64,000 nt of DNA from Phenylobacterium sp. J367. GTDB lineage: Bacteria > Pseudomonadota > Alphaproteobacteria > Caulobacterales > Caulobacteraceae. Below are positions 1 to 64,000 of this stretch, piece by piece. The notes beneath the pieces are model-generated. The model made no database searches, had not been told where the DNA came from, and saw only the letters and a list, made by a program, of their open reading frames with translations. Location of the stretch: assembly GCF_024699985.1 (NCBI RefSeq), contig NZ_JAJONA010000001.1, positions 3,850,501-3,914,500 of the forward strand, written 5' to 3'. A program made the translations under genes and the position numbers. Every line of letters begins with the position of its first letter. Position 1 is the first letter of the stretch.

Positions 1-123
1 GAGCCCGGCCTGCGCGCCGTCCTGAAGCCGCATGGCCTGCTGACCCGCGACCCGCGCGTCGTCGAGCGGAAGAAGTACGGCAAGGCCAAGGCCCGCCGCA
101 GCTTCCAGTTCTCGAAGCGCTAA
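1..123 (+). CDS. rpsI: 30S ribosomal protein S9, C-terminal 40 residues (5' end outside window)
   Basis: The first 41 codons read in frame to a TAA stop and give the characteristic basic S9 tail: an L-TRDPR segment, then [12 protein letters not shown] and the final FQFSKR. In S9 this tail reaches into the ribosomal P site and contacts tRNA. The start lies upstream of the window, where rplM would be expected. A strong hairpin terminator follows about 30 bases after the stop, so this is the end of its operon. Confidence 0.95.
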
Positions 124-151
124 GCCGCGCGCGAGTTCATCGCGTTATCGG

Positions 152-188
152 AAGGGCGCTTCGGGAAACCGGAGCGCCCTTTCTCTTT
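152..188 (+). terminator. Rho-independent terminator after rpsI
   Basis: A perfect 9-bp stem, AAGGGCGCT (152-160) with AGCGCCCTT (173-181), encloses a 12-base loop and is followed by TTCTCTTTG. It lies between the rpsI stop and the argC ribosome-binding site (CCGGAG, 191-196) and should end the rplM-rpsI transcript. Confidence 0.8.
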
Positions 189-204
189 GTCCGGAGTCCA
201 AGCC

Positions 205-1181
205 ATGGCCCATACGGTCTTCATCGACGGCGAAGCCGGCACGACCGGCCTGCAGATCCGCCAGCGGCTGGAACGCCGCAGCGACCTCGAGATCGTCTCG
301 ATCGATCCCGCGCGCCGCAAGGACCCGGACGCCCGCCGCGAGCTGCTGAACGGCGTGGACGCCGTGGTGCTCTGCCTGCCGGACGATGCGGCGGTCGAGG
401 CGGTGGACATGATCTCCTCCAACGCCGTGCGCGTCGTCGACGCCTCGACGGCCCACCGGGTCGCCCGGTCCTGGACCTACGGCTTCGCCGAGATGGACAG
501 GGGCCAGCGCGACCAGATCCGGGGCGCGCTCCGCGTCTCCAACCCGGGCTGCTATCCCACCGGCTTCATCGGCCTCGTGCGGCCGCTGGTGGAGGCCGGC
601 CTGATCCCGGCGGACGCCCCCTGACCGTCAACGCCATCTCCGGCTACTCCGGCGGCGGCAAGGGGCTGATCGCCGAGTTCGAGCAGGCGCCGCCGGCCGG
701 GACGAACGACGCCTTCCGCACCTACGGCCTGACGCTCGCCCACAAGCACCTCCCGGAGATGCAGCAGCATGCCGGCCTCATCCACCCGCCGCTGTTCGCC
801 CCGGCCGTCGGCCGGTTCGCCCAGGGGATGCTGGTGGACGTTCCGCTGCAGCTCTGGGCCATGCCCGGCCAGCCGTCGCCCGCCGACCTGCATGTGGCCC
901 TGGAGGCCGCCTATGCCGGTGAGCGGTTCGTGGAGGTCGCCTCGGGCCCGGAATGCACCGAGCTGCAGAAGGTCCGCGCCGGGGCCGGCGGCTATGTGGC
1001 CGCCCTCGATCCCGAGGCGCTGAACGACACCAACCGTATGCGCCTCTTCGTCTTCGGCTCGGCCGACGGCAGGCAGGCCCGCCTGGTCGCCCAGCTCGAC
1101 AACCTCGGCAAGGGCGCGTCCGGCGCGGCGGTGCAGAACCTCAACCTGATGCTCGGTCTGGACGAGGCGGCCGGCCTCTAA
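205..1181 (+). CDS. argC: N-acetyl-gamma-glutamyl-phosphate reductase (type 2 ArgC), one frameshift
   Basis: ArgC catalyses the NADPH-dependent reduction of N-acetylglutamyl-5-phosphate to the semialdehyde, the third step of arginine synthesis. The short type 2 form is indicated by the N-terminus [17 protein letters not shown], with catalytic Cys116 in SNPGCYPTG. After the break the motifs SGYSGGGK and AHKHLPE continue the same protein to [13 protein letters not shown]. The reading frame is lost at the C run 617-621: one more C restores [17 protein letters not shown]. The corrected length is 325 aa, normal for type 2 ArgC (about 310-320). ATG 205 has a CCGGAG ribosome-binding site. The interruption looks like a base-call error rather than a pseudogene. 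Confidence 0.92.
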
Positions 1182-1224
1182 GGCGGCGCTTGCAACTTCC
1201 CGGCGGCGGGCCAACCTATCGGGT

Positions 1225-1698
1225 ATGAACCGCCGCCACTTCCTTCTGCTGGGCGCCGTGGCCTGCGCAGCCCCCGGCGCCGCCCTGGCCGCCGACCCCT
1301 ATGCGTCGTCCGCCTACCGCAGGCTCTCCGACGCCGAGTGGAAGAAGCGCCTTTCGCCGGACGCCTACCGGGTGCTCCGCCACGAGGCCACCGAGCGGCC
1401 GGGCTCCAGTCCGCTGAACAAGGAAAAGCGCAAGGGGACCTTCCACTGCGCCGGTTGCGGCCTGGCGCTCTTCAAGAGCGACTTCAAGTTCGAGAGCGGC
1501 ACCGGCTGGCCCAGCTTCTTCCGCGTGATCCCGGGGGCGATCGGCACGAAGGTGGACACCACGCTCGGCATGCGCCGCACCGAGTACCACTGCGCCCAGT
1601 GCCTGGGGCACCAGGGCCACCTGTTCCCCGACGGACCGAAGCCCACGGGCCTGCGCTACTGCAACAACGGCTTGGCGCTTCGGTTCACACCGGCGTAG
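1225..1698 (+). CDS. msrB: Peptide-methionine (R)-S-oxide reductase MsrB, exported
   Basis: This 157-aa protein reduces methionine-R-sulfoxide in proteins. Residues 1-22 (MNRRHFLLLGAVACAAPGAALA) form a signal peptide with a twin-arginine-like N-terminus, so it probably acts in the periplasm. The MsrB domain has the two zinc CxxC pairs (Cys75/78 and Cys123/126), the GTGWPSF signature and catalytic Cys146 in RYCNNG. The C-terminus is short, ending ALRFTPA. It runs toward the minus-strand GIN-domain gene and is separated from it by the hairpin at 1720-1753. Confidence 0.93.
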   Translation: MNRRHFLLLGAVACAAPGAALAADPYASSAYRRLSDAEWKKRLSPDAYRVLRHEATERPGSSPLNKEKRKGTFHCAGCGLALFKSDFKFESGTGWPSFFRVIPGAIGTKVDTTLGMRRTEYHCAQCLGHQGHLFPDGPKPTGLRYCNNGLALRFTPA

Positions 1699-1719
1699 CC
1701 GGCTTCAAGACAAGAAAGA

Positions 1720-1753
1720 CCGGCCCGGGCGCATGCGACCACGCCCGGGCCGG
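1720..1753. terminator. Strong hairpin between convergent msrB and GIN-domain gene
   Basis: A perfect 12-bp inverted repeat, CCGGCCCGGGCG (1720-1731) and CGCCCGGGCCGG (1742-1753), has a 10-base loop. On the minus strand it is followed by a T-rich stretch (TCTTTCTTGTCTT), so it best fits a terminator for the minus-strand gene. This supports that gene ending at 1763 rather than running on into msrB. Confidence 0.8.
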
Positions 1754-1762
1754 ACCCCGCAC

Positions 1763-2609
1763 TCAGGTCTTCGACGCCCTGGGGAGTTGGCGAAGACGGC
1801 GGGGCGGGAGAGGGGGTGTCCGACGGCGACGGAGTCGGCGTGATCCGATCGCCCTCGGTCTCCTGGCGGATCGAGCCCGAACCCGAGACGTCGGTGTTCA
1901 TCCGCTTCGGCTGGGTCAGCAGGGTGATGTCGCCAGAGCCGGAGACCTCGAGGTCGGCCTCTTCGGTCGGGGCGATGGTGGCCTCGCCGGAGCCCGAGAT
2001 GTCCACTTCGGCGATCTGCGCCTGCAGGCCCCCCAGGTCGGCTTCACCGGACCCGGAGATGTCGACCTCGACCAGCCTGGCCCGGCCACGGGCCTGGACC
2101 TCGGCGTTGCCGGAAATCTCGACGTTCAGGACGTCCTGGTCGTAGTCGGCGATGGTCAGGCGATCCGAGCCGTTGAGCCTGAAGGTGCGGATGTCGGGCG
2201 CGCTCAGCACGATGTGCAGGCGTGAGCGGCTGCGATGGTCGTCCAGATAGACCCGGCCGTCGGAGCCGATCCGAAGCAGTTCGACCGCCCGCTTGCGACC
2301 GCTGACGGTCAGCTTCGCCGGGCCGGGCGCCTGAGTGTAGACCACGTCCGCCAGCACATCGAGTTCCAGCGTGTCGCCGCCGCTCCAGACGAGCTCCCGC
2401 GTCGCCTGCGGGCCGCGGTCGCTGTCCCATTCGCCGTTGCGGCGGTGATCCCATGCGGGATGGTCCCAGTCGTCGTCCCAGTCCCAGTTCCAGTTGCTCC
2501 AGGCGCCGCGGGCCAGCACGTCCGGCCCGCCGATGGCCACCGCGGTCGAGATCGTCACCAGCGACAGGAAGAAGCCGGCGACGGCGATCAGGAGGAGGGT
2601 GCGGATCAT
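1763..2609 (-). CDS. GIN-domain (DUF2807-like) envelope protein with SGSG repeats, probable frameshift near the 3' end
   Basis: This is the third gene of the PadR-HAAS operon; its ATG touches the HAAS stop. An N-terminal hydrophobic segment (about residues 1-25) is followed by a low-complexity W/D/N-rich stretch, then a beta-helical domain repeating DISGSGEA / EVSGSGDI / DVSGSGSI about every 17-20 residues, as in head/GIN domains (DUF2807/DUF4097-like). A proline-rich tail follows. The uninterrupted frame runs to 1656, inside msrB. One extra base at the CCCCAGGG site (1778-1784 on the plus strand) would instead end the gene at TGA 1763-1765, just before the terminator, and the length then becomes a whole number of codons (281 aa). 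The molecular function is unknown; it is probably surface-associated. Confidence 0.7.
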
Positions 2610-3181
2610 CAGGCGGCTCCCTGCGGCTCGAGGGCGGGCTTAAGCAGGCGGTAGTGGAGCCGCCCGTACCAGACGAGGGCGTTCATCAGCCCGATGACGA
2701 CGATGGTGAGCAGGGCCCCGACCGAGGCCGCGCCCGACATCATGCCGATGCCGGCCAGCAGAGCCGCGACCGGTCCGCCGGGCGGATCGGTGAAGGGGCC
2801 GGCCGCGAACACCACGCCGCCGGCGAAGAACACCGCGATCACCGCGATGCCGATGCCGAAGATCGCGCCCAGCACGCCCATCAGGAGCGGCAGCAGGAAG
2901 ATGATGTCGATGGCGCCGAGGCCCAACAGGGCGAAGATCGCCCCGCCGGCGGCCGAGGGGCTCCTCTGCTCCTCCCACCGCTTCATGCCGTGCTCGGCGC
3001 GCAGCTCGCGGGCGAGCCGGCTTGGGTCGCCCAGCGCCGCGGCCACCTCGGCCTCGGTGCGGCCGGCGGCGACGCCGTCGGCGAAGTGGGTCTCATAGTC
3101 CGCGACGATGTCGGTGATGACGTGGGCCGGAAGTCCGGCCAGCCCCTCCCGCAACCTCGCCAGGAACGCCTGACGTGTCAT
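2609..3181 (-). CDS. HAAS-domain (DUF1700-type) membrane protein, PadR partner
   Basis: This 190-aa protein begins MTRQAFLARLREGLAGLP and continues into a three-helix HAAS domain (ADYETHFADGVAAGRTEAEVAAALGDP, about residues 27-55). Three or four hydrophobic membrane segments follow (about 85-180). HAAS domains are sensor or partner modules typically co-transcribed with PadR regulators. Its start overlaps the PadR stop by the ATGA arrangement and its stop abuts the GIN gene, so the three are translationally coupled. It is likely an inner-membrane component of an envelope-signal system; the ligand is unknown. Confidence 0.8.
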   Translation of the reverse strand: MTRQAFLARLREGLAGLPAHVITDIVADYETHFADGVAAGRTEAEVAAALGDPSRLARELRAEHGMKRWEEQRSPSAAGGAIFALLGLGAIDIIFLLPLLMGVLGAIFGIGIAVIAVFFAGGVVFAAGPFTDPPGGPVAALLAGIGMMSGAASVGALLTIVVIGLMNALVWYGRLHYRLLKPALEPQGAA

Positions 3182-3534
3182 TGCGTCTCTCCCAGGATGT
3201 CTTCCACGGCCCCGGAGAACGACCTCCAGGACGCCTTCTGTGATGACAGGCTGCGCTTTCCGGCCTCGGTGAGCCGGTAGTATTTGCGCGACGGACCGGA
3301 CGGGGATTCCTCGAGATAGGTCTCCACCAGGCCGTCGGTCTGCAGCCTGCGCATGAGCGGGTAGATCGTGCCTTCCCCCATGCCGATGGCGTCGGCGAGG
3401 CGGCTGGCGATCTCGTAGGCGTAGCTGTCGTGCTGCGAGAGCAGCGCCAGCACGCAGAGCTCGAGAGCTCCCTTCTTCAGCTGGATCTCTATGGCTTCGG
3501 GCACGAGCGCCTCCTTGGGATCTTCGTATCGCAA
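3178..3534 (-). CDS. PadR-family transcriptional regulator
   Basis: This 118-aa winged-helix protein carries the PadR signature: LKKGALELCVLALLSQHDSYAYEI, then GEGTIYPLMRRLQTDGLVETY and YYRLTEAGKRSL. It is the first gene of a three-gene minus-strand operon with the HAAS and GIN genes, and PadR proteins commonly repress their own operon. The divergent gap to the plus-strand lipoprotein at 3605 is only 70 bp, so any operator would lie there. The effector is not evident. Confidence 0.9.
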   Translation of the reverse strand: MRYEDPKEALVPEAIEIQLKKGALELCVLALLSQHDSYAYEIASRLADAIGMGEGTIYPLMRRLQTDGLVETYLEESPSGPSRKYYRLTEAGKRSLSSQKASWRSFSGAVEDILGETQ

Positions 3535-3604
3535 GGTAGCGTGCGGTGCAAGGTAGTGGGCGTTACAAGTTAGTAAGCTTCGCCGGACGGGCTAAGCTCG
3601 CGCC

Positions 3605-4367
3605 ATGAGGATCTGGATCGCGCTCATCGCCCTGCTCTTCGTGGCCGCCTGCGGCCGCCCGCCGATGGACCCTGCGGCGGACAAGGCGGCGCGGGACTTC
3701 TACGCCGCCGTCCAGTCCGGAGACTGGCAGGGGGTCGAGCGCGCGCTCTCGCCGAGCCTGGCCCGCTCGCCGAACCTCAGGGATGGCTTTGACCGGCTCC
3801 GGCGCGGCCTGCCGCACGAGACCCCGCGCGAGGCCCGCGCCGTCGGTTGGCAAGAGCTGGACAAGGGCGTGGTCTCCGCCGTCCACCTCTACCGGTTCCA
3901 AGACAGCGACGTGGTCGTCCGCACCCTCCTGCAGCCCCAGCCCGACGGCGGCCCCCGGGTTGCCAGCTTCATGGCCAACCGCCTGCCGCGCGGCCAGGTT
4001 GAGGCCAACCGCTTCACCCTGTCCGGCAAGACGCCCCAGCACTACGCCTTTCTGGTCAGCGCCTTCCTCAGCCCGCTGGTCATGGTCGCCGTCGCCGCCA
4101 TGGCCGCCATGACCCGGGGCCTCAGGTTCAAGATCGCCTGGATGGTGCTCGCCCTCGTCGGCGTCGGCCAGGCCTGGTTCAACTGGACGACGGGCGCCCG
4201 GCGGCTTCAACTGGGCGGAGATCAGCCTGGTCAACGTCGGCTTCGGCCGCGACACCGACATCTCCCCCTGGCTCATCCGCTTCTCGATGCCGGTCGGCGC
4301 CCTGGTGGTCCTGGCGCGCCTGGTCCTGTTGCCGGGCAAGAAGGAAGACAAGGAGGCGGCCGCCTAG
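3605..4367 (+). CDS. Predicted lipoprotein with C-terminal membrane segments, unknown function, one frameshift
   Basis: The N-terminus MRIWIALIALLFVAACG is a lipoprotein signal with lipobox VAAC. A roughly 110-residue soluble domain resembling a small SnoaL/NTF2-like fold (DKAARDFYAAVQSGDWQGVERAL) is followed by about three hydrophobic segments. The frame is lost near 4195-4202 (GGCGCCCGGCGG). Removing one base restores GGFNWAEISLVNVGFGRDTD and a last hydrophobic stretch ending GKKEDKEAAA at TAG 4365-4367, giving 253 aa. I do not recognise the family and the fold suggestion is tentative. No operon partner is visible, since phaC downstream is on the other strand. Confidence 0.65.
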
Positions 4368-4371
4368 ACCT

Positions 4372-4541
4372 CCTCTCCCCGGCGAAGCGAGAGGGAGAGG
4401 GTAGGGTGAGGGCCGGCTGGGACCTCACGACCACTCCGGATGCGAGCCCGAGGGCCCTCGATCGCTTATCCGGCGCGAGCCGATCTCACGAGCCGGCCCT
4501 CACCTTGATCCTCTCCCCCGCGCTTCGCGTCGGGGGAGAGG
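4372..4541. repeat. Compound inverted repeat filling the gap between a lipoprotein gene and phaC
   Basis: The 177-base gap holds two related palindromic units in opposite orientation. Unit 1 (about 4372-4418) is CCTCTCCCC ... GGAGAGG followed by GGTGAGGGCCGGCT. Unit 2 (about 4491-4541) is AGCCGGCCCTCACC followed by CCTCTCCCCC ... GGGGGAGAGG. The 14-mers at 4405-4418 and 4491-4504 are perfect reverse complements. This resembles the CTCTCCC/GGGAGAG repetitive extragenic elements common in alphaproteobacteria. Transcribed, it would fold into one long cruciform between two convergent genes and may also act as a bidirectional terminator. No coding potential is seen. Confidence 0.75.
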
Positions 4542-4544
4542 AGA

Positions 4545-6509
4545 TCAGCCCCTCACCTTCACATATTCGCCCGGCGCATCGCCCAGCCGCTTCAGCGGGC
4601 CCTTGGCCGGATCGCGGGCCGGGACCATGCCGCCCGACTTGTCGGCCAGCCACGCGGCCCAGTGCGGCCACCAGGACCCGGGCGTCTCGCCCGCGCTCGC
4701 CTGCCATTCCTCAAGCGTCGGCGGCAGGCCCTCGGCGGTCCAGTGCTGGTACTTCTTGGCCACCGGCGCATTGATCACGCCGGCGATGTGGCCCGAGCCG
4801 GCCAGGGTGTAGGTCACCGGCCCGCCGAACAGGCGCGCGCTCTTGTAGACCGAGCGCGCGGGCGCGATGTGGTCCTCCTTGGACGACTGCATGTAGATCG
4901 GGATCTTCACGTCGCCGAGGCTCAGCCGGGTGTTGTCCAGCACCAGCTTGCCTTCCGCGAGCGCGTTCTCGCCGTAGAACTTGCGCAGGTAGAAGAGGTG
5001 CAGCGTCTTCGGCATCCGCGTCTGGTCGGAGTTCCAGAACAGCAGGTCGAACGGCTTCGGCTCGCGGCCGAGCAGGTAGTTGTTCACGAAGAACGACCAG
5101 ATCAGGTCGTTGGCGCGCAGCATATTGAACGTGTCGGCCATGGCCTGGCCCGAAAGCACTCCGCCGCCCTCGTCCATCTTCTGCTCGAGGTCACGCAGCC
5201 ACTCCTCGTTGGTGAACAGCAGCAGGTCGCCGGCCTCGGTGAAGTCGTGCTGGGCGGCGAAGAAGGTCGCCGAGCTGATCGGCTGCACGCCCTTGGCCGC
5301 CATGTGCGCCAGGGTCGAGCCCAGCAGGGTGCCGCCGATGCAGTAGCCGACGGTGTTCACATGGGTGACGCCGGCCTGCTCCATGGCCGCGGCCGTGCCC
5401 GCGTAGATGCCCTCGCGCATGTAGTCTTCGAAGGTGCGGGTGGAGAGCTTGCTGTCCGGGTTGACCCAGGAGGCCACGAACACCGTGAAGCCCTGGTCCG
5501 CCAGCCAGCGGATCATCGAGTTCTCGGGCCGGAGGTCCAGGATGTAGAACTTGTTGATCCACGGCGGGAAGATCACCAGCGGGATCTCGTGGACCCTCTC
5601 GGTGGTCGGCTCGTACTGGATGAGTTCGATGATCTCGTTGCGGAACACCACCTTGCCCGGCGCCGTGGCGACGTTCTCGCCCAGCTTGAACATCTCGTAG
5701 TCGGTCTGGGCGATGGCGAGCTGGCCGCCGCCGCGCTCCAGGTCGGCGGCGAAGTTCTCCATGCCGCGCACCAGGCTCTCGCCGCCGGACGACATCAGCT
5801 CGCGCAGGGCCGCCGGGTTGGAGGTGAGGAAGTTCGACGGCGAGAAGGCGTCCGTCAGCATCTTCATGAAGAACTCGGCGCGCCGCTTCTCCATGGGATC
5901 GACGCCGTCCACCTGGGCCACCAGGGTGTTCAGCCAGTCCGACGTGATCAGGTAGGACTGCTTGATAGCGTCGAACGCCGGGTTGTCGCTCCAGTCCGGG
6001 TCCATGAAGCGCTTGTCGCCCTTGGCGGGCGTCGCCACGGGCGCGGCCGTGCCGTCGTGCAGGCGCCGCGCCGTGGACTGCCAGAGCTCCATGTAGCGGG
6101 TGAACAGGTCGGCCTGGGCCCGCATCATCCTGTCCGGCTGGGCGGCCAGCCGGCCCATCACCTCCGTCAGCGCCGGGCCCACGTGGAACGGGTCGGCGGT
6201 CAGGGCCGGCGGACGCTCGGCGTTGCGCAGCGCCATCTCGGCGATCACGCCCTGAGCGGCCACCGCAGCGCGGGCGAGGTTGGACGACAGCTTCTCGAGC
6301 TGGGCGCGCTGTTCCGCCGAGAGGGCGGCGATGTCGAGGCCGGGGGAGGGCGGCGGGGTCTGGGCGCCGGGGTTCGGAGCCTCGGCCTGGGGCGCTTCCG
6401 TGGCGCGGAGCTCCGCCGAGACGTCCTCGGGCAGGGGCGGCTTCGGCGCGGCGCTGCGCGGAGCCTTGCCGCCCTTCGGGGGCTTGGGGTCGACCGTCTG
6501 CTCGCTCAT
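4545..6509 (-). CDS. phaC: Class I poly(3-hydroxyalkanoate) synthase
   Basis: PhaC polymerises (R)-3-hydroxyacyl-CoA into PHB granules. The 654-aa protein has an Ala/Pro-rich N-terminal extension of roughly 60 residues, the alpha/beta-hydrolase N domain, and the lipase-like box GYCIGGTLL in which Cys is the acyl nucleophile. The catalytic Asp and His appear in SSKEDHIAP and GSGHIAGVINAP. MSEQTVDPKPPKGG at ATG 6509 is chosen because the longer frame upstream has no recognisable sequence. It stands alone, with no phaAB or phasin nearby, convergent with the 3605 gene and divergent from the lipoprotein at 6589. Confidence 0.93.
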   Translation of the reverse strand: MSEQTVDPKPPKGGKAPRSAAPKPPLPEDVSAELRATEAPQAEAPNPGAQTPPPSPGLDIAALSAEQRAQLEKLSSNLARAAVAAQGVIAEMALRNAERPPALTADPFHVGPALTEVMGRLAAQPDRMMRAQADLFTRYMELWQSTARRLHDGTAAPVATPAKGDKRFMDPDWSDNPAFDAIKQSYLITSDWLNTLVAQVDGVDPMEKRRAEFFMKMLTDAFSPSNFLTSNPAALRELMSSGGESLVRGMENFAADLERGGGQLAIAQTDYEMFKLGENVATAPGKVVFRNEIIELIQYEPTTERVHEIPLVIFPPWINKFYILDLRPENSMIRWLADQGFTVFVASWVNPDSKLSTRTFEDYMREGIYAGTAAAMEQAGVTHVNTVGYCIGGTLLGSTLAHMAAKGVQPISSATFFAAQHDFTEAGDLLLFTNEEWLRDLEQKMDEGGGVLSGQAMADTFNMLRANDLIWSFFVNNYLLGREPKPFDLLFWNSDQTRMPKTLHLFYLRKFYGENALAEGKLVLDNTRLSLGDVKIPIYMQSSKEDHIAPARSVYKSARLFGGPVTYTLAGSGHIAGVINAPVAKKYQHWTAEGLPPTLEEWQASAGETPGSWWPHWAAWLADKSGGMVPARDPAKGPLKRLGDAPGEYVKVRG

Positions 6510-6588
6510 CTGACGCTTCCTTCCCGGGCGGTTGGACGTCTGGGCGCCCTTCCACCGTTTCCCATCATCGCATAAGAGCTTACCGGAG

Positions 6589-7053
6589 ATGACTCCGCGC
6601 GCCCGCCTTTTTGTGAACGCCGTCCGACGGACCTGGGCTCCCGCCCTCATGGCGTGCGCGGGCGCGGCCGTGCTGCTGGGCGGCTGCGTGAGCGCGCGCC
6701 AGATGTTTTCCGACGCCACCGTCGACCCGACGTCTCCCGTCGCCGGCGAGGTGGCCCGTCTCTCCAAGACCGGCGACGACTGGCCGAGCTTCCACGAGAT
6801 CCCCGAGACGCCCAAGGACCTCAGGCCCAGGCGCCTCTACGGGCAGGCCGCCCGCGACGTCGCCCAGGCCAGCGCCGAGATCGAGCGCCAGACCGCGCCG
6901 TCCGCCTGGACGCTGCAGGGCACCGACACCTTCGCCGCCGGCGCACGCAGTGCGGCCGGCTCGGAGCCCGCCCCGTCGGACGCCGGCGGGACCGAAGCTT
7001 TCGCCGAAGACCTCCGGAAGCGAGCTACACCGCCCCCGCCGCCCAGAAACTAG
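6589..7053 (+). CDS. Predicted lipoprotein, conserved-hypothetical
   Basis: This 154-aa protein has a basic N-terminus, a hydrophobic stretch and lipobox LLGGC with Cys33, so it is probably an outer-membrane-attached lipoprotein. The rest is polar: WPSFHEIPETPKDLRPRRLYG, a short helical segment DVAQASAEIERQTA and a low-complexity proline tail. ATG 6589 has GGAG just upstream. It is divergent from phaC with a gap of 79 bp, so a shared promoter region is likely. The family is not recognised. Confidence 0.65.
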   Translation: MTPRARLFVNAVRRTWAPALMACAGAAVLLGGCVSARQMFSDATVDPTSPVAGEVARLSKTGDDWPSFHEIPETPKDLRPRRLYGQAARDVAQASAEIERQTAPSAWTLQGTDTFAAGARSAAGSEPAPSDAGGTEAFAEDLRKRATPPPPPRN

Positions 7054-7092
7054 GGCCTGCGGGGGCAAAATCTTCCAATCGATGGCTTGGCT

Positions 7093-7109
7093 GACTCCGG
7101 CCCGGAGTC
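7093..7109. promoter_or_regulatory. Palindrome with two GANTC sites upstream of the aminotransferase-hom operon
   Basis: GACTCCG (7093-7099) and CGGAGTC (7103-7109) form a 7-bp inverted repeat around GGCC, about 70 bases before the aminotransferase start. Each arm contains GANTC (GACTC, GAGTC), the target of the cell-cycle methylase CcrM in Caulobacterales. It could be an operator or a methylation-sensitive promoter element. No clear -35/-10 pair is identified here. Confidence 0.3.
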
Positions 7110-7176
7110 TATCCATGCCCGACCCTAAGCTCCCGGAATGGCCGCCTTGGGCAAACCGCGGCCAAGAGCCCTATAA

Positions 7177-8397
7177 ATGACCCCCGAGTTCCATCGCATC
7201 CGTCGCCTCCCGCCTTACGTCCTCGAGGAGGTGAACCGCATCAAGGCCCGCCTGCGCGCGCAGGGGACCGACATCATCGACTTCGGCATGGGCAATCCCG
7301 ACATGCCGACGCCGAAGCACATCGTCGACAAGCTGATCGAGACCGCCCGCGACCCGAAGGCCGGACGCTATTCCGCGTCCAAGGGGATCGCCGGCCTGCG
7401 TAAGGCCATGGCCGGCTACTACGACCGACGCTTCGGCGTGAAGCTGAACCCCGACACCGAGGTCATCGCGACCCTCGGCTCGAAGGAGGGCTTCGCCAAC
7501 CTGGCCCAGGCCCTGACCGCGCCGGGCGACGTCATCGTCTGCCCGAACCCGGCCTATCCGATCCACGCCTACGGCTTCATCATGGCCGGCGGGGTCATCC
7601 GCCACGTGCCGGCCCATTCGCCGGAGGAATATCTGGCGGGCGTCAGCCGGGCGGTGAAGCACTCGGCGCCGCCGCCGACCGTGCTGATCCTCAGCTATCC
7701 GTCGAACCCGACCGCCCAGTGCGTCGACCTCGACTTCTATAAGGACGCCATCGCCCTGGCGCGGAAGCACGAGATGCTGGTCATCTCGGACATCGCCTAT
7801 TCCGAGATCTACTTCGACGACAACCCGCCGCCCTCGGTCCTGCAGGTCGAAGGCGCGAAGGACATCGCCGTCGAGGTCAATTCGCTCTCCAAGACCTACG
7901 CCATGGCCGGCTGGCGGGTCGGCATGGTGGTGGGCAACGCCCGCATCTGCGCCGCGCTCGCCCGGGTGAAGTCTTATCTCGACTACGGCGCCTACACGCC
8001 CATCCAGGTGGCGGCGGCGACCGCGCTCAACGGGCCGCAGGACTGCGTCGACGAGATCCGCGGCATCTACAAGGCGCGCCGCGACTGCCTGGTGGACTCC
8101 ATGAAGCGCGCCGGCTGGGACATTCCCTCGCCGTCGGCCTCGATGTTCGCCTGGGCTCCCGTGCCCGAGAAGTTCAAGGAAGCCGGCGCGCTGGTGTTCT
8201 CCAAGCTCCTGGTCGAGGAGGCCGGGGTCGCGGTCGCGCCCGGCACCGGTTTCGGCGAGTACGGCGAGGGGTTCGTCCGCGTCGGCCTGGTGGAGAACGA
8301 GCAGCGCATCCGTCAGGCCGCGCGCAACGTGAAGAAGTTCCTGGCCAACGCTGACGACATCCTGGCGCGGCACCACAACACCCTGGCGGCCCAATGA
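7177..8397 (+). CDS. alaC: Class I/II PLP aminotransferase, AlaC / LL-diaminopimelate aminotransferase-like
   Basis: This 406-aa fold-type I aminotransferase probably makes alanine from pyruvate and glutamate or acts in diaminopimelate/aspartate-family metabolism. Visible are DFGMGNPDMPTP (substrate-loop start), NPAYPIHAYG, SYPSNPTAQ, SDIAYSEIYFDD and the PLP-lysine motif SLSKTYAMAGWR. The C-terminal FVRVGLVENEQRIRQA contains the substrate-carboxylate arginine. The stop overlaps the hom start by ATGA, so the two are translationally coupled, which favours a role in aspartate-family amino acids. Precise substrate preference cannot be read from sequence. Confidence 0.82.
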   Translation: MTPEFHRIRRLPPYVLEEVNRIKARLRAQGTDIIDFGMGNPDMPTPKHIVDKLIETARDPKAGRYSASKGIAGLRKAMAGYYDRRFGVKLNPDTEVIATLGSKEGFANLAQALTAPGDVIVCPNPAYPIHAYGFIMAGGVIRHVPAHSPEEYLAGVSRAVKHSAPPPTVLILSYPSNPTAQCVDLDFYKDAIALARKHEMLVISDIAYSEIYFDDNPPPSVLQVEGAKDIAVEVNSLSKTYAMAGWRVGMVVGNARICAALARVKSYLDYGAYTPIQVAAATALNGPQDCVDEIRGIYKARRDCLVDSMKRAGWDIPSPSASMFAWAPVPEKFKEAGALVFSKLLVEEAGVAVAPGTGFGEYGEGFVRVGLVENEQRIRQAARNVKKFLANADDILARHHNTLAAQ

Positions 8398-9683
8398 CCT
8401 CGAAAGACTGGCGCATCGGCGTTGCGGGCCTCGGCACCGTCGGCGCGGGCCTGCTCACCTTCCTCTCCGAACGGCCCGGCTTCGCTCCGGCCGGCGGCCG
8501 CGTGAGCGTGACCGGCGTTTCGGCGCGCTCGCGGTCCCGACCGCGGCCGTTCGACATCTCCAACCTGCCCTGGTTCGACGATCCGGTGGCGCTCGCCACC
8601 TCGCCGGACGTGGACATCTTCGTCGAGCTGGTCGGCGGCTCGGACGGCCCGGCCAAGGCGGCGGTGGAGGCCGCCCTCAATGCGGGCAAGCCGGTGGTCA
8701 CCGCCAACAAGGCCCTGATCGCCGAGCACGGCGCCGAGCTCGCGGCCCTGGCCGAGGCCAAGGGCGCGCCGCTGCTCTTCGAGGCCGCCGTCATGGGCGG
8801 CGTGCCGGCCGTGAAGATGGTCCGCGAGGCCCTTGTCGGCGACGACATCCGGTCGATCGCCGGCATCCTCAACGGCACCTGCAACTTCATCCTGACCGAG
8901 ATGGAGGCCACGGGCCGTTCGTTCGGCGACGTGCTCGCCGAGGCCCAGCGCCTGGGCTACGCCGAGGCCGACCCGACCATGGACGTCGGCGGCTTCGACG
9001 CCGCCCACAAGATCTCGATCCTGGCCGCGCTCGCCTTCGGCTGCGCGCCCAACTACGCCGCCGCCGAGATCGAGGGCATCGACCAGGTCGACCTCCTCGA
9101 CATCAAGCTCGCCCGCGACCTGGGCTACCGGGTGAAGCTGGTGGCCTCCGCCGACCGCTCGCCGGACGGCGTCCTGGTCCGCGTGCACCCCTCGCTGGCG
9201 CCGCTGAACCATCCGCTGGCCCAGGCCGGAGGAGCGCTGAACGCGCTCTTCATCGAAGGCGCCCGCATCGGCCGGATCTTCGTCCAGGGGCCTGGGGCCG
9301 GGGCAGGGCCCACGGCCGCCGCCGTGGCCGCCGACATCGCCGACGTGATGACCGGCGCCGTCCGCCCAGTCTTCCAGGCGCCGGCCAGTTCGCTCTCGCC
9401 GTTCACGCCGGTCGACCCCTCGAAGTCGGTGGGCCGCGCCTACCTGCGCTTCATGGTCAAGGACGAGCCCGGCGTGATCGCCGCGGTCTCCGAGACCCTG
9501 GCCGAGGCCGGGGTCTCCATCGAGAGCTTCCTGCAGAAGCCGGTCGAGAACACCGAAGGCGTGCCGATCGTGCTCACCACCCACGCGGTGGCGGAATCCG
9601 TGCTGATGGCCGCCGTGGAGCGGATCGCGGGCCTGTCCTCCGTGCTCGAACGGCCAAGGTTGTTGCGAATCGCGCGGATCTGA
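8394..9683 (+). CDS. hom: Homoserine dehydrogenase
   Basis: This 429-aa enzyme reduces aspartate semialdehyde to homoserine, at the branch to threonine and methionine. It has an N-terminal Rossmann motif GLGTVGAGLL, the segment VVTANKALIAEHG, the catalytic-domain signature GILNGTCNFILTEME, and EADPTMDVGGFDAAHK with the catalytic lysine region. A C-terminal ACT domain (about 345-425: FMVKDEPGVIAAVSETLAEAGVSIESFLQK) probably mediates threonine feedback inhibition. It is coupled to the upstream aminotransferase by a 4-bp overlap, and glpX follows after a short gap. Confidence 0.95.
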   Translation: MTSKDWRIGVAGLGTVGAGLLTFLSERPGFAPAGGRVSVTGVSARSRSRPRPFDISNLPWFDDPVALATSPDVDIFVELVGGSDGPAKAAVEAALNAGKPVVTANKALIAEHGAELAALAEAKGAPLLFEAAVMGGVPAVKMVREALVGDDIRSIAGILNGTCNFILTEMEATGRSFGDVLAEAQRLGYAEADPTMDVGGFDAAHKISILAALAFGCAPNYAAAEIEGIDQVDLLDIKLARDLGYRVKLVASADRSPDGVLVRVHPSLAPLNHPLAQAGGALNALFIEGARIGRIFVQGPGAGAGPTAAAVAADIADVMTGAVRPVFQAPASSLSPFTPVDPSKSVGRAYLRFMVKDEPGVIAAVSETLAEAGVSIESFLQKPVENTEGVPIVLTTHAVAESVLMAAVERIAGLSSVLERPRLLRIARI

Positions 9684-9731
9684 CGCCGCGTGCTAAACCC
9701 CTGTCTGGTGGGGGGCGGAGACGTGACGCGG

Positions 9732-10684
9732 ATGGCAGCGAAGATCCTGGACCGCGGGCTGGTGCTCGACGCCGTGCGTGTCACGGAGGCCGCGGCCATC
9801 GCGGCCTGGCGGCTGGCGGGCCGCGGTGACGAGATGGCCGCCGACCAGGCGGCCGTGGACGCCATGCGCACGGCGCTCAACGAGATCGACGTCGACGGCG
9901 AGATCGTCATCGGCGAGGGCGAGCGCGACGAGGCGCCCATGCTCTACATCGGCGAGAAGGTCGGCCGCGGCGGCAAGGTGAAGATCGACATCGCGCTGGA
10001 CCCCCTCGAGGGCACCACGCTCACCGCCAAGGCCATGCCCAATGCGCTGGCCGTCATGGCCTGGGCCCCGAAGGGCACCCCTGCTGCACGCCCCCGACAC
10101 CTACATGGACAAGATCGCCTGCGGGCCAGGCTATCCGGCCGGCGTCATCGACCTCGACAAGACCCCGGCCGAGAATGTCCGGTCGGTCGCCGAGGCCAAG
10201 GGCGTGGAGCCTGCCCAGGTCACCGTCTGCGTGCTCGACCGGCCGCGCCATGCCGAGATCATCGCCAGCCTCCGCGAGGTGGGCCCGGGTGCACCTGATC
10301 GGGGACGGCGACATCGCCGGCGTCATCAACACCGCCGACCCGGCCACCGGCATCGACCTCTACCTGGGCTCCGGCGGCGCGCCCGAGGGCGTCCTGGCCT
10401 GCGCGGCCCTGAAATGCGTCGGCGGCCAGTTCCAGGGCCGGCTGCTGTTCCGCAACGCCGACGAGCGGGCCCGCGCCGCCCGGCTGGGCATCACCGATCT
10501 CGACAAGACCTACGACCTCCACGAGATGGTCCAGGCTGACGCCATTTTCGCCGCGACCGGAGTGACCAACGGCGCCCTGCTGGACGGCGTGAAGTTCGAG
10601 GGCGGCTTCGTGCACACCCACACGCTCGTCATGAACTCCGCCAGCCACACCGTGCGCGAAGTGCGGATGAAGCGTCCCGCCTGA
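9732..10684 (+). CDS. glpX: Class II fructose-1,6-bisphosphatase GlpX, two frameshifts
   Basis: GlpX hydrolyses fructose-1,6-bisphosphate in gluconeogenesis. Motifs present include GRGDEMAADQAAVDAMR, the metal-binding GEGERDEAPMLYIGE and DPLEGTT, then MDKIACGPGYP, HLIGDGDIAGVI, DLYLGSGGAPEGVL and FAATGVTNG. The frame changes twice: one extra C in the run 10078-10081 (restoring PKGTLLHAPDTY), and a +1/-2 event at 10281-10289 (GGGCCCGGG, probably missing GC from a GAR codon pair). The corrected length is about 317 aa, normal for the family. The start may be ATG 9732 or GTG 9723. It lies between hom and recJ on the same strand. Confidence 0.9.
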
Positions 10685-10796
10685 TCCCCCAGTCTCATCT
10701 CTACGTCCGCTTTTGACGGCGGGTGCGGCTAGGGGTCCGTCTGGCGACTCGCGGGCGGTCGGCCGATAGTGGCCGATCATCGGATCGGAGACGGAC

Positions 10797-12596
10797 TTGG
10801 CGGACGGCGCGGCCAACATCGGCTTTCTGGGCGTCGAGAGCTCGCTCTCGGGCCGCCGCTGGCGCGAGCGCGCCGCCGACGCCGAGACGGTGCGCCGCCA
10901 CCAGCTCAGCCTGGGCCTGTTCGAGCCGCTGGCCCGCGCGCTCGCCGCCCGCGGGGTCCGGGACGGGGAGGGGGAGACCTACCTCAACCCGACGCTCAAG
11001 GCGCTCTTCCCCGACCCGTCGTCCTTCGCCGACATGGACCGCGCCGCCGAGGTGCTGGTCGATGCGCTGGAGCGCCGCCGGCCGATGGTGGTCTTCGCCG
11101 ACTACGACGTGGACGGCGCCTCGTCGGCCGCCCAGCTCGTCCGCTGGTTCCGGGCCATGGGCCACGACCTGCCGATCTACGTCCCCGATCGCATCCTGGA
11201 CGGCTATGGCCCGTCGCCGGCCCTCATGCGCCGCCTCAAGGAGGATGGCGCCGAGCTGGTGGTCACCGTCGACTGCGGCGCGGCAGCCCACGACGCGCTG
11301 GCCTGCGCCGCCGAGATCGGCCTCGATGTCGTGGTCATCGACCACCACCTGATGCGCGGCGAGGAGATCCCCAGCGTCGCGGCGCTGGTGAACCCCAACC
11401 GCCACGACTGCACGTCCGGCCAGGGCCACCTCGCCGCCGCCGGCGTCACCTTTGTCCTGCTGGCCGCCCTGAACCGCGAGGCGCGCCGCCGCGGCCTCTT
11501 CGGCGACCGTCCCGAGCCGGACCTGCGTCAATGGCTCGACCTGGCCGCCATGGGCGCCATCTGTGACGTGACCCAGCTCACGGGCTTCAACCGCGCCATC
11601 GCCGCCCAGGGCCTGAAGGTCATGAGCGCCTGGCGCAACCCCGGCCTCCGGGCCCTCATGGACCTCGCCAAGGGCTCGGGGCCCGCCTCCACCTTCCACG
11701 TGGGCTTCCTGCTCGGCCCGCGGATCAACGCCGGCGGCCGGATTGGCCGCTCGGACCTGGGGGCCCGGCTGCTCTCTTCCGACGACGCCGACTTGGTGTC
11801 GGAGCTCGCCGCCGAGCTGGACGGCCTCAACGCCTCCCGCAAGGAGGTCGAGCGCGAGGTGGTCGAGGCCGCGGTCGCCGTCATCGAGCGGGGCATGAAC
11901 GTCGCCGACGAGGCCTGCATCCTGGTGGCCGCCGACGGCTGGCACCCCGGCGTCATCGGCATCGCCGCCGGGCGCTTGCGCGAACGCTACCGCAAGCCGG
12001 TGATCGTCGTCGGCATCGATCGGGCCGCCAACGTCGGCAAGGGCTCCGGCCGCTCGCAGCCGGGCGTCAACCTCGGCCGGGCCGTTCAGGCGGCGTTCGA
12101 CGAGGGCCTGCTGCTGGCCGGCGGCGGCCACGCCATGGCCGCGGGGCTGTCGGTCCGGCCCGACGCCATTCCCGAGCTCCGCGCCTTCCTGAACGAGCGC
12201 CTGGCCGCCGAGAGCGAGGCCGCCGCCGCGGAGGACTGCCTGGACGTCGACGCCCTGGTCTCGACCGCCGGCGCCAGCCGCTCGCTGTGGCAGGATTTCC
12301 AGCGTCTGGCGCCCTTCGGCCCGGGCAATCCTGAGCCGGTCTTCGCCGCCGCCGGGGTCCAGGTCGAGCGGCCCATGGCGCTCCGCGGCGGCCACGTGCG
12401 CTGCACCCTGACCGATCTGTCCGGCGGCAGGCTGAAGGCCGTCGCCTGGCGCGCGGAGGACACCGAGGCCGGCCGCCGGCTGCTCTCCGGAGGCGGCGCC
12501 GTGCACGTCGTCGGCCGCCTGAAACCCGACGACTGGCAGGGCCGCGAGGCCGTCGAATTGGAGATCGAGGATATCGCAGACCCCCGCCGCGCATGA
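10797..12596 (+). CDS. recJ: Single-stranded-DNA-specific exonuclease RecJ
   Basis: RecJ is a 5'-3' ssDNA exonuclease acting in recombination and mismatch repair. The 599-aa protein shows the DHH phosphoesterase motifs: DYDVDGASSAA (motif I), DCGAAAHDAL (II), VVIDHHLMRGE (III, the DHH itself), and the DHHA1 GGGHAMAAGL motif near residue 445. The OB-like C-terminus ends VVGRLKPDDWQGREAVELEIEDI. The start is a TTG (10797). A tRNA-Glu gene follows about 60 bases downstream. Confidence 0.93.
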   Translation: MADGAANIGFLGVESSLSGRRWRERAADAETVRRHQLSLGLFEPLARALAARGVRDGEGETYLNPTLKALFPDPSSFADMDRAAEVLVDALERRRPMVVFADYDVDGASSAAQLVRWFRAMGHDLPIYVPDRILDGYGPSPALMRRLKEDGAELVVTVDCGAAAHDALACAAEIGLDVVVIDHHLMRGEEIPSVAALVNPNRHDCTSGQGHLAAAGVTFVLLAALNREARRRGLFGDRPEPDLRQWLDLAAMGAICDVTQLTGFNRAIAAQGLKVMSAWRNPGLRALMDLAKGSGPASTFHVGFLLGPRINAGGRIGRSDLGARLLSSDDADLVSELAAELDGLNASRKEVEREVVEAAVAVIERGMNVADEACILVAADGWHPGVIGIAAGRLRERYRKPVIVVGIDRAANVGKGSGRSQPGVNLGRAVQAAFDEGLLLAGGGHAMAAGLSVRPDAIPELRAFLNERLAAESEAAAAEDCLDVDALVSTAGASRSLWQDFQRLAPFGPGNPEPVFAAAGVQVERPMALRGGHVRCTLTDLSGGRLKAVAWRAEDTEAGRRLLSGGGAVHVVGRLKPDDWQGREAVELEIEDIADPRRA

Positions 12597-12612
12597 TCTT
12601 GCGAAGAGGGGG

Positions 12613-12640
12613 TTGCAGGTCCGGAACAACGCTTATATAG
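12613..12640 (+). promoter_or_regulatory. Candidate promoter for tRNA-Glu
   Basis: TTGCAGG (12613-12619) is followed after an 11-base spacer by GCTTATATAG (12631-12640), close to the housekeeping promoter pattern described for Caulobacter (TTGAC-like, 10-14 bases, GCTAnAw). The tRNA begins 19 bases beyond. The AT-rich -10 stands out in this very GC-rich sequence. Confidence 0.45.
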
Positions 12641-12658
12641 AGCCGCCCTCGCGCAAGC

Positions 12659-12734
12659 GGTCCCTTCGTCTATCGAGTTAGGACGCCAGGTTTTCAACCT
12701 GGAGAGAGGGGTTCGACTCCCCTAGGGACTGCCA
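12659..12734 (+). tRNA. tRNA-Glu (anticodon TTC)
   Basis: The 76-nt cloverleaf starts GGTCCCT, paired with AGGGACT at the 3' end, followed by discriminator G and encoded CCA. The anticodon stem CCAGG/CCTGG encloses loop TTTTCAA, giving anticodon TTC. The T arm is AGGGG-TTCGACT-CCCCT. It lies downstream of recJ. Confidence 0.95.
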
Positions 12735-12881
12735 CGCGACCTCCCCGAAACGAGTATCGTTTCCGCTGCTTGCAGCACTGCGCCCGCAGAAACACGTTGA
12801 CGCCGCGATCATTAGGCGAACAGTGTTATAGTTGGCTCCAATCCAATGTTCGGATGGGGGGTATCGGGGCCGAGGGGCGAA

Positions 12882-13481
12882 ATGGCGGGTTTAGAGTTCG
12901 AGCACGTGGATGCGCAGGTCGAGGCCGTGCGGATCACGGGGCGTGTCAAATGGTTCGATCCGGGCAAGGGTTATGGCTTCATCGTCCCGGACGATCCCAG
13001 CCAGACCGACCTCAAGGACGTCCTTCTCCATGTGACTTCCCTGCGCAGCTCCGGGCGTGACAGCGCCCTGGAAGGCTCCGCCATCACCTGCGACGTGGTC
13101 CGCCGCCCCAAGGGCTGGCAGGTGGCCGAGGTCGTCGAGATCGACGAGAGCTGCGCCCCGCCGCCGAGCGAGCGGCGCCAGCGCGACGACGCCTTCCGCA
13201 GCCGCGAGGGCTTCGGCTCCGGCGGCCTCATTGGCGCGCGGCCCGTGCGCCGCCCGGTGCAGGCCACCGGCCCGCTGGAGCGCGCCAAGGTGAAGTGGTT
13301 CAACCGCACCAAGGGCTACGGCTTCGTGGTCCGCGACGCCGAGCCCGGCGACATCTTCGTGCACATCGAGACCCTGCGCCGCTCCGGCATGGAAGACCTG
13401 CAGCCCGGCGAGGACGTGATGGTGCGCTTCGCGGAAGGGCCCAAGGGGCTGGTGGTCGCCGAGATCGAGCTCGGGGGCTAG
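12882..13481 (+). CDS. Double cold-shock-domain protein
   Basis: This 199-aa protein carries two cold-shock domains joined by an Arg/Ser/Pro-rich linker of about 40 residues. The first CSD (about 16-80) has [19 protein letters not shown] and DVLLHVTSL. The second (about 130-195) has [18 protein letters not shown] and DIFVHIETL. The RNP1 (KGYGF) and RNP2 (F-H) motifs are intact in both, so both domains should bind single-stranded nucleic acid. Two-CSD proteins of this size are typical of alphaproteobacteria including Caulobacter. ATG 12882 is preferred over the longer frame from 12846 because it sits next to the purine-rich GAGGGGCGAA. Confidence 0.88.
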
Positions 13482-13552
13482 GCAGGCCGCCCTTGCCTGC
13501 GGCCCGCGACTGCCGCAAAGGACAGGGGGCTGGTTGAGCCCGGAGCCTCCGC

Positions 13553-14332
13553 GTGCGCCCCATTTCCCGCTTCCTGCGCCTGCTTGCGTTCGCGTTCGCG
13601 GTCGCCGCCTGCCAGCCGGCGGGCGCCGCCCTGCCGGTGCAGGGCGTGGAGGTCAAGGCGACCTATCCCCATGACAGCCGGGCCTTCACCCAGGGCCTGC
13701 TCTATCTGAACGGCGATCTCTACGAGAGCACCGGCCTGGTCGGGCAGTCGACGATCCGGCGCGTGCGGCTGCAGGACGGCGCGGTGCTGCAGTCCAAGAT
13801 CGTCTCGCCGGCCGTGTTCGGCGAGGGCCTGGTCAACTGGGGCGACGAGCTGATCAGCCTCACCTGGCGCGACCAGGTCGGCTTCCGCTGGGACCGCAGG
13901 ACGTTCGCCCTCAAGTCCTCCTACCGGTACGCCGGCGAGGGCTGGGCGCTGACCCAGAACGGCAAGCAGATCATCATGAGCGACGGCACCCCGGTGCTGA
14001 AGTTCCTGGATCCGAAGACGCTGAAGGAGGTCCGACGGATCACCGTCACCGCCGAGGGCCGCCCGCTCGCCAACCTCAACGAGCTCGAGTGGGTGAAGGG
14101 GGAGATTTACGCCAACGTCTGGATGACCCGCCTGATCGCGCGGATCGACCCGCAGACCGGCGTCGTGAAGGGGGTCATCGACCTCTCCGCCCTCCCGGAG
14201 GCGACCCGGCCCGCGTCTCCTGACGCCGTGCCGAACGGCATCGCCTACGACGCGGCTGGTGACCGGCTCTTCGTCACCGGCAAGCTCTGGCCCAGGCTCT
14301 ACGAGGTCCGGCTGACGCCGGTTCGGCGGTGA
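13553..14332 (+). CDS. Glutaminyl-peptide cyclotransferase (plant-type, beta-propeller), exported
   Basis: The 259-aa protein has a signal peptide (residues 1-25, possibly a lipobox at AAC20) followed by a five-bladed propeller of the Glu_cyclase_2 family. Motifs include YPHDSRAFTQGLLY, YESTGLVGQSTIRR, FGEGLVNWGDELISLTW, YAGEGWALTQNG, NLNELEWVKGEIYANVW and PNGIAYDAAGDRLFVTGKLWPRLYEV. These enzymes convert N-terminal Gln to pyroglutamate. The start is GTG 13553. The stop overlaps the start of the thioesterase gene. Confidence 0.88.
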   Translation: MRPISRFLRLLAFAFAVAACQPAGAALPVQGVEVKATYPHDSRAFTQGLLYLNGDLYESTGLVGQSTIRRVRLQDGAVLQSKIVSPAVFGEGLVNWGDELISLTWRDQVGFRWDRRTFALKSSYRYAGEGWALTQNGKQIIMSDGTPVLKFLDPKTLKEVRRITVTAEGRPLANLNELEWVKGEIYANVWMTRLIARIDPQTGVVKGVIDLSALPEATRPASPDAVPNGIAYDAAGDRLFVTGKLWPRLYEVRLTPVRR

Positions 14333-14751
14333 TGGACGAAGAGTCGATCCCGCAGCCCCCGGAGGGCTTCGTGCTTTCGGACGGGCGGGGGGCGTTCTCC
14401 ACCCATAACGGGCCCTATTTCCACCGGCCCTCGGAAGGTCCGCTGGTCGAGCAGGCCTTCTTCGCCCTGAAGCGCCACACCAATGGCGTCGGCATCGTCC
14501 ACGGCGGCATGCTGTCGGCTTTCATGGACGGCGTGCTGGCGGGCGCCGTCTGGCGCGGCGCGAAGCGGCGGGCGGTGACCATCCACCTCTCCATCGACTT
14601 CCTGCACATGGCGCGGGCCGGGGAGTGGGTCCAGGCCGAGGCCCGGCTCACGCGAGCCACGCGTGACGTCGCCTTCGCCGAGGGACGCGCCTTCGTCGGC
14701 GGCCGCGACGTGGTCCGCGCGTCCGGGGTGTTCAAGCTGATGGGCGGCTGA
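14332..14751 (+). CDS. PaaI-family hotdog-fold thioesterase
   Basis: This 139-aa protein carries the PaaI-type signature GIVHGGMLSAFMDGVLAGAVWR and the following strand TIHLSIDFLHMARAGEWVQAEA. The family hydrolyses small acyl- or aryl-CoA esters. The start may be ATG 14332 (overlapping the cyclotransferase TGA) or the GTG just before it. The substrate cannot be assigned. Confidence 0.85.
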   Translation: MDEESIPQPPEGFVLSDGRGAFSTHNGPYFHRPSEGPLVEQAFFALKRHTNGVGIVHGGMLSAFMDGVLAGAVWRGAKRRAVTIHLSIDFLHMARAGEWVQAEARLTRATRDVAFAEGRAFVGGRDVVRASGVFKLMGG

Positions 14752-14818
14752 GCCCTGCGGCTCCTTCGCGTTTGCGGAAAAGCGGAAACGCCCATATTGC
14801 AGGACCCGCCGGCGTTTC

Positions 14819-14895
14819 CGGGGCGTAGCGCAGCCTGGTAGCGCATCTGCTTTGGGAGCAGAGGGTCGTGTGTTCGGATCACACCGCCCCGACCA
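14819..14895 (+). tRNA. tRNA-Pro (anticodon TGG)
   Basis: The 77-nt gene starts CGGGGCG, paired with CGCCCCG, followed by A and encoded CCA. The anticodon stem TCTGC/GCAGA encloses loop TTTGGGA, giving TGG. It lies immediately upstream of the NDUFS4-like gene, whose start is 30 bases beyond. Confidence 0.95.
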
Positions 14896-14924
14896 CGCCG
14901 GCGAGGAAAGTTATTGAGGACCGC

Positions 14925-15254
14925 ATGCTCGCGCGCATCTTCCGCCCCGCCAAGAACGCCATGCAGTCGGGGAAGCAGAAGACCCAGGACTGGGTCCTGG
15001 AGTTCGAGCCGAGCGCGGCGCGCAGACCCGACCCGCTGATGGGCTGGACCCAGACGAGCGACACCGCCTCCAGCCAGGTCCGCCTGAGCTTCGAGACGAA
15101 GGACGAGGCGATCCGGTACGCCGACAAGCATGGCATCGCCTTCCAGCTGATCGACCCGAAGCCCGCCAAGAAGATCATCAAGGCCTATGCGGACAATTTC
15201 GCGTTCGGCCGTAAGGTCCCCCTGGACGCACTGACCGCGCCCACGCGCCCGTAG
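14925..15254 (+). CDS. NDUFS4-like accessory subunit of NADH:ubiquinone oxidoreductase
   Basis: This 109-aa protein belongs to the ETC complex I 18-kDa / NDUFS4 family (MLARIFRPAKNAMQSG, WVLEFEPSAARRPDPLMGWTQTSD, VRLSFETKDEAIRYADKHGIAFQLI). The subunit is shared between mitochondria and alphaproteobacteria, where it helps stabilise the peripheral arm of complex I. ATG 14925 has TTGAGGA as its ribosome-binding site. The stop TAG (15252-15254) lies inside the following tRNA-Arg gene, so the CDS overlaps the tRNA by 10 nt and may share a transcript with both flanking tRNAs. Confidence 0.9.
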   Translation: MLARIFRPAKNAMQSGKQKTQDWVLEFEPSAARRPDPLMGWTQTSDTASSQVRLSFETKDEAIRYADKHGIAFQLIDPKPAKKIIKAYADNFAFGRKVPLDALTAPTRP

Positions 15255-15321
15255 CTCAACCGGATAGAGCATCCGCCTTCTAAGCGGACGGTTGCAGGTT
15301 CGAGTCCTGCCGGGCGCGCCA
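15245..15321 (+). tRNA. tRNA-Arg (anticodon TCT)
   Basis: The 77-nt gene starts GCGCCCG, paired with CGGGCGC, followed by discriminator G and encoded CCA. The anticodon stem TCCGC/GCGGA encloses CTTCTAA, giving TCT. Its first ten bases are also the last codons of the NDUFS4-like gene; the TAG at tRNA positions 8-10 is that gene's stop. Confidence 0.95.
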
Positions 15322-15333
15322 GGGCGCGCCGAC

Positions 15334-16497
15334 CTACTGCGGCCTGGCTGGGGCGTCGCCGACGCCCGTCGTCGGGCGCTCGCCACCGTCCCATTGCCGG
15401 TACTCGATCTGCCGCGTCCGGGGCAGGGCGTCCTCGTGCTCTTCGGCGAGCCAGGCCAGCAGCTTCTCCCGCACCTCGCAGCGCAGGTCGAACAGCGGGC
15501 CGGACGCCGCCGCGCTCACCAGACAGCGCAACTCCACGGTCTGCTCCTTGAGCTCGGTCACCTGCAGGACGCAGACCCGCTTGTCCCAGAGGGGCGAGGC
15601 GTGGACGATCTCCTCGAGCTTGCGGCGCACCTCGTCCACCGGGACCGAATAGTCCGCATGGACCATCGCCGTTCCAAGGAGGTTCGAGGACTCCCGCGTC
15701 CAGTTCTGGAACGGCTTCTGCAGGAAGTGGCTGAGCGGCACGATCATCCGCCGCTGGTCCCAGAGCCGGATGACCACATAGGTCGTGGTGATCTCCTCGA
15801 CGTTGCCGAACTCGTTCTCGACCAGGACCGCGTCGTCGATGCGGATCGGTTGGGTCACCGCCACCTGGATTCCGGCGAACAGGTTCGCGAGGAGCGGCTG
15901 CAGGGCCAGGCCCACGATGATCGAGGCCGCGCCGCCCGCGGCGAGCAGGCTCACGCCCCACTGGCGCACGCCGCCGATGGTCATCAGCGCGAGGCCGACG
16001 CTGACCAGCACCACGAGAGTGGCCACGGCGCGCCGCAGGATCTTCACCTGGGTCAGGTGCTTCCGCGCGATGAGGTTGTCGGCGACGTCGACCCGGTAGC
16101 GCCGCATGTACAGGGACGCGCCGATATCGAGCGCCGCCATGGCGATCCAGCCCATCGTTAGGATGAAGGCGACGAGCAGCGCGTGTCGGATAAGTCCCGC
16201 CGCGTCCGAGGACAGCGGCGCCGCGGGTGTGGCGGCGGCCAACGCCACCAGCACCGTCAGCATGCGCGCCGGACGTCGGCTGCGCACCAGGAGCGCGCGC
16301 CAGAACGCGTCCCGCCGCCGGAGCGCCCGCCGGATCAGGAACACCACGGCGTGGTGAAAGGCGACCGCGGCCACGGCGGCCACGGCGAAGATCAGCAGGC
16401 TGGCCAGCCATGGCGGGGCCCAGGCCATGCCATCGCGCAGCCGCGCGAATAGGTCGAGGGTCGGCATGAGCCAGAACGCCCTATGTTTGGAGTCCAT
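15334..16497 (-). CDS. MscS-family mechanosensitive channel
   Basis: This protein of about 387 aa has four or five hydrophobic segments in its first 200 residues and the pore-lining helix and beta domain of MscS (LLAAGGAASIIVGLALQPLLANLFAGIQVAVTQPIRIDDAV, then VEEITTTYVVIRLWDQRRMIVPLSHFL). The C-terminal alpha/beta region follows (SVPVDEVRRKLEEIVHASPLWD). It likely gates small solutes on hypo-osmotic shock, or belongs to the longer MscS-like group. The start may instead be the internal Met at 16467. It ends 13 bases from tRNA-Arg on the opposite strand. Confidence 0.88.
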   Translation of the reverse strand: MDSKHRAFWLMPTLDLFARLRDGMAWAPPWLASLLIFAVAAVAAVAFHHAVVFLIRRALRRRDAFWRALLVRSRRPARMLTVLVALAAATPAAPLSSDAAGLIRHALLVAFILTMGWIAMAALDIGASLYMRRYRVDVADNLIARKHLTQVKILRRAVATLVVLVSVGLALMTIGGVRQWGVSLLAAGGAASIIVGLALQPLLANLFAGIQVAVTQPIRIDDAVLVENEFGNVEEITTTYVVIRLWDQRRMIVPLSHFLQKPFQNWTRESSNLLGTAMVHADYSVPVDEVRRKLEEIVHASPLWDKRVCVLQVTELKEQTVELRCLVSAAASGPLFDLRCEVREKLLAWLAEEHEDALPRTRQIEYRQWDGGERPTTGVGDAPARPQ

Positions 16498-16535
16498 GGC
16501 TAACCCATGGGACTCCAGGTCGTTCCGAACCCTCG

Positions 16536-17414
16536 TTACTCGAGCGGAAGCTTCGGCTGGGTCTCCGCGTCGGGCCAGCGGACGAGGTTGGGGAGGTGCG
16601 CGCGCGCCGCGATCTCCGTCAGCATCGCCTGGGCGAGCTGGTCCAGGGGCGCGTGCTCACGATAGTCGCCGGGGCCTGCGAGATGAGCGCGGCCGTCCTT
16701 GCGGAGGTCGACAGCGGCCCGCTCGGTGAACGGATTGCCCTCCTCATAGACGGCCACGGCATAGCCGCCCTGGTCCGTGACGAGGCGCATGGTGGGCACG
16801 TCGGTGAAGCCGTCGCCGAAGAATACGATCCGGTCGAACGGGACCGGACGATCGTCCTTCTCCTGCGCCCGGTTGATCGCGTAGTTGTCCCATTCCTCCA
16901 GCGTCCACTTGTTGATGCGGAACAGGTACTGGGTCTTGGACGTGTAGTTGACGCCCAGCGCCACCCCGATCGCCTCCTCGTTCTCGTCGAACATGAAGGC
17001 CGAGGCGTAGATCCGCTCGAAGTGCTTCGCGATGGGCGACCCCTCGATCAGCTCGCGGTTGCCCGACGAGATGATGAAGTGATGCAGGTCCAGGCCCATG
17101 TCGGCGGCCCGTCGGTTCTGACGCTCGAACCAATCCTCGACGCCGGGGAAGAGATTCAGGGTCGCGCCGCGTCGGCGCCAGCTGTCCAGCGACAGCTCCA
17201 GGCCCTTCTCGCGGGCCTTGGCCAGCATCATGTGCATGTAGGCGAGGATGGTGTCGCCGCGCTGCTGCTTGGCGAGGTCGTCCACGGCGCGCCAGAATTC
17301 CTGACGATCCATCCCCAGTTCGTCCGGGATGAAGGCGTGGTTCTGCATGAACCCGGGCGCAAGGGTCCCGTCGAAGTCGTAGGCGAAGACCACCCGGGGG
17401 CGTTCGGCGTTCAT
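16536..17414 (-). CDS. HAD-superfamily hydrolase
   Basis: The 292-aa protein has HAD motif I in [10 protein letters not shown], motif II in [11 protein letters not shown], and motif III/IV around [12 protein letters not shown]. The insertion between motifs I and II is helical. The family contains phosphatases of small metabolites; the substrate is not deducible. It begins 46 bases after the end of rutA on the same strand and could be read through from the rut operon, but nothing links it functionally. Confidence 0.8.
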
Positions 17415-17460
17415 CTGCGGTCCTGCAGCAGCATCAGGGCCGCAACCTTTAGGCCGCCGG

Positions 17461-18536
<1,076 letters not shown>

Positions 18537-18552
18537 GGGAGCCTCCGCGAGC

Positions 18553-18939
18553 CTATTTGCCGATGTGGGCGATGGTGGCGATCTCCACCAGGAAGTCGGG
18601 CCGCACGAGCCCGCACTGGATGCAGAACCGGGCCGGCTTGTCGCCCGGGAAGAACTCCGCATAGACCTTGTTGATCGCCTGGTAGTCGGCCCAGTCCTTC
18701 AGGAAGATGTGGTTCATGGTGACGTCGTCCATGGTCCCGCCCGCGGTCTCGATGACGCTCTTGATGGTCTCCAGCACCTGGCGCGTCTGGGCGGCGGCGT
18801 CGCCAACGTGGGCGACGTTGTTGTCCTTGTCGAAGGCGAGCGTGCCCGAGACGTAGACCACGCCGTCGGCCAGCGTGCCGGGCGAGAAGGGGGCGATCGG
18901 CGTGCCCGTGCCGGGCGGGGTGATGACGGTCTTGGGCAT
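18553..18939 (-). CDS. rutC: 3-aminoacrylate deaminase / RidA-family protein RutC
   Basis: This 128-aa protein is a YjgF/YER057c/UK114-family member with exactly the E. coli RutC length. It has [22 protein letters not shown], the family stretch [22 protein letters not shown], and [25 protein letters not shown] with the ligand-binding Arg. In uracil catabolism it converts aminoacrylate toward malonic semialdehyde. It lies between rutB (9-base gap) and rutA. Confidence 0.93.
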
Positions 18940-18948
18940 GGATCCTCC

Positions 18949-19648
18949 TTACGCCGGCGGCATCTGGCCGAACGCGCCCTTGAAGTCGGCGACGCTGGAG
19001 ACCCAGCCGAAGAACTTCTCGATGTTGTAGAGCGCGGCCTGCTGCAGAAACTCCGGCCCCGCCTGGTGCGTGGCGTCCTCCAGCACGACGCCGAAGTATT
19101 CCAGCATGAAGCCGTCCCGGAGCGTCGATTCCACACAGACGTTGGTGGCGATGCCCACGAAGACGATGTTCCGGATGCCGCGCGAGCGCAGGACGCTGTC
19201 GAGCTGCGAGTTGAAGAAGCCGGAATAGCGGGTCTTGTGCAGGACGATGTCGCCGGGCTGCGGCTTCAGGTCGTCGACCAGCTCGTAGTCCCAGGTCCCC
19301 CCGCGCCAGCAGCTTTCCGTGCAATTCAGGGCGCGCCCGCATCGTCTTGAGCGCATTGGACTTGTGCCAGTTTGGCGAGCCCTCGCCGCCAGCCTCCACA
19401 TAGTCGGCGTCCCAGCCGTTCTGGAAGTAGATCACCGGCATCCCGGCCGCGCGCGCGGTGTCGAGCACGCCCTTGATCTTGCCGATCACCGCAGGCGCGC
19501 CCGAGATGTCGAACCCGGCCAGGTCCAGGTAGCCGCCGGGCGAGGCATAGGCGTTCTGCATGTCGATGACCACGACCGCCGTCTGGGCCGGCGCGAGCGC
19601 CACCGGCTCCGGCCGGGCCGGCAGGACGAGGGTGTCGGTCTTGGTCAT
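18949..19648 (-). CDS. rutB: Ureidoacrylate amidohydrolase RutB, one frameshift
   Basis: RutB is an isochorismatase-fold amidohydrolase that cleaves ureidoacrylate to aminoacrylate, CO2 and ammonia. The catalytic triad is visible: Asp29 in [18 protein letters not shown], Lys in [15 protein letters not shown] and Cys in [18 protein letters not shown]. One extra base in the run 19297-19302 breaks the frame between KLLARG and [12 protein letters not shown]. The corrected length is 232 aa, as expected. It is the first gene of the minus-strand rut operon and divergent from rutE. Confidence 0.93.
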
Positions 19649-19661
19649 TCACGCCCGCTCT

Positions 19662-19671
19662 GTCTCGAGAC
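19662..19671. promoter_or_regulatory. Palindrome in the rutB-rutE divergent region
   Basis: GTCTCGAGAC is a perfect 10-bp palindrome in the 75-base gap between the divergent starts of rutB and rutE, where a shared regulator would be expected to bind. It does not match the E. coli RutR consensus (TTGACCA-TGGTCAA type). It is offered only as a candidate. Confidence 0.25.
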
Positions 19672-19723
19672 CGGCCACCATGGCATAGCGGCAGGCGAAG
19701 CCAAGCCTCGGAGAACGCCGGTC

Positions 19724-20315
19724 ATGGCCGAACCCCTCGATGCCGCCGCCCTGGACAGCCTGTTCCGCGAGGCGCGCACCCGCAACGCCTTCACCGACCG
19801 GCCGGTCCCCGAGGCCCTGCTGCGCGAGCTCTACGACCTGCTGAAATGGGGCCCGACCGCGTCGAACGCGACGCCGGCCCGTTTCGTCTTCCTCACGACG
19901 CCCGAGGCGAAGGCCCGGCTCGCGCCCCACCTGTCCAGGTCCAATGCCGCGAAGAGCATCGGCGCGGCGGTCCAGGTGATCGTCGCCTATGACCTGGCGT
20001 TCTCGGAGACGATCCCCAGGCTCTTCCCGCACAATCCGGGCTCGGCCGCCTGGTTCGCCAAGCCGGAGGTGGCCCAGGAGACCGCGTTCCGGAACGGCTC
20101 CCTGCAGGGCGCCTACATGATCCTGGCCGCCCGCGCGCTCGGCCTGGACTGCGGGCCAATGTCCGGGTTCGACAGGGCAGGGGGTGGACGCCGAGTTCTT
20201 CGCCGGCACGGACTGGCGGTCCAACTTCCTCTGCAACCTCGGCTACGGCTCCGACGAGAACCTCTTCCCGCGCAATCCCAGGCTTGGGTTCGAAGAGGCC
20301 TGCCGGATCCTCTAG
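19724..20315 (+). CDS. rutE: Malonic semialdehyde reductase RutE, one frameshift
   Basis: RutE is a nitroreductase-fold FMN enzyme that reduces malonic semialdehyde to 3-hydroxypropionate, the last step of the Rut pathway. Motifs are [65 protein letters not shown] and, after the break, [20 protein letters not shown]. One extra G in 20180-20184 separates the two frames. The corrected 196 aa equals the E. coli length. The stop TAG shares a CTAG with the stop of the convergent kinase gene. Confidence 0.93.
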
Positions 20316-21180
20316 CGCTCGCCCACCGGCTGGCGCTGGGCGTCGAGCTCTACGGTCCAGTCGGCGCGTTCCGGCATCTCGGCCAGGATCCAGCGGGTCA
20401 GGCGCTCGTAGTGCTGGACGAAGCGCGCGACCTCCGCGTCGCTCATGCCCTTGCCGGTCTTGGCCTTCAGCCGGTGCTCCTGTTCGGTCCGCCAGCCGAC
20501 GACCACCTCGAACCCCGGGGCCGCCATCAGCGACAGGCTGTGTATCTTCGCGAACAACGCCTGGTAGGGCCCGTCGAGCTGCTCGTTGACCCAGCCGCGC
20601 CAGCGGCCGTCGGGGTCCTCGTCGCGCTCCAGGTCATTCACCGGGGTCGCCAGCGCCGCCAGCCCCCTGGCCGCGGGCGCCGACGCACCAGCCCTCGAAG
20701 ATCACCACGTCCACGGGCGTGGCGATGGTCTCCCCAAGTCCCCCGCGGCGTGCGGTTGTCAGTGGCCTTGTCGAACTTCGGCAGCGTCACCCGGCCCCTG
20801 GTGCGGAGCTGGTCCAGCGTCGCGCCAGCCATGGCCACGTCATGCGTCCCGGGCGGCCCGCGGGTCGCCAGCAGGGGATGAACGTCCTTGGCGAGCTGTT
20901 CCCGCGCCGACTTGGGCAGGTAGAAGTCGTCCAGCGACACCGCGACCGCGCTCAGCCCCTTGGCTTCCAGCAGCTTCACCGTCGCTGCGGCCACCGTCGA
21001 CTTGCCCGATCCCTGCGCCCCGCACAGCCCGAGGATCGCCGTCCGCCGCCGGACCTGCCGCAGGCGCGCGGCGCGGTCGGCGAGCGGACGGCACACCCAT
21101 TCGAGGGTCGCGCGGAAGGTCTCCGGCAATTCCTCGGTCGCCAGAAACTCGGGAAGCCAGTCGTCGTCGCGCAAGATCAC
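20312..21180 (-). CDS. P-loop kinase of the D-glycerate 3-kinase type, two frameshifts
   Basis: The N-terminal part has the Walker A motif [14 protein letters not shown] (about residue 52) and a P-loop kinase lid region ([34 protein letters not shown]), the pattern of glycerate/pantothenate-like kinases. After the breaks it continues [12 protein letters not shown], then [22 protein letters not shown] and a C-terminus ending [10 protein letters not shown]. Indels are inferred near 20731-20745 and at the C run 20663-20667 (rc CCAGGGGGCTGG). The corrected length is about 288 aa. The start is GTG 21180. Family assignment rests on motif order and the substrate is uncertain. Confidence 0.75.
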
Positions 21181-21202
21181 CCCTTCGCGGGGCGCCGGCC
21201 CC

Positions 21203-22198
21203 TCAGTATCCGCCGATCACCGGCAGGACTTCGCCGGTGATGTAGCTCGACATCTGCGGAGAGGCGAGGAAGACGAAGGCTGGCGCGATCTCTTCCGGCT
21301 GGGCCGGGCGCTTCATCGGGACCTTCGCCCCGAATTCCTCGATCTCCTTGCCCACCTTGTCGGCGGGGTTGAGCGGCGTCCAGACCGGCCCCGGCGCCAC
21401 GCAGTTCACCCGGATGCCCTTGGGCACGAGGCTGCCGGCCAGAGCGCGGGTGAAGGCGTGGATGCCGCCCTTGGTCATGGAATAGTCGAGCAGGCGCTTC
21501 TCCCCATCGATGCCGGTGACCGAGCCGGTGTTCACGATCGCCGAGCCCGGCTTCATGTGCGGGATCGCCGCCTGGGCCATGTGGAAATAGCCGTAGAGGT
21601 TGGTCTTCAGCGTCCGGTCGAAGTGCTCGAGCGTCAGGTCGGCGATGTCGTGGACGTGGTTCTGGAAGGCGGCGTTGTTCACCAGGATGTCGAGCTTCCC
21701 GAGCTCCTTCAGCGTCTTCTGCACGGCGACGGCGGCATAGGCCGGGTCGGCCACGTCGCCCGGGATAAGGATGGCGCGCCGGCCTTCCTTCTCGACGGCC
21801 TGCTTGGTCAGCTCGGCGTCCTCGTCCTCGTTCAGGTAGGCGATGGCGACGTCGGCGCCCTCCCGGGCGAACAGCACCGCCACTGCCCGCCCGATGCCGG
21901 AATCGGCCCCGGTGATCAGCGCGACCTTGTCCTTCAGCTTGCCCGAGCCCTCCCAGTAGGGCGCATCCCACATGGGCTGCAGCTCGAGGTCGGCCTCCAC
22001 GCCGGGCTTTTCCAGATGCTGCCTCGGGAGCGGCGGAACGGGGTATTCCCGTGCGCCGGCCTGCATGGGCTTCTCGTCCTCGCCGGACTCGAAGGAACGC
22101 TGCTCGTGCTTGGCGTCGAGCGGCGCCTGGATCTCGCGTTCGGCCTGGGCGGCGCGGTCGCCCTCGGCGGCGAAGCGGCCGGTTTCGGATTGGCTCAT
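21203..22198 (-). CDS. SDR-family oxidoreductase of the YhdF/YhxC (general-stress) type
   Basis: The 331-aa protein has a polar N-terminal extension of about 85 residues ending DAPYWEGSGKLKDK, followed by a classical SDR fold: ALITGADSGIGRAVAV (cofactor), NNAAFQNHV, the Ser of NTGSVTGIDG and the YSMTKGG catalytic Tyr/Lys. The C-terminal SYITGEVLPVIGGY is typical. Such extended SDRs are often stress-induced glucose/ribitol dehydrogenase-like proteins; the substrate is unknown. It sits between the kinase and metC on the same strand. Confidence 0.85.
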   Translation of the reverse strand: MSQSETGRFAAEGDRAAQAEREIQAPLDAKHEQRSFESGEDEKPMQAGAREYPVPPLPRQHLEKPGVEADLELQPMWDAPYWEGSGKLKDKVALITGADSGIGRAVAVLFAREGADVAIAYLNEDEDAELTKQAVEKEGRRAILIPGDVADPAYAAVAVQKTLKELGKLDILVNNAAFQNHVHDIADLTLEHFDRTLKTNLYGYFHMAQAAIPHMKPGSAIVNTGSVTGIDGEKRLLDYSMTKGGIHAFTRALAGSLVPKGIRVNCVAPGPVWTPLNPADKVGKEIEEFGAKVPMKRPAQPEEIAPAFVFLASPQMSSYITGEVLPVIGGY

Positions 22199-22252
22199 GG
22201 CATGTCCCTCGCTGGTGTTCAGCGGGGCAACTGCCGGGGCGTGGGGAGGTTC

Positions 22253-23416
22253 CTAGGCGGCGTCCGCGGCGTAGGCCGCCAGCCCGCGCGTCAGGTCGGC
22301 GATCAGGTCGTCGGCGTTCTCCAGGCCCACATGCAGCCGGATCAGCGGGCCGCCGTAGTCGCGCTTGAACGTCCGGGTGTGCAGCTGGGGGTCGCAGGAG
22401 ATCGCCAGGCTCTCGAACCCGCCCCACGAGAATCCCAGGCCAAACAGGGTGAGCGCGTCCAGGAAGGCGTTCACCGCCGCCTCCGGCGCCGGCTTCAGCG
22501 CGAAGGCGAAGAGGCCGCAGCCGCCGCGGAAGTCCCGGGCGAAGAGTTCGTGCCCGGGCGCGCCGGGCAGGGCGGGGTGATAGATCTCCGCCACCTCGGG
22601 CCGCGCCTTCAACCAGTGCGCCAGCTTCAGGGCGCTGGCCCCGTGCCGCTCCAGGCGGGTCGGCAGGGTCCTGAGGCCCCGGAGCATCTGGTAGGCGTCG
22701 TCCTGTGAGACCGCCCAGCCGAGGTGGAGCACGCCCTCGTCGAGCTTCCTGACCAGGGCCGGGTCGCGCGCCGCGGCCGATCCCATGAAGACGTCGGAGT
22801 GGCCGCCGACATACTTGGTCAGCGCCTGGATCGAGATGTCCACGCCATGATGCAGCGGCTTGTAGAGATATCCCGCGCCCCAGGTGTTGTCGGACGCCGT
22901 CAGGATGCCGCGTTCGCGGGCGAGTTCGGCGACGCGGGACTGATCCACCATCTCGAAGGTCAGCGAGCCGGGGCTCTCCAGCAGGATCAGCCGCACGGCA
23001 TCCGAGGCGCCCTTCACCAGGGTCTCGGCGTCGAGGTCGGGCGGATAGTAGGTGGTCTTCACCCCGAAACGCTTGAGCACGAGGTCGCAGAACCTTCGCG
23101 TCGGCTTGTAGATGGCGTCGCTGACCAGCACCTCGTCGCCGGTCTTCAGCACGGCCAGGAGAGCGCCGGCCATGGCTGCGAGGCCGGAGGGATAGAGCGC
23201 GACGCCGACCGCGCCCTCCAGGGTCGCCAGCGCCTCCTGCAGCGCCGCCTGGGCGGCGAGCCCCTGTCGGCCATAGGTGACGTGGTTGTCGTCGTCATAG
23301 AGCGCCGCTGCGCTGGGCAGGAGGACGGTCGAGCCCTTCTGGATGGGCGGCCCCACGGTCTTCACCAGCTTGGGCGGCGTGCTTCCGGCGCGGATCAGGC
23401 GGGTTTCGTCGTCCAT
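22253..23416 (-). CDS. metC: Cystathionine beta-lyase
   Basis: This 387-aa PLP enzyme of the Cys/Met-metabolism family probably cleaves cystathionine to homocysteine. Visible are RAGSTPPKLVKTVGPPIQKGSTVLLP, TYGRQGLAAQAALQEALATLEGA, YPSGLAAMAGALLAVLKTGDEVLVSD, SDNTWGAGYLYKPLHHG and the Schiff-base lysine in IQALTKYVGGHSDVFMG. C-terminal SLAISCDPQLHTRTF is typical of MetC-type beta-lyases. It is divergent from the substrate-binding lipoprotein at 23500. Confidence 0.9.
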   Translation of the reverse strand: MDDETRLIRAGSTPPKLVKTVGPPIQKGSTVLLPSAAALYDDDNHVTYGRQGLAAQAALQEALATLEGAVGVALYPSGLAAMAGALLAVLKTGDEVLVSDAIYKPTRRFCDLVLKRFGVKTTYYPPDLDAETLVKGASDAVRLILLESPGSLTFEMVDQSRVAELARERGILTASDNTWGAGYLYKPLHHGVDISIQALTKYVGGHSDVFMGSAAARDPALVRKLDEGVLHLGWAVSQDDAYQMLRGLRTLPTRLERHGASALKLAHWLKARPEVAEIYHPALPGAPGHELFARDFRGGCGLFAFALKPAPEAAVNAFLDALTLFGLGFSWGGFESLAISCDPQLHTRTFKRDYGGPLIRLHVGLENADDLIADLTRGLAAYAADAA

Positions 23417-23499
23417 GCGGGGTTGCGGGCCCAGGTTGCGCTGGCGAAAGTGCCTGCGGGCACATAGAGCCCAAGGGTTTCCACGATCAAGGAGCAGGC

Positions 23500-24599
23500 A
23501 TGATCAGGCGCCTGGCGGCGACGGCGATGTTCAGCCTCTGCCTGGCGGCGTGCGAACGCCAGCCGGCGCCGCCCGAGCCGGCGAAGGCCGCTCCGAAGGT
23601 TCAGACGCCCGCGGCCATCGCCTACACCCCCGCCGTCAGTCCGACGCTCGAGGCGGTGCGCAAGCGCGGCTATGTCGCCTGCGGCGTTCATCCAGGTCTT
23701 CCGGGATTTGCCTTCCCGGACGCCCGCGGCGTCTGGCGCGGCTTCGACGTGGACATCTGCCGGGCGGTGGCCGTCGCCACATTGGGCGATGCGGCCAAGG
23801 TGCGCTTCATCCCGATCGTCGCCCAGGACCGCTTCAGCGCGCTCCAGAAGGGCCAGATCGACCTCCTGGCGCGCAATACGAGCCTGACCTTCGCCCGCGA
23901 CGCCGGCCTGGGCCTCGATTTCGCGGCGGTCACCTACTACGACGGCCAGGGCTTCCTCGCCCCGCGGTCGCTCGGCGTGACGAGCGCGGAGGAACTCTCG
24001 GGCGCGCGGATCTGCGTCCAGTCGGGTACGGCCAGCGAGGCCAACCTCGCGGACTGGTTCAACAGCCGGGGCCTCCGCTTCCAGCCCGTTATGGCGGCGT
24101 CGGAGGAAGACGCGCGGCGTCTGTATCAGGAGGAGGCCTGCGACGTGTTCAGCGCCGACATCTCGGCGCTGGCGGCTTCGCGCTCGGTGCTCAACAACCC
24201 GGGGGCGCACGTCATCCTGCCCGAGGTGATCTCCAAGGAGCCTCTCGGCCCCGTGGTGAGGCAGACGGATCCCACGTGGGCCGACATCGTCCGCTGGACG
24301 GTCTACGCGACCGTGCTCGCCGAAGAGCTGGGGCTGACCTCCCGCACCGTGGAGGCGGCCCGGGGAGACGGTCACCGACCCGCAGGCGCGGCGCCTGCTC
24401 GGCCTCGAAGGCGGCCTGGGCCCGCTGCTCGGCCTGAAGGACGACTGGGCCTACCAGGTCATCAAGCAGGTCGGCGCCTATCACGAGATCTTCCGGCGGG
24501 ACGTGGGGGGCCGACTCCGCCCTCAACCTCGATCGCGGCCTGAACGCGCTCTGGAACGCTCCGAAGCCCGGCCTGATGTACGCCCCGCCGATGCGCTGA
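23500..24599 (+). CDS. Orphan amino-acid ABC-transporter substrate-binding lipoprotein (AapJ/BztA type), two frameshifts
   Basis: The signal MIRRLAATAMFSLCLAAC has a lipobox, unlike classical soluble AapJ. The mature part matches general L-amino-acid binding proteins: GVHPGLPGFAFPDARGVWRGFDVDICRAVA, QDRFSALQKGQIDLLARNTSLTFARD and VTYYDGQGF. After the breaks it continues ETVTDPQARRLLG, then WAYQVIKQVGAYHEIFRRD and LNALWNAPKPGLMYAPPMR. Single extra Gs are inferred at 24362-24365 and 24505-24510. The corrected length is 365 aa. No permease or ATPase gene is adjacent, so it may be an orphan receptor or a sensor. Confidence 0.85.
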
Positions 24600-24648
24600 A
24601 CCATCCGCAGCCCACAGGCGTCACGCGGAGAGCTCGACGGGCTTCCCG

Positions 24649-25137
24649 CTAGGCTGGACGCTCACGGGCCATTTCGATGAGGGTCGGGCGGAAGCCGGCG
24701 GCGGCGAACAGCCGCTGGGCGTCTGCGTTGGCGTGGGCGGTGGAGAGGACGATGCGCGGCGCGCCGGCGTCGAGCAGGGCCGCGGCCATGGCCTCCAGCA
24801 GGCGCCGGCCCGTCCCATGGCCACGGTGGTCGGGGTCGACCAGCAGGTCGTGGACCGCGCCACAGGGGCCGCGCAGCGCCAGCCAGTCGAAGTCTTCGAG
24901 GGCGCCATAGGCGTAGCCGACCACCCGGCCGGCCTGCTCGGCGACCAGGACGAAGGCGCCTTCGCGCTGGGCCTCGTCCTTCAGGAAGGCCGCATAGCCG
25001 CGCTCCGTCTGCGGCGTGGCGGCGATGAAGCGCTGGGGATCGAAGCTGTGGTGTAGGGCGACGAGGGCGGCGCCCAGGCGGCCGAGGGCGGCGGCGTCCT
25101 GGGGTGTCGCGCGGCGGATCACAACGTCAGCGGCCAT
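24649..25137 (-). CDS. GNAT-family N-acetyltransferase
   Basis: This 162-aa protein follows the GNAT pattern: VVIRRATPQDAAALGRL at the start, VVGYAYG (beta4), VHDLLVDPDHRGHGTGRRLLEAMAAALLDAGA (acetyl-CoA loop) and ANADAQRLFAAAGF. It lies 6 bases downstream of a second GNAT gene, so the two may be co-transcribed with sseA and cysK. The substrate is unknown. Confidence 0.85.
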   Translation of the reverse strand: MAADVVIRRATPQDAAALGRLGAALVALHHSFDPQRFIAATPQTERGYAAFLKDEAQREGAFVLVAEQAGRVVGYAYGALEDFDWLALRGPCGAVHDLLVDPDHRGHGTGRRLLEAMAAALLDAGAPRIVLSTAHANADAQRLFAAAGFRPTLIEMARERPA

Positions 25138-25143
25138 CGCGGC

Positions 25144-25641
25144 TCAGAGCTCCAGCACCATGGCGCAGCGGTCCTGAGGCCGCGCGCTGCTTCGCCCGCG
25201 AGAATGGCGTCGAACTCGGGCGGCGCGTCGTCCCAGAACCGGAATCCGGCCGAGGCGTAGAAGGGTCCATTGAACGGCACGTCGCGGAAGGTCGTCAGGC
25301 TCAGTCGCCGGAAGCCGGCCCCGCGCGCGAAGGCGATCACCTCGGCCAACATCCGGCGACCGAGGCCCTTGCCCTGATGGCCCTGGGCGACGGCGAACTC
25401 GTCGATATGCAGGCGCTCGCCGTGGGCCGTGGCGCCGAGGAAGGCCTGCACGTGGCCGCCCGCGACCGCGACCCACAGGGTGCCGGCCTCCTGCCGCCCG
25501 CTCCAGGCCTCGGGCGGGGTGAACTCGCTGAAGATGCGCTCGGGCACGTCGCGGCCGTGGAAGGATCCCGCGGCGGAGAGCTCCACGGCGGGCAGGGCGG
25601 CGAGGTCTTCCGGGCGGGCGGGGCGGATCTCGATGGGTCAG
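25144..25641 (-). CDS. GNAT-family N-acetyltransferase, N- and C-terminal frames disturbed
   Basis: The core reads as a GNAT domain: WVAVAGGHVQAFLGA, LHIDEFAVAQGHQGKGLGRRMLAEVIAFARGAGFRRLSLTTF and FYASAGFRFWDD. The open frame starts only at GTG 25586, but IEIRPARPEDLAALPAVELSAAG is encoded just upstream, so the true start lies near the sseA stop with an indel around 25635-25641. At the other end, the frame that carries the typical ending RCAMVLEL stops at 25144, 6 bases before the next gene, so a base is probably missing near 25171-25180. The 25144-25641 extent therefore assumes two compensating indels, and the start codon is unresolved. Confidence 0.65.
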   Translation of the reverse strand: MTHRDPPRPPGRPRRPARRGALRRGILPRPRRARAHLQRVHPARGLERAAGGRHPVGRGRGRPRAGLPRRHGPRRAPAYRRVRRRPGPSGQGPRSPDVGRGDRLRARGRLPATEPDDLPRRAVQWTLLRLGRIPVLGRRAARVRRHSRGRSSARPQDRCAMVLEL

Positions 25642-26480
25642 GCTCCGGTGACGACAGGAACGTCCGCCCGTGCGCCCCACTCGGACCACGAACCGTCATA
25701 GACCGCCACGTCCTCGCGGCCGAGGCGGGCGAGCGCCAGCGCCAGGGTCGAGGCGGTCACGCCCGAGCCGCAGGTGGTGACGATCGGGCGGGCGAGGTCC
25801 ACCTGGGCGTCCTCGAACAGGGCGCGCAGCTCGTCGGCGGACTTCAGGGTCCCGTCGGGCCGGACGACGCCGTCGGAGGGCAGGTTGAGCGCGCCCGGCA
25901 TATGGCCCGACCGCAGGCCCGGCCTGGGCTCGGCGGCCTCGCCGCGGAACCGCGCCGCCGGACGGGCGTCCACCACCTGGGCCTCGCGCCGCTCCAGGAG
26001 CTGGCGCACGGCGTCCAGGTCGCGGACCAGGCCGGCGTCGAACGCCGCGTCGAGCTGGCTGGCCGCCGGTGCGGACGGGGTGGTCTCCACCGGCCGGCCC
26101 TCGGCGCGCCACTTGGGCAACCCGCCGTCCAGCACGAACACCCTCGGGAACCCCATGGTCCGCAGCGTCCACCAGACCCTGGGCGCCGAGTAGATGCCGT
26201 GGGCGTCGTAGACGACGATCGTCGCGTCCCGGCGCAGACCCAGCTCGCCGATCATCTCCGCGAACGCCTCCGGGGTCGGCAGCATGTGCGGCAGGTCGGT
26301 CGCCGGATCGCAGACGCCGTTGATGTCGAAGAACACCGCGCCGGGGAGATGACCCGCCGCGTAGCTGTCGCGCCCATGGCCTGCCTGGCCGACCTTCGGC
26401 AGGGTGGCGTCGACGACCTGGATAGCCGGATCGCCGACGCGTTCGCCCAGCCAGGCCGTGGAGACGACGGGATCTGTCAT
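25638..26480 (-). CDS. sseA: 3-mercaptopyruvate sulfurtransferase
   Basis: This is a two-domain rhodanese-fold sulfurtransferase of about 280 aa. The N-terminal inactive domain contains YAAGHLPGAVFFDI and VVYDAHGIYSAPRVWWTL. The C-terminal domain holds the active Cys in the loop TCGSGVTA, the 3-mercaptopyruvate-type CG(S/A)GVTA motif, after SGHMPGALNLP. ATG 26480 overlaps the cysK stop by ATGA and is preferred to the upstream GTG. Coupling with cysteine synthase suggests a shared role in cysteine and sulfane-sulfur metabolism. Confidence 0.92.
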   Translation of the reverse strand: MTDPVVSTAWLGERVGDPAIQVVDATLPKVGQAGHGRDSYAAGHLPGAVFFDINGVCDPATDLPHMLPTPEAFAEMIGELGLRRDATIVVYDAHGIYSAPRVWWTLRTMGFPRVFVLDGGLPKWRAEGRPVETTPSAPAASQLDAAFDAGLVRDLDAVRQLLERREAQVVDARPAARFRGEAAEPRPGLRSGHMPGALNLPSDGVVRPDGTLKSADELRALFEDAQVDLARPIVTTCGSGVTASTLALALARLGREDVAVYDGSWSEWGARADVPVVTGA

Positions 26481-27478
26481 GCCAGCCACGTGGGGACCGG
26501 CAGGCCCTTCTCGCCGAGGAAGCCCGGGTTGTAGATCTTCGACTGGTAGCGCTGACCGTGGTCGCAGAGGATCGTCACCACGGTGTGGCCGGGACCCAGG
26601 TCCTTGGCGAGGCGGATCGCGCCGGCGACGTTGATCCCCGTCGAGCCGCCCATCACCAGGCCCTCGTATTCCACGAGGTCATAGATCGCGTGCAGCATCT
26701 CCTCGTCGGAGATCCGGTAGGAGCGGTCGATGGCGAGGCCTTCCAGGTTGGCGGTGATCCGCCCCTGGCCGATGCCCTCGCTGATCGAACTGCCCTCGGC
26801 CTTCAGTTCCCCGTCGGTGTAGTAGGCGTGGAGCGCGGCGCCGTGCGGGTCGGCGAGGCCGATCACCACATCCTTCTTCCGCTCGCGCAGGGCCTCGGCG
26901 ACGCCGGCCAGCGTCCCGCCGGAACCCACCGCGCAGACGAAGCCGTCGACCGTGCCGCCGGTCTGGCGCCAGATCTCCGGACCTGTGCCGGCGACGTGGG
27001 CCTGGCGGTTCGCCACGTTGTCGAACTGGTTGGCCCAGACCGCGCCGGCCGGCTCCTTGGCGTCAAGTTCCGCGGCCAAGCGGCCGGAATACTTCACATA
27101 GTTGTTCTCATTGGCGTAGGGGACCGCGTCCACCTCGACGAGTTCCGCGCCGTACAGCCGGATGGCGTCCTTCTTCTCCTGGCTCTGGGTGCGCGGGATG
27201 ACGATGGTGCATCTGTAGCCCAGCGCCTTGCCGACCATGGCGAGCCCGATGCCGGTATTGCCCGCCGTGCCCTCCACGATCCGGCCTCCCGGGCGAAGCA
27301 GGCCCTTCGACTCGGCGTCGCGGACGATCCACAGCGCGGCCCGGTCCTTTACCGACTGGCCCGGATTCATGAACTCGGCCTTGGCGAGGATCTCGCAGCC
27401 CGTGGCCTCGCTCGCCCGGTTCAGGCGGATGAGCGGCGTGTTTCCGATGGCGTCCAGGACGCTTCTGGCGACTTCCAT
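26477..27478 (-). CDS. cysK: Cysteine synthase A
   Basis: This 333-aa fold-type II PLP enzyme makes cysteine from O-acetylserine and sulfide. It has IGNTPLIRL at the start, the PLP lysine in MNPGQSVKDRAALWI, the phosphate-binding EGTAGNTGIGLAM and the substrate loop VCAVGSGGTLAGVAEAL. The C-terminus TILCDHGQRYQSKIYNPGFLGEKGLP is characteristic of the slightly longer CysK group. It is the first gene of the cysK-sseA-GNAT-GNAT minus-strand run and divergent from kdsA. Confidence 0.93.
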   Translation of the reverse strand: MEVARSVLDAIGNTPLIRLNRASEATGCEILAKAEFMNPGQSVKDRAALWIVRDAESKGLLRPGGRIVEGTAGNTGIGLAMVGKALGYRCTIVIPRTQSQEKKDAIRLYGAELVEVDAVPYANENNYVKYSGRLAAELDAKEPAGAVWANQFDNVANRQAHVAGTGPEIWRQTGGTVDGFVCAVGSGGTLAGVAEALRERKKDVVIGLADPHGAALHAYYTDGELKAEGSSISEGIGQGRITANLEGLAIDRSYRISDEEMLHAIYDLVEYEGLVMGGSTGINVAGAIRLAKDLGPGHTVVTILCDHGQRYQSKIYNPGFLGEKGLPVPTWLA

Positions 27479-27592
27479 GATCGCTACTTAAGCGTCGGGG
27501 GCCCGCAGGAACAGGGGCCGGCGCGCGAAGCTCTTGTGCCCGCCCGCGCGGCAGGCCACTTAGCCGCCGACCTCCTCTGCAGGGATTGCGAG

Positions 27593-28447
27593 ATGCCCGC
27601 TCTGACGCTCGACCGCTGGAACCTCTCGATCGGCGACGGCCATCCGCTGCTGGTGATCGCCGGGCTCAACGTCATCGAGGACCTGGACCTGGCGCTCGCC
27701 ACCGCGCGCCATCTGAAGGCCGTCTGCGCCGAACTCGGCCTGCCCTATGTGTTCAAGGCGAGCTACGACAAGGCCAACCGCTCCTCGATCAAGAGCTTCC
27801 GTGGCCCCGGCCTGCAGAAGGGCCTGGAGATTCTCGCCGAGGTGAAGCGGCAGGTGGACGTGCCGATCGCCACCGACATCCACGCGCCGGAGGAGGCCGC
27901 CCCGGTCGCCGCGGTCGCCGACATCGTGCAGATCCCGGCCTTTCTCTGCCGGCAGACCGACCTCGTGGTCACCGCGGCCCGCGCCACCCATGCGGCCGGC
28001 GGCTGGCTGCACGTGAAGAAGGGCCAGTTCCTCGCCCCCTGGGACGCGAAGAACATCGTCTCCAAGGTGCAGGAAGCCACCGACGGCGCCGAGTTCACCA
28101 TCCTCTGCGAGCGCGGCAATTCCTTCGGCTACAACAACCTGATCGTCGACATGCTCGGCATCGGCGAGATGAAGAAGCTCGGCGTCCCCGTCACGATCGA
28201 CGCCACCCATGCCGTCCAGCTCCCCGGCGCCGACCCGCGGACCGGCGGCGCCTCGACCGGCGGACGGCGCGAAGGCGTGGCGGTGATCGCCAAGGCCGCC
28301 GTGGCGTCCGGCGCCGACGGTGTCTTCCTGGAATTCCACCCGGATCCGGACAAGGCGCTGTGCGACGGCCCGAGCTGCCTGCCCCTGGATGGCGCCAAGG
28401 ACCTGCTCGCCACGCTCAAGGCCCTGCACGCCGTGGTGAACGGCTGA
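27593..28447 (+). CDS. kdsA: 3-deoxy-8-phosphooctulonate (KDO-8-P) synthase
   Basis: KdsA condenses arabinose-5-phosphate and phosphoenolpyruvate to KDO-8-phosphate for the LPS inner core. The 284-aa TIM-barrel protein shows [90 protein letters not shown] and [13 protein letters not shown] 27593 follows AGGGATTGCGAG. It opens a run of three LPS-core genes (kdsA, hldE, hldD) on the same strand. Confidence 0.95.
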
Positions 28448-28493
28448 GCCGCGGGTTGACCCCGCCGCCGACGCGCCGCACAGGCTAGTGACC

Positions 28494-29965
28494 ATGGATC
28501 TCTCAGCGCTCCAGCATCTCCTGGGTGACGCGGCGGGCCGCCGGGTCGTCTGCGTCGGCGACGTGATGATCGACCGCTTCGTGTACGGCGAGGTAAGCCG
28601 GATCTCCCCCGAAGCGCCGATCCCCGTCCTGGCCCGCAAGCGCGAGACCGTCATGCTTGGGGCCGCCGGCAACGTGGCCCGCAACGTCGCCGCGCTCGGG
28701 GGGACGGTCGCCCTGGTCGGCCTGATCGGCAGCGACCTGAGGGCCACGAGGCCATGAGCCTCGTGGGCGCCGAAAGCGGCATCGAGGGCTATCTCGTCAC
28801 CGACACCGGACGGCCCACGACCCTGAAGGTCCGCTACGTGTCCGGCCAGCAGCAGCTTCTGCGCGTCGACCTGGAGGAGAGCCGCCCGGTCACCGGCGAC
28901 TGTGAGCAGCGCCTGGTCCGCACGGTCCGCGACGCCATCGATGGGGCAGGGGTCATCCTCCTGTCCGACTACGGCAAGGGCGTGGTGACCGACGCCCTGA
29001 TCGCCGCCTGCCTCGAGGCTGCGAAGGCGACCGGGGCCAAGGTGGTCGTGGACTCCAAGGCCCGCTCCTTCGCCCGCTACGGCGCCGTCGATCTGATCAA
29101 GCCGAACGCCCTCGAGCTTGCCCACGCGACCGACCTGCCCACCGGCACGGACGCCGAGGTCGAGGCGGCGCTGGCCCGCGCCCTGGAACTCTGGGACGCC
29201 AAGGGCGTCCTGGTCACCCGCGCGGCCAAGGGCATCACGCTGGCGCTCCGGGGTCAGCCGGTGCGCCACTTCCCGACCGTGTCCCGCGAAGTGTTCGACG
29301 TTTCGGGCGCCGGCGACACCACCATCGCCGCCCTGGGTCTCGCCCTGGCCGCCGGGGCCACCCTCGACGAGGCCATCGGCTTCGCCCAGCTCGCCGCCGG
29401 CGTGGCCGTCGGCAAGGTCGGCACCGCCACCGTCAGCCCCGAGGAACTGGTCGAGGCCGCGATCACCGCCCACCTGGCCCCGGCCGAGGCGAAGGTCGCC
29501 ACGCTCCAGCGCCTCTCCGACGAGGTCGCCCGCTGGCGCGCCAAGGGCCTGCGCGTCGGGTTCACCAACGGCTGCTTCGACATCCTGCACAAGGGCCACG
29601 TGGCCTACCTCGGCCAGGCCCGGACCTGGTGCGACCGCCTGGTCGTCGGCCTGAACTCCGACGCCTCGGTCCGGGCGCTGAAGGGGGAGGGACGCCCGGT
29701 CAACGACCTGGAAAGCCGCGCCCTCGTGCTCGCCGGCCTCGGCAGCGTCGACCTAGTGGTGCCCTTCGACGAGGACACCCCGCTCAGGCTGATCGAGGCC
29801 GCCCGGCCCGACGTCCTGATCAAGGGCGCCGACTACACCGAGGCCGAGGTGGTGGGCGCCAGGGAGGTCCGGTCCTGGGGCGGCGAGGTGAAGCTGGCCG
29901 AGATCGTCGAGGGCTATTCGACCACCGCCGCCATCCGCCGGATGAGCCGAAAGGAAGAGGCATGA
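28494..29965 (+). CDS. hldE: Bifunctional D-beta-heptose 7-phosphate kinase / 1-phosphate adenylyltransferase HldE, one frameshift
   Basis: HldE phosphorylates heptose-7-phosphate and then adenylylates heptose-1-phosphate for LPS core synthesis. Domain 1 (about 1-325) is a PfkB-family kinase with [40 protein letters not shown] and the catalytic [13 protein letters not shown]. Domain 2 (about 345-490) is a nucleotidyltransferase with [17 protein letters not shown] (HxGH) and [13 protein letters not shown]. One G is missing at 28738-28743 (restoring [13 protein letters not shown]). The corrected 490 aa matches the bifunctional form. The stop overlaps the hldD start by ATGA. Confidence 0.94.
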
Positions 29966-30963
29966 CCCGTCGCATCGCCTTCGTCACCGGCGGGGCCGGC
30001 TTCATCGGCTCGAACATCGTCGCCCGCCTGGCCGAGGACCCGACGCTCGACGTGGTGGTCTGCGACCGCTTGCGAGAGGCCGAACTCGGCAAGTGGCGCA
30101 ACATCGCCAAGCACCCGATCGGCGACTTCGTGGCGCCCGAGGCCATGTTCGACTGGCTGGAGAAGCGGTGGCGGGACGTGGAGCTGGTCGTCCACATGGC
30201 CGCGGTCTCGTCGACGACGGAGCCGGACGCCGACAAGATCATCCATTCGAACTTCACCCTCAGCCGCGACCTGTTCCGCTGGTGTGCGGACCGCCAGCGC
30301 CGCTTCGTCTATGCGTCCTCGGCGGCGACCTATGGGTCCGGCGAGCAGGGGTTCGACGACGACAACAGCTATGAGGCGCTGACCGCACTCCGCCCGCTCA
30401 ACACCTACGGCTGGTCGAAGGCGCTGTTCGACCTCTTCGCGGCGCGCCAGGCGGCCCGGGACTACGCCCCGCCGCAGTGGGTGGGGCTGAAGTTCTTCAA
30501 CGTCTACGGGCCCAACGAGGAGCACAAGCACTCGATGAAGTCCGTGGCCTCGCAGATCTGGCCGAAGGTGCGCGAGGGCCATGCCGTCCAGCTCTTCAAG
30601 AGCTACCGCAAGGACGTCCCGGACGGCGGCCAGACCCGCGACTTCGTCTATGTGCGCGACGCCGCCGACGTCTCGCGCTGGCTCTACGAGAACCCGCAGG
30701 TGAACGGCATCTACAACCTCGGCAGCGGCAAGGCCCGCACCTTCGAGGAGATGGCCCGCCAGGTCTTCGAGGCGGCCGGCCGCAACGCCGAGATCGAGTA
30801 CACGCCCATGCCGCCGGCGATCCGCGACAAGTACCAGTACTTCACCGAGGCGAAGATGGACCGGCTGTTCCAGGCCGGCTACCCGAAGCCGATGACGACG
30901 CTGGAGGACGGGATCGGCGACTACGTGCGGGGCTACCTCTCCCAGCCCGACCCTTACCGCTAG
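29962..30963 (+). CDS. hldD: ADP-glyceromanno-heptose 6-epimerase
   Basis: HldD converts ADP-D-glycero- to ADP-L-glycero-D-manno-heptose, the donor for the LPS inner core. The 333-aa SDR protein has the NADP motif TGGAGFIGSNIVARL, HMAAVSSTTEPDADKI, the catalytic TYGWSKALFD (Tyr/Lys) and KFFNVYGPNEEHKHSMKSVA, which is distinctive of HldD. It is translationally coupled to hldE. Confidence 0.95.
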   Translation: MTRRIAFVTGGAGFIGSNIVARLAEDPTLDVVVCDRLREAELGKWRNIAKHPIGDFVAPEAMFDWLEKRWRDVELVVHMAAVSSTTEPDADKIIHSNFTLSRDLFRWCADRQRRFVYASSAATYGSGEQGFDDDNSYEALTALRPLNTYGWSKALFDLFAARQAARDYAPPQWVGLKFFNVYGPNEEHKHSMKSVASQIWPKVREGHAVQLFKSYRKDVPDGGQTRDFVYVRDAADVSRWLYENPQVNGIYNLGSGKARTFEEMARQVFEAAGRNAEIEYTPMPPAIRDKYQYFTEAKMDRLFQAGYPKPMTTLEDGIGDYVRGYLSQPDPYR

Positions 30964-30966
30964 GCG

Positions 30967-32073
30967 ATGGACGGGCCGCTGCCGCGCCGGACCCGGTGGC
31001 TCGCCGCCTTCGTCCTCGGGGTGGCGGTCGTCCTGGCCATCGCGACCGGCGTCTTCTGGGAGGATCTCCGGCGCACCGCGCTCGATCCCAAGGTGCCGTT
31101 CCAAACCTACGACCCGCCGCCGGCCCCGAACTATGGCGTCGGCGCCGCCTGGTGGCTGATGCCGACCCGTCCCGAGGCGCCGGGCGCCGCCGATCCGGCC
31201 GTCGACGTCTTCTTCGTCTCGCCGACGGTCTATGACGGCGGCGAGGACTGGAACGCCCCCATCGACGACGCGGACTCAGCCGACCTGTTCGTGCGTCGGA
31301 TGGCGCCCAACTACGTCGGCCCCTTCGTCCGGGTCGGCCGCATCTTCGCGCCCCGCTACCGCCAGGCCAGCCTGTACAGCCTGCTGACGCTCCGCGAAGA
31401 CGCCCGCGAGGCCCGACGGTTCGCCTATGGCGACGTGTCCCAGGCCTTCCGCACCTACGTGGCCCGGTACAACAGGGGCCGACCCTTCATCATCGTCGGG
31501 GTGGAGCAGGGCGGCACGCTCGCCGCCCGCCTCCTGAGGGAGGAGGTGGCGCTCGATCCGGAGCTCCGGAGCCGCCTCGTGGCCGCCTACCTGCCCGAGA
31601 CGATCGTCCCGGCCGACGCGCCGCCGATCCCGCCCTGCGAAGGGCCGGGCCAGACCGGCTGCCTCGCCGCCTGGGCCAGCATCAACACCGCCGAGTTCGA
31701 ACGCGCCCAGGTCCTCCTCGACCGTGCGCTCGTCTGGACCCCCGGCGGCGACCTGGAGAACCTGAAGGGCCGCCGGCCGCTCTGCTTCAACCCGATCCTC
31801 AGCGCGACGACCGACGAGCCGGCGCCCGCACGGCTCCACCGCGGCGCGGCCAACGCCACGGACCTGGAGTGGGGCGCGCGGCCGGCCTTCATGGCCCGCC
31901 AGGTCTCGGCCAGCTGCGAGGGCGGAGTGCTCCGCGTCTCCGCGCCCCGGTCCTCCGCCCTGAAGCGCACCGGAAGCTGGGCCGAGCGGCGCAAGGTCCC
32001 GGGCTACAACCTCTTCTACGCGGACCTCGAGGCCGACGCGGAAGGCCGGGCGGACGCCTTCCTCCACCGATAG
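30967..32073 (+). CDS. DUF3089 alpha/beta-hydrolase-fold protein lacking the usual serine nucleophile
   Basis: This 368-aa protein has an N-terminal membrane anchor (about residues 11-30) and a DUF3089 domain in the periplasm: VDVFFVSPTVYD, APRYRQASLYSLLT, FIIVGVEQGGTLAARLL, LVAAYLPETIVP and KGRRPLCFNPI. In most DUF3089 proteins the elbow reads G-H-S-Q-G; here it is G178-V-E180-Q-G, with Glu in place of the Ser nucleophile. It therefore may not be an esterase by the usual mechanism. It starts 3 bases after hldD, so it is probably co-transcribed with the LPS-core genes. Confidence 0.8.
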   Translation: MDGPLPRRTRWLAAFVLGVAVVLAIATGVFWEDLRRTALDPKVPFQTYDPPPAPNYGVGAAWWLMPTRPEAPGAADPAVDVFFVSPTVYDGGEDWNAPIDDADSADLFVRRMAPNYVGPFVRVGRIFAPRYRQASLYSLLTLREDAREARRFAYGDVSQAFRTYVARYNRGRPFIIVGVEQGGTLAARLLREEVALDPELRSRLVAAYLPETIVPADAPPIPPCEGPGQTGCLAAWASINTAEFERAQVLLDRALVWTPGGDLENLKGRRPLCFNPILSATTDEPAPARLHRGAANATDLEWGARPAFMARQVSASCEGGVLRVSAPRSSALKRTGSWAERRKVPGYNLFYADLEADAEGRADAFLHR

Positions 32074-32129
32074 GGCTTGGCCGCGGCCTGCGTTCAGGCT
32101 TCCCTGTCGACAACCAGAGGGAGGCCGCC

Positions 32130-33131
32130 ATGTCCGACGTCAATCGCCAGATCCTGCTCGCCGAGCTGCCGCAGGGACACCTGTCGCCGGATCATTTCCG
32201 CCTCACCGAGGGCGCGCGGCCGACGCCCGGGCCGGGCGAGGCCCTGCTCCGCACCCGCTACATCTCGCTGGACGCCGCCAACCGCGCCTGGATGCAGGGC
32301 GCCACCTACCGCTCGGCCCTGAAGGCCGGCGACGTCATGGCCGGCGGCGCCCTGGCGGAGGTGGTGGAGGCGGACGGCGGCGGGCTCGAACCCGGCGACC
32401 TCGTCTCCGCCGACACCGGCTGGCAGGACTATGCGGTCCTGCCGACCAAGCGGCTGGCGAAGCTGCCGAAGCTCGAGCCGATGACCCACCTGCTCAGCGT
32501 CTACGGCGTGGCCGGGCTGACCGCCTACTTCGGCCTGCTGGAATGCGGGAAGCCCAAGGCCGGCGAGACCGTCGTCGTCTCCGCCGCGGCGGGCTCCGTC
32601 GGCTCCATCGTCGGCCAGATCGCCAAGATCCAGGGCTGCCGCGTGGTGGGCATCGCCGGCGGCGAGGCCAAGGGCCGCTGGCTGATCGACGAGCTCGGCT
32701 TCGATGCGGTGGCCGACTACAAGGCCGGCAACCTCCGGGCTCAGCTCAAGGAGCACGCGCCGGGCGGCATCGACGTCTATTTCGACAACGTCGGCGGCGA
32801 CATCTTCGAGACCTGCCTGTTCTCGATGAACAACTTCGGCCGCATCGCCTGCTGCGGCGCGCTGTCCTCCTACGACGGCGCGCCGCCGGCGCACGGTCCG
32901 CGCGGCGTGCCCGGCCTGATCGTCACGCGGCGCCTGACGCTCCGCGGCTTCGTGGTCATGGACTTCGACGACCAGCGGGAGAAGGCGCTCGCCGATCTCC
33001 AGCGCTGGGTCGCCGAGGGGAAGCTGAAGGTCCAGGAGGACGTCATCGACGGCCTGGAGAACCTGCCGGCCGCCCTCGTCGGCCTGCTGGCCGGCGAGAA
33101 CCGCGGCAAGCGGATGGTGAAGGTCCGCTAG
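32130..33131 (+). CDS. Zinc-less NADP-dependent medium-chain reductase (CurA / leukotriene B4 12-hydroxydehydrogenase type)
   Basis: This 333-aa protein matches the MDR subfamily of NADPH-dependent enone reductases: PGPGEALLRTRYISLDAANRAWM at the start, YGVAGLTAYFGLLECGKPKAGETVVVSAAAGSVGSIVGQIAK (cofactor domain), FDNVGGDIFE and a C-terminus ending NRGKRMVKV. No catalytic-zinc ligands are present. Such enzymes reduce alpha,beta-unsaturated ketones or aldehydes. ATG 32130 has GAGGGAGG upstream. Its TAG shares a CTAG with the stop of the convergent YCII gene. Confidence 0.88.
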   Translation: MSDVNRQILLAELPQGHLSPDHFRLTEGARPTPGPGEALLRTRYISLDAANRAWMQGATYRSALKAGDVMAGGALAEVVEADGGGLEPGDLVSADTGWQDYAVLPTKRLAKLPKLEPMTHLLSVYGVAGLTAYFGLLECGKPKAGETVVVSAAAGSVGSIVGQIAKIQGCRVVGIAGGEAKGRWLIDELGFDAVADYKAGNLRAQLKEHAPGGIDVYFDNVGGDIFETCLFSMNNFGRIACCGALSSYDGAPPAHGPRGVPGLIVTRRLTLRGFVVMDFDDQREKALADLQRWVAEGKLKVQEDVIDGLENLPAALVGLLAGENRGKRMVKVR

Positions 33132-33463
33132 AAGTCGAACTCCGGCCGCACTTCGATCGCGGCGTACTTCGCCATCGGGATGTCCGCGGCCAGCCGAATG
33201 GCCTCCTCCATGTCGGCGGCGTCCAGGAAGATGAAGCCGACGAGCACCTCCTTCGTCTCGGCGAACGGCCCGTCGAGCAGGGTCCCGCGGCGCACGGTGC
33301 GGGCCGTCCGCGTCGGCTGGAGCGCCGAGGCGGCGATGAAGTGGCCCCGGCGCGCCAGCTCCCTGTCATAGGCCAGGGAGTCCCGGTCGAGCCGCTCGCG
33401 TTCCTCGGCCGTCAGGCGGTCGAGGCCGCCCGGCTCCATGTAGACGAGACAGAGGTGTTTCAT
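33128..33463 (-). CDS. YCII-family (YciI-like) protein
   Basis: The 111-aa protein begins MKHLCLVYMEPGGLDRLTAEE and contains YDRELARRGHFIAASALQP and GPFAETKEVLVGFIFLDAADMEEAIRLAADIP, the pattern of the dimeric alpha-beta-barrel YCII family. In such proteins a conserved His/Asp pair suggests a catalytic site, but the role is mostly unknown; many lie next to ECF sigma factors. No sigma factor is present here. It is convergent with the reductase. Confidence 0.82.
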   Translation of the reverse strand: MKHLCLVYMEPGGLDRLTAEERERLDRDSLAYDRELARRGHFIAASALQPTRTARTVRRGTLLDGPFAETKEVLVGFIFLDAADMEEAIRLAADIPMAKYAAIEVRPEFDF

Positions 33464-33522
33464 CCGGGATCTCCAGCCGATGGGCCCTTGGAAGACGGCC
33501 GTCCGACGTGCAGGCCGACAAA

Positions 33523-35598
33523 TCAGCCGGCGGTCTTCAGTGCCATGTTGGCCTTCCAGTCGAAAAGCTCCTGCAACACCTGCAGGGCCTGGCCGCGCGG
33601 CGAGGCGAGGGCAGGGTCGCGGTCCATGATCATCCGGGCGTCGTCGCCGGCGGCGGCGATCAGGTCGCGGTGCACGATGGGGTCGACGAAGACATAGGCC
33701 GGGAAGCCGGACTGGCGCAGGCCCAGCGCGTCGCCGCCGCCGCGCAGCTCCAGGTCGGTCTCGGCGATCAGGAAGCCGTCGTCGGTGCGCCGCAGGATAT
33801 CGAGCCGCTTCTGGGCGGTCTCCGAGAGCGGGGCGTCGTAGAGCAGGACGCAGGCGCTCTCCCGCCGGCCCCGTCCGACCCGTCCGCGGAGCTGGTGGAG
33901 CTGGGCCAGGCCGAACCGCTCGGAATGCTCGATCACCATGATGGTGGCGTTGGGCACATTGACGCCGACCTCCACCACAGTGGTCGCCACGAGCACCGTG
34001 AGCTTGCCGTCGGCGAAGTCGGCCATCACGGCGTCCTTGGCCTGGGGCGTCATCTTGCCGTGGACCAGGCCGACGCCCGGGCCGATGCGCTCGCGAAGCT
34101 CGGCGGCGCGGACCTCGGCGGCCTTCAGGTCGATGATCTCGGACTCCGAGACGAGCGGGCAGATCCAGAAGGCCTGGGCGCCGCCGGCCACCGCCTCGCG
34201 CAGGCGCGCCTCCACCTCCTCGATCCGGGCCGACGGCACGGCGCGGGTGGCGACGGGCGTCCGGCCCGGGGGCTTCTCGTCGATGCGGCTGACGTCGAGG
34301 TCGCCGAACACGGTCAGCTCCAGGGTGCGCGGGATCGGGGTCGCCGACATGGCCAGAAGGTGGACGGCCTCGCCCTTGGCCTGCAGGCGTTGGCGTTCCG
34401 CCACGCCGAAACGGTGCTGCTCGTCGATCACCGCCATCTGCAGCCGATGGAAGGCCACGTCGTCCTGGAACAGCGCGTGGGTCCCCACCGCCACCTGGAC
34501 AGCGCCCGACGCCAGCGCCCTGAGCTTCTCCGCTCGCGCCGCGCCCTTGTCGCGTCCGGTCAGCAGGATCACGCCGATGCCGTGGTCCGAGAGCGGGGCT
34601 GCGATCGTTTCGTAGTGCTGGCGCGCCAGGATCTCGGTCGGGGCCATCAGCGCGGCCTGGCCGCCGCCCGCCGCCACATCGGCCATGGCGCACATGGCGA
34701 CCACGGTCTTGCCGGAGCCCACGTCGCCCTGGATCAGGCGGCTCATCCGCTCGCCCGCCACCAGGTCTCGGCGGATGTCCGCCAGGGCGCGCTCCTGGGC
34801 TCCGGTGAAGGCGAAGGGCAGGTCGGCGCGGATGTCGTCGGCCGTCCGGCTGGCCTCGATCCGCGCGCCAGGCTCCCGGCGGCGCTCGGCGCGCCGCTGG
34901 GCCATGGCGAGCTGGTGGGCCAGCAGCTCGTCGAAGGCCAGCCGTCGCATGTGCGGGGCGAGGGGAGAGAGGTCGGCCTCGCCCTCCGGGGCGTGCAGTC
35001 GCGCCAGCGCGGCCCGCCAGGCGGGAAACCGCTCCCGGGCGAGCCAGGCCGCATCCTGCCATTCCGGCAGCTCGGGCGCGCGCTCCAGCGCCTCCAGCAC
35101 GAAGGTCCGCACCCGGCGCGCGGGCAGGCCCTCGGTCGCCGGGTAGATCGGCTCCAGCTCGGGGATCTCGTCGGCCTTGCCGGGCTCGACCATGTAGTCG
35201 GGGTGGACCATCTGGCGGCCGAACTTCTGGTCCTCGACCTTGCCGGAGATGATCCGCTTGGCGCCCACCGGGTGCCGTTTCTCCAGGCCGTCGCCGAACC
35301 GGCCGAAGAAGACGAGGGTCATGTAGCCGGTGGGATCGGAGACCCGCATCCGCCAGGGCTGGGCGTTCGACCGCGGCCGCTCGTGGGCCTCGACCGTCAC
35401 CTCGAAGGTCATGATCTGACCGTCCAGCGCCGCCGACAGGACCGCCGGGGTCCTGAGCACGATCGAATGCAGCCTCAGGAACAGGACATCGCGGACGATC
35501 GGACCCGCGAGCCGCTCAAGCAGGGGCGCGACGCGCGGCCCCACGCCCTTGAGCGAGGTCACGGGGGCATAGAGCGGAAATAGAATCTCCGGCCGCAT
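33523..35598 (-). CDS. recG: ATP-dependent DNA helicase RecG
   Basis: RecG remodels stalled forks and Holliday junctions. The 691-aa protein has an N-terminal wedge domain (SLKGVGPRVAPLLERL, then an OB-fold region), Walker A in LIQGDVGSGKTVVAM, motif II in [30 protein letters not shown], motif [11 protein letters not shown] and the C-terminal TRG-like segment RTDDGFLIAETDLELRGGGDALG. It is divergent from sdhE. The frame is uninterrupted. Confidence 0.95.
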   Translation of the reverse strand: MRPEILFPLYAPVTSLKGVGPRVAPLLERLAGPIVRDVLFLRLHSIVLRTPAVLSAALDGQIMTFEVTVEAHERPRSNAQPWRMRVSDPTGYMTLVFFGRFGDGLEKRHPVGAKRIISGKVEDQKFGRQMVHPDYMVEPGKADEIPELEPIYPATEGLPARRVRTFVLEALERAPELPEWQDAAWLARERFPAWRAALARLHAPEGEADLSPLAPHMRRLAFDELLAHQLAMAQRRAERRREPGARIEASRTADDIRADLPFAFTGAQERALADIRRDLVAGERMSRLIQGDVGSGKTVVAMCAMADVAAGGGQAALMAPTEILARQHYETIAAPLSDHGIGVILLTGRDKGAARAEKLRALASGAVQVAVGTHALFQDDVAFHRLQMAVIDEQHRFGVAERQRLQAKGEAVHLLAMSATPIPRTLELTVFGDLDVSRIDEKPPGRTPVATRAVPSARIEEVEARLREAVAGGAQAFWICPLVSESEIIDLKAAEVRAAELRERIGPGVGLVHGKMTPQAKDAVMADFADGKLTVLVATTVVEVGVNVPNATIMVIEHSERFGLAQLHQLRGRVGRGRRESACVLLYDAPLSETAQKRLDILRRTDDGFLIAETDLELRGGGDALGLRQSGFPAYVFVDPIVHRDLIAAAGDDARMIMDRDPALASPRGQALQVLQELFDWKANMALKTAG

Positions 35599-35657
35599 GA
35601 AACGAGCATACCTGACTGGCGCCGACGCAAGGCGCGCTCTATATGCGCGGACTTCTC

Positions 35658-35948
35658 ATGACCACCGATGATGCACGGCTCAAGAAGCTGAAGTTCCGCG
35701 CCTGGCGCAGGGGCTTCCGGGAAGCGGACCTCATCCTGGGGCCGTTCGCGGACAACCATGTCCACACCATGGACGAAGGCGAGCTCGACTGGTTCGAGCG
35801 CCTGCTGGAGACGCCCGATCAGGACCTCTATGCCTGGATCATCGGGACGCTGCCGACGCCGCCCGAGTACGACACCGAGATCATGAACCGGATCAAGGCG
35901 TTCCGGTTCGAACTTAACGACCTTCGCGGGGACGATCGTGGCGGCTGA
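35658..35948 (+). CDS. sdhE: FAD assembly factor SdhE (succinate dehydrogenase assembly factor 2)
   Basis: This 96-aa protein promotes covalent flavinylation of SdhA. It has the family features LKFRAWRRGFREADLILGPFAD (with RxxRRG-type basic motif), DEGELDWFERLLETPDQDLYAWIIG and DTEIMNRIK. ATG 35658 is preferred to the in-frame ATG at 35643. Its last codons overlap the start of mfd by about 11 bases, as is common for the recG-sdhE-mfd arrangement in alphaproteobacteria. Confidence 0.92.
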   Translation: MTTDDARLKKLKFRAWRRGFREADLILGPFADNHVHTMDEGELDWFERLLETPDQDLYAWIIGTLPTPPEYDTEIMNRIKAFRFELNDLRGDDRGG

Positions 35949-38900
35949 CGGTACGCGCGGCGCCCTCGGCCGCCCAGCTCCGCCGCGTGGCGGACGATCC
36001 CGGCCGGCTGGACCTCGTCGGCGCGCCCGAGGGCTTCGACGCCATGGTCCTGGCCGACGTGGTCCGGGCCCGGAAGGGCCTGACCGTGTTCGTGGCTCGG
36101 GACGCGGCCCGCATCTCGGCCTTCACCGACGCCTTCCGCTTCTTCGCCGAAACCGTCGAGATCCTGACCTTCCCGGCCTGGGACTGCCTGCCCTACGACC
36201 GGATCGGTCCGTCGGCGGCGGTCTCCGCCCAGCGGATGACGACCCTGTCGCGGCTGGCCGCCGGCCTCGACCCGAAGGTCCCGACCCTGCTCGTCACCTC
36301 GGCGCCGGCGCTGATCCAGGGCGTGCCGCCGAAGACCATCGTCCAGCGCGCCGGCTACTCGGCCCGGACCGGCAACAGCGTCGTGATCGACGATCTCGAG
36401 CGCTACTTCGCCATCAACGGCTACCAGCGGGCCTCCACCGTCTCCGAGCGCGGCGAGTTCGCCATCCGTGGCGGCGTCATCGACGTCTTCCCGCCGTCGG
36501 CGGAGGAGCCGGTGCGGCTCGACCTGTTCGGCGACACGCTCGAGAGCATCCGGGCCTTCGATCCGGAAACCCAGCGGTCCACCCGGCAGCTCAAGGAGGT
36601 GAGCCTCCTGCCGGTGAACGAAGCCCTGCTGGACAAGGACGCCATCAGCCGGTTCCGCACCGGCTATCTGGAGACCTTCGGGCGCCCCGGGCGACGATCC
36701 GCTCTACGCGGCGATCTCCGAGGGCGGCCGCCGGGCGGGCATGGAGCACTACCTTCCGCTGTTCTACCCGGACATGGCGACGCTCTTCGACTATCTGCCG
36801 CCCGACAGCCTGGTCGCCCTCGACCATCTGGCCCGGGAGGCGCGCGAGGAGCGTATGGCGCTCATCGCCGACGCCTACGACGCCCGCTCACAGACCGAGC
36901 GGAAGATCCACTACCATCCGCTGGAGCCGAGCCGGCTCTACCTCGACGACGCGGAGTGGGCCGAGAGCCTGGCGGTCCGCCCGACGCGCCGGTTCTCCGC
37001 CTTCCAGGAAGCCGAGGGCGAGGTCGTCATCGACATGGGCGCGCGGACGGGGCGCAGTTTCGCCGCCGAGCGGAAGATGGACTCGGTCAACCTCTTCGAG
37101 GCGACCGCCGACCACGCCCGGACGCTGGCGTCCGAGGGGAAGCGGGTGCTCTTCGCCTCCTGGTCCGAGGGCTCCTCCGACCGGCTCGGCTCCATGCTCG
37201 CCGACCACGGCCTGAAGGACGTCCCCTTCGCCGCCTACTGGGACCAGGCCAAGGCCGGCGATCCGGAAGCGGCCCCAGCGGGTGGTCCTGCCGCTAGACG
37301 CGGGCTTCGAGACCGACGCCCTGGCGGTCATCTCCGAGACCGACATCCTGGGCGACCGGCTGGCGCGGCCGAAACGCCGCCGCCGTGCGTCCAACTTCCT
37401 GGCGGAAGCCGCGTCCCTGACGCCCGGCGACCTCGTGGTGCACATCGACCACGGGATCGGGCGCTACGAGGGCCTGAAGACCCTCGACGTGCAGGGCGCG
37501 CCTCACGACACGCTGGAGCTGCAGTACGGCGGTGAGGCCAAGCTCTACCTGCCGGTCGAGAACATCGACCTCCTGACGCGGTACGGCGCGGACAGCGAGG
37601 GCGTGCAGCTCGACAAGCTGGGCGGCGCGGCCTGGCAAGGCCGGCGCGCGCGGGCCAAGGAGCGCCTGCGCGAGATGGCCGAGGGCCTGATCCGCATCGC
37701 CGCCGAGCGCGCCACCAAGCACACCGAGGCGGTCGACCCGCCGCACGGCGTCTTCGAGGAGTTCTGCGCCCGCTTCCCCTACGAGGAAACGGACGACCAG
37801 CTGCACGCCATCGGCGACGTGCTGGCGGACCTCTCGGCCGGCAGGCCCATGGATCGGCTGATCTGCGGCGACGTGGGGTTCGGCAAGACCGAGGTGGCGC
37901 TCCGCGCCGCCTTCGTCGTCGCCATGAGCGGCCAGCAGGTGGCGATCGTCGCGCCCACGACCCTGCTCGCCCGTCAGCACTTCAAGACCTTCTCCGAGCG
38001 GTTCGAGGGCTGGCCGGTGAAGGTCCGCCGCCTGTCGCGCCTGGTCCCGGCCAGGGGAGGCCGCCGAGACCCGCGAGGGGCTGAAGAAGGGCGAGGTGGA
38101 GATCATCGTCGGCACCCACGCGGTGCTGTCGAAGCAGGTCGAGTTCAAGAACCTCGGCCTCGTCATCGTCGACGAGGAGCAGCATTTCGGGGTGAAGCAC
38201 AAGGAGAAGCTCAAGGAGCTTCGCGCCGACGTGCACATGCTGACGCTCACCGCGACGCCGATCCCGCGGACCCTGCAGATGTCGCTCTCCGGCATCCGCG
38301 AGATGTCGATCATCGCCACCCCGCCGGTCGATCGCCTGGCGGTCCGGACCTACATCACGCCCTGGGACCCGGTGGTCATCCGCGAGGCCCTGCTGCGCGA
38401 GAAGTACCGCGGCGGCCAGGCCTATTACGTCGCCCCGCGCATCGCCGACCTGCCGGAGCTGCAGCGCTACCTGCGCGAACAGGTGCCCGAGGTGAAGTTC
38501 GTGGTCGGCCACGGCCAGATGGCCCCGACCCAGCTCGAGGAGGTGATGACCGCCTTCTACGACGGCCAGTACGATGTGCTGCTGTCGACCACCATCGTGG
38601 AGAGCGGCCTCGACATCCCGACCGCCAACACCCTGATCATCCACCGGGCCGACATGTTCGGCCTGGCCCAGCTCTATCAGCTGCGCGGCCGCGTCGGCCG
38701 GGCGAAGAGCCGCGCCTACGCCTACATGACCACGCCCGCCGAGAAGCAGATCACGCTCTCGGCCGAGAAGCGGCTGAAGGTCCTGCAGTCGCTCGACAGC
38801 CTGGGCGCGGGCTTCCAGCTCGCCAGCCACGACCTCGATATCCGCGGCGGCGGCAACCTGCTGGGCGAGGAGCAGTCGGGCCACATCAAGGAGATCGGCG

Positions 38901-39433
38901 TCGAGCTCTACCAGCAGATGCTGGAGGACGCGGTCAACGAACTGAAGACCCGGGCCGGCGCCGAGGGGCTCGACCTCGACCGGGGCTGGTCGCCGCAGAT
39001 CAACACGGGCGCGGCCGTGCTCATCCCCGAGGAGTACGTCCCGGACCTCAACGTCCGACTGGCCATGTACCGACGCCTGTCCGACGCCGAGAAGGTCGAG
39101 GACCGCGAGGCGCTCGCCGCCGAGCTGATCGACCGGTTCGGTCCGCTGCCGCCGGAAGCCGGACAGCTCCTGAAGGTCGTGGCCATCAAGGGCCTCTGCC
39201 GCCAGGCGCACGTCTCGAAGATCGACGTCGGCCCGAAGGGCGCGGTCGTGACCTTCCGGGGCGACCAGCCGAAGAACCCGGCGGCGCTGCTGCAATTCCT
39301 GGCCCGGAACCAGGTCGCCTGGAAGCTGCGCCCGGATCACAAGATCGTCGTGAAGGGCGAGTGGGCTACCCCCGAGCAGCGCCTGAACGCGGCCGAGAAG
39401 ATTCTCAGCGAGCTGGCGAAGCTGTCGGCCTAG
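35938..39433 (+). CDS. mfd: Transcription-repair coupling factor Mfd, about four frameshifts
   Basis: Mfd releases stalled RNA polymerase and recruits UvrA. Domains run in order: UvrB-like N-terminus ([48 protein letters not shown]), RNA-polymerase-interaction domain ([22 protein letters not shown]), translocase with Walker [17 protein letters not shown] and [22 protein letters not shown]-like [14 protein letters not shown], then the TRCF C-terminal domain. Extra bases are inferred near 35940-35945 (giving [20 protein letters not shown]), at 36680-36690, 37274-37277 and 38054-38057 (GGCCAGGGG). Corrected this way the protein is about 1163 aa, within the family range. The four interruptions in one conserved gene argue for sequence error. 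Confidence 0.92.
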
Positions 39434-39487
39434 CCGGCGGCCGGCCTGGGCGCCCGCGAGAACCTTGCGCCCGCGCCGGGAGCTGGA

Positions 39488-40816
39488 TCAGCTCGCCTTG
39501 CGGCCGTGGGCCTCGGAGGCGGCTTCCTCCAGCGCCCGGGCCACCGTCTCCGGCGAACCCACCTGGGCCACGCCGATGTCGAAGTCGACCACGAACGGCG
39601 GCTTGCCGTCGCCGGCCTCGAAGGCGGTGCAGCCGATCACCGCGCTGATCCGCTCCCCGGCGGCGCGGGCCGCCGCAAGCGGCGTGGCGGGGAGGGCGAG
39701 GGCGAACACCTCGGGCGCAAGCCGCGCGGCGGTGTCTTCCACCCGGACGAGGCGGCCGATCATCGAGCCGATCTGCGGCACGGCGCGGTCCAGCCAGCCG
39801 TTGGCGCGGGCGGCCGTCACCTCGGGCTTCTCGGCCACCTTGAGCACGCAGACGCTGAGCGGCCGGTTGCGCACCCGCGACGCCTGGGCCAGCCGCGCCA
39901 GGTGGGCGGCGAACAGGTCGCGGGTGAAGAGGCCGGTGGCGGCGTCCATGAGGCCGGAGCTTCGCGCCTGCTCCAGCGACTGGCGCACGGCCACGCCCCG
40001 GCGATAGCTGCGCGCCAGCTCGACGATCCGCTTGGCCGTCTCCCCCTCGGGCGTCTCCGGGGAGGCCACGTCGGAGATGCCCCGGTGATAGGCCTCCGAG
40101 ATGGTCACCGCCGCCTCGCGCTTCATGTAGAGCAGGGCGGGCGTGTGGTAGAGCCGCGTGTTCCGGCGCAGGCCGGCGGCGATCGACATGGCCTCCTGCG
40201 GGGTCTCGCCCGCCCAGAGCACCACGGCGTCGAAGGTGCGCTCGTGCAGGTAGTCGAAGGCGGTGTAGGCGGTGAAGGCGCCGACCACGTCCGCGCCGTT
40301 GGCCTTCAGCGCATTGGCGAGCGCCAGGAACTGCGGCGCCGGCTCGCCGATCGCCAGGACGCGGAACGGCGTCAGGTCGGCGGCGGGCAGATCCATGGTG
40401 CGCCCGCGCTCGGCGAAGGTCTCCTGCCGGAGCTCGAACTCCTCTTCGGACACCGCGACGCGGACCAGGCTCTCCAGCCGCATGGCCGCTTGGGCCGGGT
40501 GCAGCGGCGCCGCCACCGTCAGGTCGAAGCCATGGGTGTAGAGCGAGGGGTCCGGGTCGCCGATGGCGACGACCGGCAGCCGGCGCGGGGCGCAGGCCGC
40601 CTTCAGGCGCATGGCGAGCAGCAGGAAGTCCTCGCCGCCGCGCAGGTCGATGATCGCCGCCTCGATCTGGAGGTCGGTGAGGCTGGCGATGGCCGCATAG
40701 GGGCCGCGCGCGGTGACCGTGCGCCAGCCGAGGCGGTCGAGACCGTCGGCGAGCGTGCCCGCGAGCGCGTCGTCGCGCGCTACGATCAGGACCCGCGCCT
40801 GGACGCCTGCCGCCAT
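39488..40816 (-). CDS. popA: PopA-type response regulator: REC-REC-degenerate GGDEF c-di-GMP receptor
   Basis: The 442-aa protein has two receiver domains and a C-terminal GGDEF-like domain (about 270-430). The first receiver keeps the Asp (AAIIDLRGGED); in the second the position reads VVLWAGE, so it cannot be phosphorylated. The GGDEF active site is replaced by APEVF, so no cyclase activity is expected. The inhibitory I-site RVED lies exactly five residues upstream and is intact, so c-di-GMP binding should persist. This is the PopA arrangement; in Caulobacter crescentus PopA binds c-di-GMP and delivers CtrA to ClpXP at the cell pole. The start may instead be at 40846. Confidence 0.82.
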   Translation of the reverse strand: MAAGVQARVLIVARDDALAGTLADGLDRLGWRTVTARGPYAAIASLTDLQIEAAIIDLRGGEDFLLLAMRLKAACAPRRLPVVAIGDPDPSLYTHGFDLTVAAPLHPAQAAMRLESLVRVAVSEEEFELRQETFAERGRTMDLPAADLTPFRVLAIGEPAPQFLALANALKANGADVVGAFTAYTAFDYLHERTFDAVVLWAGETPQEAMSIAAGLRRNTRLYHTPALLYMKREAAVTISEAYHRGISDVASPETPEGETAKRIVELARSYRRGVAVRQSLEQARSSGLMDAATGLFTRDLFAAHLARLAQASRVRNRPLSVCVLKVAEKPEVTAARANGWLDRAVPQIGSMIGRLVRVEDTAARLAPEVFALALPATPLAAARAAGERISAVIGCTAFEAGDGKPPFVVDFDIGVAQVGSPETVARALEEAASEAHGRKAS

Positions 40817-40943
40817 ATCCCCCATTCCCTGACGATACCCTGCCACGTGCTAAGCACGGAATCGCGGCGGGGCGAATAGGAACAATAGCCTTGCTCGCAT
40901 GAGGTGCGGCAGCGGCGGTGAGTCGCGGGGGAGGAGAAATCCG

Positions 40944-41717
40944 ATGGGTAGCCTGACCGGCCAGGTGGCGATCGTGACCGGCGCGTCCGGAGGACTGGGC
41001 GAGCACTTCGCCCGGCTGCTGGCCGCCGAGGGCGCCGCGGTCGCGGTCACGGCCCGGCGCGTCGAGAAGGTCCAGGCCCTGGCCGACGAGATCAACGCCG
41101 GCGGGGGCCGGGCGATGGCGCTGCGGCTGGACGTGGCCGACGCCCTGTCCATCGGGCCAGCGTTCGACGCCGTGGAAGCCGACCTGGGTCCCCTGAACAT
41201 TCTTGTGAACAACGCGGGCGTCGGCGGCGAGGGCCTGGCGCTCGATCTCTCCATCGAGGACTTCGACCAGACCTTCGCCGTGAACGTGCGGGGGCTGTTC
41301 TTCGCGGCCCAGGCCGCCGCCAGGCGGATGATCGCCTCCGGCGCCGGCGAGCGCGGCGAGGCGCGCATCCTCAACATCGCCTCGATCGCCAGCCACACCG
41401 TGCTGCCCGGACTCTCGGCCTACTGCGGCTCCAAGTCGGCGGCGGCCATGCTGACCAAGAGCCTGGCGCGGGAGTGGGCGAGGCGCGGGATCGCGGTCAA
41501 CGCGCTCTGCCCCGGCTACATCGAGACCGACATCAACGCCGACTGGTGGCCGACCGAAGGCGGCCAGAAGCAGCTCAAGGCCTTCCCGCGCCGCCGGCTG
41601 ATGCACGCCTCGGACCTCGACGCCGCCGTCCTGATGCTGGTGGGGCCCGCGTCCCGGGCGATCACCGGCTCGATCGTCACGGTCGACGACGGCCAGTCGC
41701 TGCCGGGCGGCCGCTGA
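40944..41717 (+). CDS. SDR-family oxidoreductase (3-oxoacyl reductase-like)
   Basis: This 257-aa classical SDR shows VAIVTGASGGLGEHFARLLAAEGA (NAD(P) motif), DVAD, NNAGVGGEG, the catalytic Ser in NIASIASHTVLPG and YCGSKSAA with Tyr/Lys. The C-terminal ITGSIVTVDDGQSLPGGR is normal. ATG 40944 has the strong ribosome-binding site GGGGGAGGAG. It is followed at 60 bases by a CoA-transferase gene, and the pair suggests acyl-CoA metabolism, but the substrate is open. Confidence 0.87.
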   Translation: MGSLTGQVAIVTGASGGLGEHFARLLAAEGAAVAVTARRVEKVQALADEINAGGGRAMALRLDVADALSIGPAFDAVEADLGPLNILVNNAGVGGEGLALDLSIEDFDQTFAVNVRGLFFAAQAAARRMIASGAGERGEARILNIASIASHTVLPGLSAYCGSKSAAAMLTKSLAREWARRGIAVNALCPGYIETDINADWWPTEGGQKQLKAFPRRRLMHASDLDAAVLMLVGPASRAITGSIVTVDDGQSLPGGR

Positions 41718-41777
41718 CAGGGTTGGCTCACCGAAGGGCAGGATGCTTGGATGCCGGCATAATCAGGGAGTGACGCC

Positions 41778-42925
41778 ATGGGCCAGGGACCGCTTTCGGG
41801 TCTGAAGATCATCGAGTTCGCCGGCATCGGCCCGGGGCCCTTCTGCGGCATGCTGCTCTCGGACCTCGGCGCCGACGTGGTGCGGATCGACCGCAAGGGC
41901 GCAGGCCGGGGCGGCGCGCCCTCCGATGTCACCTCCCGCGGCCGGCGTTCGGTGGCGCTGGACCTGAAGAGCCCGGCGGCCGTCGAGGCCTGCCTGAAGC
42001 TGATGGAAGCCGCCGACGGCGTCATCGAGGGCTTCCGGCCGGGCGTCATGGAGCGCCTGGGCCTCGGTCCCGACGTGGCGCTCGCCCGCAATCCGAAGCT
42101 CGTCTACGGCCGGATGACCGGCTGGGGCCAGACCGGGCCCTACGCCAGCGCCGCCGGCCACGACATGAACTACATCGCCATCACCGGCGCCCTGCACGCC
42201 ATCGGCACGAAGGACAAGCCGGTGCCGCCGCTGAACCTGGTGGGCGACTTCGGGGGGCGGGGCGCTCTACCTGGCCTTCGGCCTGCTGGCCGGGGTGATC
42301 CAGGCCCGCGCCACCGGCCAGGGTCAGGTGGTCGACTGCGCCATGAGCGACGGCGCGGCCTCGCTGATGGCCATGTTCTACGGCTTCAAGGGCGCCGGCA
42401 TGTGGCAGGAGGAGCGGCGCGCCAACCTGCTCGACGGCGGGGCGCACTTCTACGACACCTACCAGTGCTCGGACGGCAAGTGGGTGTCGATCGGCTCCAT
42501 CGAGCCGCAGTTCTACGCTCTGCTGCTGGAGAAGACCGGCATCCAGGACCCGGCGTTCGCCGCCCAGATGGACCGCAAGGCCTGGCCGGAGCTGCGCGAC
42601 AAGCTCGCCGCCGTGATCGCGACGAAGACCCGCGACGAGTGGACCGCGATCATGGGCGCAACGGATGTCTGCTTCGCCCCGGTGCTCGACCTGGACGAGG
42701 CCCCGAAGCACGAGCACAACGTCGCGCGCCAGACCTTCGTCGAGGTGGCCGGCGTCGTGCAGCCGGCCCGCGCCCCGGTTCTCGGCCACGCCCGGCGCCA
42801 TCCAGGGGCCGCCTCCGGCCATCGGCGCCCATGACCGCGAGGCGCTCCTCGAGTGGGGTTTCACCGGCCCCGACATCGACAAACTGGCCGACGCCGGCGC
42901 CATCGCCGACACCCGGGTTTCCTGA
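41778..42925 (+). CDS. CaiB/BaiF-family (class III) CoA-transferase, alpha-methylacyl-CoA racemase-like, two frameshifts
   Basis: The protein reads [38 protein letters not shown], the hallmark of class III CoA-transferases and AMACR, then [23 protein letters not shown] and [18 protein letters not shown] with the catalytic Asp/His region. After the first break it continues [32 protein letters not shown], which with the AGHDMNYIA motif favours AMACR. Indels are inferred at the G run 42252-42257 (+1) and at 42772-42779 (+1 or -2; restoring [18 protein letters not shown]). The corrected length is about 382 aa. It probably racemises or transfers branched acyl-CoA. Confidence 0.88.
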
Positions 42926-43041
42926 AAGGTCCATTCAGCTTGGGTTCAGCCAGCAAACCCTAGAACTGATCCCAGGTTGGCCGTCGCGCTCTCCCGTCCC
43001 TCGAAGCGGCGACCGACCTGATGGAACGACACGCCCATCGG

Positions 43042-43080
43042 CGGCGCGCCACCCCTTAACCCGGTGGCGCGCCGTTTCCA
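43042..43080 (+). terminator. Hairpin terminator in the CaiB-YihY gap
   Basis: A perfect 12-bp stem, CGGCGCGCCACC (43042-43053) and GGTGGCGCGCCG (43063-43074), has a 9-base loop and is followed by TTTCCATTTC. It lies in the otherwise featureless 228-base gap (42926-43153) after the CoA-transferase and likely ends its transcript. Confidence 0.7.
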
Positions 43081-43153
43081 TTTCGGCCCCCCGCGGCCGC
43101 CGCGGCGCCAATCCCCTTGCCAGACTCTCCCCGCTTCTCCAGCTTCCGCCCGG

Positions 43154-44056
43154 ATGAGGCCCCGCCGCGCCCTCGAGCGTCTCCGAACCCTGAACTGGGA
43201 TCCCGTGCAGTGGCTTCGCGTCGGCCTGGTGATCCTCGGCAAGGCGCTGGCCCGCCTCTGGGGCCGGGACGTCATGCTTTACACGGGCGGCGTCTCGTTC
43301 TTCGTCATGCTGGCGATCTTCCCGGCGCTCGCCATCGGAATGGGGCTCTACAGCCTGCTCTCCGACCCGGCGCAGGCGGCGGCCCAGGGTGAGGCCGTCG
43401 CGCGGCTGATGCCGGACGCGGCCCGGCTGATCTTCCAGGGCGAGCTCCTGCGCCTGTCGCATGCGCCGCTCGGCGCGGTCTCCGTCCAGAGCGGCGTCGC
43501 CCTGGTGGTCGGCGGCTATGCCGCGCACCGGGGCTTCAAGGCCCTGCTGGCAGGCCTCTCCTTCATCCACGACGAGGACGAGCCGCGCGGCTTCGTGGGC
43601 TTCAACCTGCTGGCGCTGGCGGTGCTGCTGGCCACCTTCGTGGGCCTGGGCGTGCTGTCGGTGGTCTTCTTCGGCTTCCGGATCCTCGGCGAGACCTTCG
43701 AGCTCCGGCCGCTGCGCGGCGTGCCCTGGCTCTACAGCGAGTGGACCTGGGCCAGCGCCGGCATGACGGCCAGCCTGGCGCTGATCTACCGCTGGGCGAT
43801 GTCGCGGCGGCCGGTGGACTGGCGGGCGTCGGTCCTGGGCGGCGGCGTCGCCGCGGCGCTCTGCATCTTCGCGTCCTGGGCGCTCGGCTTCTACGTGGAG
43901 CAGATCGCCCACCTGGGGGCCACCTACGGCTCGGTCGCCACCGTGGTGATCTTCCTGATCTGGCTGTCCTGGAACGTGAACGCGGTATTCTTCGGCGGCG
44001 CGCTGGCCACTGAGGTGGAGATCGCCGTCGACGCCTACCGCGCCGATCAGCCCTAG
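43154..44056 (+). CDS. YihY/BrkB-family inner-membrane protein
   Basis: This protein of about 300 aa has six predicted membrane segments and the YihY/virulence-factor-BrkB pattern: [34 protein letters not shown], then [34 protein letters not shown] and [33 protein letters not shown]. The family is widespread, of uncertain function and often annotated as ribonuclease BN in error. ATG 43154 is one of several possible starts. Its stop shares CTAG with the stop of the TusA gene. Confidence 0.88.
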
Positions 44057-44283
44057 GGCTTCACCACCAGGAAGCTGAGCGTCGGGCCGTCCTCGCCGCG
44101 CTCGGCGATCGCGCAGCCGATCTCGCCTGCGAAATGCGGGACGTCGATCCGCGCCAGGGGATCGTCCGCCAGCAGGCGCACCCGGGCCCCGGACGGCGCA
44201 TCCTCCAGGGCGCGGCGCAGGCGCAGCGTCGGAACGGGACAGCGGTGGCCCCGCGCGTCGACGAGGATCTCGTTTGCGACCAT
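44053..44283 (-). CDS. TusA-family sulfurtransferase / sulfur carrier
   Basis: This 76-aa protein starts MVANEILVDARGHRCPVPTLRLRRAL, with the TusA catalytic Cys in the CPxPT motif, and continues VRLLADDPLARIDVPHFAGEIGCAI. It passes sulfane sulfur between proteins; the exact branch (tRNA thiolation, molybdopterin or other) is unknown. A longer frame extends to 44331 but the Met at 44283 gives the normal family length. Confidence 0.88.
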   Translation of the reverse strand: MVANEILVDARGHRCPVPTLRLRRALEDAPSGARVRLLADDPLARIDVPHFAGEIGCAIAERGEDGPTLSFLVVKP

Positions 44284-44373
44284 GCCGGGCGCATACAACG
44301 ACGCCTCCATGAACCCAAGCTCGGCCTTCATGCGTTGTGGCCGAACTCAGGGACGGGACCAGGATTTCAGGAC

Positions 44374-45816
44374 ATGGACTCCCAGCGCCGGGTCTTCCAG
44401 ACCGACGTGCCGGCCAGGCTCGACCGCCTGCCGTGGAGCCGATTCCACTGGCTCGTCGTGGTCGCGCTGGGCGTGACGTGGATCCTCGACGGGCTCGAGG
44501 TGACGCTGGTCGGCTCGCTGTCGCCGGCCATCTCCGGCGCCGACGGCCTCAACCTCAGCGCACAGCAGGTGGGCATGGCGGGCAGCGCCTACATCCTGGG
44601 CGCAGTGATCGGGGCCCTGGTGTTCGGCCGGCTGACCGACACCTTCGGCCGCCGCCGGCTCTTCACCATCACCGTGCTCGTCTACCTGCTGGCGACGATC
44701 GCGACGGGGTTCTCGTGGGACTTCTGGTCCTTCCTCTTGTTCCGCTTCATCACGGGGGCCGGCATCGGCGGCGAGTACGGGGCGGTGAACTCGGCGATCC
44801 AGGAACTGATCCCCGCCCGCCGCCGCGGCTACACCGACCTCGCGATCAACGGCACCTTCTGGATCGGCGCGGCGATCGGCGCCATGGGCTCGATCGTCGT
44901 CCTGGATCCGGAGATCATCGACCAGAGCCTGGGATGGCGGCTGGCCTTCGTGATCGGCGGCCTGCTGGCCCTGATCGTCATCTGGATCCGCCGCTACATC
45001 CCGGAAAGTCCCCGCTGGCTGATGACCCACGGACGGCCCGACGAGGCCGAGGCCATCGTCCGCGACATCGAACGGCAGGTCGAACGCCACGTGGCCCTGC
45101 CGGCGATGCTCGCCCCGCTCCCGACGATCACGCTCTTCCACCGCGGCCGTACGAGCTGGCGCGAGCTCGGCGTCGCTCTGTTCCGGACCTATCCGAAGCG
45201 GACGGTCCTGGGTCTCGTGCTGATGGCCACCCAGGCCTTCTGCTACAACGCGATCTTCTTCACCTACGCCCTGATCCTCACCCGCTTCTACGACATCCCG
45301 GCGAAGAACATCGGCTGGTTCATGCTGCCGTTCGCGCTGGGCAATGTGATGGGGCCGCTGCTGCTCGGCCGGCTGTTCGACAGCGTGGGCCGCAAGCCGA
45401 TGATCGCCTCGACCTACGGCCTGGCGGGCGCGCTCCTGTGCATTTCCGGCTGGCTGTTCGCGCAAGGGGCGCTGACCGCCGAAACCCAGACCCTGGCCTG
45501 GACGGCGATCTTCTTCTTCGCCTCGGCCGGCGCCAGCGCGGCCTATCTGACGGTGGGCGAACTCTTCCCGCTGGAGCTCCGGGCGCTGACCATCTCGCTG
45601 TTCTACGCCATCGGCACCCTGCTGGGCGGCGTCGCGGGCCCCTGGCTGTTCGGGGCTCTGATCGACACCGGCGAGCGCTCGCAGATCCTCGCCGGCTACC
45701 TGCTGGGCGGCGGGCTGATGCTGACGGCGGCGGTCGTGACCCTGGTCCTGGGCGTCAAGGCCGAGCGCAAGCCGCTCGAGGCGCTGGCAGCGCCGCTGTC
45801 GCAGCACCGCGACTAG
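44374..45816 (+). CDS. Major facilitator superfamily transporter (metabolite:H+ symporter group)
   Basis: The 480-aa protein has 12 predicted membrane helices. The MFS signature between TM2 and TM3 reads GRLTDTFGRRRLF, and TM4-5 contains FITGAGIGGEYGAVNSAIQELIPARRRG, typical of the sialate/aromatic-acid/sugar-symporter group. The second-half equivalent is GRLFDSVGRKPMIAS. The substrate cannot be told. It ends just before the palindromic element at 45880. Confidence 0.88.
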   Translation: MDSQRRVFQTDVPARLDRLPWSRFHWLVVVALGVTWILDGLEVTLVGSLSPAISGADGLNLSAQQVGMAGSAYILGAVIGALVFGRLTDTFGRRRLFTITVLVYLLATIATGFSWDFWSFLLFRFITGAGIGGEYGAVNSAIQELIPARRRGYTDLAINGTFWIGAAIGAMGSIVVLDPEIIDQSLGWRLAFVIGGLLALIVIWIRRYIPESPRWLMTHGRPDEAEAIVRDIERQVERHVALPAMLAPLPTITLFHRGRTSWRELGVALFRTYPKRTVLGLVLMATQAFCYNAIFFTYALILTRFYDIPAKNIGWFMLPFALGNVMGPLLLGRLFDSVGRKPMIASTYGLAGALLCISGWLFAQGALTAETQTLAWTAIFFFASAGASAAYLTVGELFPLELRALTISLFYAIGTLLGGVAGPWLFGALIDTGERSQILAGYLLGGGLMLTAAVVTLVLGVKAERKPLEALAAPLSQHRD

Positions 45817-45879
45817 AGCATTCTCCGCCGAAGCGGAGGCCGGTTCGGCGTAGAAAATGTCCTAAATTCAAAGGGTCTT

Positions 45880-45915
45880 GAGCGAAATCCGATCCTATCG
45901 AAGCCGATTTCGCTC
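45880..45915. repeat. Palindromic extragenic element between convergent genes
   Basis: GAGCGAAATC (45880-45889) and GATTTCGCTC (45906-45915) are perfect inverted repeats around a 16-base loop that itself contains CGAT/ATCG. Upstream (45817-45860) lies TAGAGCATTCTCCGCCGAAGCG followed by GGCCGGTTCGGCG. Both parts resemble a repeat family seen widely between genes of alphaproteobacteria (TAGAGCATTTTC-type). It sits between the MFS gene and the minus-strand small ORF and may serve as their common terminator. Confidence 0.6.
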
Positions 45916-46172
45916 TAGGCGGTCCGCTTCATCGGCCAGGCGTGCCGCTGGGCCTTCACCACGTTCCACCCCTCCCGGGTCAGAACGAAGGCGTGGGGCG
46001 AGCCGCGCCAGCCGTTCATCACGGCGGCGGTTCCGGCCCGCTGCAGCAGGCGCCGGCCGCAGAGCCTCAGGCACAGGCCCAGCATCACCGGGTCGCGCTC
46101 CACCAGCGGCGTCTGCAGCGCCATCATCAGGACGTCGCGTTCGTCGGGGGTCAGAGCGTGGCCGTGTTCCAT
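45915..46172 (-). CDS. Small conserved-hypothetical protein
   Basis: The 85-aa frame reads MEHGHALTPDERDVLMMALQTPLVERDPVMLG, then CGRRLLQRAGTAAVMNGWRGSPHAFVLTREGWNVVKAQRHAWPM. It is predicted to be soluble and basic, with two Cys in LCLRLCGRR. I do not recognise the family. Its stop overlaps the palindromic element, and it is divergent from frmA with a 119-base gap. Confidence 0.5.
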   Translation of the reverse strand: MEHGHALTPDERDVLMMALQTPLVERDPVMLGLCLRLCGRRLLQRAGTAAVMNGWRGSPHAFVLTREGWNVVKAQRHAWPMKRTA

Positions 46173-46291
46173 ATTGCCCCTAACGCCGACCCGCGTTCTG
46201 CGTTGCGCGGCTCGGCGATTCCGCCCGCCGGGCCTTCACAATCGCCGCTGCATCGAGGATAGGTCCGCCGTCCAAGTCGGAGGATCAGCCC

Positions 46292-47401
46292 ATGAAGACC
46301 CGCGCCGCGGTGGCGTTCGAAGCCAAGAAGCCGCTGGAGATCGTGGAGCTGGACCTCGAAGGGCCCAAGGCCGGCGAAGTGCTGGTGGAGATCAAGGCGA
46401 CCGGCGTCTGCCACACCGACGCCTACACCCTGGACGGCCTCGATTCCGAGGGCCTCTTCCCCTCGATCCTGGGCCATGAGGGCGCGGGCGTGGTGGTCGA
46501 GGTGGGCCCGGGCGTCACCAGCGTCCAGCCGGGCGACCACGTGATCCCGCTCTACACGCCGGAATGCCGGCAGTGCAAAAGCTGCCTTTCCCGCAAGACC
46601 AACCTCTGCACGGCGATCCGCGCCACCCAGGGCAAGGGGCTGATGCCCGACGGGACCAGCCGGTTTTCGTACAAGGGGCAGACGATCTACCACTACATGG
46701 GCTGCTCGACCTTCTCGAACTACACGGTCCTGCCCGAGATCGCGGTGGCGAAGATCCGCAAGGACGCGCCGTTCGAGACCGCCTGCTACGTGGGCTGCGG
46801 CGTGACCACGGGCGTCGGCGCGGTGGTCCACACCGCCGACGTGGAGGCGGGCGCGCGCTGCATCGTCTTCGGCCTGGGCGGCATCGGCCTCAACGTCATC
46901 CAGGGCCTGAAGCTCGTGGGCGCCTCGCAGATCGTCGGCGTCGACCTCAACCCCGACCGCGAGGAATGGGGCCGCCGCTTCGGCATGACCGACTTCGTGA
47001 ACCCCAAGGACGTGTCGGGCGACCTGGTCCAGCACCTCGTGGCGCTGACCGACGGCGGGGCGGACTACACCTTCGACGCCACCGGCAACACGACGGTCAT
47101 GCGCCAGGCGCTGGAAGCCTGCCACCGCGGCTGGGGCGAGAGCATCATCATCGGCGTGGCCGAGGCCGGCAAGGAGATCGCCACCCGGCCGTTCCAGCTC
47201 GTCACCGGCCGGGTCTGGAAGGGCACCGCCTTCGGCGGCGCGCGCGGCCGCACCGACACCCCGAAGATCGTCGACTGGTACATGGACGGGAAGATCGAGA
47301 TCGACCCGATGATCACCCACAGGATGCCGCTCGAGGACATCAACAAGGCCTTCGACCTGATGCATGCCGGCGAGAGCATCCGCAGCGTGGTGGTCTATTG
47401 A
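46292..47401 (+). CDS. frmA: S-(hydroxymethyl)glutathione dehydrogenase / class III alcohol dehydrogenase
   Basis: FrmA oxidises S-hydroxymethylglutathione, formed from formaldehyde, to S-formylglutathione. The 369-aa zinc MDR protein has catalytic-zinc ligands in [24 protein letters not shown] and [15 protein letters not shown], and four structural-zinc Cys in [17 protein letters not shown]. The cofactor site is [19 protein letters not shown] 46292 follows CGGAGGA. It is coupled to fghA by a TTGA overlap. Confidence 0.95.
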
Positions 47402-48234
47402 GCCTCGAGACCCTCAGCACGAACAAGGCCTTCGGCGGGACCCAGGGCGTCTACCGGCATCAGAGCCGGGAGACGGGCGTGCCGATGGTCTTCTCGGTCT
47501 ATGCGCCGCCCCAGGCGGAGCAGGGGCCCTGTCCGGTGGTCTGGTACCTTTCGGGGCTGACCTGCACCCACGCCAACGTCACCGAGAAGGGCGAATTCCG
47601 CCGGGCCTGCGCCGAGCTCGGCCTGATCCTGGTGGCGCCGGACACCAGCCCCCGGGGCGAAGGCGTGCCGGACGACCCGGGCTACGACTTCGGCCAGGGC
47701 GCGGGCTTCTATGTGGACGCCACCCAGGAGCCCTGGGCGAAGCACTTCAGGATGGAGAGCTATGTCGTCTCCGAGCTGCCGGAGATCGTCGCCGCGAACT
47801 TCCCCGTCGACATGGCCCGGCAGGGGCTCACCGGCCACTCCATGGGCGGCCACGGGGCGCTGACCCTCGCCCTGAAGAATCCCGGCCGCTGGAAAAGCGT
47901 CTCGGCCTTCGCGCCGATCAGTTCGCCCATGCGCTGCCCCTGGGGCGAGAAGGCGCTCGGCGGCTACCTCGGCGAGGAACGCGCCGCCTGGCGGCGCTAC
48001 GACGCCACCGCGCTTATCGAGGACGGCGCCCGCATCCCGGAGCTCCTCGTCGACCAGGGCGCGGCGGACAACTTTCTGGATGGTCAGCTCAAGCCCGAGC
48101 TGCTGGAGCAGGCCTGCCGCGACGCCGGCATCCCGCTGACGCTCCGGATGCAGCCCGGCTACGACCACAGCTACTACTTCATCTCGACCTTCATGGCCGA
48201 CCACTTGGCCTGGCACGCGGAGCGCCTCGCTTGA
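47398..48234 (+). CDS. fghA: S-formylglutathione hydrolase
   Basis: FghA hydrolyses S-formylglutathione to formate and glutathione, the second step of formaldehyde detoxification. The 278-aa esterase-D-type protein has [37 protein letters not shown], the nucleophile Ser in [20 protein letters not shown], and the His in [20 protein letters not shown] 47398 overlaps the frmA stop (TTGA), giving the normal N-terminus [13 protein letters not shown]. Confidence 0.95.
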
Positions 48235-48770
48235 GCGCGGTCGTCGTGGCCGTCAGCGCCAAGCGCAGCCACGGACCCGACAAGAAGAACCAGCTCTTCA
48301 TCCGCCTGATCGCCGGCCAGGGTGCCGAGGGCGACGCCCACTGCGGCGAGAAGGTGAAGCATCGCAGCCGGGCGCGGTTCAATCCTGGCCTGCCGAACCT
48401 GCGCCAGGTGCACCTGATGCACCAGGAACTGCACGACGAACTGAACGGCAAGGGGTTCTCCATCGCCCCCGGCTACATGGGCGAGAACGTCACCACCCGC
48501 GGCGTCGACCTGCTGGGCCTGCCCAGGGGCGCCCGGATCCGCCTGGGCCCCGAGGCCCTGATCGAGGTCACCGGCCTGCGCAACCCCTGCATCCAGCTCG
48601 AACGGCTGCAGGAGGGCCTGATGCAGGCCTGTCTCGAGGACCGCGACGGCGTCCTCGTCCGCAAGGCGGGTGTGATGTGCGTGGTGCTGGCGGGCGGCGA
48701 GGTGAGGGCGGGCGACGCCATCGTGGTCGAGCTGCCGCCGGAGCCGCACGAGCCGCTGAAGCCGGTCTAG
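48231..48770 (+). CDS. MOSC-domain protein
   Basis: This 179-aa protein is a stand-alone MOSC domain: [14 protein letters not shown] (near the N-terminus), [62 protein letters not shown] with the conserved Cys, and [22 protein letters not shown] proteins bind molybdenum cofactor or detoxify N-hydroxylated substrates. TTG 48231 overlaps the fghA stop, making a third gene of the formaldehyde operon. A role there is unproven. Confidence 0.87.
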
Positions 48771-49762
48771 CCCAGCGCCTCATCCACCAGTTGCGGGAAG
48801 ACCTTGGCCACCTTGCCCAGCAGGTAGTCGCCATAGGTCCCGGAGAAGTCGTGCACGCTGGCCTTGTCCCAGCGTTCGGTGCGGTCGCTGTGCCGGTCGG
48901 CCGTGGCGGCCTGGGGTAGGGGCTGCATCCGCGCGGTGAAGTCGGGATCGAAGAACAGCGGGAAGGACAGCCGGTCGTGGCCGGAGACGTTGCGCACCCG
49001 GTGCGGCGTCGACCTGAACCGCCCGCCGGTCAGGCGCTCCAGCATGTCGCCGATGTTGCAGACCAGGGCGCCCTCGATCGGCGGGGCCTCGATCCAGCCG
49101 CCGGGCGTCTTCACCTGCAGGCCGCCGTAGCGGTCCTGGGCCAGCAGGGTCAGCAGTCCGTAGTCGGTGTGCTCGCCCACGCCCCAGGAATCCCCAGCCC
49201 CGCCCGCGGGATAGTGGAAGATCCTGAAGAGCACCGTGGGCTCGGCGAGGTAGGTTCGGGCGAACCAGTCGGCGTCCAGGCCGAGGCTCAGCGAGACGCC
49301 CTCCATGAGCACGGCGGCCGCCCGCGTCGCCGCCGCCATGTAGGCCAGCACGACGGGCTTCAGCGCCGGCTGCTCGGCCGGCCAGAGGTTCGCCCCATGC
49401 ATCGGCATGCGGTCGCGGACGCGCGGATGGTCCGGGCCAAGCTCCGTGCCGAGGTAGAGCCCCTCCTTGAGGTCCGGCCTGCCGGAGGTGAGCTCGCCGC
49501 CCAGCGGGAACCAGCCGCGCCAGGCCCGGCCGCCGTGGGCCATGGCGATCGCCTCCCTGGCAGGCAGGGGCAGGGCGAAGAACCTTCGGCTCTCGGCCTC
49601 CAGACGCCCGAACAGCTCCGCCGGGATGCGATGGCCGACCAGGTAGAAGAAGCCGTGCGCCTCGCAGGCCGCCCGGATCGCCCCGGCCACGCGGGCCCGG
49701 CCCGCGGCGTCCGCGCGGTCGTACAGCGGCCCCATGTCGATGATCGGCAGGCGCTCGGTCAT
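48767..49762 (-). CDS. Isopenicillin-N-synthase-like 2OG-Fe(II) oxygenase
   Basis: The 331-aa protein has the DIOX_N region ([35 protein letters not shown]) and the double-stranded beta-helix with iron ligands in [12 protein letters not shown] (HxD) and RFRSTPHRV (distal His), plus [10 protein letters not shown], whose R-x-S binds 2-oxoglutarate. It is a hydroxylase or oxidase of unknown substrate. It is convergent with the MOSC gene, sharing CTAG as stop, and lies after the TonB-receptor terminator on the same strand. Confidence 0.88.
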
Positions 49763-49790
49763 GGCCCATCCATAGGCCGGACGCCGCCCA

Positions 49791-49822
49791 AAGAAAAACG
49801 GCCCGGATTGCTCCGGGCCGTT
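49791..49822 (-). terminator. Rho-independent terminator of the TonB-receptor gene
   Basis: An 11-bp stem, AACGGCCCGGA (49797-49807) and TCCGGGCCGTT (49812-49822), has a 4-base loop. On the minus strand it is followed by TTTTTCTT. It begins 23 bases past the receptor stop and should end that transcript before the oxygenase gene. Confidence 0.9.
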
Positions 49823-49844
49823 CTCCGTCTCGATTACGCCGAGA

Positions 49845-52319
49845 CTAGTACCGGAAGCGCAGGGTCGCGCCGACCGTCCGGGGCGCGCCCAGGAAGGCGT
49901 CATAGACGCTGACCGAGTCGTTGTTCTCATCGACCTGGTAGGGGCCGTTGAAGCCGACCTGGACGTAGTCCTTGTCGAACAGGTTGTTCGACCACAGCTC
50001 CACCGTCCACGCCTCGTCGGCGGTCGAGAGCGCCACGCGGGCGTTCACCAGCACCATGGCGTCCTGCTCCTTGGAGGGATGCAGGTCGGAGCCGGTGTTG
50101 TACCGCGAGGTGTACTTCGCCGAGACGTTCGACTTGAACTTCATGCCGTCCAGCACGTCGCGCTCGTAGGTGCCGGCCAGCGAAGCCGACCAACGCGGCG
50201 CGAACGACAGTTGCGCGCCGGGCAGGCGACGCAGGCTGTTGAAGCGGCTCGGGTTGATCAGCTCGCCCGCCACGAACGGCGAGATCTCGGTCTCGGCATA
50301 GGTCACGCCGCCCTGGAAGGTCAGGCCGTCGATCTGCGGGACGTAGATGAAGTCCAGGTCCACGCCGCGCGAGATCACTTCCGGGATCGTCTCCACCACG
50401 AAGGCGGTGCCCACGAAGGTGTTGAGCTGGAAGTCCTTGAAGGTCTGGTGGAACAGCGCGGCGTTGAGCAGCAGGCTGTTGCCGAACCAGCTCGTCTTGG
50501 CGCCGAGCTCGAAGGAGTCGACGAACTCGCCCTTGAACGAGGTGTCCGGATCGGCCGTGAAGTTCGGCAGGCCGCCGGCGATGACGATCGCCTGTTCACG
50601 GTCGAGGTTGAAGCCGCCCGCCTTGTAGCCGCGCGAGTAGGAGCCGTAGGCCATCAGGTCGGGGCTGAAGCGGTAGGACAGTTTCGCCGTGCCCGACCAT
50701 TCTTCCTCGGTCCGCTCCTGGGTGGTGACGCCCAGGTCGTCGAAGTCGTTGTTCTGGGCGTTCAGGCACAGACCGCCGACGATGGTCTGGGCGGTGGCCG
50801 CACCGGCGACGCGGACGAGCGTGGCGAACGCCGCCTCGCCCTGGTCGCAGGAGGTCCCCGTCGAGCTGTAGTCGGTGACCAGGGTCTTCTCGTCGCGGGT
50901 CCAGCGCAGGCCCACCGTCGCCTCGAGCGCGTCGGTGATCGCGAACGAGTTGTTGGTGAACAGGGCGAAGGTCTCGCCCTCCTGGCTGTAGCGGTCGTCC
51001 GAGCCGTTGCCGTTCTGGAAGATCGTGCCCGGGACGAGGCCGATCAGCGCCGGGGCGCCGCCCAGCACGCGGCCGGCGAAGTAGGCGTAGTAGTCCGTGC
51101 CGTAGCGGAGGATCGCCCGGCTATCGAGGTCTTCCTTGGCGTAGAAGCCGCCGACCAGCCAGTTCAGGCGGTTGTCGACGGCCTGGCCGGCCAGGCGGAC
51201 TTCCTGCGACACCTGGCCGAACTCCACGAAGTTCGAGCCGTCAGCGGGGCGATAGACCAGGTCGGCGGCGGTGAAGTCGCTGTCCTGGCCGGTCTCGGCG
51301 CGCCAGTTGCGGATGGCGGTGACCGAGGTCAGCGTCATGTCCGGGGTGATGTCCCAGTTGGCCTCGGCCGACACGCCCTTGTCCTCGACGCGCTGGGCGG
51401 TCGAGCGGTTGGCGTAGCCCTGGCGGTCGAACGGGGTGCTGGTGGTGTCCAGCGAGCCCGGGCGAACCTGCTCGATGAAGTTCGCGCGGCTGTTGGCGGC
51501 CTGGCCGACGAACAGCTGGGTGCCCACGCAGCAGTCTTCGTCGCGCTTGGTGTAGTCGGCGATCAGGCGCAGCGAGAGCGTGTCCACCGGCTCCCACAGG
51601 AGCTGGGCGCGGCCGGTGTAGAAGTTCTGGTTGTTGTCGTGGGTGTTGCCGCGCGGGCCGGGGCCCGTCTCGATGTCCTGGTAGCCGTCGCGGTGACGGC
51701 CGCCGACGAAGATCCGGCCGGCCAGGGTGTCGGTCAGCGGACCGGAGATCGCGTTGGTGAAGCCGAACTGGCCGAAGTTGCCGACGGTCGCTTCGGATTC
51801 GGCGGTCAGCTCGCGGGTCGGGCCCGCGGTGATGATGTTGATCACGCCGGCCGAGGTGTTCTTGCCGAACAGGGTGCCTTGCGGGCCCTTCAGCACCTCG
51901 ATGCGGGTCACTTCGCCCAGGTCGCCGAAGGAGACGCCGTTGCGGGGACGGTAGACGCCGTCGATCACCACGCCGACCGAGCTCTCCAGGCCCGGGTTGT
52001 CGCCCACCGTGCCGACGCCGCGGACGCGGGCGGTGACGATGGTCTCGTTGGACGTCGAGGTGACGGTCAGGCCGGGGGTCAGCACGGTCAGTTCGCGGAT
52101 GTCGCGGACGCCGGCGTCGCGCATCAGTTCGCCCGACACCGAGGTCACGACGATCGGCACGTCCTGCAGGCTCTGCTCACGCTTTTGGGCGGTGACGACA
52201 ATTTCCTCGACCGCGCGCTCGGCGCCGGCCTCGACGTCCTGCGCCTGGGCCGCGGTCACGCCGGCGGCCAGCAGAACGGGGGCGAGCGCCGCCGTGCGGA
52301 GAAGCTTCTGGATTTGCAT
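49845..52319 (-). CDS. TonB-dependent outer-membrane receptor
   Basis: This 824-aa protein has a signal peptide (residues 1-27, ending AAQAQ). A TonB-box-like [24 protein letters not shown] leads into a plug domain ([61 protein letters not shown]) and a 22-strand barrel ending [19 protein letters not shown] with a C-terminal aromatic. The EEIVVTA start is typical of the Caulobacter/sphingomonad expansion that imports sugars, nutrients or siderophores; the ligand is not evident. GGAGG lies 6 bases before ATG. No TonB, SusD or enzyme partner is adjacent. Confidence 0.93.
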
Positions 52320-52776
52320 ATAGATCCTCCCGAGCCGCCCACGCGGGGAGGCGCGGGCTTCGGCTCAAAGTGGGCGGCCTCTACGGGCGCCGACGCGCGC
52401 GCACAAACGGCCCCGCTCCCGGGGCTCTCACGAGGTCAAGGTTGTGGCGCCGGGGCCACGAAATCAGGGGTGGTCCGGGGTCCGCCGCCGGAATTGCGCC
52501 GCTTTTGACGTACCTGCGCTTCCTGAACGCTGTTCACCTGGATGCGTCGGAACGTCGCGAGTCGCGAAAGCTCTGCAACTCCTGAGCGAAATCGCTGCTA
52601 CGTTTTTCGGGCTCCGTCATGCCCACACCGGAGCTGGCGGCGGGGTCTTCGGGTCCCGCGGCCACCCCCGGCCGGGCCCCGCCGCGAGCGGGGTCCGGCC
52701 GGAGGGAGTTCCCGCCGCCGGCGCGCGGCGCTGTGGGCTCTTTCGTCCGTCATGATCTTCTGCGAGAGAGCGCCAC
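52320..52776. other. 457-base non-coding gap with a large hairpin
   Basis: No convincing gene is seen between the divergent TonB receptor and nucleotidyltransferase. A 15-base near-perfect inverted repeat, CCGGCCGGGCCCCGC (52668-52682) and GCGGGGTCCGGCCGG (52688-52702), with one mismatch and a CGCGA loop, lies 75 bases before the nucleotidyltransferase start. It lacks a T run on either side. TTGACG occurs at 52505-52510 without a clear partner. The region presumably holds both promoters. Confidence 0.5.
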
Positions 52777-53540
52777 ATGTCGTCCGTGACTCGCGCCCTG
52801 ATCCTCAGCGCCGGCCAGGAAAGCGGCTCCTGCCGCTGACCACGTCGCGCCCAAAGTGCCTGATCGAACTGTCGGGCAAGACCCTGCTGCGCTGGCAGCT
52901 CGAGGGCCTGCGCGCGGCCGGGATCCGCGAGGCGGTCGTCGTCACCGGCTTCAAGGCCGAGGCCGTGGACGCCGAGGTCGCCGCCCTCGACCTTCCCGGC
53001 CTGCAGGTCCGCACCCAGTTCAACCCGTTCTTCGACGTGGCCGACAACCTGGCCTCCTGCTGGATGGCCAAGGAGCAGTTCGACCGCGACCTCCTGCTGC
53101 TGAACGGCGACACCCTCTTCGAGCCGAAGATCGCCGAGCGCCTGGTCGCCGCCCCGCCGTCCGAGATCACCGTCACCGTCGATCGCAAGGCCGGGTACGA
53201 CGCCGACGACATGAAGGTCCTTGAGGCGGGCGGCCGCCTGAAGGCCATCGGCAAGGTGATCACCGAGTACAACGCCGAGAGCATCGGCTTCCTGCGGTTC
53301 TCGCCGGCCGGCGGCGCCCGCTTCGTCGCCGCCATCGACGCGGTGATCCGCTCGCCCGGCGGCCTGAAGCGCTGGTACCTCTCGGCCATCGACGAGATCG
53401 CCAAAGCCAGCGGCGTGGTCACCGTCCAGTCCATCGAAGGGCTGGAGTGGGGCGAGATGGACTTCCCGGCCGACTACGAGGCCAACAGCGAGCTGACCGC
53501 CCGCTGGGCGGCCAACGCGTCGAAGCAGACCGCCGCCTAG
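52777..53540 (+). CDS. Sugar-phosphate/alcohol-phosphate nucleotidyltransferase (LicC/IPCT-like), one frameshift
   Basis: The protein starts MSSVTRALILSAGQ-GKRLLPLTTSRPKCLIELSGKTLLRWQLEGLRAAGI, the NTP-transferase signature (GxGxR...PK). It continues VVTGFKAEAVDAE, then NGDTLFEPKIAERLV (metal-binding Asp) and IEGLEWGEMDFPADYEANSEL. One G is missing at 52818-52819 (CCAGGAAAG). The corrected length is 254 aa. The fold and size fit cytidylyltransferases for phosphocholine or inositol-1-phosphate. It is convergent with a second nucleotidyltransferase and lies at the edge of the ceramide locus, so it may activate a head group; this is inference. Confidence 0.78.
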
Positions 53541-54290
53541 GCCTCCCCGACCACCTTGCGGACGAAGTCGAGGTCCGCGGGCTTGTCCACGTCCACGGCC
53601 GCCAGGCCGAACGGGGAGGGCACGGCCGCCGCCCGCACGCCCGCCAGCCTGCCGAGCTTCTCCACCGCGCCCTGCAGGGTGAGCCGGCGCAGCAGGAAGG
53701 CGGCGAGGGCGCCGGGTCCCAGGATCGCCGCCATCTTCCAGGGCCGCTTGCGCTCGGCCTCCAGCCGCTTCCAGAAGTCCACGGCCTTCAGAGCCTGGGG
53801 CGTGCCCAGGTAGAACAGGTTGCAGCCCGACCAGCCGCCGTCGGTGAACGGCAGGTAGGTCCGCTTCGTGCCCCCGGCGTCGCGTTCGATCACGGCGCGG
53901 TTCGCCAGCATGGCGGCGACATCGGTCCCCTGGGGGGATGCCGGCCAGGAACGCGTGGATCCACTCGGGCGCCAGCAGGGCGTGGTCCGAGGTGGTGATC
54001 AGGAGCGGCGTGCCCATGGCGGCCGCGCCCTGTTCCACGCTGAGGCTCGGCCCTTGCGCGGCGTCCAGCACCTCGACGCCCAGCGAGCTCGCCGCCTCGA
54101 CCACCGCCGGATGGTTGGCCGAGACGCAGATCCGCGCCGCGCCCGCCTCGCGCAGCGCCGTCACCACCCGCTCCAGCAGGGTCCGGCCCTGAAGCAGGAT
54201 CAGCGCCTTGTGCGGCACGCCGACGCTCTCCGCGAACGGATCGGGCCCGCCGCGCGTGCCGGCCAGGACGAGAGCATTGAACGCCGTCAC
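53537..54290 (-). CDS. MobA-like nucleotidyltransferase, one frameshift
   Basis: GTG 54290 overlaps the ceramide-synthase stop (GTGA), so the two genes are coupled. The 250-aa protein shows NALVLAGTRGGPDPFAESVGVPHKALILLQGRTLLERVVTAL, ISANHPAVVEAA-like VSANHPAVV, ITTSDHALLAPEWI (metal Asp) and LPFTDGGWSGCNLFYL. The C-terminal part has GPGALAAFLLRRLTLQGAVEKLGRLAGVRAAAV and DVDKPADLDFV. One extra base at 53927-53937 (CCCCCCAGGGG) breaks the frame after FLAGIPPG. The substrate is unknown, but coupling to bcerS suggests a role in sphingolipid head-group or nucleotide metabolism. Confidence 0.78.
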
Positions 54291-55421
54291 GCCAGCGCCT
54301 TCTCGTAGATCCGGTAGGTCTTGTAGACCTGGGCGCCGGCCGCCTGGAGGATGTGGTTCATCGGCCGGTTGTCCTCGAGGATCCAGGACAACTCGGCGCG
54401 CTGGTAGCCCAGCTTCCGGGCCGCGCTGGCCCCCGCATCCATCAGCAGGAACGGCAGCAGCACGCCCCGCGGTGTGCGGGCGAACTTCCTGCGGACACCC
54501 ATGAGCGGCACGCGAGCGGTCTTCAGGCCCTTCACCTTCAGGCGCCAAAGCAGTTTCGCCCACCCGAACGGCAGCAGCCGCCCCTTCAGGTCGCGGATCG
54601 CCTCGTTGAGGTTTGGCAGGAAGACGATGAAGCCCGCCGTTTCCCCGTCGATCTCGGCGAACCAGGTAAGCCGCTTGTCGATCAGCGGCTTCAGGGCCTT
54701 GGCGAGTTGCGCCGTCTCAGCCTCGGTGGTCGGGGTGAACCCCCAGTTGTCCGCCCAGGCGTCGTTGAGGATCGTGGTGAGCTCGCGGACCTCCTGGTCG
54801 TACCGCGCCATGTCCAGCTCTCGGACGGCGACGCCCTCGGGCAAGCCGCGGCGGACGCGCTCCAGCACCCGGTCGGGCAGGTCGTGGGTGGTGTCGGCCA
54901 GGTAGGCGAAGATGTCCTTGGCCTTGGCGTAGCCCAGGTCCTCGATCCTGCGGCCGGTGAAGGCGGGGTCGTGGCCCATCAGCACCATGGGCGGGGTCTC
55001 GTGCCCCTCGACCAGCAGGCCGACCTCCTCGTTGATCGAGAGGTTGAAGGGGCCTAGCGCCCGGTCGCGGCCCCGCTCGCGCAGCCAGGCCTCAGCGGCG
55101 GCGAAGAGGGCAGCGAACACCTCGGGGTCGTCCTCGGCCGCGATCATCCCGAAGTGCCCGGCCTTGCCGAGATCTCTCTGGCATCAGGCGGTCGATCTGG
55201 GCGCTGATCCGGCCCACGTCGCGGCCGTCCCGGACGGCGAGCCAGAGCTGCACCTCGGCGTGGGCGAAGAACGGGTTGGTCTTCGGCGTCAGCGCCTCTC
55301 GGCGCTCGACGACCAGCGGGGCGATGTAGTTCGGATCGCCGGCGTTCAGCCGCATCGGCAGGCGGATGAAGCGGTCGAGCTCGGCCGGCGTCGTGACCGG
55401 CAGGATGGTGACGCCCCCCAA
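54287..55421 (-). CDS. bcerS: Bacterial ceramide synthase bCerS (GNAT-like acyltransferase), one frameshift
   Basis: This 377-aa protein has the two-part GNAT-like fold of the Caulobacter bCerS family: LPVTTPAELDRFIRLPMRLNAGDPNYIAPLVVERREAL and NPFFAHAEVQLWLAVRDGRDVGRISAQID at the start. After one extra base at 55171-55179 it continues LGKAGHFGMIAAEDDPEVFAALFAAAEAWLRERG, and ends WILEDNRPMNHILQAAGAQVYKTYRIYEKAL. The family N-acylates the sphingoid base, and the gene lies beside lptG and about 7 kb from spt, as in Caulobacter. The start is uncertain: TTG 55421, 7 bases after the lptG stop, is the best candidate. Identification rests on family features and locus order. Confidence 0.78.
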
Positions 55422-55428
55422 GGCCCCG

Positions 55429-56487
55429 CTATCCTTCGAGATAGAGCAGGACGGAGAGCGCGCCGCCCGCGAACAGCGCCGGCGCGGCCCAGGCGGCCAG
55501 CCAGGCCGGCGCGAGGCCGCTCTCGCCCATCGCCGTGAAGACACCCTCCACCACCAGGAACAGCAGGCCGGCGGCCAGGCAGACCACGAGGGTGACGCCG
55601 CCGCGTCCGGCGCGGAAGTTGGCCAGCGCCACGGGGACGGCCAGCAGCAGCATGACGACGCAGGCGATCGGATGGGCGGCGAACCGCTGAAGCTGGGTGG
55701 CGTAGTAGCTGCGGGGCCGCACCGAGGCCGTGCCCTCCAGCGCGGCCTGCGCCACCTTCGGCGTGATCATGGCGTCGGAGAACAGGGCTTCCACCTCGGA
55801 AGGCGCGAGCGCGGTCCGCCAGATCAGTTCCTCGGCCGAGGACGCCTGGACCCGGCCCGGCGCCACGGTGCGCACCTCCGGCGAGTCGAGCTTCCAGCCG
55901 TTCGGCACATGGACGGCCGACGCCGCCTTGATGGTCTGGCTGAGCTGGCCATCCAGGGTGCGCCGGTAGATCGTGATGTCGTCCAGGCGGTCCGGCCCGG
56001 CGGGCGAGGGCGTCGCCACCACGATGTCCGGCCCGACCCGGAAGGTGCGGGGCTGGGGCGCCTCCCGGCTCACCGGCGGGGTGGTGGAACGCCACCAGTC
56101 GACGAGGGTGCGGTCGGTGGCCGGGGCCACGAGGGTGCTCATGGCCAGCTGCAGGATCATCATGCCGATCGCCAGGGGCACGGCCATGGCGGTCAGGCGG
56201 TAGCCGGACACCCCCGCCGCGCGCATGGCGGTGACCTCGCTGTTGCGGGCGAGGCGGGTGAAGCCGAAGAGCGCGCCCGCCAGTACGGCGAGCGGCGCGG
56301 CCTGCTCGATCAACCGCGGAAGGCGCAGCATGGTGTAGTAGGCGACGCCGCCGGCCCCGAGCTGCCGCTCGACGATATCGCTGGTCACATCCAGCAGGTC
56401 GAGCACCTGCAGCACGCCGATCAGCACGACGAGCGCGCCAAGGATCTGGACGCCCAGCACCTTGGCCACGTGGCGGGTCATGGTCAT
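55429..56487 (-). CDS. lptG: LPS-export permease LptG
   Basis: LptG forms the inner-membrane LptB2FG extractor. The protein of about 352 aa has six membrane helices (LGALVVLIGVLQVLDLLDVT, LIEQAAPLAVLAGALFGFTRLARNSEVTAMRAAGVSGYRL at the start; FAAHPIACVVMLLLAVPVAL, VCLAAGLLFLVVEGVF and AWLAAWAAPALFAGGALSVLLYL at the end) around a beta-jellyroll periplasmic domain (about 120-250). ATG 56487 overlaps the lptF stop by ATGA; 56481 is an alternative. No LptB or LptC is nearby. Confidence 0.93.
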   Translation of the reverse strand: MTMTRHVAKVLGVQILGALVVLIGVLQVLDLLDVTSDIVERQLGAGGVAYYTMLRLPRLIEQAAPLAVLAGALFGFTRLARNSEVTAMRAAGVSGYRLTAMAVPLAIGMMILQLAMSTLVAPATDRTLVDWWRSTTPPVSREAPQPRTFRVGPDIVVATPSPAGPDRLDDITIYRRTLDGQLSQTIKAASAVHVPNGWKLDSPEVRTVAPGRVQASSAEELIWRTALAPSEVEALFSDAMITPKVAQAALEGTASVRPRSYYATQLQRFAAHPIACVVMLLLAVPVALANFRAGRGGVTLVVCLAAGLLFLVVEGVFTAMGESGLAPAWLAAWAAPALFAGGALSVLLYLEG

Positions 56488-57675
56488 GCGACCGCCCTCC
56501 GGCGCATCTTCATCTGCTTGCGGGCCCGGGCCAGCCAGTCGGCCACGTGCTCGACGACGACCGTCGCGGGGGGTCTCGCCGGGTCGTTTGCGGCTGGTCA
56601 CGAAGGTGATGGCGCAGATCGCCGTGAAGGCCACGAACGGGCCGCCAACGCTCAAGGCGGCGGCCGCCTTGCCGTTGGCCGCCAGGCCCTGGCCGAACTG
56701 CAGGAGCTGGTTGAAGGTGAGCAGCAGCAGACCGGCGACGATGATCCCGGGCGCCGAGCCCCGGCGCTTGGTGGCCAAGCCCAGCGGCAGGGCGAGCAGC
56801 GGCAGCAGCGGCAGGGACAGCGCCCGGCTCCAGCGGGCCAGGAACTCGGCGATCAGGGTCTGGCGCGGGATCAGGCTGTCGGGCCGACGGGCCTCCGAGA
56901 CCAGCTCGCCGAGCGTCAGCTCCCGCTCGTCGCCGCCCCGGGCCCGGAGCAGCCGCGCCGCGCCCGAAAGCGGCACCCGCATGGCGAATGTGTCGAAGCT
57001 CAGCACCTCGGGCTCGCCGCGGCGGTTGGTCCCGAGCTGCAAGCCGCGCTCCAGCACGAGGGTCGCGCTCTCGCCGTCCGCGTTGGTCCTGAGCTGGCCC
57101 ATCCGGGCGGTGATGATCTGCTCACGACCGTCGTCGTCGATCTGGCGGATGAAGACGCCGGTCAGCCTGCGGCCCGCCGCGTCCGCGAAGTTGGTGGTCA
57201 TGGTCAGCTTGTCGTTCGGCGCGACGATCATCCCGCCCTGGACCGAACCACTCCACCCGGCGTTCTCCGCGGCGTGCAGCACCGCCCGGTAGGCGTAGCG
57301 GGAGTAGGGCTGGAGGTAGCCGAACAGCACGAGCGAGATGCACATCAGCACCAGGCCCAGGCCCACGAACGGCACGACGATCCGGCTGAACGAGACGCCG
57401 CTGGCCAGCAGGGCGTCGATCTCGGAATCCTGGTTCAGCCGCGAGATCACCACGAAGAGCGCGATGAAGAAGGCCGCCGGCAGGGTCAGGCCCAGGTAGT
57501 GCGGAACCAGGTTGGCCGTGAGCTCGGTCAGGAAGCCGAAGCGGTTGCTGGAGCCCGAGAGCACGTCCAGCAGCCGCAGCACGCGCTCCAGCAGGAGCCC
57601 CGTCAGGGTGACGAGAATGGCCCCGATCAGGGGCCATGTCATGAGCTTGAGCGTGTAGCGGTCGATGAGGCGCAC
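56484..57675 (-). CDS. lptF: LPS-export permease LptF, one frameshift
   Basis: LptF pairs with LptG. The N-terminus RLIDRYTLKLMTWPLIGAILVTLTGLLLERVLRLLDVLSGSSNRFGF is a typical LptF first helix, with GTG 57675 as start. It continues LPAAFFIALFVVISRLNQDSEIDALLASGVSFSRI, a jellyroll domain, then PLLPLLALPLGLATKRRGSAPGIIVAGLLLLTFNQLLQ. One extra base in the G run 56568-56573 throws the frame into lptG and gives an apparent LptF-LptG fusion. Corrected, it ends at TGA 56484-56486 after 396 aa, overlapping lptG by ATGA. Confidence 0.92.
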
Positions 57676-57692
57676 TGGGTCTCCGTCCGCCC

Positions 57693-58130
57693 TCAGGCCC
57701 GTCCCCAGCGGCCGGCGAGCTCGGCGGCGAGCGCGGCGGACTGGTCGTCGGTCAGCGCCACATGGGCGCCGAGGTTGGGCTGCGCCGGCCAGCCGGCGTC
57801 GGCGAAGGTCAGGCCGGCGTGCTCGCGGCTCCCGTCGTAGCGGGGGATGACGTGGAAGTGGACGTCCCGGTCGACCATCATCAGCATGAGGTAGTTGATC
57901 CGCTCGTAGCCGACGAAGTCGGTGAGCAATCGCTCGATCCCGTCCACCGCGGTCTTGAGATCCGCGAACGCCGACGGCGTCAGCTCGGAGAAGGCGCCGG
58001 CTTCCTCCTTGCATACGAGCACGAGCGAGCCGAGGGTCGGCTGCTGAGGGCGCACGAGGACCCACCAATGCGCGGTTTCCGCGACCAGGGTCCTTGGATG
58101 GCCGAATTTCTGGGCTGTAGGGTTGGTCAT
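57693..58130 (-). CDS. HIT-family protein with altered histidine triad
   Basis: This 145-aa protein reads ETAHWWVLVRPQQPTLGSLVLVCKEEAGAFSELTPSAFADL, then VGYERINYLMLMMVDRDVHFHVIPRYDG, the HIT fold. The canonical HxHxH triad appears as D89-V-H91-F-H93, so the first His is Asp while the two that normally carry catalysis remain. It may be a nucleotide hydrolase or a transferase of the HIT superfamily. It lies 17 bases before lptF on the same strand, so it heads the HIT-lptF-lptG-bcerS-NTase operon. Confidence 0.82.
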   Translation of the reverse strand: MTNPTAQKFGHPRTLVAETAHWWVLVRPQQPTLGSLVLVCKEEAGAFSELTPSAFADLKTAVDGIERLLTDFVGYERINYLMLMMVDRDVHFHVIPRYDGSREHAGLTFADAGWPAQPNLGAHVALTDDQSAALAAELAGRWGRA

Positions 58131-58210
58131 CGTCCGCCGGGACAGGCCGCTAGTGTCCCGAGTCCGGTCAGTAGCGCTGTGGGTCGCATCATAGGGAGGG
58201 GGTCGTACTG

Positions 58211-58702
58211 ATGAAAGCCCGAATGGCCGCCATGTGGGTGGCGGCGATCGGTGCGGCGATTCTCCCGATCACGGCCAGGGCGCAGGATTCCTGCGCCGGC
58301 GCGGCGGAGCCGGGATTCGTCCGGCTGACGGTGCGGGCGCAGAACGTGCAGTCGAGCGCCGGCGAGGTGGCCTTCACCCTCTACCCCAACATCAAGCGCC
58401 GCTTCCTGGCGGCGGGCGGCAAGCTGCTGCGGACGCGGGTGAAGGCGCAGGCGGGGACCACGTCCGCCTGTTTCTGGGTCGCACCGGGCGCCTACGCCCT
58501 GGCCGTCTATCACGACGCCGACGGGGACCGGGATTTCGACCGCAGCCGGCTGGGCTCGCCCGTCGAGGGCTTCGCCTTCTCGAACAATCCGCCCACCCGA
58601 TTCGGCCTGCCGGCCTTCGAGGCGGCGCGCTTCGACGTCGGGCCGGAGGGCCGCCAGCTCGCGGTGCAGATGCGTTACCTGCGCGCCGATCTGAGCCGGT
58701 AG
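58211..58702 (+). CDS. DUF2141 exported protein
   Basis: The 163-aa protein has a signal peptide (residues 1-24, ending TARAQ) and a DUF2141 beta-sandwich: GFVRLTVRAQNVQSSAGEVAFTLYPNIKRRFLAAG, then APGAYALAVYHDADGDRDFDRSRLGSPVEGFAFSNNPP, whose HDADGDRDFD resembles a calcium-binding loop. Function is unknown. It is divergent from the HIT gene and its 3' end overlaps the convergent phosphoesterase gene by 28 bases. Its place in the lipid locus may be incidental. Confidence 0.85.
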   Translation: MKARMAAMWVAAIGAAILPITARAQDSCAGAAEPGFVRLTVRAQNVQSSAGEVAFTLYPNIKRRFLAAGGKLLRTRVKAQAGTTSACFWVAPGAYALAVYHDADGDRDFDRSRLGSPVEGFAFSNNPPTRFGLPAFEAARFDVGPEGRQLAVQMRYLRADLSR

Positions 58703-59571
58703 GCGCCGAGCGGCGCAAATTCCCCGTCCGCCGTCGCGCCGCGCGCGCTGACCCGGGTCGTGAAGCCGGCCTCGGTCCGGGCGATGGCCAGCTCGTGCCA
58801 GCGCGCCGCCTCGCCGTGCCCGCCGGGCGCCGCGGACGCCGAGGGCACGCCCAGCACGGGGATCGGGCCGTCCGGTCCGGCGATCCGGGTCACCAGCGAT
58901 TCGTGGGCGTGGCCGTGCAGGACGAGCTCGGCGCCCTCCGCGGCCAGCACGGCCCGCAGCTCCAGCGCGTCGGTCAGAGACTTCCGCCGGGACACCGCCC
59001 CCTCCGCGACCGGGTGGTGCAGGAGCACGAGACGGTAGAGCCCAGACGCGCGGGTCTCGCGGAGCACCTGCGCCAGCCGCGCGATCTGCTCCGCGCCCAG
59101 CTTGCCCTGGGCCAGGTGCAGCGCGGTGGGAACCGCCGAGCTGAGGTTGATCAGCGCCACCGGCCCGCGCAACCGCACGCGCGGGAAGGGCCCGGTCGCC
59201 TCGTCGCCCAGCCAGTCGGCCCAGGCCGCCAGGGGATCGCCGGCCCGGCGATCGATCAGGGCGTCGTGGTTGCCCGGGCTCACCGTCACGTCGCCGGCGG
59301 GGCCGAGGCCCGCCAGCCAGGCGCGGGCCTGGTCGTATTCCTCATGAGTCGAGAAGTTCGTCAGGTCGCCCGTCAGCACGATGTGGTCGGGGGCATGCGC
59401 CTTCACGTCGGCGACCAGGGCGGCCAGCACCTCCGGCCGGTGGACCTTCGATTTCCGCCGCCAGGCGATCCGGGAAAGCGCCCGCTTCGACACGGCGTCG
59501 GCGAGCCCCAGCTTCATGGGCGGCGGCGCCAGATGCGGGTCCGAGAAGTGGGCGAGGCGGATCTGCGACAA
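58675..59571 (-). CDS. Calcineurin-like metallophosphoesterase
   Basis: The 298-aa protein has the metallophosphoesterase blocks in order: LAHFSDPHL, VLTGDLTNFSTHEEY, VSPGNHDALI, VLLHHPVAEG and VLHGHAHESL. The best relatives are cyclic-nucleotide-phosphodiesterase-like or lipid-phosphatase-like proteins. In this neighbourhood a lipid phosphate or nucleotide-lipid substrate is possible but not shown. It is divergent from the CDP-alcohol transferase gene, with an 84-base gap that must hold both promoters. Confidence 0.86.
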   Translation of the reverse strand: MSQIRLAHFSDPHLAPPPMKLGLADAVSKRALSRIAWRRKSKVHRPEVLAALVADVKAHAPDHIVLTGDLTNFSTHEEYDQARAWLAGLGPAGDVTVSPGNHDALIDRRAGDPLAAWADWLGDEATGPFPRVRLRGPVALINLSSAVPTALHLAQGKLGAEQIARLAQVLRETRASGLYRLVLLHHPVAEGAVSRRKSLTDALELRAVLAAEGAELVLHGHAHESLVTRIAGPDGPIPVLGVPSASAAPGGHGEAARWHELAIARTEAGFTTRVSARGATADGEFAPLGAYRLRSARR

Positions 59572-59655
59572 AAGAAGGAGGTCCCGGAGGCGAACGGTTT
59601 CTGGTCAGGCGCGGCGCAATCTGGCTATCAAGTCCACCGCATTTGCAAAGGGGCT

Positions 59656-60775
59656 ATGGGCGTTTTGAGCGACACGGGATCGGTGGGACGGCCTCTCGGC
59701 CTGACGGTAGGCAGCGGCCAGGCCCGCATCTGGGGCATGACCGGCGCGGAACGGCTGCGCCGGCAGTTCGTGCGCGCCGACCTGGAGCCGGCCGCCGCGC
59801 CGGCCGCCGACCGCGCCGCGGTGATCGCGCGGGCCGACTGGGTGATCGACGAGAACCTGCTGAAGGCCGTGGCGAAGCGGCCGGGTTCGATGCTGGTCGC
59901 CCCGGACGGCGCAGCCGTCGCCGCCCACGCGCCGGCGGGGCAGGGGGCGTCCGTCGCCGCGGCCCTGGAGGCCGGCGGCCTTCCGACCGGTCTCGAAACC
60001 CTCGACCTCGACGCCCTGTCCTACAACGAGGCGCTCCGGAAGAAGGAGACGCCCGTCCTCGAGCCCCTGACCGAGGCCAATGTCCGCGCCGTCGAGGCCC
60101 GCACCTTCAAGGGGTCCTACAAGGGCGTCACCGACATCGTCACCAAGTACGCCTGGCCGCTGCCGGCCAGGATCGTCACCCGCTGGTGCGCGCTGGCGAA
60201 GATGACGCCCAACCAGGTCACCGCCATCGGCTTCCTGCTGGTGCTCGCCGCCTTCTGGCTGTTCTGGATCGGCGAGTTCGGCTGGGGCCTGGTCTGCGCC
60301 TGGATCATGACCTTCCTCGACACCGTCGACGGCAAGCTCGCCCGGGTGACGCTGACCTCGTCCAAGTTCGGAAACCTCTTCGACCACGGCATCGACCTGA
60401 TCCACCCGCCCTTCTGGTGGTGGGCCTGGTACGTGGGCCTGCAGCACACCGGCCAGCTCCCGCCGGACGCCGGCCTTTGGCTGGGCGTCATCCTGATCGG
60501 CTACTGGGTGCAGCGGGGTATGGAAGGCGTGTTCATGCGCCGCTACGGCTTCCACGTGCACTCGTGGCGGCCGTTCGACAGCTTCTTCCGGCTGATCACG
60601 GCGCGGCGAAACCCGAACCTGCTGATCCTGACGCCCGCCGCCCTGCTGGGCCCCGGGCCACGGGTTCTGGCTGGTCGGCGCCTGGACGGCGATCTCGCTG
60701 GCGGTCCATGCCGTGCAGCTCGCCAAGGCGCTGATGACCCCGCGCGACCAGATCGTCTCCTGGCTCTCGCGCTGA
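59656..60775 (+). CDS. CDP-alcohol phosphatidyltransferase with degenerate nucleotidyltransferase-like N-terminus (CpgA-like), one frameshift
   Basis: The 372-aa protein carries a complete CDP-alcohol phosphatidyltransferase motif: D222-x2-D225-G-x2-A-R230-x8-G239-x3-D243-x3-D247, in a membrane domain of about six helices (175-370). The first 150 residues are soluble and recall the C-terminal part of a MobA-like domain (ARADWVIDENLLKAVAKRPGSMLV) but lack its NTP-binding motifs. One extra G at 60655-60657 breaks the frame near the last helices (restoring GPGHGFWLVGAWTAISLAVHAVQLAKAL). It precedes the ceramide-kinase-like gene with a TGATG overlap. In Caulobacter three genes at this position are required for ceramide phosphoglycerate; the transferase role proposed here is inference. 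Confidence 0.85.
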
Positions 60776-61682
60776 TGCGCGCCGGCGTCATCCGGAACCC
60801 GAAGAGCTACCGCAACCAGCGCAGCATGCCCTGGGCCCAGGCCCCCGAGGGGACGCTGTTCGCCAAGCCGCGGACCAAGGAGGCGCTGTCCGAGGCGCTC
60901 CGCGAGTTCGCCGGGGCCGGCGTCGACCTCCTGGTGCTGGACGGCGGCGACGGGACGGTGCGCGATGCGCTCACCCGCATCCCCGCCGCCTTCGGCGACG
61001 CCCACCCGGCCCTGGCCGTCGTGCCCTCGGGCAAGACCAATGTGCTGGCCGAGGACCTGGGCGTCCCGGCCGACTGGACCGTGGAGCAGGCGCTGAAGCG
61101 GGCCTTCGAACCCGGCGCGCCGCGCCAGGCGCGGGCCTGCCTGGAGGTGGTCCGCCGGGACGGGTCGGAACGGCGCCGGGGTTTCGTGTTCGGCATAGGC
61201 GCCTACGTCCGCGCGACCCGGCTCGCGGCCTCGGCCCACCGGCTTGGGGCGTTCGGAACGCTGTCGGTGGCCCTGACCCTCGGGGCCTCGGTGGTCCAGA
61301 GCTTCGTGGGCCGGCCGGATCGCGGCTGGCGGGGCGGGGAGCCGGTGCGGCTGCGCCTGGCCGGCGGCGAGGCCGAGGACCACGCCCGCTTCCTGGTGCT
61401 TTCCACGACACTGGAACGCCTGCCGCTCGGCCTCAAGCCGTTCGGACCGGAACGGCCGGGCCTCAAGACGCTCGCCGTCGACGCCCCGCCCCGGCGGCTG
61501 GCGTCCGCGCTCGCCCCCTCTGGAAGGGCGAGACTCCGGCCTGGCTGGAGCCCGCCGGCTACGTCCGGCGCGACGGCGACCTGGAGGCGGCGCTCGACGG
61601 CGAGTATGTGCTGGACGGTGAAGCTTACCCTGCCGGCGACCTGATCGTGCGCGCCGGGCCGGTGCTGGAGTTCGTGACGTGA
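60775..61682 (+). CDS. cpgB: Ceramide kinase-like (DAG-kinase catalytic fold) lipid kinase, one frameshift
   Basis: The 302-aa protein begins MRAGVIRNPKSYRNQR and has the DAGK nucleotide motif LVLDGGDGTVRDALTRI (GGDGT 57-61), VVPSGKTNVLAEDLGVP and the C-terminal ALDGEYVLDGEAYPAGDLIVRAGPVLEFV that closes the domain. One C is missing at 61514-61518 (restoring APLWKGETPAWLEPAGY). A bacterial ceramide kinase of this type, CpgB, is known from Caulobacter crescentus, and the position between the CDP-alcohol transferase and spt is the same. It is coupled to both neighbours by overlaps (TGATG before, GTGA after). Confidence 0.82.
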
Positions 61683-62596
61683 CCTCGCTCGAGGCGATGC
61701 TGAAGAAGGAGCTGGCGGCGAAGGTGACGCCCGCCGCCCGCCAGTTCGCCGAGACGCTGGCGGCCGCCCAGCCGGGGGCGCTGGCGGTGATCTACTACGG
61801 CTCCACCCTGCGCACCGGGGATCTCTCGGGCCTGCTCGACTTCTACGTCCTCACCGCACAGCCGCACCGGACCGGCGTCCGGGGCGCGCTGGAGCGCCGC
61901 CTGTGGCCCGAAGTCAGCTACCGGGAGGTCGAGACCGTCGCCGGAACGCTCCGCGCCAAGGCCTCCACCATGCCGCTTTCGGTGTTCCGGCGCGCGGCGG
62001 AGGGCCGGACGCTCGACACGACGATCTGGGCGCGGTTCGTTCAGCCGGCCGGCCTCGTCTGGAGCCGCGACGCCCATGCCCGCGACGAGGTGATCGCCGC
62101 CGTCGCCGCGGCGGTCCGGACGGCCGGCGCCTACGCCGCCGTGCTCGGTCCCGAACGGGGCGTGGCGCTGGAATACTGGCGGGCGCTGTTCCGCCAGACC
62201 TACCAGGCCGAGTTCCGGGTCGAGACCGCGAGCCGGGCCGATGAGATTCTGAAGGTCGCGCCCGCCCGCTGGTCGGCGCTCCTGCCGCTCGCCTGGACGG
62301 CTCAGGGCTTCGTCTTCGAGCGGAACGGCGACGACCTGCGCCCCGCGCTCAACGACGAGTTCCGCAGGACCATGCTCGCCCGCTGGCGCGCGCGCCGGCG
62401 CTCGGGCAAGCCTCTGAACCTGGCGCGCCTCGCCAAGGCCGCCTTCACCTTCGACGGGGCGGCGCGCTACGCCGCGTGGAAGATCGAGCGGCACACGGGG
62501 ATGCCCGTGGAGGTCACGCCGTTCCGCGAGCGGCACCCGATCCTGGCGTCGCCCATCGTGCTTTGGCAGCTCTCGCGCTGGAAGAGGAAGCCCTAG
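61679..62596 (+). CDS. Tam41-like nucleotidyltransferase, candidate CTP:ceramide-1-phosphate cytidylyltransferase (CpgC-like)
   Basis: The 305-aa protein begins at GTG 61679, overlapping the kinase stop. Near the N-terminus ALAVIYYGSTLRTGDLSGLLDFYVL shows the nucleotidyltransferase GS (41-42) followed 12 residues later by D54, as in mitochondrial Tam41, which makes CDP-diacylglycerol from phosphatidate and CTP. Further on are VSYREVETVAGTLRAKASTMPLSVFRRAA and LEYWRALFRQTYQAEFRVE, also like Tam41. The last residues (HPILASPIVLWQLSRWKRKP) could be a membrane-associating helix. Next to a ceramide kinase and a CDP-alcohol transferase, the natural substrate would be ceramide-1-phosphate. The family call is fairly good; the substrate is inference. 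Confidence 0.65.
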   Translation: MTSLEAMLKKELAAKVTPAARQFAETLAAAQPGALAVIYYGSTLRTGDLSGLLDFYVLTAQPHRTGVRGALERRLWPEVSYREVETVAGTLRAKASTMPLSVFRRAAEGRTLDTTIWARFVQPAGLVWSRDAHARDEVIAAVAAAVRTAGAYAAVLGPERGVALEYWRALFRQTYQAEFRVETASRADEILKVAPARWSALLPLAWTAQGFVFERNGDDLRPALNDEFRRTMLARWRARRRSGKPLNLARLAKAAFTFDGAARYAAWKIERHTGMPVEVTPFRERHPILASPIVLWQLSRWKRKP

Positions 62597-62598
62597 GC

Positions 62599-63813
62599 CT
62601 AGCCCAGCGCGCGCTGTTCCGAGGGCAGCAGGCCGATCTGCTTGCCGACCGCCTCGAACACCGACAGCACCTCGTCGATCTGCTCGAAGCTGTGCGCGGC
62701 GCTGACGCTGGATCGCAGCAGCGGACGGTTGTCCGGCGTCGCCGGCGGCATGGCGAGGTTCAGATAGACCCCGTTGGCCAGCAGGGCGTTCCAGGCGGTC
62801 AGCGCGGCCGGAAGGTCCGGCATGACCACGGCGACGATCGGGCTGGCCGTGTCGCCGGTCGTGAAGCCCATGGCGCGCAGGCCATCGAACAGCCGCTTTG
62901 AATTGGCCTGCAGGCGGGTGCGCAGCGCGGGCTCGTCCTCGACCCGCTTCAGCGCCGCCAGGGTCGAGGCGACGACGGCCGGGGGCAGGGAGGCGGTGAA
63001 CATGTAGGGCCGCGAGACGACGCGCAGGATGTCGAAATCCGCATCGTCGGAGACGCAGAAGCCGCCGATGGCGCCCAGGCTCTTGGAGAAGGTGCCGACG
63101 ATGTAGTCGACGTCCGCTTCCACGCCGGCCGCCTCGGCCAGGCCGCGGCCCTTCTCGCCCAGCACGCCCATGGAGTGGGCCTCGTCCACCAGCAGGTAGG
63201 CGCCCATCTCCTTCTTGACCGCGACGATCTCCTTCAGCGGAGCCACGTCGCCCATCATCGAATAGATGCCCTCGACGACGATCAGCCGCTCGCCCGGCGC
63301 GTCCTTGAGGCGGCGCAGGCGCTTGGCGAGGTCTTCGGGGTCGTTGTGGCGGAAGCGGATGACTTCCGAGTGGCCGAGCCGTGCGCCGTCGTAGATCGAG
63401 GCGTGGCTGTCGGCGTCCAGGATCAGGTGGTCGCCGCGGCCGACGAGGGCCGACAGGACGCCGAGGTTCGCCTGGTAGCCGGTCGTGAACACCATGGCGT
63501 GCTCACGGCCGTAGAACTTCGCGAGGTCGCGCTCCATGGCCAGGTGGCCGCCGAAGCTGCCGTTGGCGATGCGCGAGCCGGTCGTGCCCGTGCCCCAGGT
63601 CCGCACGGCCTCGGCCGAGGCGTCGATGCAGTCGGGGTCGAAGGTCAGGCCAAGGTAGTTGTTGGTGCCGAGCAGGATGACGCGGCGGCCGCCCAGCTCC
63701 GCCTCGGTCGGCGAACGCACGGCGTCGAATCGCACGTTGAACGGGTCCGCCCCGTGGCTGCGGATACCTTCGTAGGCCTGGCTGTAGCCGAGGTGCTTGT
63801 CGAGCAGTCCCAT
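62599..63813 (-). CDS. spt: Serine palmitoyltransferase
   Basis: Spt condenses L-serine with palmitoyl thioester to 3-ketosphinganine, the first step of sphingolipid synthesis. The 404-aa alpha-oxoamine synthase has GTNNYLGLTFDP, GTGTTGSRIANGSFGGHLAMERDLAKFYG, the catalytic stretch LLVDEAHSMGVLGEKGRG (Asp210, His213) and PLP-lysine K244 in GTFSKSLGAIGGF. Relatives such as KBL and BioF share the fold, but the adjoining ACP and ceramide genes favour Spt. It ends 3 bases from the convergent Tam41-like gene and starts 12 bases after the ACP stop. Confidence 0.92.
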   Translation of the reverse strand: MGLLDKHLGYSQAYEGIRSHGADPFNVRFDAVRSPTEAELGGRRVILLGTNNYLGLTFDPDCIDASAEAVRTWGTGTTGSRIANGSFGGHLAMERDLAKFYGREHAMVFTTGYQANLGVLSALVGRGDHLILDADSHASIYDGARLGHSEVIRFRHNDPEDLAKRLRRLKDAPGERLIVVEGIYSMMGDVAPLKEIVAVKKEMGAYLLVDEAHSMGVLGEKGRGLAEAAGVEADVDYIVGTFSKSLGAIGGFCVSDDADFDILRVVSRPYMFTASLPPAVVASTLAALKRVEDEPALRTRLQANSKRLFDGLRAMGFTTGDTASPIVAVVMPDLPAALTAWNALLANGVYLNLAMPPATPDNRPLLRSSVSAAHSFEQIDEVLSVFEAVGKQIGLLPSEQRALG

Positions 63814-63825
63814 TCTTCTTTTGCC

Positions 63826-64000
63826 TTACGCCCGCAGCTCGGTGATCAGGGCGCTCAGGTCCCCGATCGTCTGAATATCCGCAAGTCGATCGAGCGGGAT
63901 CGAAATATCGAACCGATCCTCAAGCTCCATCACGATGTTCATCAGCGCCAGGGAATCCACGGAGAGATCGCGCGCGATATCGGTTTCGTCCTGTAGACGA
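63826..64000 (-). CDS. Acyl carrier protein dedicated to sphingolipid synthesis (N-terminus outside window)
   Basis: The last 57 codons of a minus-strand gene read DETDIARDLSVDSLALMNIVMELEDRFDISIPLDRLADIQTIGDLSALITELRA. The Ser in VDSLAL is the phosphopantetheine site. It lies 12 bases upstream of spt on the same strand and matches the separate ACP known beside spt in Caulobacter, which would deliver acyl groups to Spt or bCerS. The start and the next genes (expected cerR and an acyl-ACP synthetase) are beyond the window. Confidence 0.9.
   Translation of the reverse strand, partial: RLQDETDIARDLSVDSLALMNIVMELEDRFDISIPLDRLADIQTIGDLSALITELRA

Follow-up and report, generated by a model that had tools for sequence, protein, structure and literature searches.

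A Phenylobacterium copy of the Caulobacter acidic-sphingolipid gene cluster, with a Tam41-type fold predicted for CpgC

Which enzymes place an acidic phosphoglycerate head group on ceramide, and what part does CpgC play in this sphingolipid head-group chemistry? The question is raised by a locus at the end of a 64,000-nucleotide stretch of Phenylobacterium sp. J367 DNA (the window). The initial annotation had read this locus as a complete pathway running, as in phosphatidylglycerol synthesis, from ceramide kinase through a Tam41-like nucleotidyltransferase and CDP-ceramide to a CDP-alcohol transferase. We found that the role of CpgC is narrowed by its predicted Tam41 fold, by its pairing with a dedicated ceramide kinase and by the independence of CpgD-CpgA as a module. 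Work on Caulobacter reports that its anionic sphingolipids aid survival without lipopolysaccharide and are tied to polymyxin sensitivity (PMC12275187, PMC11324152).

Gene content of the locus

The locus is not a new system but the Phenylobacterium copy of the known Caulobacter acidic-sphingolipid gene cluster: between about 52797 and the end of the window, and on through the next 5 kb of the genome (L001), it is the Caulobacteraceae copy of CC_1152-CC_1166. A 2022 paper reportedly names CpgABC. The order is cpgD (forward), CC_1153, cerS, LptF/LptG-like genes and a HIT-like gene (all reverse, the LptF/LptG-like and HIT-like ones recognised by eye only), the DUF2141 gene CC_1157 (forward), CC_1158 (reverse), cpgA, cpgB and cpgC (forward), and spt and acpR (reverse). 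The features are as follows.

52797..53540, plus strand: cpgD (CC_1152/CCNA_01210 type), Pfam NTP_transf_3 and NTP_transferase; predicted CTP:phosphoglycerate cytidylyltransferase, source of CDP-glycerate
53537..54293, minus strand: CC_1153-type MobA-like nucleotidyltransferase, tblastn pieces in two frames; 5' end estimated
54287..55439, minus strand: cerS (CC_1154), bacterial ceramide synthase, tblastn pieces in two frames; 5' end estimated
58211..58702, plus strand: CC_1157-type DUF2141 protein, secreted-looking, Pfam DUF2141 E 1.6e-24; link to the pathway uncertain
58675..59571, minus strand: CC_1158-type metallophosphoesterase, Pfam Metallophos E 7.4e-12, 60% to the Caulobacter orthologue
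59656..60775, plus strand: cpgA (CC_1159), cytidylyltransferase-like N-domain and CDP-alcohol phosphotransferase domain (Pfam CDP-OH_P_transf); alternative start 59737
60775..61682, plus strand: cpgB (CC_1160), ceramide kinase of the DAGK fold, Pfam DAGK_cat E 2.4e-11
61679..62596, plus strand: cpgC (CC_1161), Tam41-fold nucleotidyltransferase by AlphaFold2 model; predicted CTP:ceramide-1-phosphate cytidylyltransferase
62599..63813, minus strand: spt (CC_1162), serine palmitoyltransferase, NCBIfam SerpalmtaseBetaP
63826..64000, minus strand: acpR (CC_1163), 3' part, named by its position next to Spt and its look; runs on to 64140

The Caulobacter-type gene set for CPG and CPG2 (spt, cpgA, cpgB, cpgC, cpgD, CC_1153, cerS) is present together, with four of the genes looking frameshifted. 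Much of the initial annotation was borne out. Spt scores 668 bits against a cut-off of 500, the DAGK-type kinase has its family match, and the CDP-alcohol phosphatidyltransferase (E 1.1e-12) carries the complete catalytic motif D..DG..AR.{8}G...D...D at 60319-60396, as do 32/32 homologues taken from loci. The claimed gene overlaps could be read directly, as TGATG between cpgA and cpgB (60773-60777, one base) and GTGA between cpgB and cpgC (61679-61682, four bases). The kinase step from ceramide to ceramide-1-phosphate agrees with the ceramide kinase activity published for the Caulobacter orthologue (PMC10331486, PMC12275187). Other claims stood in part: the ACP gene lies beside Spt but is cut by the window end, extending over 63826-64140 (L001:2326-2640), and the ceramide synthase gene is there, in pieces 70% and 72% identical to the Caulobacter orthologue, but not as an intact ORF. 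The cerS piece tested gave no Pfam family above cut-off, and acpR as a tblastn query found a match adjoining Spt in L092, L093, L096 and L097. Two genes of the region were left out of the earlier reasoning, namely cpgD, which encodes a second cytidylyltransferase, and the MobA-like CC_1153. A large ORF that looks like a TonB-dependent receptor lies directly ahead of the cluster (49845-52319).

While cpgC (305 aa), cpgD and spt are intact in the window, cpgA, cpgB, cerS and CC_1153 could not be kept as intact ORFs. Pieces in two frames place the change at about 60652 in cpgA, about 55165 in cerS and between 53930 and 53970 in CC_1153 (54% and 55% identity). For cpgB there is a single tblastn piece, yet comparison with the family consensus puts the conserved C-terminal end (DGE...) in a different frame, and the frame appears to change near 61515. 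Among relatives CpgA is intact in 32 full-length homologues and CpgB in the 24 hand-chosen rows of alignment A3. Since the host genome, on 2 contigs, is rated 83% complete and many relatives have the genes intact, the breaks at 53930-61520 and L001:2659-5338 probably reflect an indel-rich assembly. The latter stretch, beyond the window, holds the CerR and AasR genes, which by look also show frame breaks.

Predicted fold of CpgC

A structure-based comparison was the check proposed for the Tam41 likeness of the 61679-62596 product, and it came out in favour: when the AlphaFold2 model of CpgC (pLDDT 93.6) was compared with the PDB, Tam41 gave the best structural matches, at 12% sequence identity over the structural alignment. 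YGS, D54 and K94 are invariant across 58 CpgC family sequences. The closest CpgC protein with a named organism is from Phenylobacterium (72% identity; another relative reaches 94%). The likeness stands for the predicted fold but not at the level of the Pfam family, as 0/58 family members match PF09139 (Tam41). Even with E values up to 5 allowed, the window CpgC hit no Pfam family, and its sequence found chance hits only among solved structures. A search of the host genome for the Tam41 family gave no match, which is uninformative because the control genomes gave none either. By its predicted fold, the assignment of CpgC as a Tam41-type nucleotidyltransferase is supported.

Read in this way, CpgC would have CDP-ceramide as its most economical product. 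The CDP-ceramide intermediate is plausible and better supported than before, with its formation by CpgC a prediction; its use by CpgA was not supported, as set out below. The idea is not new, because a nucleoside-diphosphate-activated ceramide was already suggested in print as a possible product of CC_1161 (PMC11324152). Our literature search, whose coverage left out most subscription journals, found no report of CDP-ceramide or of a CpgC assay.

Distribution of the cpg genes and the donor of CpgA

Of 241 genomes, the 33 that have CpgB are also the 33 that have CpgC, and in 28 of these the two genes lie no more than 300 bases apart. CpgA and CpgD also share their genomes (20/241 in the class sample and 23/50 in a second sample), and both are absent from 13 of the 33 genomes with CpgB and CpgC and from 27 of the 50 genomes with CpgC in the second sample. 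CpgD is supported both by its cytidylyltransferase family match and by orthology, and its predicted function is the formation of CDP-glycerate. Among solved structures, CTP:phosphocholine cytidylyltransferase is the closest to it in sequence. Its identity to relatives reaches 66%, and its start is not fixed, the frame being open upstream to 52542. The Caulobacter orthologue is reported to make CDP-glycerate from CTP and phosphoglycerate (PMC12275187).

CpgA has a cytidylyltransferase-like domain ahead of its membrane domain, as in AF2299/DIPPS-type enzymes. In fold comparison, for which the Caulobacter orthologue was modelled (pLDDT 86.9), PIP synthases score well, and the best weak NCBIfam matches are CDP-lipid users; the donor is not settled by the modelled fold alone. 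What speaks against CpgA as the user of CDP-ceramide is the CpgD encoded nearby, the shared distribution just described, and Caulobacter genetics, in which a CC_1159/CC_1160 double mutant given CC_1160 alone regains CPG without CPG2 (PMC11324152). The enzyme that uses CDP-ceramide is probably not CpgA. Six genomes (G079, G270, G189, G187, G128, G205) have additional paralogues resembling CpgA (E 2.5e-50 to 7.8e-65), which perhaps serve longer or different head groups. In five of these genomes they share a contig with cpgA and lie no more than about 20 kb from it.

A profile of CC_1153 at E 1e-15 found 32 of the 33 CpgC genomes and none of the others among the 241, the one remaining CpgC genome having a partial match at a contig end. 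All but one of the 13 CpgC genomes without CpgA and CpgD have it, and the Caulobacter orthologue matches Pfam NTP_transf_3 (E 1.4e-14). Because of this distribution we group it with CpgB and CpgC. The mutant is described as keeping CPG and lacking CPG2, with much more ceramide and slow growth, the gene having once been thought essential (PMC11324152). CC_1153 was rejected as the missing CPG transferase, given that its mutant makes CPG; that it acts on a CpgC product may be one possibility for the raised ceramide and slow growth.

Neighbour clusters common to at least 6 of 36 CpgA-less loci, and the six CpgA-less loci of the class sample (Pfam on seven proteins), gave no conserved transferase candidate for CDP-ceramide use. 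The neighbours, most of them judged by eye, are the kinase, CpgC, DUF2141, Lpt-like proteins, CerS, CC_1153, CC_1158, a fatty acid hydroxylase and housekeeping genes, with a glycosyltransferase in one such locus. Of the six CpgA-less genomes compared, five carry the hydroxylase gene (PF04116; Pfam run on four, the remainder found by tblastn) in their sphingolipid locus (L092, L093, L094, L095, L097), and it also occurs in two CpgA-bearing loci (L047, L064). DUF2141 relatives lie in 63 of 81 CpgC loci (L002-L081), often adjoining cpgB or cpgC in varied arrangements, and also beside one of them in L083, L088, L090 and L091. As a pathway gene DUF2141 was set aside, being backed by position only: it is found in 16 of 33 CpgC genomes versus 56 of 208 others, and the published account calls CC_1157 probably unrelated, its mutants having no high cofitness with the cluster (PMC11324152). 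CC_1167 (L073:17138-18295), which published work likewise regards as probably unrelated, shows a weak TagF-like similarity that stays below cut-off (E 0.047). Its relatives occur as two copies in each of five Sphingomonas cpgBC loci (L010, L013, L038, L052, L071), whose genomes have weak relatives of CpgA and CpgD and no full-length copy of either. It may serve as a lead only for the missing transferase.

A two-module model and its alternatives

The best explanation, which we hold with moderate confidence, is that of two separable modules that make ceramide and then its acidic phosphoglycerate head group. In the core, Spt and its partners would make ceramide, CpgB would phosphorylate it, and CpgC would most likely move CMP from CTP onto ceramide-1-phosphate to give CDP-ceramide; a further enzyme, none assigned, would then swap the CMP for glycerate and give CPG. 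CC_1153 would belong here by its distribution, and its place in the core, and not in the CPG2 step alone, suggests a change to the published scheme. In the add-on, CpgD would make CDP-glycerate, from which CpgA, an AF2299/DIPPS-like CDP-alcohol transferase, would pass phosphoglycerate to CPG, giving CPG2. Caulobacter work has shown what CpgB and CpgD do and which lipids the mutants contain (PMC12275187, PMC10331486, PMC11324152), whereas we infer the CpgC reaction, the CpgA donor and the place of CC_1153. We further hypothesise, at about even chances, that CpgC is a cytidylyltransferase of Tam41 type dedicated to ceramide-1-phosphate and that CDP-ceramide is a natural nucleotide-activated sphingolipid. 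Both sides would then be activated in turn: CpgB-CpgC with CC_1153 would activate the lipid, for the first phosphoglycerate linkage, and CpgD-CpgA the head group, for the second. The product of core-only species would be CPG or some other lipid derived from CDP-ceramide.

A single chain of reactions from the kinase through CpgC to CpgA, with CpgA adding the head group to CDP-ceramide as in phosphatidylglycerol synthesis, is suggested by the overlap of the three genes, by cpgA lying at most 300 bases from cpgB in 14 of 20 class genomes, and by the ability of CDP-alcohol enzymes to use CDP-lipids, users of which are the best weak family matches of CpgA, with PIP synthases scoring well by fold. 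We consider it highly improbable, given the many genomes with CpgC and no CpgA, the coincidence of CpgA with the CDP-glycerate synthase, and the CPG made by Caulobacter with CC_1160 and without CC_1159 (PMC11324152). The earlier Caulobacter scheme, in which CpgC links ceramide-1-phosphate straight to glycerate or phosphoglycerate with no free nucleotide-activated lipid, is compatible with genetics that put CC_1161 between ceramide-1-phosphate and CPG, with the sources (PMC11324152, PMC12275187) describing no separate transferase, and with the lack of a conserved transferase candidate in the CpgA-less loci inspected. Such a reaction is energetically not very favourable according to the authors of PMC11324152, and the modelled fold is that of an enzyme transferring CMP from CTP, so that we regard it as unlikely; in a one-enzyme variant, CDP-ceramide may be both formed and consumed on CpgC itself. 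Finally, CpgC could use CTP on another lipid phosphate or phospho-head group and affect CPG indirectly, since the fold gives no substrate and identity to Tam41 is low. This we consider quite unlikely in view of the shared genomes and close linkage of CpgB and CpgC and of a canonical CdsA in 21 of the 21 genomes checked.

Comparison with known systems

The window and L001 carry the same genes as Caulobacter crescentus CC_1152-CC_1168 (cpgABCD, spt, cerS, cerR, acpR, aasR), and the Caulobacter vibrioides locus (L073) has much the same order and orientation as the window and the stretch beyond. In contrast to the Caulobacter locus, cpgD is convergent with CC_1153 in the window, and neither the window nor L001 has a match to CC_1167. 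L073 differs in that cpgD has a match in its genome but none inside its 20.9-kb locus, and in a 154-aa gene between cpgC and spt that has no match in the window. The window CpgD is 61-65% identical to copies in nine Caulobacter and Phenylobacterium genomes, and no difference from the known enzyme was seen. CpgA shares with AF2299 and IPCT-DIPPS CDP-alcohol phosphotransferases a predicted two-domain structure with a cytidylyltransferase-like N-domain, and differs in its predicted donor, CDP-glycerate from the separate protein CpgD, and in its lipid acceptor. CpgC resembles Tam41/Mmp37 in its predicted fold, over the nucleotidyltransferase part and the helices that come after it, together with a small beta wing, and in the single acid at the motif where most nucleotidyltransferases have a pair. 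Unlike Tam41/Mmp37 it lacks the Pfam match and is only distantly similar in sequence, and genetics point it to ceramide-1-phosphate and not to phosphatidic acid.
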